In this document: one piece after another, positions 1-38,458 of the stretch
Numbering within the stretch: position 1 is the first letter of the stretch
How the letters are laid out: every line of letters begins with the position of its first letter
NCBI RefSeq assembly: GCF_000204015.1
Contig: NZ_GL883077.1
Location: forward strand, 75,608 to 114,065
Source: Asticcacaulis biprosthecium C19
Lineage (GTDB): Bacteria > Pseudomonadota > Alphaproteobacteria > Caulobacterales > Caulobacteraceae
Reading direction: 5' to 3'
Length of the DNA: 38,458 nt
Program-made: the position numbers and the translations under genes
The notes under the pieces: generated by a model
Databases searched by the model: none
Told to the model about the DNA's origin: nothing
What the model saw: only the letters and a program-made list of their open reading frames with translations

Positions 1-998
1 AGTTCGGCGATCTGGACGGCGTTGAGGGCGGCGCCTTTTAGCAGCTGGTCGGCGGCGACAAACATCGAAATCGAGCGCCCCGACGAGTCCGACAAGTCGC
101 GACGGATGCGGCCGGCCAGCACATCGTCCTGACCGCTGGCGTCCTTGGGCATCGGGAAATAGTTGTTCACCCAATCGTCAACCAGGCGTACACTCGGCGC
201 CGTTTCCAGGAGGGCGCGCACCTCGTGCGGCGCTATCGGGCGCTCGCATTCGAAGGTCATCGACACTGAGTGTGCCCGCAGCACGGGCACCCGAACACAG
301 GTGGCGCTGACGGCGATGTCTTGATCGTCGAAGATCTTCTTCGTTTCCTTGATGACCTTGGACTCTTCGTCGTTATAGCCGGTCTCCGGATCGATCGCCG
401 TATTGTGGCTGAACAGGTTGAAGGCATAGGGGTATTTGACGACCTGAGGCGCATAGTCGCGACCATCGAGATAGGCGCGGGTCGATTCCTCAAGCTCCTC
501 CATCAGTGCCGCACCGCCGCCTGAGGCTGCCTGGTAGGTCGAGATGATCAGGCGCTTGACCGGGTTGACCTGATGGATCGGCCACAGCGGCACCAGGGTG
601 GTGATGGCGGCACAGTTCGGATTGGCGATGATGCCCTTATGGGCCTTGATGCGATCGGCGTTGATTTCCGGCACGACCAGGGGAATGTCGGGATCGGCGC
701 GGAAGGCCGAGGAGTTGTCGACGACGACAGCGCCAGCCTTGACGGCGATGGGGGCGAAAGCTTTTGAAATACTGCTGCCGGCCGAGAACAGTGCGATGTC
801 AACGCCATCAAAGGCGGCTGCCGTGGTGTCCTCGACAACCAGGTTTTCGCCGCGGAACGGATAGGTCTTGCCGGCCGAACGGGGGCTGGCCAACAGCTTC
901 AGTTGCTTCAGCGGAATGCCGCGGCGTTCGATGCAGCCGATGAATTCGCGGCCGACGGCGCCGGTCGCGCCGACGATGGCGACGGTCTTGTTGTGCAT
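1..998 (-). CDS. asd: Aspartate-semialdehyde dehydrogenase (3' end outside window)
   Basis: Catalyses NADPH-dependent reduction of L-aspartyl-4-phosphate to aspartate semialdehyde, the branch-point step for lysine/diaminopimelate, threonine, methionine and isoleucine, in the cytoplasm. Reading the minus strand from the ATG at 998 gives about 332 residues without a stop. The start MHNKTVAIVGATGAVGREF is a Rossmann nucleotide-binding loop (GATGAVG), followed by SAGSSISK, VVDNSSAFR, and ANPNCAAIT, where the Cys is the catalytic nucleophile around residue 130. A later GRIRRDLSD segment matches the substrate-binding Arg region of the family. The gene is open at the left edge, so the last few residues and stop are not seen; family length is about 340. 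SD-like AAAGGA lies about 8 nt before the ATG. It is preceded by a threonine-type attenuator (see 1022-1152), which fits its place in threonine synthesis. Confidence 0.96.
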   Translation of the reverse strand, partial: MHNKTVAIVGATGAVGREFIGCIERRGIPLKQLKLLASPRSAGKTYPFRGENLVVEDTTAAAFDGVDIALFSAGSSISKAFAPIAVKAGAVVVDNSSAFRADPDIPLVVPEINADRIKAHKGIIANPNCAAITTLVPLWPIHQVNPVKRLIISTYQAASGGGAALMEELEESTRAYLDGRDYAPQVVKYPYAFNLFSHNTAIDPETGYNDEESKVIKETKKIFDDQDIAVSATCVRVPVLRAHSVSMTFECERPIAPHEVRALLETAPSVRLVDDWVNNYFPMPKDASGQDDVLAGRIRRDLSDSSGRSISMFVAADQLLKGAALNAVQIAE

Positions 999-1021
999 GG
1001 ATCAAGGTCCTTTCAGGCAAT

Positions 1022-1049
1022 AAAAAAGCCCCGGCCGGGTGGACGGGGC
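1022..1049 (-). terminator. Intrinsic terminator of the asd attenuator
   Basis: On the minus strand GCCCCG (1049-1044) can pair with CGGGGC (1033-1028), directly followed by a run of six T (1027-1022). It sits between the leader ORF stop (1078) and the asd start (998), so it would cut transcription before asd. A second CGGGGC copy inside the leader ORF (minus strand 1106-1101) is identical to the 3' arm and could instead pair with the GCCCCG 5' arm, giving a mutually exclusive antiterminator. The pairings are seen in sequence; the regulatory role is inferred from the classic attenuation arrangement. Confidence 0.8.
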
Positions 1050-1077
1050 GTGTACGGAGATGGTTTCAGCGAGACTG

Positions 1078-1152
1078 TTACGCGCGCGCGAATACCCCCG
1101 GCCCCGAGGCCATGGTTTTCGTGGTTGTTGTTGTGAGCGTAATGAAGGTCAT
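1078..1152 (-). CDS. Threonine-rich leader peptide of asd (24 aa)
   Basis: Minus-strand ORF ATG (1152) to TAA (1080-1078). The peptide begins MTFITLTTTTTKTM and ends ASGPGVFARA: eight Thr in the first 13 residues, five of them consecutive, plus one Ile codon. This is the composition of thr attenuator leaders such as E. coli thrL. The ORF is followed by a CGGGGC segment, the terminator at 1022-1049 and then asd. Ribosome stalling at Thr codons 2-13 would leave the CGGGGC within codons 16-18 free to pair with the terminator 5' arm and allow read-through; full translation to the stop would mask it and permit termination. No clear Shine-Dalgarno precedes the ATG, but the predicted transcription start falls within a few bases of it, so the mRNA may be leaderless. 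Confidence 0.8.
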   Translation of the reverse strand: MTFITLTTTTTKTMASGPGVFARA

Positions 1153-1160
1153 CGGGGGCT

Positions 1161-1189
1161 GATTTAGCGGGGGACTTCCGTGCCGTCAA
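1161..1189 (-). promoter_or_regulatory. Sigma-70-type promoter for leader peptide and asd
   Basis: On the minus strand TTGACG (1189-1184) and TAAATC (1166-1161) are separated by exactly 17 bp. Transcription would start near 1152-1155, at or just before the ATG of the leader peptide. The -35 box lies in one arm of the palindrome at 1180-1218. Hexamers and spacing are directly visible; promoter activity is inferred. Confidence 0.65.
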
Positions 1190-1218
1190 GTCGTCCTGTC
1201 AGGGCGTCTTGACGGCAC
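1180..1218. repeat. 39-bp nested palindrome over the asd -35 region
   Basis: GTGCCGTCAAG (1180-1190) and CTTGACGGCAC (1208-1218) are perfect 11-bp inverted arms; inside them CCTG-T-CAGG (1195-1203) forms a second small stem on the same centre. It starts 4 bp from the stop codon of the DUF2264 gene (1222), so it may be the operon's transcript-end hairpin, but there is no T-run. Because it includes the -35 box of the asd promoter it could also be a repressor site. Confidence 0.6.
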
Positions 1219-1221
1219 CAC

Positions 1222-2481
1222 TTAGTAGTCGACGGCGTAGTCCTTCGGGAAGGTCTGGTTCGAGAAGGCTTTCTTCTGGGTCCAGTCCTGGGCCGGTGAG
1301 GTCCAGTAGCTGTCGTCCTCGGCCAGACCCAGAGACACGAAGCCTTCCGAGGTGATGTACATGCTGCCGTTGTTGGAATACCGGTCGCCCAGGGTCGGTT
1401 GATGCCCCGCAAAGCCAATCGTCAGGTAGCCGTCGGCGGTAAAGTTGCTTGGGTCAGTGAAGATGGATTTGTGGGCTGCGGTTATTGCCGCCCGGACCTG
1501 GCCTTCGGCAAGGCTGGGTGGCAGGGATTTTCGCCATGCCAGCAGACCCAGAGGCTGGAACACCGCCGTGCGATAAGTAAGTGACCGTCCGATCGGCGGA
1601 TAGGTTCCGGTGGACGAGACGAACCGTTCCAGATGCTCGCCGTAGCGCTGCATGCGCTTGAGCCATTTCGCCAGTTCGTCGGCCGGCTTCAGGTTGTTGA
1701 ATTTGGCGTCATAGGCCTTCAGGACCTCGAGGATTTCGACCAACATCGGGTAGATGACGTAGGAATTGTAGTAGTCGAAGTGGAATTTGCTTCCGTCGGC
1801 TACCCAGCCGTCGCCGACGTACCATTCCTCCATCTTCTTGACGGCCAGGTCGACCCGCATAGGATCCCAGTCTTCGCCGATCATCAGCAGGAAGGCTTCG
1901 TTCATGGCGGCGAACAGCAGCCAGTTGGTGTAGGGCGGTGACACCCGACGCAGGCCCTTGATCTCCTCGACGACGCGCTTTTGGGTGGTCGCGTCCAGCG
2001 GCTCCCAAAGCTGTTTGCTCGCGCGCATCAGGGCGTTGGTGAAGAATGCCGAGTCGACCAGGGCCTGGCCGTGGCCGCGCCACAGCAGGTAGTCCGGACT
2101 GTTCGGGTCAACCGAATGGACATAGGCTTGGACGGCGGCGGCGGTCAGGCGTTTGCGCACCTGACCTTCGGGCGTGGCGGTGTCCGGTAGGCTGAGCCAC
2201 GGCGCGGCACCGGCCATCAGGCGGCCGAACGCCTCCATATGGGCGACGTTCTTGTCGCGGCCGTCCCAGGTGGGGGCGACCTCGATCGGGAAGGCTTTCT
2301 TGAGTTCGCCTTTTGCCATGTTGACCAGGATGGGCTCGGCCATCTTTTGCAGAAGACCGGCCATATAGGCGCGGTCGCTGAGTTGGGCTTGTTTCGGTTG
2401 TTTGGCCGCGGTGGCCGCATCGGCGGTGGTAAGGGCGGCTGTGCCGCCGGCCATGGAAAGTAGGAAGTTGCGTCTTCGCAT
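1222..2481 (-). CDS. DUF2264 domain-containing exported protein
   Basis: A 419-residue protein with a Tat-like N-terminus (MRRRNFLLSMAGG followed by an Ala-rich stretch), so probably periplasmic or secreted after folding. The body matches the DUF2264 family: HMEAFGRLM near residue 82, a NWLLFAAMNEA helix near 185, the diagnostic GDGWVADGSKFHFDYYNSY near 228, and a C-terminal segment with NNGSMYITSEG. Members are alpha/alpha-barrel proteins found beside unsaturated-uronyl hydrolases in pectin and rhamnogalacturonan loci; the reaction is not established, a glycoside-hydrolase-like role is inferred. It is the last gene of the kduI-GH105-DUF2264 set, 133 bp after GH105. SD AGGAG precedes the ATG (GAATAATAGGAGCC). 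Confidence 0.88.
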   Translation of the reverse strand: MRRRNFLLSMAGGTAALTTADAATAAKQPKQAQLSDRAYMAGLLQKMAEPILVNMAKGELKKAFPIEVAPTWDGRDKNVAHMEAFGRLMAGAAPWLSLPDTATPEGQVRKRLTAAAVQAYVHSVDPNSPDYLLWRGHGQALVDSAFFTNALMRASKQLWEPLDATTQKRVVEEIKGLRRVSPPYTNWLLFAAMNEAFLLMIGEDWDPMRVDLAVKKMEEWYVGDGWVADGSKFHFDYYNSYVIYPMLVEILEVLKAYDAKFNNLKPADELAKWLKRMQRYGEHLERFVSSTGTYPPIGRSLTYRTAVFQPLGLLAWRKSLPPSLAEGQVRAAITAAHKSIFTDPSNFTADGYLTIGFAGHQPTLGDRYSNNGSMYITSEGFVSLGLAEDDSYWTSPAQDWTQKKAFSNQTFPKDYAVDY

Positions 2482-2549
2482 GGCCGGCTCCTATTATTCT
2501 TTTGCGACATCACATCAGGCTGAAAGGGTGTTCCACTGCCAGTAAAGCC

Positions 2550-2593
2550 CCTCCCACCGCTCCGCGGTCCCCCTCCCCGTAAACGGGGCGGGA
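2550..2593. repeat. Double-hairpin intergenic element (REP-like)
   Basis: In the 133-bp gap between the GH105 and DUF2264 genes there are two short stems: ACCGC-TCC-GCGGT (2556-2568) and CCCCGT-AA-ACGGGG (2575-2588), set in CCCTCC / GGGAG tracts. I recognise this pattern as resembling short GC-rich intergenic repeats common in Caulobacterales genomes. It could moderate read-through or mRNA decay between the two genes of the operon. The stems are seen; the family assignment is from memory. Confidence 0.55.
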
Positions 2594-2614
2594 GAAGAAG
2601 GCTGAATTCGTTAG

Positions 2615-4693
2615 TTATTGCTTGGCCAATTCGGCCTGGCGCGCCGTCAGCCAGGACTTGAACCCGTCCAGGGTCTTCACGCCCTGCTGGTCCTGTGTCC
2701 AGGCAATGCCGAACGCGTAGTCGATCGCCGCCGGGTCCTTGAAGGTGACGAACACCGTGCTGCCATCATCCTGAGGGCCGCCGGCCACACTGCCCGGCTT
2801 GTAGAAGACCGCGATGCCGAGATCGTCCTCGGCCAGGGACTGTTTGCCCCACGAGGCGATATAGGCCCAGCCGCCGGCGCCGGCCTCACCTTTCAGCACG
2901 GTGACTCCCGGATGCTTGATCAGGCCGGTGACCAGGGGCTGGGTTGTACCGGTCGCGTTGGCCTTAACCCGGGTCAGGGCCGAACCCTGGGTGATGTCAA
3001 GCGTGGTGACCAGTCTGGACGCCGCGCTGTCGAAGCCTGTATTGGTTACCTGCGACACGGCGTGGCCGGAGCCGCTTTCCAACACCTTGACCGAGATCAC
3101 CGCCTTGCCGAGTTGCGCCGCCTTACCGCCGCGCAGCACACCGATGCCGCCGATCCCGACCGTCTCGCCGACCTTGAAGATGTCCATGCCCCAAGGCGCC
3201 ATCTCATGGTAGTTATCAACGCCCTGACCGATGTTCTGGAGCACTGGGCCCGGCGTCTTCTTGCCGAAGATGTCGATGGCCATGCGCTCGTCGAGATAGA
3301 GACGATAGGCGACCAGGTCGTTTTCCCAGCCCAGACCTTCGAAGGCGATGCGGCCGTCATGGATGAAGTGGTCGGCCGGCACCGTATATTCGCGCTCGGG
3401 GCGGAAGACGCCGCCGGTGATGACGTTATTGACCAGCCGGCCGCCGTCCTGGACGTTCAGCACAGCCTGGACGGTGACCACTTCGCGCTGGACGGTCAGG
3501 TCCTTGCCGGGCTTCAGGTCGAGATCGGCCACGGCCGTCGCGGCCAACAGGAATGCGCCGACGCCGTAGAACTGCGTGTCGTCATAGGAGACACTTTCCG
3601 GGCGATCGGAGACGGGCTGAACCCAGCCGAGCTTGCCATTGGGGTGGACGGCGCGAACCAGGGCAGTCCAGCCCTTGCGCACGGTCGGCTCATATGCCTT
3701 CTGGTCCAGCAGGCCGGCCTTGATGCCCCAGGCAAAGCCATAGGTGAAGAAGCCGGTGCCGCTCGATTCGGGCAACGATTTCGACGGGTCCGACAGCAGG
3801 GACGGCGACCAGTAGCCGTCGGGCTTCTGGATGGTTTTCAGGCTGGCTGCCATTTCCTTGAAGACGGTCTCCATGCGGACGCGGCCGGGATCGCCTTGCG
3901 GCAGCAATGGGATCATCCGCGCCAGGCCGGCAAAGACCCAGCCGTCGCCGCGCGACCAGAAGACCTTTTCGCCATCGGGACCGCGGCGCGTGAAGAAGCG
4001 CGAGTCGCGGTAATAGAGGTGTTCGTCCTTGTCGTAGAGGTAGTCGGTGGTAGCAACGAATTCCTTCTTGGCGTAGTCGGCGTATCTGGCATCACCCGTC
4101 ACCTTCGACAGTTCCAGCCAGGCGGCCGGCGCCATGAACAGGGCGTCCGACCAGCACCAGCGTTCGTCGCAGTCGACGCCACGCGGATCGGTATATTCGC
4201 GGTGCTCCAGACCGACCTGGGGTGGGAAGGCCAGGATGGAGTCGAAGCGGGCTTTCAGCGGTGCGATGGCCTCAGGGCCGGCGCCGTTGCGCGACGCCCA
4301 CAGATAGGACTGGCCGATGACGTGATCGTCGGCGTGGTACGGCGTCGGTCCCAATTGCCAGTTGTTAGCGGCGCCGCGCGCCAAGATGGTTTCCTTGTAG
4401 ATCGGATTGGACGAATGGTCGGCCATCTCGGTCAAGCCGACGAACAGGGCGCCCTGGACCCAGCCGGTCTTGTTCGGGGTATCGGGCGACGCCTTGGCCG
4501 GAATGGCTCCGCCGGCCATGGTGGCCAACTGATAGTTGGCGACTTTTTCGGCCAGGGTCATGACCTCAGCCGAGCGGAACGGAATGGAGTCAGGCGCTGC
4601 CGCAACGGTTTTGGCAGCGGCGGCAAAGGTGGTGACCGGGGCGGCGCCCAAAAGGGCAGCGACGGCGACGGTGGCGAAAATCCGGGCTTTCAT
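2615..4693 (-). CDS. GH105 unsaturated rhamnogalacturonyl hydrolase fused to DUF4861
   Basis: A 692-residue exported enzyme. Residues 1-25 are a Sec signal peptide (MKARIFATVAVAALLGAAP...AAAA). Residues about 45-395 are a GH105 alpha6/alpha6 barrel: YHADDHVIGQSYLW near 118, CDERWCWSDALFMAP near 155 with the catalytic-type Asp, the WSRGDGW substrate motif near 246, and YDDTQFYGVGAF near 372. GH105 enzymes remove the 4,5-unsaturated uronic acid left at the non-reducing end by pectate or rhamnogalacturonan lyases. Residues about 405-685 match DUF4861, often itself found in pectin loci. Family GH105 proteins are usually about 370 residues, so this is a two-domain fusion. It lies 23 bp after kduI on the same strand, so the unsaturated sugar it releases would feed KduI. 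Confidence 0.9.
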   Translation of the reverse strand: MKARIFATVAVAALLGAAPVTTFAAAAKTVAAAPDSIPFRSAEVMTLAEKVANYQLATMAGGAIPAKASPDTPNKTGWVQGALFVGLTEMADHSSNPIYKETILARGAANNWQLGPTPYHADDHVIGQSYLWASRNGAGPEAIAPLKARFDSILAFPPQVGLEHREYTDPRGVDCDERWCWSDALFMAPAAWLELSKVTGDARYADYAKKEFVATTDYLYDKDEHLYYRDSRFFTRRGPDGEKVFWSRGDGWVFAGLARMIPLLPQGDPGRVRMETVFKEMAASLKTIQKPDGYWSPSLLSDPSKSLPESSGTGFFTYGFAWGIKAGLLDQKAYEPTVRKGWTALVRAVHPNGKLGWVQPVSDRPESVSYDDTQFYGVGAFLLAATAVADLDLKPGKDLTVQREVVTVQAVLNVQDGGRLVNNVITGGVFRPEREYTVPADHFIHDGRIAFEGLGWENDLVAYRLYLDERMAIDIFGKKTPGPVLQNIGQGVDNYHEMAPWGMDIFKVGETVGIGGIGVLRGGKAAQLGKAVISVKVLESGSGHAVSQVTNTGFDSAASRLVTTLDITQGSALTRVKANATGTTQPLVTGLIKHPGVTVLKGEAGAGGWAYIASWGKQSLAEDDLGIAVFYKPGSVAGGPQDDGSTVFVTFKDPAAIDYAFGIAWTQDQQGVKTLDGFKSWLTARQAELAKQ

Positions 4694-4716
4694 GCGTGGG
4701 TCCCTGTATTTTGTGA

Positions 4717-5565
4717 TTATGTCAGCTGACAGATATCGAGATTGTTCATGTCGTTATAGTCGAGATTTTCGCCGCCCATGGCCCAGATGAAGGCATAGCG
4801 CGAGGTGCCGACGCCGGTATGGACCGACCACGGCGGGCAGACCACGGCCTCTTCATTGCCGGCCACGATATGGCGCATCTGCTCCGGCCGGCCCATGAAG
4901 TGGAAGACCCGCGACTGGGGCTCGACGTCAAAGTAGAAATAGACTTCGGAGCGGCGGTCGTGGGTGTGCGGCGGCATGGTGTTCCACACACTGCCGGGTT
5001 CGAGAATCGTCAATCCGACCAGAAGCTGGGCCGACTCGCACACACCCGGCACAACCAGTTGATGAATGGTGCGGGCATTGGCGGTTTCCAGAGCGCCGCG
5101 TTTGATGGGATGGGCGGCGCGGATGGCGATATGTCGCGTCGGACAGGCGCGGTGAGCCGGGGTTGAAGCGAGATAGAAACGCGCCGGACAGGCGGGATCG
5201 GGTGAGGCAAATTCGACGTCGGATGCGCCCCGGCCAACGTAGAGGGCGTCATTGGGGGCCAGGTCATAGGCCGTTCCATCGACCGTAACGCGGCCGGTTG
5301 CCGTACTGATATTTACAACAGCCATTTCGCGATGCGCCAGAAACGGCTGGCCCTGCATGGAGGGCGGATCGTCGTGACGTGGCAGACGCAGGACGCTTGA
5401 TGTCGGCATAGCACCGCCGACGACCAGGCGTTCCTGATGGACATAGGTCAGGACGACGGCGTCGGGACGGAACATACCCTTTATCAGATAACGGTCATGT
5501 AGCTCGCACGGAGACGCGGTGGGCACCGAATCCGGATGGGTGGCATAAAGAACCCGGTCGTACAT
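4717..5565 (-). CDS. kduI: 5-dehydro-4-deoxy-D-glucuronate isomerase
   Basis: Isomerises 5-keto-4-deoxyuronate (from unsaturated galacturonate) to 2,5-diketo-3-deoxygluconate in pectin breakdown; cytoplasmic, cupin fold, zinc dependent. The 282-residue product starts [14 protein letters not shown], the family N-terminus, and shows [16 protein letters not shown] with the two His and the Glu metal ligands and [19 protein letters not shown] with the further His; it ends in NLDICQLT. An in-frame ATG at 5640 would add 25 residues ([10 protein letters not shown]...), but those do not resemble KduI, the family length is about 278, and a GGAAG-type SD precedes the ATG at 5565, so I chose the shorter start. 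First gene of the pectin operon, 23 bp before the GH105 gene. Confidence 0.93.
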
Positions 5566-5625
5566 CGGCCCCGCTTCCACACCAAACTCCTCGATCTGGC
5601 TGTTATGTGCACATTTATAAGCTTT

Positions 5626-5665
5626 TGGATCGTGTACCATTTAATGACTATGCGGTCCATATATA
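5626..5665 (-). promoter_or_regulatory. Candidate kduI promoter and operator
   Basis: On the minus strand a TATATA box (5665-5660) is followed after about 20 bp by TGGTACACGATCCA (5639-5626), an imperfect palindrome with TGG/CCA ends reminiscent of GntR- or LacI-type operators of uronate genes. A repressor there would block the transcript just downstream of its start. No convincing -35 hexamer is seen, so this is a weak call. Confidence 0.3.
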
Positions 5666-5831
5666 GCAACGATAAAGCGCGGAATTTCCGCCGCCGTCTT
5701 TGACCAAGCCGCCCAGGCGGTTCCATCGAACCACGACACGGCGCTGCCCAACCGGCGTTCGGCACGAAAGGCCTGTGGTCAAACCCGAAAAACCGCATTA
5801 ACTTCAAAGCCAAGGTTTCGGGGAGAGACGA

Positions 5832-6260
5832 ATGTCGGATATCGACATGAATGGCGGCACTGAACAGTTGTCGGCGCGCCAGAAAGAGATTCTGCGGCTG
5901 GTGGCGGCGCATTTTGAGCGCAAGGAAATTGCCCGGCTGCTGAATATCAGCCCGCATACAGTCAAGGCCCACATCGACGCGGCTCGCAAACGCCTGGGCG
6001 TCGCGACCGATCGTCAGGCGGCTCGACTTCTGGCGGAAAAGGAAGGCGCGATGATCCTGGCGAGCCCTGTGGTCGCCGCACCGGACGTCGCGGGAAACCC
6101 GCACGGTCTGGCAGAGCGCCTGAAACGCCTCAACATGTTGCAAGTCCTCGGAGCGATTGTTTTGCTGGCCATCGGCCTGGCCCTGGCCTTTCTGCTGCTG
6201 ATGGCGGGCGGCATAACGACCATGCAGGCCATTCAAAGCCTGACCGGTCAGACCCGCTGA
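5832..6260 (+). CDS. LuxR-type HTH regulator with C-terminal membrane anchor
   Basis: 142 residues. Residues 12-68 are a LuxR/GerE helix-turn-helix: LSARQKEILRLVAAHFERKEIARLLNIS (quoted in part: RQKEILRLVA, SPHTVKAHIDAARKRLGV), with the typical Glu-Ile-Ala and Val-Lys-x-His positions. There is no N-terminal receiver or ligand domain. A single hydrophobic helix lies at about residues 103-128 (VLGAIVLLAIGLALAFLLLM), so the DNA-binding domain should be tethered to the inner membrane and face the cytoplasm. SD GGGGAG is 7 nt before the ATG. The next gene, a membrane protein, starts 10 bp after its stop, so the two probably form a unit in which the membrane partner senses or controls the regulator; that is inference. 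Confidence 0.85.
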   Translation: MSDIDMNGGTEQLSARQKEILRLVAAHFERKEIARLLNISPHTVKAHIDAARKRLGVATDRQAARLLAEKEGAMILASPVVAAPDVAGNPHGLAERLKRLNMLQVLGAIVLLAIGLALAFLLLMAGGITTMQAIQSLTGQTR

Positions 6261-6270
6261 GCGCCGCGCC

Positions 6271-6711
6271 GTGAAAATCACCGTGCTTTATGCGCTCTGG
6301 CTTGTCTGGATCTACGGGGGCTATATTGCGGTCGTGGGGTGCTGCGCCTGGGCGTTCCGGTCCGGTGGCGTTACGGAACGCCTGGGTGCCGCCATCATCG
6401 GTATCGGATGGATGGTGACGGGCATGCTGGCCCAAAGAGGGCAAGGGCCGGGCGCCGACATCGTGGCGATAGACGTGACGGTGCTGATACTCCTTGTTGC
6501 CCTGGTGCTGAAGTCCCGGCGCTTGTGGACATTTTTCGCCGCGGCCTGCATGCTCAATGCCGTCTTCGCACACATCGCCCATCAGGTCACCGCTTTTGGC
6601 ATCTACAGCTACTCCACGGCCGCCGGTTTTTGGGGCGGCTGGGCGCTGCTGGCCTGTCTGGCGGGCGGAATCATCGGCCATCAACGGGCGGAAAAACGGC
6701 GGCTATCCTGA
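6271..6711 (+). CDS. Small integral membrane protein, unknown function
   Basis: 146 residues with a GTG start (MKITVLYALWLVWIYG), about four to five hydrophobic helices (roughly 5-28, 39-54, 64-80, 85-105, 117-138) and a charged C-terminal tail (HQRAEKRRLS). No family was recognised. The start is 10 bp after the stop of the membrane-tethered LuxR regulator, no strong SD is visible, so translational coupling is likely. The 3' end overlaps the converging yaiI-family gene by 9 bp. Confidence 0.72.
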   Translation: MKITVLYALWLVWIYGGYIAVVGCCAWAFRSGGVTERLGAAIIGIGWMVTGMLAQRGQGPGADIVAIDVTVLILLVALVLKSRRLWTFFAAACMLNAVFAHIAHQVTAFGIYSYSTAAGFWGGWALLACLAGGIIGHQRAEKRRLS

Positions 6712-7167
6712 CCCGGCGCGCCGCTTCTGGCGTACGATGATCTGGTCCAGGGTCTGCAGGAACTGCGACCGGTCGGAACCGGAAAAGGGCGGCGGGCCAC
6801 CGGTGATTTCACCGGTCGAGCGGATATGTTCCATCAAAGCACGTTGGGCCAGGGCCGCGCCGATCGAATCCTTCGTGAAGGCCCGGCCGTTGGGCGCCAG
6901 TGCATGGCCGTCCTTTTCCAGTACCCGGCCGGCCAGGGGAATGTCATTGGTCACGACGACATCGCCGGCCACAACCTTTTCAGCGATCCAGTCATCGGCA
7001 ATGTCCGGACCGGCGTCGACGATCATGCGACTGATCTGCGGTGACTTGGGGATCTGGATGAAGCTGTTCGATACCACGAAGACTGGCAGTCCATAGCGCG
7101 CGGCGACCTTGTAGGTCTCGTCCTTTACCGGGCAGGCGTCGGCATCGATATAGACGGTGATGGTCAT
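6703..7167 (-). CDS. yaiI: YaiI/YqxD (DUF188) family protein
   Basis: 154 residues starting MTITVYIDADACPVKDE, the signature N-terminus of the DUF188 family, with a PIN-like fold; later TNDIPLAGRVL and GPPPFSGSDRSQFLQTLD are conserved family segments. Acidic residues D8, D10 and the TNDIPLA Asp would form a metal site as in PIN-type nucleases, but the biochemical function is not known. A longer in-frame reading back to 7353 exists, but the family begins exactly at MTIT and the extension crosses the divergent Gre gene, so 7167 is the start. Confidence 0.92.
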   Translation of the reverse strand: MTITVYIDADACPVKDETYKVAARYGLPVFVVSNSFIQIPKSPQISRMIVDAGPDIADDWIAEKVVAGDVVVTNDIPLAGRVLEKDGHALAPNGRAFTKDSIGAALAQRALMEHIRSTGEITGGPPPFSGSDRSQFLQTLDQIIVRQKRRAGSG

Positions 7168-7216
7168 AATTTTCCCGAAATTGCTGCGCCGAAAGGTGTC
7201 TGATATAGCATGGCCG

Positions 7217-7696
7217 ATGAGTGTAGCTTTTACCAGAGACGAAGACCACGAGGCGGCTGCGGCCAACCTGCCCGATCGTCCGATTTCCCCGCACCTGAAC
7301 CTGGTGACGCCGCAAGGCCTTGCCCAACTGCAAGCCGCCTTTGCCGAGGCCAAGGCCGCCTATACGGCCGCCCAGTCATCCGGTGAGGTCAGCGACGACC
7401 GTACTGCCATGGCGCGAGCGACTCGCGACCTGCGTTACTATACGGCGCGTCTGGGTTCGGCACAGCCTGTCGAACCGGTGACGGTGCCGCAAGCGGTTGT
7501 CTTCGGCTGTACGGTGACGATCGAACGCGCCGACGGCCGGACCCAGACCTTCCGCATCGTCGGCGAGGATGAGGCCGATCCGAAACAGGGCAGCATTTCC
7601 TATGTTTCGCCATTGGCACAGGCCCTGATGGGCAAAACCTTGGACGACGAGGTCCGGCTGGACGGGGCGGAGATTGCCATCACCGCGATCCGTTAG
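7217..7696 (+). CDS. GreA/GreB-family transcription factor
   Basis: 159 residues. Residues about 30-75 form a coiled coil whose loop carries GEVSDDRTA, matching the acidic tip of Gre factors that reaches the RNA polymerase active site to stimulate cleavage of backtracked RNA. Residues about 80-158 are the C-terminal FKBP-like domain (VFGCTVTIERADG, FRIVGEDEADPKQGSISYVSPLAQALMGK shown in part). The N-terminal 28 residues are a variable extension. Start chosen at ATG 7217, giving a 49-bp divergent spacing from the yaiI-family gene. It overlaps the converging CPBP gene by 17 bp. Paralogous to Rnk-type protein at 29413, which lacks the long coiled coil. Confidence 0.85.
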   Translation: MSVAFTRDEDHEAAAANLPDRPISPHLNLVTPQGLAQLQAAFAEAKAAYTAAQSSGEVSDDRTAMARATRDLRYYTARLGSAQPVEPVTVPQAVVFGCTVTIERADGRTQTFRIVGEDEADPKQGSISYVSPLAQALMGKTLDDEVRLDGAEIAITAIR

Positions 7697-8519
7697 GCTT
7701 GTTGTACAGAATGGCCAGCAGAACCAGCAGACAGACCAGACCGGGCAACGAGCCTTCGAGACCCGCAGAACCACCGGTCAGCCAGTCGGCCACCGGCGCA
7801 AGGTGAGCCAGTAACCAGCTTTGATTGTCCGTGCCGCTGACGGAAAAGCCCAGAAGATTGCCCTGGACCACATTGGCGCCGAGGTGAAGGCCGATCGGCA
7901 GGGCCAGCCGTTGGGTTCGTAGCCATGCCTGGCCGAACATGAGGCCGGCGAGGAAGATATTGACCATGGCCAGGACCGCCGCGGGACCGTGCAGACCCTC
8001 ATTGCCGAGGTGGGTCAGGAGAAAAAGGCCCGCCAGACTTAGCTGGGCCGGCCAGGTCCCGATCGCGGCGATCAGGCGCTGAAACAGAAAGCCGCGGAAC
8101 AGAAGTTCCTCAGCGATGGCGACGCCGGTCATGGCAAAAATGGCAAGGCCAAGCGCGGCTGGATCGATCGCCGTCACTTCGAACCTGACCCATCCGCACA
8201 GGAACAGAAACAGGGCGGGCACTGCCATCAGCGCGCCGCCGCCCGCCAGGCCTGCCGCGAGGTCCCGCCACCAGGCCGTATCAAAGCGTCCGGTCACCTC
8301 GGTCAAAGGCTGCCGGCGCAGCGCCTGACACAGCCAGGTCACGGCCAGAAGTATGGCCACCTGCTCCCAGAGGCCGAGCGCATATCCATTGGCCTGCGAT
8401 ATCAGCAGGACCGGCAAGAGAAGGACGAACAGGGTCAACAGGAAGATGGCCACCCACCAGCCGTTGCGCAACCGTCCATCGCTGCGGCGAAATATCGAGG
8501 TCAGTTTAATCGGCGGCAC
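7680..8519 (-). CDS. CPBP family intramembrane glutamic endopeptidase
   Basis: 279 residues, about eight hydrophobic helices. The family motifs are present in order: EELLFRGFLFQRL (EExxxR) near residue 138, LLTHLGNEG (FxxxH-type, His) near 170, and HLGANVVQGN (HxxxN) near 218. These residues form the active site of the Abi/CAAX-type membrane protease fold; bacterial members are intramembrane glutamic proteases, substrate here unknown. The start overlaps the end of the upstream MFS gene by 14 bp, so the two are translated from one mRNA. Confidence 0.87.
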   Translation of the reverse strand: MPPIKLTSIFRRSDGRLRNGWWVAIFLLTLFVLLLPVLLISQANGYALGLWEQVAILLAVTWLCQALRRQPLTEVTGRFDTAWWRDLAAGLAGGGALMAVPALFLFLCGWVRFEVTAIDPAALGLAIFAMTGVAIAEELLFRGFLFQRLIAAIGTWPAQLSLAGLFLLTHLGNEGLHGPAAVLAMVNIFLAGLMFGQAWLRTQRLALPIGLHLGANVVQGNLLGFSVSGTDNQSWLLAHLAPVADWLTGGSAGLEGSLPGLVCLLVLLAILYNKPNGSR

Positions 8520-9879
8520 GGGTTGCCTCCTTCGGCAGTTGGGTCAGCGACAGAATAAGAGCGACAACGACCAGGCCCGCCGCTACAGCCAGGGCCGCGT
8601 GCATGCCGCCGGCCACGGCCGCAGGTGCCTGGCTTCCCGCCGAAACCCCTGCGAAGACAGCTCCCATGACAGAGGCCCCGGTGACAAGGCCAAAGTTTCG
8701 CGACAAGTTGACCAGACCGGAGATGACGCCCTTGCCGTTGGCTGACGCTGCCATCATGACGGCGGTGGTGTTGGCCGCCTGGAACAGACCATAGCCGACC
8801 GTGAGACCGGCCAGGGACAGAACATAACCGACGAGCCCCGTCGTTTGCGGCAAACAGGCCAGAAGGCCGGCGCCGGCGGCCATGATCATCAAACCGGCTC
8901 GCGACATGGCCACTGCGCCGAAGCGGTCGGCCAGGCGACCGGCCGGAATCCCGGTCAGGGCGGTCACGACCGGCCCGACCGACAGCGCCAGTCCTGCCGT
9001 CGCGGTCTCCAGTCCGAGCGCCTGGGTCAGATAGAAGGGACCCACCACCAGGGTGGTCATCATCACGGCAGCTACCAGCCCTCCCGTAGCCAGGCCGGTG
9101 CTCAGACGTCTGTCACGAAAGAGGTTCAGGTTGACGAGGGGCGCGGACGATCTCGTCTCGATCATCACGAAGGCTGCCAAACCCAGGAGGGCCAGTGCCA
9201 GAGGCGCCAGATTCGTCGCCTCGAAATGACCCCGTCCCATGGTCATGGCCAGGGCGTAAGCCGCCAGAGTGACCGCCAGAATCAGGGTTCCCGCGACATC
9301 GAATTTTGCTTGCTCCGTGGACGGACGATCTTCATCGATACCGAGCCAAACCAGACCGGCCGCGACCACTGCGACCGGTAAATTCATCACAAAGATGGCG
9401 GGCCAGCCAAAAGCCGCGATCAGCAGCCCGCCCAGCGAAGGTCCCAACGCGGTGCCGACGGCCGACATGGTCCCCAGCATCCCCATGGCGCTGCCGACCC
9501 TGTCCCTGGGCACGATATTGCTGGCAAAGGCCAGGCTCAGCGTCATCACCACGCCGGCGCCCAGACCCTGCACACCACGCGCAACCAGCAACAGGCCGAG
9601 CGAGGGTGCTGCGGCACAAGCCGCCGAGGCCAGGGCGAAAATGGCCATGCCTACCAGCAAAACACGACGGCGGCCAAAGCGGTCGCCGATCCATCCGGCC
9701 GCGACGACGACTGTCGTCATGCCGAGCAGATAGGCGAGGACGACCCACTGGGTGGATTGAAACGGCGCTGCGAAAGCCTGGGCGAGGACTGGCAAGGCGA
9801 TGCTGGCCGTGCTGGTCGCCAGTGAAGTGACTAGGACTGAAAGGCCTAGTCCTGTGAGTGCAAGGGTTTGTCGTGTCAT
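8506..9879 (-). CDS. MFS drug exporter, DHA2 (EmrB/QacA) type
   Basis: 457 residues, at least 12 and probably 14 membrane helices. Motif A appears in WIGDRFGRRRVLLVG near residue 65, motif C-like AVGTALGPSLGGLL near 140, and a second ADRFG loop near 320. The N-terminus (TSTASIALPVLAQAF) is typical of proton-coupled DHA2 drug exporters in the inner membrane. Transcribed away from the LysR gene at 9973 with a 93-bp shared control region, the usual layout for a regulator and its target. Substrate cannot be read from sequence. Confidence 0.9.
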   Translation of the reverse strand: MTRQTLALTGLGLSVLVTSLATSTASIALPVLAQAFAAPFQSTQWVVLAYLLGMTTVVVAAGWIGDRFGRRRVLLVGMAIFALASAACAAAPSLGLLLVARGVQGLGAGVVMTLSLAFASNIVPRDRVGSAMGMLGTMSAVGTALGPSLGGLLIAAFGWPAIFVMNLPVAVVAAGLVWLGIDEDRPSTEQAKFDVAGTLILAVTLAAYALAMTMGRGHFEATNLAPLALALLGLAAFVMIETRSSAPLVNLNLFRDRRLSTGLATGGLVAAVMMTTLVVGPFYLTQALGLETATAGLALSVGPVVTALTGIPAGRLADRFGAVAMSRAGLMIMAAGAGLLACLPQTTGLVGYVLSLAGLTVGYGLFQAANTTAVMMAASANGKGVISGLVNLSRNFGLVTGASVMGAVFAGVSAGSQAPAAVAGGMHAALAVAAGLVVVALILSLTQLPKEATRAAD

Positions 9880-9925
9880 GGCCGCACCCTATCTTCGCAC
9901 ATAAAGCGGCGCCAGACGCATGCGT

Positions 9926-9942
9926 TGCACTGTATTCGTGCA
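9926..9942. promoter_or_regulatory. LysR-type operator candidate
   Basis: TGCAC-N7-GTGCA is a perfect 5-bp inverted repeat in the 93-bp interval between the divergent MFS and LysR genes. Interrupted dyads of this kind are the usual binding boxes of LysR regulators, serving both autoregulation and control of the divergent target. Confidence 0.55.
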
Positions 9943-9972
9943 TCGTACGCCATGTCATGATAGGCTGCCCGA

Positions 9973-10893
9973 ATGACCCGGCCCGACCTGAATCAGTTGA
10001 TCACCCTGGATGTCCTGCTTGCCGAAGGCAGTGTTGCCCGCGCGGCGAAGCGGTTACGGCTGAGCCCGTCGGCCATGAGCCGGGCGCTGGCGCGGCTGCG
10101 CGATACCCTGGGCGATCCGCTTCTGGTCCGGGCCGGGCGCGGCCTGGTACCGACGCCGCGAGCCTTGGAGCTGCGCGAACGGACGGCCCGCCTGGTCGAA
10201 GACGCGCAAGGGCTGCTGCGGCCGGCAGATGTGCTGAATCTGAAAGGTCTGTCGCGGAGCTTTACCCTTCGCACCAGCGACGGGTTCGTCGAAACCTTCG
10301 GGCCGGAGTTGATCCGCCGGGTTGCGGAATCGGCACCCGGCGTGCGCCTGCGATTTGTACAAAAGCCGGATCGCGACAGCGGGCCTTTGCGCGACGGTTC
10401 AGTCGATATGGAAACGGGGGTGGTCGGCGCGGTCATAGGGCCGGAGATCCGCGCCCAAGCCCTGTTCCGTGACCATTTTGTCGCTGTGGTGCGCCGCGAT
10501 CACCCCATAAGCGACATGACGGCGGCGGCTTACAGTGCTGGGCGGCACGTCGGTGTTGCCCGGCGTGGACCGGATAAGGGACCCATTGACGATGCCCTGG
10601 CTCCGCTTGGGATTGAACGCGACCTGGCGGTCTTGGCCGGCGGCTATTCGGCGGTTCTTGCCCTGGTCAGCAGTTCCGACCTGATTGCCACCGTGCCGCA
10701 ACGGCATACCGAAGGTTTGCGCCATGGGATGACGACCTTCTCCCTGCCCTTCGCCGTGGCCGGAGTCACCGTATCGCTGCTGTGGCACCCACGGCTGGAT
10801 GCCGATCCGGCCCACCGCTGGCTGCGCGACTGCGTGCGGGCCGTGTGCGGCCATCGGGCACATGGACTTCCTGACGACCCTGAGGGAAGCTGA
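9973..10893 (+). CDS. LysR-family transcriptional regulator
   Basis: 306 residues. The N-terminal winged HTH (residues about 4-62) reads LNQLITLDVLLAEGSVARAA then SPSAMSRALARLRDTLGDPLLVR, the standard LysR recognition-helix pattern. Residues about 95-300 are the substrate-binding domain. Divergent to the DHA2 exporter with a dyad operator between them, so it most likely controls that exporter. ATG at 9973; a longer alternative frame is a shadow. Confidence 0.9.
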   Translation: MTRPDLNQLITLDVLLAEGSVARAAKRLRLSPSAMSRALARLRDTLGDPLLVRAGRGLVPTPRALELRERTARLVEDAQGLLRPADVLNLKGLSRSFTLRTSDGFVETFGPELIRRVAESAPGVRLRFVQKPDRDSGPLRDGSVDMETGVVGAVIGPEIRAQALFRDHFVAVVRRDHPISDMTAAAYSAGRHVGVARRGPDKGPIDDALAPLGIERDLAVLAGGYSAVLALVSSSDLIATVPQRHTEGLRHGMTTFSLPFAVAGVTVSLLWHPRLDADPAHRWLRDCVRAVCGHRAHGLPDDPEGS

Positions 10894-10913
10894 TACGGGC
10901 GAGGGAGGTGATC

Positions 10914-11033
10914 ATGACTTTGGAACAACTTTTCCTGCTACCGTTTTTCGGCCATTTCGGCCTGGTGGCAGTGAAGCGTATCTACCCGGGCGTTGGCGGC
11001 CAAATGGGTGCGCCTGGCATGTCGAAACCGTAG
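10914..11033 (+). CDS. Small ORF, 39 aa, strong ribosome binding site
   Basis: ATG at 10914, TAG at 11031-11033. The peptide starts MTLEQLFLLPFFGHFGLVAV and ends GAPGMSKP, with a hydrophobic N-terminal half. It is preceded by GGGAGGTGATC, nearly a full complement of the 16S rRNA 3' end (GGAGGTGATC), with 5 nt between GGAGG and the ATG. It follows the LysR stop by 20 bp and overlaps the 3' end of the converging gene by 52 bp. It may be a genuine small membrane protein or the 5' remnant of a longer membrane-protein gene whose remainder was lost. No family recognised. Confidence 0.5.
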   Translation: MTLEQLFLLPFFGHFGLVAVKRIYPGVGGQMGAPGMSKP

Positions 11034-12145
11034 ATGCGGCTGAAGAGTGTGCACATACGTGGAAAGCGGTTAAAATATACGGCCGGTCTGACACGGTCCG
11101 CCAGGTCGACTGCGGCCAAGGCGGCGATGCGTTCAGAGTCCACCTTGGGCTGATCGATGCGAAGTTGGACTTTAGGTGCAGGCGCCAGAGGATCGATTGC
11201 CGCGTCAGCGGGCACCATGGTGAAATGGCCCAGATCGATAACCTCACCGGCCGCGACGTCGAACGCGATCGTGCCGAGGCAGAAGGTGGTGAAATCGTAG
11301 CGCCCGGTGCGCACATTGGCCAAGCTGTAGATACCGGCTGGAATAACGAAGGCAAATTGCGCCGCCGTGCTAACTTTGGCCTCCTTGGTGCGGGCTTCAA
11401 ACCCCGGCCAGCTCCGGCGGCCGGTCGTTTGAACAATGCCTGCTTCTCCGTTGGCTTCACGGCGATCGAAAAGTATGTGGGCACCGGCTCCGGTGGGGGA
11501 AGATACTGTCATCAGGACGACGGCCTCGCCCGGCCCAGGCTGCGGGACCGTACCGGATGAGACGCCCTTGACCGATTTCGTTGGCCCCCAGCGATTAAAG
11601 GTCGGAATGTCAGGCGAACGGGGCACGAATGACAAGGGCTCAGCGAGTGCAGGTGCATCGCCGGATGCTGAGAGCCAGTAGGTATTGGCCCATTTGCGCC
11701 TGAGTACCCCTTCCGGCGGGACTTCCGCGCCAGCATACAGTGCCTGAACCTCCGGCGCCAATTGCGCGTAACGCTCACGAAACTGACGCAGGTTTGAGCC
11801 CGCAATGTCAAACCGCCTGTAGCCGCGCGCCATCATGCAGTCGTCGGCGTAGGCGACGTTAGGTCCGGCCGCAGCGATTTCACCGATAATGGCTCCGGTC
11901 AAACCATACGTCATGCCTTCGTTGACGGGGTTGGTGCCGAACATGGACCGACCAAAGCTAAGGCAGACATTCTGGTCGGCTGCCACCTGTTCGGCACCTG
12001 CGCCCGGACGGTTATAGAACCAGGCGAGGTCGTCAGAGTCCAGAACCTTGGGTTCCAATGGGCCAGCCATCGCAGAGACGGCTACGCCGGCCCAAAGTGC
12101 TATCGTCCCCGCAAAAGCGTTTTGCCAGAATTTCAGTGAGCGCAC
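10982..12145 (-). CDS. Exported protein of unknown function downstream of the autotransporter
   Basis: 387 residues from a GTG start at 12145 with a clear GGAGGGGG SD. Residues 1-28 are a signal peptide (FAGTIALWAGVAVSAMAG). An N-terminal part holds conserved-looking Cys at DQNVCLSFG and DDCMMARGYRRF; the C-terminal half contains VVLMTVSSPTG, FVIPAGIYSLANVR and FCLGTIAFDVAAGEVIDLGHF, a beta-rich pattern like DUF2846-type lipoprotein domains. No firm family. It lies 84 bp downstream of the giant autotransporter on the same strand, so it may be co-expressed and act in its export or surface presentation; this is inference. Confidence 0.75.
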   Translation of the reverse strand: MRSLKFWQNAFAGTIALWAGVAVSAMAGPLEPKVLDSDDLAWFYNRPGAGAEQVAADQNVCLSFGRSMFGTNPVNEGMTYGLTGAIIGEIAAAGPNVAYADDCMMARGYRRFDIAGSNLRQFRERYAQLAPEVQALYAGAEVPPEGVLRRKWANTYWLSASGDAPALAEPLSFVPRSPDIPTFNRWGPTKSVKGVSSGTVPQPGPGEAVVLMTVSSPTGAGAHILFDRREANGEAGIVQTTGRRSWPGFEARTKEAKVSTAAQFAFVIPAGIYSLANVRTGRYDFTTFCLGTIAFDVAAGEVIDLGHFTMVPADAAIDPLAPAPKVQLRIDQPKVDSERIAALAAVDLADRVRPAVYFNRFPRMCTLFSRIYGFDMPGAPIWPPTPG

Positions 12146-12160
12146 ATCAACCCCCTCCGA

Positions 12161-12177
12161 GTTAGGACAAACCTAAC
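12161..12177 (-). other. Short hairpin in autotransporter-downstream gap
   Basis: GTTAGG-ACAAA-CCTAAC, a 6-bp stem with 5-nt loop, lies in the 84-bp gap between the autotransporter stop (12230) and the downstream gene, about 16 bp before its GTG. No T-run follows, so it is not a typical intrinsic terminator; it could be an mRNA processing structure or an operator. Confidence 0.35.
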
Positions 12178-12229
12178 GCGAAGCCGGACAAAAAACCAGC
12201 CGAGAACCCGACGTTTCTGCAAGCCCTAG

Positions 12230-15200
12230 CTAGAACTTGAACTTCAGGCTGGCGCTGAAGGTCTGCTGGCTGTAGCGCTTGCCGCTTTCGTTGGCGAGCG
12301 ACAAGTTCAGACTGGCCCGGTCATTCTTGCCGGTGACCTGGACGTTGGCGCCCATCTTCACCGTGTCGCTGTCGAATTGCGTGCTGATCAGCGCCGGATC
12401 CGAGGTCTGGTTGGCGCCGACCAGCCGGTACGGCATCTTCAGCCGATCGGTGGAATAGACCACCGCACCGACGTTGAACGACAAGGCCGTCCTCTGCCCG
12501 GAGCTTTCCTGGACATTGTAGCCGACAGTCAGTTCCGGCGTCAGGGTGGCGAAGGTTTGGGTATGCGACACACCCACTGCCCCCTGGCCTTCCATCCCCT
12601 CTTCGGTGAAGGCGCCTTGGTGGATCGAGGTCACCGCAAGCGCCGCCGATGGTTCGATGAACCAGGCGCCACGATCGAAGCGGCGGCTCAGTTTCGCCTG
12701 GGCCGAGACATAGGACGAATGCGGCGTCGCCGTCCCGACCAGGGGATCGAAGATGTGCTGCAATCGTTGGGTTTCGACGGTCTGCAGGCCGCCAGTGAGG
12801 GCCAGGCCCAGCTTGACGCCGCCAAGCGTCCGAGTCGCACTGACACCGGCGTGAACGCTGTCGCCTTCCATACTGGCACGGCCGTTGCCGACATAGAGGC
12901 GGTTGATATGGTCGAAACCGATGGCGCCGGCGATCGACCACTTGTCGTCAACCCGGCGTTCGAAGCCCGTGGCCAGGCTGTCGTAAGCGCCGTTGTGGCC
13001 GTGGGTTTCGGCGTCGGCGTCACGTTCGATATCGGTGCCGCCAACGCGGGCCCAGACACAGGTGTCCTGACCCGTCGCGCCGCAGTGGTTGAGGTCGGCA
13101 GCGAACTGCCGCGCCGCGCCTAGCTGGAGGGTTTGCGGGGCCAGGAAGGCTTCCGGGTTCAGTTGGTCGAAGATGGCGGCATAGGCCGCTTCGTCGCCGA
13201 CCTGCAGATTGCCGATCAGGGCCATGACTCTGCCGATGCCGCCGGACTCACCCAGCCTAATCGCCGAGTCCATATGGCGGCCCAATTCACCCTGATTGCG
13301 GTTCAGGAAGGGCTGGGAGAAGTCGGACGTGAAGGCTAGCTGGATGCCGGAGGTGTTGGCCAGGACGCGGTAGTCGAGCGCGATGCTGTCGGTGAAATCC
13401 AAGCCGTTGTCGGTGCTGGTGCCCGCCGTGGCGAACAGGGTCACCGGGGCGGCATTTTCCAGCCAGGTCAGGACAACGTCGCCGGTGCCGTCGACCGTTG
13501 TGTTGCCGGTGACATTGACACGGTCCGAGGCGTAGGGACCGTAGGCGACGTCGAAGGCCATGTGGCCCGTGTCGCTCTGGACGAAGTGGCCGTCCAGGGC
13601 GACCGTGTTGATCACCCGCGAACCGTACATCAGGTTGTTTGCCGGGTTGCCGGTGCCGTCGAGATTGGCGAAGACAGCGCCCTTGGCCAGGTCGATCGGC
13701 CGTGGGGTCGCCGACAGGCCCATCAGGAAGTCACCGTCATTGGCAAAGGTGCCGCCCGGCGCGGGAATGATGGCCGCGGTTGGTAAGGCGCTTTGGATGG
13801 CCAGCGGAACCGACGCATTGATCGCCGGATCGCGCAGGTCGATGGTGCTGAAGGCGACGAAGGTCGAACCGGCGCGGTTTTCAAAGGCGTTACTGCCACT
13901 GCCGAGATCGATATTGCCGATGACCAGGCCGGTATTGATGACGCGGTCATTACCCGAACCGGACGAGATGGTCACGCCCGACACGGCCGAAACCGAGCCC
14001 GAGGTGGTGACCGTATTGGTCGCGCCGCCGTCGACGCGGATGCCGGCGGCATAACCGCGGACCGTCCCGTTGCTGACGATGGTGATGTTGCCCGCGCCGC
14101 TTTTGCCCAGGCTCTGGGCCAGGACGGCGGTGCCGCCGGTGCCGGTGGCGAAAGTGCTGCCCGACAGGTTCAGGGTGATCGCCCCACCCTTACCGTCGCC
14201 GCCGGCCGAACCGGCAAAGACGCCATCGACCCAGCCGCCGCCGCCGCCCAGGCTTTGGGCGATGAGGCCGTTGGCGCCATTGCCGGTAGCGATGATTGAG
14301 CCGGTCTGGGTGAAGTCAACCAGGCCGCCGTTGCCAGTATTGCCGGCATTCAGGTGCGTGGTGATGGTGGTGGCATCGCTCAGGACAGCGCCGCCGCCGC
14401 CGCCGATCGATTGCAGCAGTACGGCGTGCGAGCCGATACCCGAGCTCGAGATGGTGCCAGCATTGGTCAGTTTGATCTCGCCGGCATTACCGCTTGCGCC
14501 GTTCTTGCCGCCCAGGGTGACGTTGACGGCGTCGCTGCCCGCGGTCAGGACCGAGCCGCCGCCGGCGCCTATGGATTGCACCAAAAGGGCGATCGCGTGG
14601 TTGCCTTCTGTCTGCAGGCCGTCATAAGAACCGGTGACCGAACCGCCGCCAAGCTCGGTTCCGCCATCGGCACCCAGGCTGGTGTGAATGGCCAGGTTGG
14701 TCTGCTCGACGCCATTGATCCGGACAGTTGAGGCGCCCCCGCCGCCGCCAATGCTTTGCAGGATGACGCCGGTCGACAGATCGCCCGTCGTCATGACACT
14801 ACCGGTCTGGCGGCGCAGAATGTCGCCCCCGGTTTCATGTGAGCCCGACTGGCTGCCAAAGGCCAGGTTGATCGGCCCAACCAGGGCGCCGGCCTCGGTC
14901 GTGATGTCAACAATGGCGTGACCGCCGCCGCCGCCGATGGTCTGCGAAAGGACGCCAACCGAATTGCGGCCCGTGGTGATCAACGCGCCTTCGTGGGTAT
15001 TGTCGATATCGGCACCGGAATTATTGACGCCATTGCTGCCGCCCAGGCTGACCGAATAGGCAATAGCCGCTGCCCCGACGGTGTCACCCATCGACGCTGC
15101 ATCGACCTGGCGGGTCTTGATATGCACGGAGCCACCGCCACCACCGACCGACTGGTCGAAGCTGGCCACGCCGTTGTCGCCGCCGACGCCCAGCGTGCCC

Positions 15201-18200
15201 TTGGAAATGATCTTGACCTTGCCGGCATTCATATCCGTCAGGTCGCTGCCCCCCAGTCGCGCCGCGATCTTAGGATCTTCGACGACGTCTTCATCCTTGA
15301 TGTCGAAAACGTCCTTGAACAGGCTCACGACGGACGAGCCGGGCAGGCCCGACACGCCATCAATGCTGAAGTCCAGCCGGCCGCCGCCGCCATTGATGCT
15401 TTCGGCGACAATGGCCTGGGCGCCTTCACCGGTGACGGTGATATTGCCGGTCTGGTTGACCGTGACATTACCGCCGGCGCCGCCCTTGCCGCCCCCGGTG
15501 GCTCCGACCGCCAATGCGATCAGATTGGACGCGACAACGTTGGCAAGGTTATCGGTCGCGGTGAGTCCGACGCCGGCGTTTCCGCCCCCCCCTCCGATGC
15601 TCTGCGCCACGATGCCGTGGCCGCCGGCACCGGTTGTCTGGATGATTCCGGAGTTGGTAACCGTAACGTCGCCGCCATAGCCGCCATCACCACCAATTCC
15701 ACCGATCGCGAGGACCGGAGTCTTGGACTTTTGGCCGATGGACGCCGCCGCCGCGATGACGAGGCCACCATTGCCGCCGCCACCGCCTGTCGACTGGGCC
15801 AGTATACCGTAGGCGTCCTTGCCGTCGGTGAAGATGCCGCCGGAATTGTCGACCCCTACCGTGCCGGAATGGTTACCCTTGCCGCCCTTGCCGCCGAAAT
15901 GCAGGCCAACCGATATCGAATCGGCCGAGCCGCGCAACCCGGTCATCGAGACGATCGAAGAACCATTGCCGCCGCCGCCTCCCAGGCTTTGGGCAAAAAT
16001 CCCGTGCGCCGAGTCACCCGTGGTCCAGATGGTCCCGGAGCCTGTCGTCGCAGTCTTGACGTTCTCAACCTTGACGTTGCCGCCGGTGCCGCCCTTACCG
16101 CCGCTACCGCCGAAATTCATGGTCAGGGCCTGGGTCTGGCCCTCACCACTGTTGGAGGCCAAAAGTGTATGCAGAATAACGCCGGCATTGCCGCCGCCAC
16201 CTCCGGTGCTGGTCGCGCGGATACCCTCCGCGGCGAAGCCCTTGGTGACGATGCTGCCTTCGTTTCGAACCTCGACCAGACCGGCTTCGGCGCCTTCGCC
16301 GCCCGTGCCGCCGACATTGATATCGATCGACTGCTTACTACCGCCACCGGTCGTCAATGTACCCTGTGCGACAGCACCGCCGTCGCCGCCGCCGCCGCCG
16401 ATGCTCTCAGCCCGGATACCGAAGGATTGCAGGCCGTCGGTCTGGATGGCGCCGCTATTGGTCACCTTGACACCATAGCCGACCGCACCCTCGCCGCCAC
16501 TCCCGCCGACATTGAGGTTAAAGGTCCGTGTCGTTTTGTCCGCCTTTACGCTCTCGATATTGGCCTGCAAATAGTCGCCGCCGGCTCCGCCAGAACCACC
16601 GATCGACTGCGCCCAGATCCCGCTGGAACGGTCGTTCTGGGTCCAAAGGGTCGCCGAATTGATCACGGTGACCTGGTCGGAATGCGAGCCCTTGCCGCCG
16701 CCGCCGCCGATGTTGATATTGGCGGAGGTGGTATCCTCATCCCCGCCGGGGCTCACCGTAAGCTTGTCACCAACCGTGCCGCCCATGCCGCCGCCGCCGC
16801 CAAGGCTTTGGGCGAAGATGGCGTGGGCCCGATCGCCCGCCGTATGGATCAGCCCCTTGGTCGTCACTGTAACAGCGCCACCGATCGCCGACTCGCCGCC
16901 GTCGAGACCGATAGCCAGATTACCGCCATAGCTGCCGGACTTGCCCTCGAAATCCCCGCCGACGGTGGTCGTTCCACTGTCGCCGCCGCCGCCGCCGATG
17001 CTCTGGGCCAGAATACCGATCGACTCATCGCCCTCGGTGACAATCGAGCCGTCGGAGCCAACCGTCACTGCACCGCTGGTCGCCCCCTTGCCGCCGGCGC
17101 GTCCGATATTCACGGCGAGACTTGAGCCATCGGCCTGGCCCGTCACAAAATCGAAGACCGGATCAAGGATCTTGTTGATGCTGCTGGCTGAACCGCCGCC
17201 ACCGCCAATGCTTTGCGCCTTGATGCCGACCGAGGAATCGCCCTGGGTCGTTATCTGGCCGACATGATCGACCGTAACCGCAGCGCCACTTCCGCCTGAG
17301 CCATTGGCGCCGCCGACACCGATATTGACGCCCTTGGTCTTACCGCCCAAGGCGCCCGCGCCAAGATTGGCATGAGAATCACCGCCGCCGCCGCCGATGC
17401 TCTGCGCGATCAGGCCGTGACTGTAACGACCGTCTGTAGCTATGCTGCCATTATGGCGGACGACAACAACGTCACCATTGCCGGCATCGGCGCCGGAACC
17501 ACCGACAGAAATAATGGCCGCCTTGTATGTCTTGCCATCGTCCGGATTGGACTCCTTGTTGTAGGCGAAGTTGAAATTCATCCCCGCGATGCCGCCACCG
17601 CCGCCCACACTCTGCGCGATAAGGCCGGTACTGTAGTCGCCGGTCGTCTGGATGGCTGAGGCATTGACCGTCTCAGTCGCCGCCACGGTTTCGTAACCGC
17701 GGTTCACCCTGACCATACCGCCATTGCCGCCAGCGCCGCCATTGCCGCCCATGCCGAATTGCAGGGTGTTGCCGGCGTTGCGCGCCACGGTCGCTGTGAT
17801 GTTCATGCCACCGACGCCGCCGCCGCCGCCGACCGACTGGGCCAATAGGCCACCGGCATTGAAGACCACGGTCAGTTCGTCGTCAGCATTGTCCTCAGTC
17901 GACGTGCTGTCGGGCCCGGTAACGGTGATCGCGCCAACGCTGTTCAGCTTGACATCACCGGCATCCGCACCGCCGCCGGCCGTTCCGCCAACGCCCGCCA
18001 CAATGCGGTTTGTCGACTTGCCCGCGCTGGCATTGGCGATATTGGCCGAGACATTAAGTCCACCATCGCCACCGCCGCCGGCCACGCTTTGGGCCACGAT
18101 GCCGAAAGCGTTTTTGCCCGTTACAATGACCAGGCCCTTCTGTTTTACATCGACGTCCCCGCTGATATTGCCCGTGCCGCCGAAACCGCCCAGACCAAAG

Positions 18201-21200
18201 GTAATCGAAGTGTCGTCCTTGCTGTTGATATTGACGGTACCCGAAACATTGATGCCGCCAGCACCGCCGCCGCCGCCCAGGGACTGGGCAAACAGGCCGC
18301 GAGCGCCGTCTCCGGTCGCCTGGATATCGGCATCGACGTCGGCCGTGACCTTTTTCGCCAGGCCGCCGTCGCCGCCGAAGCCGCCCATGCCGAAGGCCAG
18401 GGCGCTGTTGCTGGCGATACCGCCCGAGACGTTCAGGCCGCCGAGGCCGCCACCGCCGCCCAGCGACTGCGCGATGATCGCCGCGCGGTTGTCACCATCG
18501 ACGATGACCTGTACGCGATCCGAAGCCGGCGCCTTAACCGTCAGATCGACCGTGCCGCCGTTACCACCGCCGCCGCCGAAGCCACCGATGCCGATCGCTG
18601 CCGCCTTGCCGGAAGAGGCCGATTTTGTGAGGCTGACGCCGCCCGAGACGTTTAGGCCGCCGTTGCCGCCACCGCCGCCCACGCTTTGCGCCACAAGCGC
18701 GCCGCTGAACAGGTTGGGGGAATCCGAGCCGCCCGCCCCGGCGCCCATGCCGGTTGCCCAGACATTGCCGATGACGGTCGCTGTCACGGCGTCGGCATGA
18801 CTGGCCTTGCCGCCGAAACCGCCGATGCCGATATTGATCGAGGCATTGTCGGCCGAAGATGCCACAAGACCACCGGTGACGTTGATGGCGCCATTGCCGC
18901 CGCCGCCCGCCAGGCTCTGAACGATGATGGCTTCGGAATCCTTGCCCGTCGTCAGGGTATCGCCGGTGCGTTTCAGCCAGGCCGTGCCCGAAGCACCACC
19001 GTCGCCGCCGAACCCGCCGATGCCAACCGAGGCCTGGCCTGACTTGCCCTTGGCCGAAAGGCTGAGTTGCCCGGTGACGTTCAGACCGCCATTGCCGCCG
19101 GAGCCGCCGACGCTCTGGACGACGACGCCGTCAGAATTGACGCCATGGGTCTCATATTTACCAGAAATATCGCCATGGACATTGCCCCCGGTGCCGCCCG
19201 AAAGACCGAAGCCGCCAATGCCGACGCCAATGGACCCATTGTCACCCGAGGTCAGGGTGGCCGAAGCCGTGACATTGAAGCCGCCATTGCCGCCACTACC
19301 GCCCATACTTTGCAACGTGGCGCCGTAGGCTTCATTGCCGCGCGTATAGACGTCGCCGCTCAGCGTGCCATCGACGCTGCTGGCATTACCGCCACCACCG
19401 CCAAAGCCACCCAGGCCGACACCGATATTGCCGCCCTTGCCGGCCGACGCCGTCAGACTACCCGTCACATTGAATCCGCCCTGGCCGCCACCGCCGCCAA
19501 CGCTTTGCATCAGTATGCCGTGAGACTTTTCGCCCATCGTCGTGACATTGCCAATGACCGAGGCATTGACCAAGCTGGCATGGCTCGCCTTGCCGCCAAA
19601 ACCACCGACACCGACGCCGATATTGCCCGAGCCACCGCTGTCGCCCGCCGTAAGGGCGACCGCGCCGGTGACATTGAAGCCGCCATTGCCACCGCCGCCG
19701 GCCAGACTTTGATAGGTGACGCCGCCCGAATTGGCACCGGCCGTATAGACATCGCCGGACACCTTGCCGGTCACTGCGCCGCTGGCGCCGCCATCACCGC
19801 CCATGCCGCCGACGCCGACCAGAACATTGCCTGCGCCCTTGGTTGAAGCGGCCAGGCCGCCTGAGACATTGAATCCGCCGTTGCCGCCGCCGCCGCCGAC
19901 ACTTTGGATCAGAACGCCCGCTGCGTCGCTGGCCCCGAGCGTCGTGACATCGCCGGTGACATTGCCCTCGACCGCGCTGGCATAGCCGCCCTTACCGCCC
20001 GAACCGCCGACCCCAACGCCGACATTGCCGGCACCGGTCTTGGCCAGGCTAATTCCGGCAACGACCGTGAAGCCACCGTTGCCGCCGCCGCCGCCGATGC
20101 TTTGCGCCAGGACACCGCGGCCGCCGGCCGATTGCGTCTGCACGGCGACCGTCTTGCCTGAAGCCGCGGCGCCTCCGGTCACGTTCAGCGTCACCTTGCC
20201 GATCGAATTGCCGCCATCGCCGCCCGAACCGCCAACCGACACACCGACGGTTCCGGCGCCGGTTCCACCCGCCGCAATGCTGCCGGTAACGGCAAAGCCC
20301 CCGTTGCCGCCGCCGCCGCCAACGCTCTGCGCGATGATGCCGTCACTGTCCTTGCCAAGCGTCTCGGTCATCCCCGTGACAGTCAGATCGACCTGGCCGG
20401 CATTGCCACCGCCCTTGCCCGAGCCGCCGATACCAACGCCAACAGCCCCAGCTCCGGTTCCGCCGCCACCAATACTGCCTGCCACGGCAAAGCCGCCGTT
20501 GCCACCGCCGCCGCCGAGGCTCTGGGCAACGATGGCGTCGGACTCAGTCCCGGCCGTATAGACATTACCCATCACGCTCGCGCCGACGCGCTTGCCTTCA
20601 CCGCCGCCCGCGCCGGTGCCGCCGATGCCAACGCTGATCGCGCCGCCACCTGTGCCGCCAGCGCCGATGCTGCCAGCGACGCTAAACCCGCCATTGCCGC
20701 CACCGCCACCGACGCTTTGCGCCAGGAAGCCGCCCGATTGGTCCTTGGTCGTCGTGATGGCAACCGCCGAGGCATCGACCTCGCCGCCGTCCCCGGCCTT
20801 GCCACCGTTGCCGCCCAGCCCGACTGAGATAGCGCCGCCGCCCGTGCCACCGCCGCCGATGCCGCCGGCGACCGAAAAGGCGCCATTGCCGCCGCCGCCG
20901 CCCATGGACTGAACAATGACGCCCGTCGAGCCGACACCTTGCGTCGAGACCAGGCCTGAAACGCGCCCCTCGACATAGCCGGCATTGCCGCCTTCGCTGC
21001 CCGATCCACCGATCGAGACCGAAATGGCGCCGCCCCCCGTTCCGCCGGCACCAATGCTGCCGGCAATCGAGAAGCCACCATTACCGCCGCCGCCGCCCAC
21101 GCTTTGCGCCAGGAAACCGCTGGAATTCTCGCCCTTGGTCCCGATACTCTGCGCGAAACCGTGAACTTCGCCGGCCTGGCCAGCGCCACCGCCCGAACCG

Positions 21201-24200
21201 CCCAGACCGACCGAAATCGCCCCGCCGCCCGTGCCACCGCCGCCAATGCCGCCCGCCACGCTGAAACCACCGTTACCGCCGCCGCCGCCCAGGCTCTGCA
21301 CGGTCACGCCGGTCGAACTCTTGCCCTCGGTCAGGACCAGTCCTGTAACGGTCCCGGTGACCTTGCCGCCAGTGCCGCCACCGGCGCCCGCGCCGCCCAC
21401 CGACACCGAAATGGCGCCGCCGCCCGTTCCGCCGCCGCCAATTCCGGCACCGATCGAGAATCCGCCGTTGCCGCCGCCGCCGCCGACGCTCTGCGCCAGG
21501 AAGCCGCCCGAGCGGTCTCCCGTGGTCGTGATCCCCGCCGCCGAGGCATCGACCGTGCCACCATGTCCAGCGGTGCCGCCCGATCCGCCGACGCCAACAT
21601 TGATCGTACCACCAGCGGTACCGCCCCCGCCGATCCCGCCCGCCACGGTAAAGCCGCCATTGCCGCCGCCGCCGCCCAGGCTCTGGACGACGACACCTGA
21701 CGAATTCTCGCCCTCGGTGATAACCTGGCCACTGACCCGGCCCTCGGTCCAGCCGGCGCTGCCGCCGGTGCCGCCCGAACCGCCCACCGATACCGACAAC
21801 GCACCGCCTACCGTTCCGCCGGCACCAATACTGCCGGCGATCGAGAAGCCACCATTGCCACCGCCGCCACCGACGCTTTGCGCCAGGAAGCCGGTGGACT
21901 CAGCCTTGAACGTGTGAATACTGGTCGCGAAGCCATGGACTTCGCCACCGCCGCCGCCGCCGCCGCCCGTGCCACCCAGCCCGACCGAAATCGCGCCGCC
22001 GCCTATGCCGCCGCCGCCCAGGGAACCGGAGACATTGAAGCCGCCATTGCCGCCGCCGCCACCCAGGCTCTGCACCGTCACACCGACCGAACGAAAGCCT
22101 CTGGTCGTTACTGCGCCGCGCGCATCGCCAAAGGCATAGCCACCGGTGCTGCCTGTACCGGCGCTGCCACCGATGCCAACCGAGACGGCACCACCAACGC
22201 CACCGCCGGCGCCAATCGTTCCCGCGACGTTGAATCCGCCATTACCGCCGCCGCCGCCGACACTCTGGACCAGCAGGCCGCCGGAATCGTCGCCCCAGGT
22301 ATCGATCGTACTGAGAGTCCGCCCCTCGGCGCGACCGCCAATGCCGCCGCCCTTGCCAGTGCCACCCAGGCCTACGGCGACCGCGCCGCCCGTGCCGCCC
22401 GCAGCGCCGAGCGCTCCGGAAATATTAAAGCCGCCATTGCCGCCGCCGCCGCCAACACTCTGGACGATGACGCCCGTCGAACGGTCGCCCACCGTCTGGA
22501 CCTCGCCACCAATGGTCCCCAGCGCCGTGCCGCCAGCGCCGCCCGTATCCCCGCTACCGCCGATCCCCAGGCTGCCACCGCCACCGGCACCGCCACTCAG
22601 GCCGACCGCGCCCGAGATATTATAGCCGCCGGAACCGCCGCCGCCGCCGACCGACTGGATCAACGCCCCCGCCGCGTCGTCGCCCAGGGTCGTGATGCTG
22701 CCATTGAAGTCGACGTCGCTCAGGCCGCCATCGCCACCCGTGCCGCCCGAACCGCCGATGCCGCCGGCCAAGGCCAGGGCCCCGCCGCCCGCCGCCGCCA
22801 CAGAGGCCGAGATGCTGAAACCACCCTTGCCACCGCCGCCGCCGACGCTTTGCGCCAGAAGGCCTGTCGAAAACTCACCGTTGTTACGCACCTCAGTGGT
22901 CGCAACACCGTCCTTCATCACAAAGGCGCCGCCGATCTCGCCAGTCAGGATCGAACCACCCGTCCGTGCGATGACGTTGCCGCCAGCGCCGCCTTTGCCA
23001 GCCGAACCGCCGACCGCCGCCGACAGCGACACTGCCGCGCCAGGGCTGGCCGCGACGGCCGTCGAAATGGCATAGCCGCCCGAACCGCCACCACCACCGA
23101 CCGACTGGATATACATGCCTTCGGAATTATCGCCCGAGGTCACTATCCTGAGATCGTCCTTGCTGGTGCCGTAGCAGGTGCTGGCCGTAGAACAACCCAC
23201 GACATCGCCGACATGGACCAGCCCTCCAGCGCCACCGCTTTCTCCTTTGCCACCAATAGCGAGACTGACTGCGCCGCCGAAGCCGACCGTCATTTGCGTC
23301 GCCAGCCCGCCAGAACCGCCTCCGCCGCCGACACTTTGCGCGAAGACACCGCGCGACCGGTCGCCGCTGGTGGTGATCTCACCCGTCGCTGTCCGGTTTT
23401 TAAAGGTCAGCTCGACCTGCCCCCCCTTGCCGCCTGCCTTGCCATCCCCGCCCAGCGAGACACCCGCAAAGGCGCTGACCGAATAGCTGGCGCCACCATT
23501 GCCGCCCCCGCCGCCGACCGATTGAGCGAAGATTCCGTGGGAATCGTTTCCATACGTGGTCAGGTTTCTTTGGTTGTTGACGGTGACGGTCCCACCGTCA
23601 CCACCACCACTACCGGCACCACCGATGCTAAGCAGGACCGAACCTGAAGTGCCGCCGTCGCCGCCGCCGCCGCCGATCGACTGGGCCTGGATGGCGCTGG
23701 ACACCGCGCCCGTGGTGGTGACAGAACCCGAATTCGTAACCGTAACCGCACCGCCGGTGCTGAGCGCACCCGAACCGCCAGTGCCACCGATACTGACGAG
23801 GCCGCCCGAGTCACCCCCGGTGCCGCCGCCGCCGCCGATGCTTTGAGCAAAGATGCCGCGCGCACGCACACCCTGGGTGGTGATGATGCCTTCGTTGACG
23901 ACGTCGACTTGACCGCCACCGCCACCGCCACCGCCCTTACCGCCCAGCGAGACCAGGCCGCCCGAGGCCGAGCCCGACCCGCCGCCGCCGCCCGTGCTCT
24001 GGGCAAAGATTCCATCGCTGCCGACTTGGGAGGCCACGGGCAGGGTCGCGTTGCCAGTGGCGATCGAGCCGGTGTTCTTGACATAGACCCGCCCGCCCGT
24101 GCCCCCGCCGCCGGCGCTGCCGCCGACCGAGACCAGACCGCCGGTGCCATTGGCTGCACCGCCGCCACCACCTACGCTCTGCGCAAAGATGCCGCGCGCT

Positions 24201-24373
24201 GCCTTGCCGGTAGTGATCAATCGGCCGGCATTGGTAACCGAGACAAAGCCGGCGCTCCCGCCGCCGTCTCCGGAACCACCGACGCCGACAATGCCTGCGC
24301 CCGTGCCGCCAACGCCACCGCCCTTGCCGACACTTTCGGCGAAAATGGCATGGGCACTTTCGCCCTCGGTCAT
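12230..24373 (-). CDS. Giant glycine-rich autotransporter adhesin, main part with beta-barrel
   Basis: 4,047 codons from an internal ATG; it is the continuation, after a frameshift, of the reading frame at 24397-26316. The passenger is built from about 53 imperfect copies of a 45-80 residue unit of the form [FL]AQS[VIL]GGGGGNGGF followed by beta-strand and T-T-G-x-x-S-x-G segments, the pattern of a parallel beta-helix with glycine loops. Near residue 3,450 repeats give way to a non-repetitive linker (NLMYGSRVINT, DRVNVTGNT). The last 290 or so residues, from about VWARVGGTDIE, form an autotransporter beta-barrel ending in a terminal Phe (SASLKFKF) for Bam recognition. The passenger would be exposed on the cell surface, most likely as an adhesin or biofilm protein. 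Almost no Cys apart from a pair just before the barrel. Confidence 0.9.
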   Translation of the reverse strand: MTEGESAHAIFAESVGKGGGVGGTGAGIVGVGGSGDGGGSAGFVSVTNAGRLITTGKAARGIFAQSVGGGGGAANGTGGLVSVGGSAGGGGTGGRVYVKNTGSIATGNATLPVASQVGSDGIFAQSTGGGGGSGSASGGLVSLGGKGGGGGGGGQVDVVNEGIITTQGVRARGIFAQSIGGGGGTGGDSGGLVSIGGTGGSGALSTGGAVTVTNSGSVTTTGAVSSAIQAQSIGGGGGDGGTSGSVLLSIGGAGSGGGDGGTVTVNNQRNLTTYGNDSHGIFAQSVGGGGGNGGASYSVSAFAGVSLGGDGKAGGKGGQVELTFKNRTATGEITTSGDRSRGVFAQSVGGGGGSGGLATQMTVGFGGAVSLAIGGKGESGGAGGLVHVGDVVGCSTASTCYGTSKDDLRIVTSGDNSEGMYIQSVGGGGGSGGYAISTAVAASPGAAVSLSAAVGGSAGKGGAGGNVIARTGGSILTGEIGGAFVMKDGVATTEVRNNGEFSTGLLAQSVGGGGGKGGFSISASVAAAGGGALALAGGIGGSGGTGGDGGLSDVDFNGSITTLGDDAAGALIQSVGGGGGSGGYNISGAVGLSGGAGGGGSLGIGGSGDTGGAGGTALGTIGGEVQTVGDRSTGVIVQSVGGGGGNGGFNISGALGAAGGTGGAVAVGLGGTGKGGGIGGRAEGRTLSTIDTWGDDSGGLLVQSVGGGGGNGGFNVAGTIGAGGGVGGAVSVGIGGSAGTGSTGGYAFGDARGAVTTRGFRSVGVTVQSLGGGGGNGGFNVSGSLGGGGIGGGAISVGLGGTGGGGGGGGEVHGFATSIHTFKAESTGFLAQSVGGGGGNGGFSIAGSIGAGGTVGGALSVSVGGSGGTGGSAGWTEGRVSGQVITEGENSSGVVVQSLGGGGGNGGFTVAGGIGGGGTAGGTINVGVGGSGGTAGHGGTVDASAAGITTTGDRSGGFLAQSVGGGGGNGGFSIGAGIGGGGTGGGAISVSVGGAGAGGGTGGKVTGTVTGLVLTEGKSSTGVTVQSLGGGGGNGGFSVAGGIGGGGTGGGAISVGLGGSGGGAGQAGEVHGFAQSIGTKGENSSGFLAQSVGGGGGNGGFSIAGSIGAGGTGGGAISVSIGGSGSEGGNAGYVEGRVSGLVSTQGVGSTGVIVQSMGGGGGNGAFSVAGGIGGGGTGGGAISVGLGGNGGKAGDGGEVDASAVAITTTKDQSGGFLAQSVGGGGGNGGFSVAGSIGAGGTGGGAISVGIGGTGAGGGEGKRVGASVMGNVYTAGTESDAIVAQSLGGGGGNGGFAVAGSIGGGGTGAGAVGVGIGGSGKGGGNAGQVDLTVTGMTETLGKDSDGIIAQSVGGGGGNGGFAVTGSIAAGGTGAGTVGVSVGGSGGDGGNSIGKVTLNVTGGAAASGKTVAVQTQSAGGRGVLAQSIGGGGGNGGFTVVAGISLAKTGAGNVGVGVGGSGGKGGYASAVEGNVTGDVTTLGASDAAGVLIQSVGGGGGNGGFNVSGGLAASTKGAGNVLVGVGGMGGDGGASGAVTGKVSGDVYTAGANSGGVTYQSLAGGGGNGGFNVTGAVALTAGDSGGSGNIGVGVGGFGGKASHASLVNASVIGNVTTMGEKSHGILMQSVGGGGGQGGFNVTGSLTASAGKGGNIGVGLGGFGGGGGNASSVDGTLSGDVYTRGNEAYGATLQSMGGSGGNGGFNVTASATLTSGDNGSIGVGIGGFGLSGGTGGNVHGDISGKYETHGVNSDGVVVQSVGGSGGNGGLNVTGQLSLSAKGKSGQASVGIGGFGGDGGASGTAWLKRTGDTLTTGKDSEAIIVQSLAGGGGNGAINVTGGLVASSADNASINIGIGGFGGKASHADAVTATVIGNVWATGMGAGAGGSDSPNLFSGALVAQSVGGGGGNGGLNVSGGVSLTKSASSGKAAAIGIGGFGGGGGNGGTVDLTVKAPASDRVQVIVDGDNRAAIIAQSLGGGGGLGGLNVSGGIASNSALAFGMGGFGGDGGLAKKVTADVDADIQATGDGARGLFAQSLGGGGGAGGINVSGTVNINSKDDTSITFGLGGFGGTGNISGDVDVKQKGLVIVTGKNAFGIVAQSVAGGGGDGGLNVSANIANASAGKSTNRIVAGVGGTAGGGADAGDVKLNSVGAITVTGPDSTSTEDNADDELTVVFNAGGLLAQSVGGGGGVGGMNITATVARNAGNTLQFGMGGNGGAGGNGGMVRVNRGYETVAATETVNASAIQTTGDYSTGLIAQSVGGGGGIAGMNFNFAYNKESNPDDGKTYKAAIISVGGSGADAGNGDVVVVRHNGSIATDGRYSHGLIAQSIGGGGGDSHANLGAGALGGKTKGVNIGVGGANGSGGSGAAVTVDHVGQITTQGDSSVGIKAQSIGGGGGSASSINKILDPVFDFVTGQADGSSLAVNIGRAGGKGATSGAVTVGSDGSIVTEGDESIGILAQSIGGGGGDSGTTTVGGDFEGKSGSYGGNLAIGLDGGESAIGGAVTVTTKGLIHTAGDRAHAIFAQSLGGGGGMGGTVGDKLTVSPGGDEDTTSANINIGGGGGKGSHSDQVTVINSATLWTQNDRSSGIWAQSIGGSGGAGGDYLQANIESVKADKTTRTFNLNVGGSGGEGAVGYGVKVTNSGAIQTDGLQSFGIRAESIGGGGGDGGAVAQGTLTTGGGSKQSIDINVGGTGGEGAEAGLVEVRNEGSIVTKGFAAEGIRATSTGGGGGNAGVILHTLLASNSGEGQTQALTMNFGGSGGKGGTGGNVKVENVKTATTGSGTIWTTGDSAHGIFAQSLGGGGGNGSSIVSMTGLRGSADSISVGLHFGGKGGKGNHSGTVGVDNSGGIFTDGKDAYGILAQSTGGGGGNGGLVIAAAASIGQKSKTPVLAIGGIGGDGGYGGDVTVTNSGIIQTTGAGGHGIVAQSIGGGGGNAGVGLTATDNLANVVASNLIALAVGATGGGKGGAGGNVTVNQTGNITVTGEGAQAIVAESINGGGGRLDFSIDGVSGLPGSSVVSLFKDVFDIKDEDVVEDPKIAARLGGSDLTDMNAGKVKIISKGTLGVGGDNGVASFDQSVGGGGGSVHIKTRQVDAASMGDTVGAAAIAYSVSLGGSNGVNNSGADIDNTHEGALITTGRNSVGVLSQTIGGGGGHAIVDITTEAGALVGPINLAFGSQSGSHETGGDILRRQTGSVMTTGDLSTGVILQSIGGGGGASTVRINGVEQTNLAIHTSLGADGGTELGGGSVTGSYDGLQTEGNHAIALLVQSIGAGGGSVLTAGSDAVNVTLGGKNGASGNAGEIKLTNAGTISSSGIGSHAVLLQSIGGGGGAVLSDATTITTHLNAGNTGNGGLVDFTQTGSIIATGNGANGLIAQSLGGGGGWVDGVFAGSAGGDGKGGAITLNLSGSTFATGTGGTAVLAQSLGKSGAGNITIVSNGTVRGYAAGIRVDGGATNTVTTSGSVSAVSGVTISSGSGNDRVINTGLVIGNIDLGSGSNAFENRAGSTFVAFSTIDLRDPAINASVPLAIQSALPTAAIIPAPGGTFANDGDFLMGLSATPRPIDLAKGAVFANLDGTGNPANNLMYGSRVINTVALDGHFVQSDTGHMAFDVAYGPYASDRVNVTGNTTVDGTGDVVLTWLENAAPVTLFATAGTSTDNGLDFTDSIALDYRVLANTSGIQLAFTSDFSQPFLNRNQGELGRHMDSAIRLGESGGIGRVMALIGNLQVGDEAAYAAIFDQLNPEAFLAPQTLQLGAARQFAADLNHCGATGQDTCVWARVGGTDIERDADAETHGHNGAYDSLATGFERRVDDKWSIAGAIGFDHINRLYVGNGRASMEGDSVHAGVSATRTLGGVKLGLALTGGLQTVETQRLQHIFDPLVGTATPHSSYVSAQAKLSRRFDRGAWFIEPSAALAVTSIHQGAFTEEGMEGQGAVGVSHTQTFATLTPELTVGYNVQESSGQRTALSFNVGAVVYSTDRLKMPYRLVGANQTSDPALISTQFDSDTVKMGANVQVTGKNDRASLNLSLANESGKRYSQQTFSASLKFKF
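14090..24370 (-). repeat. Long array of GGGGG-type passenger repeats
   Basis: By eye I count about 53 AQSxGGGGG-type motifs in this frame and about six more in the upstream frame, spaced about 120 to 250 bp. On the plus strand each shows as CCGCCGCCGCC next to an AGGCTCTGG/ACGCTTTGC word. Units drift in type along the protein: FAQS...DGG forms at both ends, FNVSG/FSIAG forms in the middle (about 18.0-22.5 kb). Counts are manual. Confidence 0.85.
20714..22261 (-). repeat. Four tandem 387-bp units (774-bp super-repeat)
   Basis: Equivalent words GCTTTGCGCC / GCTCTGCGCC fall at 20714, 21101, 21488 and 21875, and the aligned ACTCTGGAC at 22262: spacing exactly 387 bp each time. The intervening motif at 20906, 21293 and 21680 also steps by 387. 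Each unit encodes 129 residues, an LAQSV repeat plus a VQSL repeat. Alternate units are more alike: GAGGCATCGACC occurs at 20769 and 21543, and the GCGAA.CC.TG.ACTTCGCC word at 21153 and 21927, both 774 bp apart. This indicates successive duplications, first of 387 and then of 774 bp. Confidence 0.85.
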
Positions 24374-24396
24374 GATGGAGGTATCGGCACCCGTCG

Positions 24397-26316
24397 TTAC
24401 GGTGACCTGCCCACCATCACCACCACCCGCGCCGCCGCCGCCGATGCCGGCCAGACCGCCGCCGACGCCGCCGTTACCGCCGCCGCCGCCGATCGACTGA
24501 GCGAAAATACCGTAGCTGCCGGAATTTTTCGTGACGATGCTGCCATTGCCCTCGAGTTTGGCCTCGGCGGTGCCGCCGTTGCCGGCCGCGCCCCCTTGGA
24601 ACCCAGGCCCACGAGGCCGGCGGCATAGCCACCGTCACCGCCGCCGCCGCCAACGGATTGCGCCGCCAGGCCGTAAGCGTCTTTGCCGCGCGTCAGAATG
24701 ACGCCGCCCTGGCCATTGACCGCCAAGGCATAGCCGCCGGCGCCGCCCTGGCCTGCGCCGTCATTGCCGAGTGCCACGATACCGACGCTGTCGCCAGCCT
24801 GGCCACCCGTGCCGCCGATCGATTGCGCCATCACCCCATGGGCGCCCGTGCCGCTGGTCGTTACCGAGGCATAGTTGTAGGCCGAGGCCGTGCCACCGGT
24901 GCCGGCCTGCAGCGAGCTCCCGGGGATGCCGACGATACCATAGCTGCTGCCGCCTTCGCCGGATTCACCGCCCAGACTCTGGGCGTAAACGCCGATCGCA
25001 CCCGTGCCTTGCGTGGTGATGGCGCCATTATTGGTGGCGGTGACGGTACCGCCGCCATTGCCTTCGCCGCCGGTACCGCCCTGGGCGACGCCGAACTGCA
25101 CAGTTCCGGCAACACCACCGGCGCCGCTGCGGCTGTAGATGTGCATCCCGTGGGACTTGGCGCCCGTCGTGGTAATGCCGGTGAAGTTGGTAACAGTAAC
25201 GTCACCGCCCTTGCCGGCCTTGCCGCCCGAACCGCCGTCTATGCCGAAACTGAAGACGGCATCACCGCCGCGGCCGCCGCCCCCGCCAACGCTGCCAACG
25301 CGGATGCCCGCCATGTTGTCGGAGATGGTTTCAATCAGGCCATGGCTCGACGAAATCGTGGTGGTGATGTGTTCACCATTGGTGCCCGCGCCACCGTTAC
25401 CGGCCGAAACGCCGATGACGACGCCGAACACCTTGAAGCCGCCGCCGTTGCGGCCATTGCTGCCATTGCTCGCGACGCGGATGTCCTGGACGACGTTCTT
25501 GTCGCCCGAAGCCGGCGGATTGATGACGACGCCGGGACCGCTGGGCGGATTGACGATCGGGCCGACCTCCGCAGATTTGTCGACAAAGGTGATGATGTCG
25601 CGCTGAACTCCGCCGGCGCCTTCGACGCGGATCTTTGTGGCCTGGCCGGTAAGGGCATTGATGGTGACGCCGACGACCTTGACCTTGGTGGCCCCGCCAT
25701 CAACAGTCGGGTCGATGATTTCCTTCTTGTCAGTAGCGTCCTTGGCCGTCAGCCCGGTCAGGCTGGTCAGGATCAGCAGGTATTTATCGGTAATGACCTT
25801 GCCGCCGCCTTCGTTCTTGAGGATGACACTGCTGACGCCGGTTTCCGGATTGACGATGGTGTCGCCCACGGCCGTGCCCGCGGCGACCGGGCTGGCCAGG
25901 ACGATACCGGCGGCCAGACCCAGGCCCAGCAGAGCGGCACGCAGTTGCTTCAGGACTTTGCGGGTCGTCGATTCGATCTGTACTGCCTTGGCGCGCGAGG
26001 CCAGGTCGATGACCGAGGTATCAACAACGGACTGCGCAGGCACAGGTCGCGTGGCCAGCAAAACCAGGACGGCCAGGGCGTCATGCAGGCTGAGCAGCAC
26101 GTCCCGCGGCACCTTGGTTTGCGGCGCATCCATCAACTCGGCGATCAAGGCGCGGGTAGCTTCCAGATCACGGGCGGCGGGACCGTAGCGCTCCTGGAGG
26201 GCACTGGCGACCGCGGGGTCGCGCAGATCGCCCTGCCATTGCTCGGCAAGCTGTTCCAGATAGGTGACGAGCTTCGTCAGCCGCGCAGCGCGCGAGCCTT
26301 TTGGTGATTGTGTCAA
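24397..26316 (-). CDS. Giant autotransporter, N-terminal part (frame ends after a frameshift)
   Basis: 639 codons; only about the first 570 are in the native frame, the last 68 (Ala/Arg/Ser-rich) are out-of-frame read-through. Residues 1-120 are an unusually long, helical, charged N-terminal extension (KLVTYLEQLAEQW and so on); a Sec signal peptide-like stretch follows at about 124-148 (LRAALLGLGLAAGIVLASP). Then comes a beta-rich stalk (residues 150-290) and the first glycine-rich repeats (VGSVGGGGGRGGD, YAQSLGG, MAQSIGGTGG, AAQSVGGGGGDGG). Start codon is TTG at 26316 with only GGGG as SD; no ATG or GTG lies upstream before an in-frame stop at 26332, so the exact start is uncertain. With one added base the protein would be 4,695 residues. 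Confidence 0.85.
   Translation of the reverse strand: MTQSPKGSRAARLTKLVTYLEQLAEQWQGDLRDPAVASALQERYGPAARDLEATRALIAELMDAPQTKVPRDVLLSLHDALAVLVLLATRPVPAQSVVDTSVIDLASRAKAVQIESTTRKVLKQLRAALLGLGLAAGIVLASPVAAGTAVGDTIVNPETGVSSVILKNEGGGKVITDKYLLILTSLTGLTAKDATDKKEIIDPTVDGGATKVKVVGVTINALTGQATKIRVEGAGGVQRDIITFVDKSAEVGPIVNPPSGPGVVINPPASGDKNVVQDIRVASNGSNGRNGGGFKVFGVVIGVSAGNGGAGTNGEHITTTISSSHGLIETISDNMAGIRVGSVGGGGGRGGDAVFSFGIDGGSGGKAGKGGDVTVTNFTGITTTGAKSHGMHIYSRSGAGGVAGTVQFGVAQGGTGGEGNGGGTVTATNNGAITTQGTGAIGVYAQSLGGESGEGGSSYGIVGIPGSSLQAGTGGTASAYNYASVTTSGTGAHGVMAQSIGGTGGQAGDSVGIVALGNDGAGQGGAGGYALAVNGQGGVILTRGKDAYGLAAQSVGGGGGDGGYAAGLVGLGSKGARPATAAPPRPNSRAMAASSRKIPAATVFSLSRSAAAAVTAASAAVWPASAAAARVVVMVGRSP
24591..24595 (-). 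other. Frameshift site in the autotransporter gene
   Basis: A five-base C run (G run in the coding strand) where the frame breaks. Upstream frame reads ...LVGLGSKG then goes out of frame; inserting one G gives SKGGAAGNGGTAEAKLEGNG, then FAQSIGGGGGNGGVGGG and on into the 12230-24373 frame with no break in repeat structure. The sequence therefore lacks one base relative to a functional gene, by real mutation, slippage or read error. Confidence 0.85.
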
Positions 26317-26409
26317 TTTGGCCCCACGCGTTCAGTATTTGGTTGTTTGCCGGAGCCCCTGATAAACCCCGGAACGCTAACTCGTTAACAGCCCTTGCGG
26401 GTGACACGC

Positions 26410-26425
26410 TTAATTTGGCGTTAAC
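26410..26425. promoter_or_regulatory. CtrA-type box upstream of the autotransporter
   Basis: TTAA-N7-TTAAC (TTAA 26410-26413, TTAAC 26421-26425) matches the full Caulobacter CtrA consensus without mismatch. It lies about 95 bp upstream of the autotransporter start and about 125 bp upstream of the divergent DUF2867 gene. A further GTTAAC half-site is at 26384-26389. CtrA control would tie expression to the cell cycle. Confidence 0.6.
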
Positions 26426-26548
26426 CATACTTCAGCCCTGCGGGAATTGTCCAGTTACATCACAGGCCGGCCGTAGCGTGCTGTGACCTTTTGCCGGCTG
26501 TGAAACTCGACCGACGCATGCCAAAACGTGCCCGTCACGGAGGCCGTC

Positions 26549-27049
26549 ATGCCCGTTATCATTGCCCAGCCCTTACCGGAAAAGTCGTTCCTTAGCGCCT
26601 ATCGCGAGCGCAAGGCCTATACCGATGCCTACAGCCTGGAGCTTCCGTTCGAGGTGACCCTGGCTGAGTATATCGAGGCCTTCTATACCACCTGGCTGTT
26701 CAAGCTGGAGCGCGTGGTTCTGGCGACGCTGGTGGCCAGGCCGTCGAGTGAAAGGCAGGCGGCAGAACTGGCGCTTGGCGACGGCCGGCGGTTCGCCGCA
26801 TGGACCGTCGAAGCGCGAGAGACCGACCAGATCCTGATGTGTGACTTCCTCTGCAAGACCCGGTCGTGGCTGATGTGCGACGGCAAGCGGTTGTGGTTCG
26901 GCTCGGCCATCGTGCCGAAAGCCGTTCATTCGAACGGCGAAGCCTATCTCGGTATCGGATTCCACCTGCTGATCCCTTTACATCGCCTCTATTCGAAGGC
27001 TCTGTTACGAGCAGCGGCGCGGAAGCTGATCCGCTCTCATGAAAGCTGA
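26549..27049 (+). CDS. DUF2867-like protein
   Basis: 166 residues. The pattern YTDAYSLELP near the N-terminus, EAFYTTWLFKLERVVLATLV, an ARETDQILMCDF centre and a C-terminal YLGIGFHLLIPLHRLYSKALL resembles the DUF2867 family (DaYs... PRW..L..LRN ... PFHRLIV), small proteins of unknown role, sometimes fused to NAD-binding epimerases. Start at ATG 26549 is chosen because GGAGG lies 5 nt before it; a GTG at 26528 is in frame. Divergent from the autotransporter, sharing a 232-bp upstream region with the CtrA-type box. Confidence 0.65.
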   Translation: MPVIIAQPLPEKSFLSAYRERKAYTDAYSLELPFEVTLAEYIEAFYTTWLFKLERVVLATLVARPSSERQAAELALGDGRRFAAWTVEARETDQILMCDFLCKTRSWLMCDGKRLWFGSAIVPKAVHSNGEAYLGIGFHLLIPLHRLYSKALLRAAARKLIRSHES

Positions 27050-27055
27050 GCAGGT

Positions 27056-27745
27056 TTATACCTCGCCCGGTCTGTTTCTCAGGCCAAAAATCAGCAGCCA
27101 CAGACACGTGCCCAACTCGCCAAAGGCGCCGGGAATCACGACAAGATATGGCAGTATGGTTGCGCTGTATCCCGGCACGAGCAGCGGCAACAGGAAGTTG
27201 GCCAAATATCCGGTACATCCCAACAGCAACAGAACACCCAGAAAACGCGGCATTGCGCGGGATTTTACAATGAGCCATCCCAGAGGCAGGAGCCACAGTC
27301 CCCAAAAGATCGAGGCGACCGATTCGGCCTGATGGTGGGCGTGGATATGATCCATGACCTGTAACGCCAGCGGTCCGTCACCTGGGCCACCGGCGCCATC
27401 CACAAGGGCCAGGACGCCGAGATAGGCCTGCGTGCCGACGAAAGCCATGCCGACGCCAACGGCGGCAAAGGCGACCATCAACCCCGCCCAGATGCGGCCG
27501 AACGACTCCAACAGGCTGTAAAGGACGACCGGCAGCGCCAGAAACAGAACGCCGCTTACGACACCACCGACAATGCCCTGCCTGAACAGTATTTCGGACG
27601 ACATGATCTTAGCCAGCGTCGCCTGTGGGTCGTCCATGACGAACAGCTGGGACGGGACGTAGAGCAGGTTGAAGGCGCCGGTCAACGAAGCGGCCAGGTA
27701 CATAAAGCCGGCCATCCGGGCCGTGGATTTTAGCGAGATTGTCAT
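27056..27745 (-). CDS. DUF4386 family membrane protein
   Basis: 229 residues with about six membrane helices. The opening ARMAGFMYLAASLTGAFNLLYVP and the ends GYLANFLLPLLVPGY and PGAFGELGTCLWLLIFG are typical of DUF4386 proteins, whose function is unknown. The ATG at 27745 has GGAG 5 nt upstream; a GTG two codons earlier (27751) is less well placed. It lies 33 bp after the AraC-type regulator on the same strand, a frequent pairing for DUF4386 genes. The 3' end is 6 bp from the converging DUF2867 gene. Confidence 0.85.
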   Translation of the reverse strand: MTISLKSTARMAGFMYLAASLTGAFNLLYVPSQLFVMDDPQATLAKIMSSEILFRQGIVGGVVSGVLFLALPVVLYSLLESFGRIWAGLMVAFAAVGVGMAFVGTQAYLGVLALVDGAGGPGDGPLALQVMDHIHAHHQAESVASIFWGLWLLPLGWLIVKSRAMPRFLGVLLLLGCTGYLANFLLPLLVPGYSATILPYLVVIPGAFGELGTCLWLLIFGLRNRPGEV

Positions 27746-27778
27746 TGTCACTCCGCGAAGGGTTGGGTGACAACGACA

Positions 27779-28996
27779 TCAAAGTCCGGTGCGCGTGTCG
27801 TCCGAACCGGCTGTCCCGGGCAAATCAGTTCTGCGCGATACGCGACGGAAAGCGCTGGGTGAAGTCCCTGTATGGGTCTTGAACGCCGCATTGAAGGTCG
27901 AGCGCGAATTGAAGCCGACGTCCAGGGCGATGTTGACGATCGACTCGCCGGTCAGGATCAGCCTTTGCCGGGCGTCAGCGACACGATAGCGGTTGACGTA
28001 TTCGAAGAAGTTCAACCTCAGCTTTCGGCTGAAGGTCTGCGACAGATGGTCTTCGGATATGCGCAGGTGGTCGGACAGCCTGCGCAACGAGAGGCGCGGG
28101 TCGGCATACAGTTTCGAATCTTCCATGGCCTGAGAGAGGCGCAGTTCGATGGCGCACAGGCGCGCATCTGACAGCATGGAGCGGGTGTATTTGGCCTTCT
28201 GTTCGGCGAGGTTTTCGGGGCCTTCAATTGGGCTTTCGAGCTTTGGCGCGTCGAGGACCGGACGCTGCAGCACGCCGAAAAAGGCGATCAGGCCGATCCA
28301 GACCAGGTCGTAGCAAGCGGTCACCACGGGGTACCAGGGCGGACGGCTACCCTGGACCCCCCAGATTTCACCGAATATGTACCACATGCATCCGCCGCCC
28401 AGGATAAACAGCGCCCAGCGAATCCAGTCGAGCGCCCGGTCCTCGATGTTCGAGAACAGATCGCGCAAACGTGCAACGTGATTGCGCACACGGACGAAGG
28501 CGGCCGTGAGGTAGACCAGCGACACCAGCAGGATCACCCCAAACGTCAGGATGCAGGCGGTGAACGCCCAATCGCGCAGTTCGGGGTCGGGATATTGCAG
28601 CGAGAGCAGACCGGCCTTCTGTTCGTTCGACAGAAAGAAAAAGCGGGACATAATCAGTATGATCGCCGCCGGACCGGACAGAGCCCAGGCATCCCCGAGC
28701 CGCAGCGGTTGCGGTGAAGCGGCGGTCATCGACCGTACATAGAGGTAGAAGGCCGGCGCGAGCAGGGTTTTGAACGGAAACAGGATACCGGCCAGTTGCG
28801 GCACGGCGGCGTATCCGCCGGCCAGGAACACCAGCGTATCTGCGCGCGTGAGCGCACACAGCGCCAGGAAAGCCGCAAGAAACCCCGCCTGATCACTGCG
28901 TCCAGTTTTTTGCACGCACAGCAGACCGGCCGCGAACAGGGTCGCCGCCAGGGTCATGGCCACGGCTATCATCTCGACGAGATTCCCTTTAGTCAT
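27779..28996 (-). CDS. Membrane-bound AraC-family regulator
   Basis: 405 residues. Roughly residues 5-240 contain seven hydrophobic helices (for example MIAVAMTLAATLFAAGLL at 9-26, PAAIILIMSRFFFL near 110, WIRWALFILGGGCMWYIFG near 190). Residues about 300-388 are an AraC/XylS double HTH: SLRRLSDHLRISEDHLSQTFSR (in part) and the second half NIALDVGFNSRSTFNAAFKTHTGTSPSAFRR, the family signature. The arrangement suggests a sensor in the inner membrane that controls transcription directly. Likely target is the adjacent DUF4386 gene, 33 bp downstream in the same unit. Confidence 0.9.
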   Translation of the reverse strand: MTKGNLVEMIAVAMTLAATLFAAGLLCVQKTGRSDQAGFLAAFLALCALTRADTLVFLAGGYAAVPQLAGILFPFKTLLAPAFYLYVRSMTAASPQPLRLGDAWALSGPAAIILIMSRFFFLSNEQKAGLLSLQYPDPELRDWAFTACILTFGVILLVSLVYLTAAFVRVRNHVARLRDLFSNIEDRALDWIRWALFILGGGCMWYIFGEIWGVQGSRPPWYPVVTACYDLVWIGLIAFFGVLQRPVLDAPKLESPIEGPENLAEQKAKYTRSMLSDARLCAIELRLSQAMEDSKLYADPRLSLRRLSDHLRISEDHLSQTFSRKLRLNFFEYVNRYRVADARQRLILTGESIVNIALDVGFNSRSTFNAAFKTHTGTSPSAFRRVSRRTDLPGTAGSDDTRTGL

Positions 28997-29164
28997 CAGT
29001 TTGCAACCTGGGTATCTCCGGACATACCGTCACGCTTTATGGACATCTTTCGCCTGTGTCTGCAATCGCACTGTGGGAGGGCGCGAGTGTCAGGACCTCA
29101 TCCGGTCGCGCGCCTTGTCGACGGTTTCGAAATTGAAAAGGCCTGGTGCATACTTTGCCGTGAT

Positions 29165-29192
29165 TTGACATTGGGGGATACCGAACTATGGT
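29165..29192 (+). promoter_or_regulatory. Sigma-70-type promoter upstream of the small ORF and rnk
   Basis: TTGACA (29165-29170, perfect -35) and TATGGT (29187-29192) are separated by 16 bp. Seven bases after the -10 box is the A of the ATG at 29199, so the transcript would begin with AUG. Confidence 0.5.
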
Positions 29193-29198
29193 GGCCAC

Positions 29199-29264
29199 AT
29201 GCCGATACGCGCGCTTCTCACCCTGTCCAATTCCCTGAAGGGATATCCCGTCACGGGATCATAG
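29199..29264 (+). CDS. Putative leaderless 21-aa ORF upstream of rnk
   Basis: ATG at the predicted transcription start, TAG at 29262-29264. The peptide is MPIRALLTLSNSL then KGYPVTGS; five Leu but no obvious single amino-acid run. The stop codon is immediately followed by the 12-bp stem at 29265-29299. The layout parallels the asd leader in this window, but the regulatory role is not clear. Could also be part of a small RNA. Confidence 0.35.
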   Translation: MPIRALLTLSNSLKGYPVTGS

Positions 29265-29299
29265 CCCGAAGCTCGGCCCTGCGCCCCCCGAGCTTCGGG
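29232..29299 (+). repeat. Cluster of three palindromes, last a 12-bp perfect stem
   Basis: In order: TCCCT-GA-AGGGA (29232-29243), ATCCCGT-C-ACGGGAT (29245-29259), and CCCGAAGCTCGG-N11-CCGAGCTTCGGG (29265-29299). The third would be a very stable hairpin; only a weak T-rich stretch (GTTTT) occurs 9 nt later. Could be a transcription attenuator, small-RNA end, or dispersed repeat. Confidence 0.6.
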
Positions 29300-29412
29300 G
29301 CAAGCGCATTGTTTTCGATCGTCCCCGCACGTCGAGTTCTGCCCACCGGCGCACGAATATCTTCCCATGAACCTCAGGACCCTCGCATCCTGAAAAGCCT
29401 TGTGTGCCTATC

Positions 29413-29841
29413 ATGACCTATCTCAATACCCGCCCGGGCCGTTCCGCCCCCCTGCCCCACATCCTGATCGGATGGGACGACTTCGAAACCCTGAACCGCC
29501 TGGCCGACGCCGCTACAGGCGATCTGGCACCCGCTGCGCAATACCTGCGCCGCGAACTGGACCGCGCCGCGGTCGTTGCTACGATGAAGCTCAACCCGGC
29601 CGTTGTGCGGCTTGGCTCAGTCGTCAGCTATGCCGCCGGCAAGGGCGCGGAACGCACCGTGCAACTGGTCCTGCCGGGCGAAGCGGATATATCGACTGGC
29701 TGTATCTCCATCCTGACACCGGTCGGCGCCGCACTGATCGGCCTTCGCGCCGGCCAGTCCATTACCTTCACTACGGCCCAGGGCCGCCAGCAAAGTCTGG
29801 AAGTCTTTCGGGTGGATCAGGCGCCCCTTGCTAAAGCTTGA
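29413..29841 (+). CDS. rnk: Rnk-like nucleoside diphosphate kinase regulator (Gre-fold)
   Basis: 142 residues. The N-terminus LPHILIGWDDFETLNRLADA matches the short coiled-coil start of Rnk proteins; residues about 60-135 form the GreA/GreB C-terminal domain (VVRLGSVVSYAAGKGAER, DISTGCISILTPVGAALIGLRAGQS in part). Rnk binds RNA polymerase and lacks the long acidic-tip coiled coil, so it does not stimulate cleavage. ATG at 29413 is used; a GTG at 29404 is in frame. No clear SD precedes it. Upstream leader contains a strong hairpin. Confidence 0.85.
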   Translation: MTYLNTRPGRSAPLPHILIGWDDFETLNRLADAATGDLAPAAQYLRRELDRAAVVATMKLNPAVVRLGSVVSYAAGKGAERTVQLVLPGEADISTGCISILTPVGAALIGLRAGQSITFTTAQGRQQSLEVFRVDQAPLAKA

Positions 29842-29876
29842 CAAGACCGTGCCAACCTTTCCAAATACAGGCCACA

Positions 29877-30062
29877 ATGCAAAATCCAGATGACAAAACC
29901 CCGGCGGCACCTCGCGCCGATTGCCCGCGTCAATATCAGAACGATTATATTGGCAATTCGCCCGTTGGCGGTCGACGCCTTGCCATTCTGCTCGCCGTCG
30001 TGGTTGGCGTTGCGGCCTTGGCAGGGGGCGGCTGGGCTGTGCTCCAGGGCATGACACCTTGA
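29877..30062 (+). CDS. Small single-pass membrane protein
   Basis: 61 residues from ATG 29877 (MQNPDDKTPAAPR). A hydrophilic N-terminal part with a RADCPRQYQ segment is followed by one hydrophobic helix at about 36-58 (LAILLAVVVGVAALAGGGWAV). No family seen; no strong SD (CAGG). Lies 35 bp after rnk. A TTG start at 29838, overlapping rnk, is possible. Confidence 0.45.
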   Translation: MQNPDDKTPAAPRADCPRQYQNDYIGNSPVGGRRLAILLAVVVGVAALAGGGWAVLQGMTP

Positions 30063-30074
30063 ACCGGATGCGCT

Positions 30075-30308
30075 CTAGCCACGCCGGCAGGCGCGGCGCG
30101 CGTTCAGTTCCGATATGCTGACTTGGTTTCGCAACACGGCGCGCTCACGCGCACCCCCATTGCGATAGGCGGCCTGGCTGACTTTGGCCCGGCTGGCCTC
30201 CGTCAGGCATTGCCTTGCCTGGGCGGCACTGCGGTCCGGCTGCGCGACAGCTACAGACGAGAAGCTGGTCAAAATCAGAACCAGAGAGATCAGACGGATA
30301 CGGGACAC
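30075..30308 (-). CDS. Small periplasmic or secreted protein
   Basis: 77 residues with a GTG start (MSRIRLISLVLILTSFSSVA, a signal peptide ending at AVA-QP near residue 22). The mature part is about 54 residues, Arg/Ala-rich, with two Cys (QCLTEA and ARRACRRG) that could form a disulfide. SD AGGAG is 7 nt before the GTG. No known family; expressed divergently from the chemotaxis receptor gene. Confidence 0.65.
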   Translation of the reverse strand: MSRIRLISLVLILTSFSSVAVAQPDRSAAQARQCLTEASRAKVSQAAYRNGGARERAVLRNQVSISELNARRACRRG

Positions 30309-30362
30309 AAGTCACTCCTGACGCGATTATCCACGTCCACGCAGCAAGAAGGGTGCCAGGAT

Positions 30363-30377
30363 TTAAGTCCGGTTAAC
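30363..30377. promoter_or_regulatory. CtrA-like box upstream of chemotaxis receptor
   Basis: TTAA-N6-TTAAC (TTAA 30363-30366, TTAAC 30373-30377), one base shorter than the N7 consensus, about 50 bp before the receptor gene. Chemotaxis genes are known CtrA targets in Caulobacter; here the spacing makes it a weaker candidate. Confidence 0.35.
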
Positions 30378-30426
30378 CCTCTCTTCAACGCTTCGACGCT
30401 AAGATTTAGCCCGTTCGTGAGGTCCA

Positions 30427-32142
30427 ATGAAAACTCTGTCTCAACGCGTCAAGGCCTTTTCGGCTGTCCTGATCCTGGGTATCGGCGCCGCCGGTCTGTT
30501 CATATATCTGGCTCAGAATCACCAGATCAGCCTGGCGCAACAGGCGGATGCCGCACGCGACCGCGAGGCCATGATGTCGGATCTGGCCCTCACCACCAAA
30601 CAGATTCAGGTCCACGTCGTTCAGGTGCAACAGTTCCTGACGGACGTATCGGCGACGCGTGGTCTCGACGGTCTGGACGACGGTACCGCGCAAGCCGAAG
30701 CCAACGCCAAGGCCTTCGAGGAGACAGTCACGCGGGCGGAAGGCCTGGCGAAGACCCTCGACCTGCCCGAAACCCTGGCCGCTCTGAAAGAGACCCACGG
30801 ACTATTTCCGGACTATTATCGCGAAGGCCAGGTTATGGCAGACGCCTATGTCCGTGACGGTACGGCCGCCGGCAACGCCCATATGGGTCGTTTCGATGCG
30901 GCGTCCGCAGCGCTGTATGGCGGGCTGAACCGCGTGATCGACGACGTTCAGCGCAATGGTGACCAGATTTCCAAAGAGGCCGATGCCGCCGTCATCGCCA
31001 GCACCGCCAATGCGCGACTGCTGCGCAACCTGTCCATTGTGGGCGTCATCTTTATGGTGGGCCTGTTGATCGCCTACGCCGTCTATATGCTTCGCGCCTT
31101 GGTCACGCCCCTAACCCAGTTCGCCAGCCAGCTTGACGAGATCGCCGCCGACAAGCTGGACATCCGCGTCCTGCACACCGGCCGCACGGACGAAGTCGGG
31201 CACGTCGCCCGAGCCATAGACGGCTTTCGCAAGGCGGAGATTGAGTTCCGAGGTCGCGAAGCCGTGGAAAACGCGGCTCGACAAGAGCGCCGCGACCGTC
31301 GCGAACGTCTGGAATCCGCGATTGCAGCGTTTCGCGACCGCGTTGCCAAGGTGATGCAGTCGATCGACGGCAGCACCAACCAGATGGATGCCGTCACCCG
31401 CAGCCTGACCGAGATCTCGGACTCAACCGCGCTTCAGTCGCGAAGTGCTGCTAGTTCAACCCTTGAAGCCACCGACAATGTTCAGATCGTCGCTGCCGCG
31501 GCTGAGGAACTGGCGGCTTCCATCGCCGATATCAGCGACAAGATCGGGCTGTCGCAGACGGTCGTGCGCAAGACCGGTCAGGTGACCGCCGACAGCGAAC
31601 GCAACATCGCCCGCCTGGCGCAAGCCTCAGAGCGTATCGGCGACATTGTCGGCCTGATTCAGAGCATCTCGGCGCAAACCAACCTGCTCGCGCTCAACGC
31701 CACGATCGAAGCCGCCCGCGCCGGGGATGCCGGCAAGGGCTTTGCGGTCGTCGCCTCCGAGGTCAAGGCGCTGGCCAGCCAGACGGGCAAGGCCACCGAA
31801 GAGATAATCCGGCAGATTCAGGAAATTCAGTCCGAGACGGGCACCGCCGTGCAGTCGATCAAATCCATCGCCGACCACATGTCTGAGGTGGAACAATATA
31901 CGCTCGCCATCTCCGAGGCCGTCGAGCAACAGAGCCGCGCCACGCAGGAAATCGCTCAGAACGTGGCCCAGGCGGCCAGTTGCACTGCCATGGCCCAGAG
32001 CCAGGTCTCGGAAATGGAAGGCTCTGCGATGGAGACCCAGACCTCGGCCGGCGCGGTCGGCGCGACAACACAGAATCTAGCCCGGGACAAGGCCGTGCTG
32101 GCTCAGACCATCGACACCTTCCTCAGTGAAGTCGCCGCGTGA
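30427..32142 (+). CDS. Methyl-accepting chemotaxis protein
   Basis: 571 residues. TM1 at about 11-30 ([16 protein letters not shown]), a periplasmic helical sensor region to about 197, TM2 at about 198-221 ([21 protein letters not shown] shown in part: [11 protein letters not shown]), HAMP domain about 222-277 ([21 protein letters not shown] in part), then a long coiled-coil signalling domain. The conserved hairpin tip [20 protein letters not shown] and [12 protein letters not shown] is at about 415-445. No C-terminal CheR-binding pentapeptide. Senses a ligand across the inner membrane and signals to CheA; ligand unknown. Confidence 0.95.
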
Positions 32143-32147
32143 GTGGG

Positions 32148-32163
32148 TTACCGGTGCATTAAC
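32148..32163. promoter_or_regulatory. CtrA-like box upstream of porin
   Basis: TTAC-N7-TTAAC (32148-32151 and 32159-32163), one mismatch from the CtrA consensus, 50 bp before the porin gene. A further TTAAC half-site is at 32197-32201. Confidence 0.35.
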
Positions 32164-32212
32164 CCTAACTGTCAACGGGATATTGGCGCGTTTACCTTAA
32201 CATGGCAGGCAA

Positions 32213-33361
32213 ATGGGAAACGTCATGAAATCCTTTGCACGCCTGATCGCCGCCATCGCCCTTGCCACCGGCGCCATGAATGGCCAGGCCATCGCCGACG
32301 CGGCCTCGCCGCTGCACCTCGAGGCCGCCGCGACCGTTGATCTGCTCGACAATACCCAGGGGGGGCTGCGCACCGGTGCCTGGGCCATGAGCAACCTCGA
32401 CCTGACCGCCGCCTGGACGGGTGGCAATGGATGGGAAGGCTTCGCCTATGTCCTGGCCAATCATCACGGCGGCTTTTCCGAGCGCTATGTCGGCGATGTC
32501 CAGGTGGTGTCCAATATCGACGCGCCGCCGGGCGTGCGGCTGATGGAAGCCTGGGCGCGCTACACCACAGCTGACGAACGGTTTGTCACCACAGCGGGCA
32601 TTGTCAATCTGAATGCCATCTTCGACACCCAGCCGATCGGCGGCGTGTTCCTGAATTCTTCAGCCGGCATCGGCGCTGACTACGCCCAGAGCGGTCCGTC
32701 CATCTTCCCGGTGACCGGTTTCGCTATCGTCGAGGAATGGCGCGTCACGGATGCGATACGTCTGCGCGCCGGCCTGTTCGATGGCGTGGCGGGGGATCCG
32801 CAGCATGGATCCGTCTTCACCTCGCTTCAGATGAATGCCGAAGAGGGCAGTCATGCCGTCGTCGAGGCCGAATTTCTGTTCGACCGCGGCTTCGCCAAGG
32901 CCGGCACCTGGTCGTACAGCGTGCAGGGGGACCGGCTCGACGGGTCGGGAAGCGCGGATCGCACGGGGACCTACGGCCAGTTGGGCCTTTATCTCACGCG
33001 CGAAAACGAGGACGACGAACAGGGACTGTCCGCCTGGGTTCGTGCCGGGAGCGCGTCCGGCGATGTCCACGACCTGTCCGGCTACATCGGAGGTGGCTTG
33101 ACCTATACCGGCCCCCTGCCCGGCCGAAATGGTGATGTGGTGGGCCTGGCGGTTTACCGTGCTCAGTTCAGCGAGGCCTGGCAGGCTCTCAATCCCCAAG
33201 CCGCGGACGCGGAAACGACTTGGGAAGTCACCTGGCAGGCGCCTGTCGGCTCGCGCCTCGTTATCCAGCCCGACCTGCAATACATCCAAAATCCCGGCGG
33301 TCTCGGCGCCAAGGATGCGGTTGTCGCGGGAGTGCGGCTACGGATGACGTTCGGCGGGTAA
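32213..33361 (+). CDS. OprB-like carbohydrate porin
   Basis: 382 residues with signal peptide (MKSFARLIAAIALATG...ADA; an in-frame ATG at 32225 is an equally likely start). The body is an outer-membrane beta-barrel of the OprB family: alternating strands with WAMSNLDLTAAW near 55, GGVFLNSSAGIGADYAQSGPS near 140, LRAGLFDGVAGDP near 185, and a C-terminal strand pair ending VAGVRLRMTFGG. OprB porins let sugars diffuse across the outer membrane. Might help uptake of the oligosaccharides handled by the pectin and amino-sugar genes in the window, but it is not in either operon. Confidence 0.85.
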   Translation: MGNVMKSFARLIAAIALATGAMNGQAIADAASPLHLEAAATVDLLDNTQGGLRTGAWAMSNLDLTAAWTGGNGWEGFAYVLANHHGGFSERYVGDVQVVSNIDAPPGVRLMEAWARYTTADERFVTTAGIVNLNAIFDTQPIGGVFLNSSAGIGADYAQSGPSIFPVTGFAIVEEWRVTDAIRLRAGLFDGVAGDPQHGSVFTSLQMNAEEGSHAVVEAEFLFDRGFAKAGTWSYSVQGDRLDGSGSADRTGTYGQLGLYLTRENEDDEQGLSAWVRAGSASGDVHDLSGYIGGGLTYTGPLPGRNGDVVGLAVYRAQFSEAWQALNPQAADAETTWEVTWQAPVGSRLVIQPDLQYIQNPGGLGAKDAVVAGVRLRMTFGG

Positions 33362-33459
33362 CCGCACGCCTCCGGATACAGCCCTGCCGGATCACTTCCT
33401 TACGAAACGCGCGCCATCGACGCGTCGATATCTGCACCCGTTGCGTTACGCTGACCGGC

Positions 33460-33921
33460 ATGGCGACGGACAGCAAGATGAATAAGAAGCCCGGCATTTT
33501 CACGCGATTTGCCGGGGCGGTGTCGACCGGAGCGGGAAGCCCCATCGCTTCGCTCCTGGCTTTTGCCCTGGTGGTCGTGTGGGCGGTATTGGGCCCGCTG
33601 TTCGGCTTCTCGGAAACCTGGCAACTGGTGATCAACACCGGGACCACCATCATTACCTTCCTGATGGTGTTCGTCATTCAGAGCTCGCAAAATCGCGATA
33701 CCAAAATCGTCCAGTTGAAGCTGGACGCGCTGATCCACGCCATGTCGGGCGCCAAGGATAAGCTGATGGATCTCGAAAACGTCTCCGACAAGGATCTGGA
33801 ATCGGTTCATGCCAGCTTCCAGCATCTGGCCCAAGGCGCCAAGGACGAAATCGACGACCGGGCGGCGAAAAAGCCCAAACCCAAGTCCACGCGCACCAAG
33901 CGCTCAGGAGTTAAGACATGA
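33460..33921 (+). CDS. Low-affinity iron permease family protein
   Basis: 153 residues. Two membrane helices (about 30-47 and 62-82) with the family core GFSETWQLVINTGTTIITFL and VFVIQSSQNRDTKIVQLKLD, matching the low-affinity iron permease (Fet4-like) domain; bacterial members are short and their transport role is not proven. A basic C-terminal tail (KKPKPKSTRTKRS). ATG 33460 gives the family N-terminus; longer frames are artefacts. The stop overlaps the ATG of the next gene by 4 bp (ATGA), so translation is coupled. Confidence 0.88.
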   Translation: MATDSKMNKKPGIFTRFAGAVSTGAGSPIASLLAFALVVVWAVLGPLFGFSETWQLVINTGTTIITFLMVFVIQSSQNRDTKIVQLKLDALIHAMSGAKDKLMDLENVSDKDLESVHASFQHLAQGAKDEIDDRAAKKPKPKSTRTKRSGVKT

Positions 33922-34508
33922 TGCGTATCGCCCTTTTGATCGGTCTTGGGGCCGTCGCGGCCTGCAGTCCGAAAACGACGACCACGACGGAGTCCGTTTC
34001 GATCTCGCAGACCGTGGTGGTTTCCGCCGCACCCGTGGAGTCGGTCAGTGCGCAACCGCTCAATGTCATCTCGGCCGAGGGATATGGTCCGCTGAGGATC
34101 GGCATGACCAGGGCGCAGGTGATCGAGGCCCTGGGTCCGGACGCCAATCCCAATGCCGTGGGCGGACCCGATGAGGCGGCCTGCGACATGTTCCGGCCGA
34201 CCCGTGCGCCGCAAGGATTTCTGGTGATGATCGAAAAGGGTGTCCTGACCAGCGTCTGGGCCAGCCGCGAATCGGGCATACCCAGCGACACCGGACTGAA
34301 GGGCAATGATCCTGCAACTAAGGTCAAGCAGACCTACGGCGCTGCACTGGAGACCGAACGGCACCACTATGTCGATTCGCCCGCGGAATATCTCACAACC
34401 TGGTCGACCAAGGATCGCGCCGTTCGCTATGAGATCGGCAACGACGGCAAGGTCGATTCCATCGCCGGCGGTGGCCGCTCGATCACCTATGTCGAAGGGT
34501 GTTCCTAA
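33918..34508 (+). CDS. Putative lipoprotein
   Basis: 196 residues. Signal peptide with lipobox VAAC (MMRIALLIGLGAVAAC), so lipid-anchored; then a Thr/Ser-rich linker and a domain starting near residue 55 (GYGPLRIGMTRAQVIEALG), a pattern seen in small outer-membrane assembly-type (BamE-like) lipoproteins. Start overlaps the preceding gene by 4 bp; AGGAG is 8 nt upstream. Converges with the sugar kinase gene, overlapping by 4 bp. Confidence 0.8.
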   Translation: MMRIALLIGLGAVAACSPKTTTTTESVSISQTVVVSAAPVESVSAQPLNVISAEGYGPLRIGMTRAQVIEALGPDANPNAVGGPDEAACDMFRPTRAPQGFLVMIEKGVLTSVWASRESGIPSDTGLKGNDPATKVKQTYGAALETERHHYVDSPAEYLTTWSTKDRAVRYEIGNDGKVDSIAGGGRSITYVEGCS

Positions 34509-35470
34509 CCCGGCTGTAGAGCCAGCCTGTTCAGGCGCGCGGCATAGAGGGTCGCGCCGACGCCCGGGGCGTGCAGCGGTTCGACGATGTCATAGGCCGG
34601 GTTCAGGGCGCGCAGATGGCGGCTGAACGGATCGAGGATCAACTGACCGGTCCGGAACATGCCGCCGGAATAGGAGACGCGCATGCGCTCGTCGGGGGGG
34701 CAATCCAGCTGCTGGCGAATAGCGTCGACAATGGCCGCCAGTTCGAAACCGGCACGCTCGAAAATGCTCCGCGCGGTGGCATCACCAGCTTCGACCGCCT
34801 TGGCAACCAATTGCGACATGGCGGCGATCTTGTCGCGCGACGGCGGCTCGCGGCCAAAGACTGCACCGCAGATGTCGAGATCGACCTTGAGTTCCATCGC
34901 CTCCATGAAAACGTCGTACAGGGGGCCTTTGGCCAGGCGGCCGTCGCCCATGCGCGAAAAGGCGTTCAGTCCCTGGACGGCAACCCAGTGGGCCGAGCCT
35001 TCGTCGGAGAAGATTTCGCCCCAGCCGCCGCCGCGCGCCGACTTGCCGCGGCGTTCACCGTAGCCGATCGAGCCCGTGCCGGCGACAATGTTGATGCCAT
35101 CTTCGCCACCCAGCGATCCCGCCCAGCCGCAGATCATGTCGTTGCCGCAGCGATAGCGGTGATGGCCCAGGAAAGCTTCGGGGATGACGTCGAGAAAGGC
35201 CTGGGCGTGGGAATCCTCGCCATAGGCCGGCAGGCCGAAAAAGGCGTAGGCGACGTCCTCCGGGCTGGCGTCAACGGCGGCGAGCACGGTTCCAACCCCT
35301 TCCGCCAGAAGTTCATGTAAACCGTCAAAGCCGATCTGAATGTAGTAGCTGGGGCCCAACTGGTGGCTGGCGACGATGGTACCGGCTTCGTCGGCCAAGA
35401 CGAAACCCGTCTTGGTGCCACCGCCGTCGACGCCGAGGAAATAGGGGCCTGTACCGCTAAGCAGGGCCAT
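34505..35470 (-). CDS. BadF/BadG-type N-acetylhexosamine kinase
   Basis: 321 residues. N-terminus YFLGVDGGGTKTGFVLAD is the ATP phosphate-1 loop of the BadF/BadG/BcrA/BcrD ATPase family; NIVAGTGSIGYG near 124 is phosphate 2 and SYSGGMFRTG near 270 the adenosine part. Eukaryotic and bacterial N-acetylglucosamine kinases belong here. Downstream of agaS by 4 bp, so it probably phosphorylates N-acetylgalactosamine or galactosamine to supply the 6-phosphate to AgaS. ATG 35470 chosen: an upstream extension to 35539 would overlap agaS and lacks homology. Confidence 0.88.
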   Translation of the reverse strand: MALLSGTGPYFLGVDGGGTKTGFVLADEAGTIVASHQLGPSYYIQIGFDGLHELLAEGVGTVLAAVDASPEDVAYAFFGLPAYGEDSHAQAFLDVIPEAFLGHHRYRCGNDMICGWAGSLGGEDGINIVAGTGSIGYGERRGKSARGGGWGEIFSDEGSAHWVAVQGLNAFSRMGDGRLAKGPLYDVFMEAMELKVDLDICGAVFGREPPSRDKIAAMSQLVAKAVEAGDATARSIFERAGFELAAIVDAIRQQLDCPPDERMRVSYSGGMFRTGQLILDPFSRHLRALNPAYDIVEPLHAPGVGATLYAARLNRLALQPG

Positions 35471-35474
35471 GACC

Positions 35475-36656
35475 TCAGTGGCCCTCGATCGCGTGGATGC
35501 GCACGCCCTGGACAACGCGGTTGACCGTGCCCGAGGCATTGGGCTTGTCCGGCGTCAGGTTGTGGCGCAGCGACTGGTAAAAGGCGAATATCTGCGGCGC
35601 CACGATATAGGGGAACAGCAGGTCGGCGTCGCCGGCGGTCTCTAGCCCCTTGACGCGGATGGTGTCGACGGCATCCAGCCCGACCCCGTCCTGGGCGGTG
35701 ATGGCCACTACGCGGGCGGCGTCATTGTCACGGCGCAGTTCGTCAAGAAGGTCAGCGTCGTAAGAGCGGGTATAGGCGTCGTTGGAGAAGAAGACGACGA
35801 CCAGGGTCCTGGCGTTGACGATGGTTTTCGGGCCGTGGCGGAAACCCAGCGGCGAGTCGAACATGGTCACCAGGGCGCCATTGGTTAGCTCCAGCAGCTT
35901 GAGGCCGCTTTCGCGCGCCAGGCCCTGGAAAACGTGGCTGCCGAGATAGACGATGCGCTCATAGCCTTCATCGGCGGCCGCTTTGAGCATGGCGGTGTAG
36001 TCAGTGATGACGCCTTGCGTGGCCTCGGCGATGGCATCGATGCGCGGTTGCAGTTTGTCGACGCCGGTGAAGGCCGACAGGGCGGCAAAGGTCATGCACG
36101 AGAAGCTCGACGTCATGGCGAAGCTGCGGTCGTGGGTGGCTTCGGGCAACAGGATCGTCAGGCCGCGGCCGCCCTTGGCGTAGCCAGCCAGCGCGCCGTC
36201 TTCATTGCAGGTGATGACCAGATGCTGCAAATGCGTGACAAAGCGGTCGGCCAGTTCGACGGCGGCGACGCTTTCGGGGCTGTTGCCGGAACGGCCGAAG
36301 GACACGAGCAGCGTCGGGGTGTCGGCTTCGAAATAGAGCTGCGGGGCGCAGACCAGGTCGGTCGTTGGGATGGCCTCGACGCGGCGCTTTAGTTGCGTCG
36401 CCAGGACCGGGGCCAGGCAGGTGCCGATAAAGGCCGAGGTACCGGCGCCGGTCAGGATGATCCTGGCATTTGCCGGCGTCAGCACGGATTGGAGAAAGGC
36501 GGTGATTTCGTCGCGGCGCGCCATCAGCAGGGCCTGGGTTTCGCGCAGCATCTGCGGCTGCTGCGCGATCTCGCGCGCCGTCCACAGTCCGCCCCGTTGC
36601 TCCAGGGTCTTTTCATCGAAGCCGAAAAGCACTTCGTTCATCTTGGTGTCAGGCAT
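35475..36656 (-). CDS. agaS: Galactosamine-6-phosphate isomerase/deaminase (SIS family)
   Basis: 393 residues with two SIS domains (about 45-200 and 215-370). The N-terminus GGLWTAREIAQQPQMLRE is characteristic of AgaS; LTGAGTSAFIG and LLVSFGRSGNSPESVAAVEL bind sugar phosphate, and LTNGALVTMFDSPLGFRHGPK is the second-domain signature. Converts galactosamine-6-phosphate to tagatose-6-phosphate with ammonia release, cytoplasmic. Overlaps the end of the kbaZ-like gene by 8 bp and is followed 4 bp later by the kinase gene, a tight operon. Confidence 0.93.
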   Translation of the reverse strand: MPDTKMNEVLFGFDEKTLEQRGGLWTAREIAQQPQMLRETQALLMARRDEITAFLQSVLTPANARIILTGAGTSAFIGTCLAPVLATQLKRRVEAIPTTDLVCAPQLYFEADTPTLLVSFGRSGNSPESVAAVELADRFVTHLQHLVITCNEDGALAGYAKGGRGLTILLPEATHDRSFAMTSSFSCMTFAALSAFTGVDKLQPRIDAIAEATQGVITDYTAMLKAAADEGYERIVYLGSHVFQGLARESGLKLLELTNGALVTMFDSPLGFRHGPKTIVNARTLVVVFFSNDAYTRSYDADLLDELRRDNDAARVVAITAQDGVGLDAVDTIRVKGLETAGDADLLFPYIVAPQIFAFYQSLRHNLTPDKPNASGTVNRVVQGVRIHAIEGH

Positions 36657-37959
36657 AAGCCGGCTCCGGGGATACTACGGTCAATGGGGTACAGGCCGCC
36701 TGATAACCATCGAGGGTCGCGCCGATATGGGCGATGACGAGATTGGCGGGCGACAGCGACAGGCCACCACTGCGTAGCGCCGCATAGGCGTCCGGCAGAT
36801 ACTGGCTGATCAGGGCCAGGGCGGGTGGGTTGTCGCTGAGGTTCTTGAACATGGTCTCCTGAGCCGCGGTGATGGCCGGATCCGGCCAGTAGTAACGAAT
36901 GCGGTCGGAGAGACTATATTGCAAATCGAAACGCAGCTCAGCGTCTTTTGTATGATAATATTTCGCCCAGTTGCGCGGCTCGGCCGTCATGCGGTCGATG
37001 GTCACCTGGCGGAAGTTGGAGCGGCGTTCCGGCGCGATCCATTCCTGTTCGATGGCGTCGAGCGCCCACAGGGCCTCACGCAGCGCAAAGGTGACACCGG
37101 GACCGACCTTCAGGATGGCGAAATGGTCCTCGACCAGGTGTTTGAGCGCCGACGGCGTCTGGTAGTCGGTCGAGTGGGCCTCGAACAGCAGACCGGGCAG
37201 CGATTCGATAGCGCGGCTTAAGGACAAGGCCTTGGCGCGGTTATAGTCGATGACCTTGCGGTGGTCGAATTCGACGCCGGGCTGAACCACGGTGGCGACG
37301 ACGCGCTTCCAGGCGTCGTTCAGGCCGTTCTCGGCAAAGATAAGACGGTGAGTTTCGATGGTAGCCAGGGCGGCGACGGGCGTGGTGACTTCCAGTTCCG
37401 GCAGGTCTTCAGCAGCACCTCCAGGGACGGGGACTTCGGTGCCAATGACATAGACGCATTTTTCGCCGCCAACTTTCGCTTGGGTGTCTTCGGCGATGCG
37501 GATCAGTCGGGCGGCGCGGCGGGCGATGGTGTCTTCGGGCAGGGGCACGGGGTCGTCGGCGCACGACATGGAACAGTCGGCGTGGATCTTGCGGAAACCG
37601 GCGGCGACATAGTGTTCGATCAGGACCTCGGCCTTTTGCATCGCGTTTTCGGCGGTCAACGCGGTCCAAGGGTTTGGGCCCAGGTGATCGCCGCCCAGGA
37701 TGATGCCGCGGCGGGGGAAGCCTGTACGGTCGGCGATGGCGTAGACAAACTCACGAAAGTCATCCGGCGTCATGCCGGTATAGCCGCCGTCCTGATTGAC
37801 CTGGTTGCAGGTGGCTTCGATCAGGGTGACGTTCAGCTTCGACGCCAGGGCGTGAACGAACGCGGCCTCGATCACCAGGGGGTGGGCGGAACAGACCGAA
37901 TAGATGCCGCAAGGCGTTCCCGCCTTATGACGCGCGACCAGATCGAGCATAGCCTTCAT
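36649..37959 (-). CDS. kbaZ: Tagatose-bisphosphate aldolase non-catalytic subunit (KbaZ/GatZ-like)
   Basis: 436 residues. N-terminus CGIYSVCSAHPLVIEAA and LIEATCNQVNQDGGYTGMTPDDF, GGDHLGPNPW and HADCSMSCADD are the hallmark GatZ/KbaZ motifs; later GTEVPVPGG and FEAHSTDYQTPSALKHLVEDHFAILKVGP (in part). The subunit stabilises the class II aldolase that splits tagatose-1,6-bisphosphate; the catalytic KbaY/GatY partner is not in the window. First gene of the operon; SD AAGGAG precedes the ATG by 10 nt. kbaZ and gatZ cannot be told apart from sequence alone; beside agaS, KbaZ is more likely. Confidence 0.93.
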   Translation of the reverse strand: MKAMLDLVARHKAGTPCGIYSVCSAHPLVIEAAFVHALASKLNVTLIEATCNQVNQDGGYTGMTPDDFREFVYAIADRTGFPRRGIILGGDHLGPNPWTALTAENAMQKAEVLIEHYVAAGFRKIHADCSMSCADDPVPLPEDTIARRAARLIRIAEDTQAKVGGEKCVYVIGTEVPVPGGAAEDLPELEVTTPVAALATIETHRLIFAENGLNDAWKRVVATVVQPGVEFDHRKVIDYNRAKALSLSRAIESLPGLLFEAHSTDYQTPSALKHLVEDHFAILKVGPGVTFALREALWALDAIEQEWIAPERRSNFRQVTIDRMTAEPRNWAKYYHTKDAELRFDLQYSLSDRIRYYWPDPAITAAQETMFKNLSDNPPALALISQYLPDAYAALRSGGLSLSPANLVIAHIGATLDGYQAACTPLTVVSPEPAYA

Positions 37960-38118
37960 GGGAGGAGGCTCCTTACGTAACAGTGTCTTGTTGAGTCAGG
38001 TGTAGCCTAAGGCGAAGCGCAACGCAACCAAAACAATGAAAACGAAACATATAAAATTTCGATCTGTCGATGTTTAAAATCGGCAAGGCCGGTAGAATCA
38101 AACGACGGAAGGCACGGA
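37960..38118. other. kbaZ upstream region
   Basis: Left part of the 499-bp gene-free end of the window: SD and leader of kbaZ, the T-rich operator candidate, then an AT-rich promoter-like stretch. No ORF of note; the rest (38119-38458) is a palindromic element. Confidence 0.5.
38025..38050 (-). promoter_or_regulatory. DeoR/AgaR-like operator candidate
   Basis: On the minus strand TTTCGTTTTCATTGTTTTGG lies about 70-90 bp before kbaZ. Runs of TTTC/G-TTT and TTTTGG resemble the repetitive E. coli AgaR site (DeoR family), which controls amino-sugar genes. No AgaR gene is in the window. A TATATG -10-like element lies just upstream (38055-38050 region). Confidence 0.4.
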
Positions 38119-38458
38119 CAGAAACGGAAAGAAGCGGAATTCCGGTGGTGGCACCTCCCGCGCGAAGTGCCTTTGAATTGACTGTTCGGGTGGCGCGCCG
38201 GCGTATCTTCACCCGGAATTCCATGAGTTCCGTGCACGTCGCCGCAGGCGGCGCTTTCCGTGTGTTCCGTGTTCCTCTTAAAAGTTTCCGGTTTGTTTGA
38301 GGCTTATAAGAGGAACACGGAAAACACCGAGGCCGCTGCGCGGCGACACTGAAAACACGGAACTCAGGACAAGCCACAATCTGCACATCCCGTCATTAAA
38401 TAGGAAGACGCTTCGCGTGAGAGTTCGGCCACCGGAATTCCGCCTCTTTCCGTTTCTG
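38119..38458. repeat. 340-bp nested inverted repeat
   Basis: Outer arms 38119-38148 and 38429-38458 are inverted copies matching at 29 of 30 bases (CAGAAACGGAAAGAAGCGG... outward). Further inside, GAGTTCCGTG (38225-38234) pairs with CACGGAACTC (38356-38365); a GC-rich GTCGCCGC pair lies next (near 38238 and 38346); the centre is GTGTTCCGTGTTCCTCTTA (38262-38280) against 38307-38327 with a two-base bulge, closing on a 26-nt loop. The element may continue beyond the window edge. Likely a non-autonomous or REP-type dispersed repeat; no transposase is present. Confidence 0.8.

Follow-up and report, generated by a model that had tools for sequence, protein, structure and literature searches.

The thrL leader of Escherichia coli thrABC combines a Thr-rich leader peptide, alternative hairpins and a terminator, and senses threonine and isoleucine. 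In the translational amino-acid attenuation of Actinobacteria, it is access to the Shine-Dalgarno sequence that the leader peptide controls. Aspartate-semialdehyde dehydrogenase (Asd) provides the branch-point intermediate for lysine (and cell-wall diaminopimelate), threonine, methionine and isoleucine. The available sections of PMC10117765 (2023) include an alphaproteobacterial attenuator, trpL of Sinorhizobium meliloti, whose leader peptide (peTrpL) is read from a leaderless RNA, but this is a Trp attenuator of trpE. The same sections describe SEP5, a short translated ORF that contains six codons for Thr and three for Lys and lies in the 5' UTR of a gene called 'aspartate dehydrogenase'. SEP5 is suggested there to be a leader peptide and is called conserved only in Sinorhizobium; neither a terminator nor alternative pairing nor a wider family is mentioned. 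This was the one relevant statement on asd leaders found in the open-licence literature: the available text of Naville and Gautheret (2010) contains neither 'asd' nor 'threonine', and the available main text of PMC4117421 neither 'threonine' nor 'semialdehyde'.

The locus considered here lies in a window of 38,458 nucleotides from Asticcacaulis biprosthecium C19, this being the whole stretch of DNA that was analysed. Like SEP5, as far as the available sections describe it, the locus has a short ORF with Thr and Lys codons before an asd-type gene. With thrL it shares the Thr-rich peptide, the rival hairpins and the terminator, although thrL controls thrABC rather than asd, and the Rfam Thr_leader covariance model has no match to the window's leader, even at E-values up to 5. 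Attenuators of this general kind are known, but on asd they are more widespread and varied than the open-licence literature found would indicate.

A preliminary description, made from the sequence alone, had proposed a threonine attenuator of asd in an alphaproteobacterium. Its coordinates for the minus-strand ORF are exact, with eight Thr within the first 13 codons (codons 2, 5, 7-11 and 13), and the anti-terminator segment, terminator and T run that it placed before asd are present by sequence (Table 1). The gene was also correctly named, as its product scores above the cut-offs of both NCBIfam PRK14874 and TIGR01296, and the nearest named relatives by Asd are Asticcacaulis sp. AC460 (95% identity) and A. 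solisilvae (88%). The leader ORF begins 154 bases upstream of asd; with an assumed Thr background of 5.3%, the probability of at least eight Thr in 12 of its positions is about 2.5e-8. The upstream gene ends at 1222, and the gene that follows asd on the same strand looks by eye like an IclR-type regulator; asd thus seems to be a solitary gene.

Table 1. Leader ORF, predicted promoter and attenuator elements upstream of asd2 (window coordinates)
Feature	Position	Strand	Basis or remark
-35 element (predicted), TTGACG	1184..1189	-	sequence; TTGAC/TTTAC recurs in relatives' leaders
-10 element (predicted), TAAATC	1161..1166	-	sequence; 17 nt from the -35
Leader ORF, 24 codons, MTFITLTTTTTKTMASGPGVFARA	1078..1152	-	control codons: 8 Thr and 1 Lys
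Segment 1, GGCC, pairable with 1103-1100	1108..1111	-	sequence
Segment 2, CGGGGC, anti-terminator strand within the ORF	1101..1106	-	sequence; pairing in relatives
Segment 3, GCCCCG, 5' arm of terminator and alternative partner of segment 2	1044..1049	-	
Segment 4, CGGGGC, 3' arm of terminator	1028..1033	-	sequence
Six-T run of terminator	1022..1027	-	sequence
AAGGA, likely Shine-Dalgarno of asd	1008..1012	-	inferred from sequence
asd2, aspartate-semialdehyde dehydrogenase	3..998	-	ATG at 998; extends beyond the window edge

Several features by which attenuators are recognised occur together here. Firstly, the short ORF contains a cluster of codons for Thr, a product of the pathway. Secondly, a terminator of GCCCCG and CGGGGC followed by six T is predicted by sequence between the ORF and asd. 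Thirdly, the anti-terminator strand overlaps the ORF, and its pairing excludes that of the terminator. Fourthly, ORF and terminator are conserved jointly before the same gene in relatives. It is very likely, from these sequence features, that the locus is a ribosome-mediated transcription attenuator of the genome's second asd gene.

That there is a second gene qualifies the earlier proposal that the step shared by several pathways is under control. An asd is indeed the predicted target, but it is Asd2: the same genome holds Asd1 (L002), 41-42% identical to the window's protein and with no leader upstream, and leader control therefore does not by itself govern the shared step. A close and a distant asd were found in all six genomes checked from Asticcacaulis, Bradyrhizobium and Parvibaculum (L003, L004, L008, L009, L019, L028), and the controlled gene is thus an additional isozyme. 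By identity the proteins form three groups, namely Asd1, the window-type Asd2, and Asd3/other, which is about 45% identical to both. Within the window's genus, the leader-bearing gene is instead an Asd3 in G014, G029, G042 and G052 (L094, L091, L141 and L096 respectively), and G060, G068 and G075 gave a single asd match.

Individual scans of the window's leader were unremarkable. The single-sequence fold of 1160-1020 was no stabler than shuffles (z -0.6); a consensus promoter scan did not recover the leader promoter; Rfam gave no relevant match in the leader region at gathering score or at E-values up to 5; and a simple terminator scan made no call at the asd leader terminator, because the scan allows loops of up to 8 and this one has 10. 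Hence the case rests on conservation. For this, asd was sought in 80 family and 231 class genomes, and upstream regions were fetched for part of them. The leader is not peculiar to its source genome: ORF and terminator were found by pattern at 79 of 80 loci, mostly Bradyrhizobium, with L046 failing. Counted without repeat fetches and without L013-L082, a Thr/Lys-rich short ORF precedes 26/36 Asd2, 12/31 Asd3/other and, among the matches listed, 10/110 Asd1 loci, compared with 2/177 antisense and 5/169 further-upstream control stretches. The preliminary description had named this recurrence in relatives as a check on its proposal. A strict detector, which required a hairpin and an anti-terminator word as well as a Thr/Lys/Ile/Met-rich head, passed 97/113 Asd2 rows (seven being repeat fetches), 8/28 Asd3/other and 0/51 Asd1, the last partly because this detector, built for the Asd2 layout, expects segment 2 within the ORF or next to it; L160 was missed by it. 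On the low Asd1 counts from both approaches, the idea that such a leader marks every asd was rejected. No leader was found at the Asd2 loci L117, L119, L120 and L130, nor at L115, which is close to a contig end.

These distributions bear on two alternatives. A plain constitutive terminator, or one belonging to the upstream gene, beside a Thr run arisen by chance or as a repeat would accord with the unremarkable single-sequence fold, but it is extremely unlikely given that the ORF, with its codon bias, recurs jointly with segment 2 and the hairpin before asd in many genera, and that the Thr/Lys-rich ORF is so rare in controls. Alternatively, the ORF might encode a small protein with its own job, as might be suggested by the detection of SEP5 using Ribo-seq and a tagged Western blot in the available sections of PMC10117765. 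However, the peptide is variable except where its codons form segments or carry Thr or Lys, and such a protein would be compatible with attenuation in any case; as a replacement for it, this explanation has hardly any probability. Upstream of the leader, an inverted repeat, GTGCCGTCAAG (1218-1208) and CTTGACGGCAC (1190-1180), separates it from the preceding gene, its right arm overlapping the predicted -35; a palindrome at the matching place in L003 differs partly in sequence. The repeat could be the terminator stem of the upstream gene, or an operator.

A covariance model, R1, built from 38 asd leaders found an asd-linked leader in 20 of the 231 class genomes (19 at E <=2.2e-10, and G115 at 3.7e-5), 15 of these 20 having supplied sequences to the model. 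Across 239 phylum genomes, 17 had an R1 match of any kind at E <=1e-5, the sole one outside the class being G498, where the match precedes a thrS-like gene (by eye). In the class and phylum searches, filtering removes some weak matches, and R1 E-values are rough; many weak matches look like short repeats or chance.

A transcription start downstream of 1078, which the preliminary description had held would count against attenuation, is spoken against by the sequences before the leader ATG: 36/44 leaders have a TTGAC or TTTAC motif there, 34 of them at 35-40 bases from the ATG, compared with a frequency of 3% in shuffles. A TA follows 16-20 bases past the motif in 33/44. At this spacing, the 5' UTR would be very short or absent, and transcription most likely starts at, or a few nucleotides before, the leader ATG. 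Such transcripts have precedents: the available text of PMC4117421 (2014) counts 375 leaderless mRNAs in Caulobacter and reports leader peptides there too, and the S. meliloti trp leader is likewise leaderless in the available sections of PMC10117765.

Downstream of the ORF, the leaders have two architectures. Among those tabulated, 18 end in a U-run of 4-7 T, comprising the window, other Asticcacaulis, Bradyrhizobium, Parvibaculum and further alphaproteobacteria. The consensus fold of 17 U-run leaders has a three-pair hairpin at the place of the window's 1:2 pairing; the 2:3 helix has just 6 bp in the window, compared with 9-10 bp in L005, L112 and L116. A stem of this kind is also present in the other 33 tabulated leaders, of which only L114 has a real U-run. 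In these 33, the stem is followed by a segment 5 (e.g. CCCCGCGCCUCC, GCGCCCGUCUCC or GACCCUGU), for which arm 4 of the stem and the Shine-Dalgarno region are alternative possible partners. In L136, the core GGGGC has become GGGAC in segments 2 and 4, with matching changes in 3 and 5.

When 31 U-less leaders were folded together with RNAalifold, the consensus contained 3:4 but lacked 2:3 and 5:6, segment 2 being paired with 5 instead; this failure is attributable to a core too invariant, and spacers too variable, and hence an arm-swap test was used. With the segments of L129 set by hand after the segment table, and in statistics that ignore relatedness, the arms of 30 U-less leaders paired better with their own partners for 2:3 (p 0.007), 3:4 and 4:5 (0/2000 swaps reaching the observed value for either) and 5:6 (p 0.0085). 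The same test on 15 U-run leaders, whose stem hardly varies, gave p 0.10 for 2:3 and 0.71 for 3:4. An ungapped 5:6 helix occurs in 22 of the 33 rows with a segment 5, and is better than shuffles (p<0.05) in nine; the whole second hairpin beats shuffles in 9/32 U-less and 3/17 U-run leaders, and the Shine-Dalgarno is paired at 4-5 of 5 positions in 26/31 U-less, but also in 9/17 U-run leaders. The U-less leaders are, by their pairing potential, probably a translational form, so the original proposal of attenuation by termination suits the window, but probably does not suit many of its relatives. It is for these U-less leaders only that the actinobacterial systems, which involve other genes and segments, are relevant. 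Because homologous leaders have segments able to mask the Shine-Dalgarno, the window's copy might itself act on translation rather than transcription; but the six T after its stem, and the lack of a segment 5/6 (the best 5:6 being a U-rich helix, p 0.30), set it apart from the U-less type and make this very unlikely.

In the Asd tree, U-run leaders lie among U-less ones and need one change, within the Asd2 clade (support 74/98; 70% of bootstrap trees), with L131, L229 and L242 labelled U-less by eye, although the T-rich tail of L242 could be a U-run. The root of this tree is a midpoint, which gives the change no direction.

The codons themselves suggest what would be sensed. In the control regions of 59 asd leaders, 308 of 908 residues are Thr (34%) and 144 are Lys (16%), with Met and Ile mildly raised in some groups. 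Hence the Thr peptide foreseen for the window is supported, but its relatives use Thr plus Lys. R1 also matches leaders upstream of threonyl-tRNA synthetase genes, and 11 such thrS leaders of the same layout contain 60 Thr (36%) but only 5 Lys (3%) in 169 residues, a difference in Lys significant by Fisher's test (7e-7). The peptides were picked by hand, leaving out near-identical Bradyrhizobium rows and L003, L025, L086, L143, L145, L236, L278 and L317. Codon content therefore follows the downstream gene. The attenuator would probably sense charged tRNA-Thr and, in most relatives, tRNA-Lys. As Thr and Lys codons are mixed in most relatives, scarcity of either should suffice, and we infer an OR switch induced by either shortage alone. 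The window's leader is at the Thr-dominated end of the asd series, and Lys sensing is doubtful there because it has only one Lys codon.

The thrS genes were identified by NCBIfam on 120-residue pieces (L224, L235), by Pfam (L225, L226, L227, L230, L233, L235) or by eye (L236, L312, L315, L317, L318, L321). Full-length-type enzymes with both TGS and editing domains follow leaders at L227 and L233; neither domain was found by Pfam in the whole or nearly whole proteins of L225, L226, L230 and L235. Short ThrRS of about 400 aa stand behind Thr-rich leaders at L224, L225, L226, L230 and L235 in the family searches, and similar proteins of this length, by eye, at L236, L312, L315, L317, L318 and L321.

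The view that all R1 matches concern Thr was rejected, as several precede unrelated genes. These include acetyltransferase genes (L231 by Pfam; L316 and L319 by eye), an AAC(3)-like acetyltransferase (L232, by eye) and ABC-transporter ATPases (L234 by Pfam; L228 by eye). In related genomes, probably Bradyrhizobium, similar leaders beginning MIK and ending WAVEGVVR or alike precede small ORFs of about 130 aa (L313, L314, L320, L323, L325). The source genome itself has a second R1 match (L223, E 2.5e-8), with leader MTSMFTTTVARKATAIRGASGGCVIL before a 103-aa ORF that partially matches isochorismatase below the Pfam cut-off. At L322, leader MITKPCAAISKKGPHPGASDFCAH, a terminator-like stem and a T-run precede a dihydrodipicolinate-synthase family-like gene (by eye), and L324 has a His-run leader (HHHGHHH) before a HisRS/HisZ-like gene (by eye). 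The transporter and acetyltransferase genes could be taken to mean that the ORF senses general ribosome stalling, such as that caused by antibiotics, rather than Thr/Lys charging. Yet this is exceedingly improbable, as the residues track the gene: Thr and Lys before asd, Thr before thrS, and the His run before the HisRS/HisZ-like gene.

A minority of Asd1 genes apparently carry separate Thr/Lys leaders, at 6-8 of the 110 loci examined among the matches listed in the family and class searches. By eye, six have rival hairpins and at least four T (L160, L252, L254, L260, L277, L281), the hairpins differing in sequence from those of the Asd2 type; L300 has segments without a T run, L267 is less clear and L278 doubtful, and the leader of L104 was set aside as probably chance. 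On the tree, eight labelled Asd1 leaders require six changes, at least three of them forced. These Asd1-type leaders, in other families, resemble the available description of SEP5, whose control codons are also near the 3' end; the window's are not, and its Asd2 leader differs in layout.

For the window's attenuator, we suggest the following operation. Transcription would begin at or just before the leader ATG, and the peptide would be read as soon as the RNA emerges. When charged tRNA-Thr (and tRNA-Lys) is plentiful, the ribosome would reach the stop codon and cover segment 2, leaving 3:4 to pair and transcription to stop at the U-run. If little of the tRNA is charged, the ribosome would stall on Thr/Lys codons over segment 1, such that 2:3 pairs, no terminator forms, and asd2 is made. 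In the U-less relatives, 3:4 would probably free segment 5 to mask the Shine-Dalgarno (5:6), and 2:3 would probably let segment 4 sequester segment 5.

The attenuator reading is well supported by comparison, and the predicted control of a second isozyme, the Thr plus Lys codons of relatives, the two probable expression platforms and the apparent repeated origin go beyond the published description found. A broader reading, which we favour with less assurance than the attenuator itself, would have an alphaproteobacterial set of leader switches sharing one layout (a nearly leaderless ORF with a GCGGGGC / GCCCCGCCG core) and serving other genes besides asd and thrS; before asd, it would act as a Thr-or-Lys OR sensor of an inducible second isozyme, leaving Asd1 mostly free, with separate origins on some Asd1 genes, and with passage between transcription termination, the form of the window, and a translational relay of six segments. 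The comparison of asd and thrS leaders offers a built-in control for what codon content encodes, and the set as a whole a natural series in which one leader changes between termination and Shine-Dalgarno masking. A leader reading two pathway products on the second isozyme suggests that the shared step may be raised on shortage while the other copy is left untouched.
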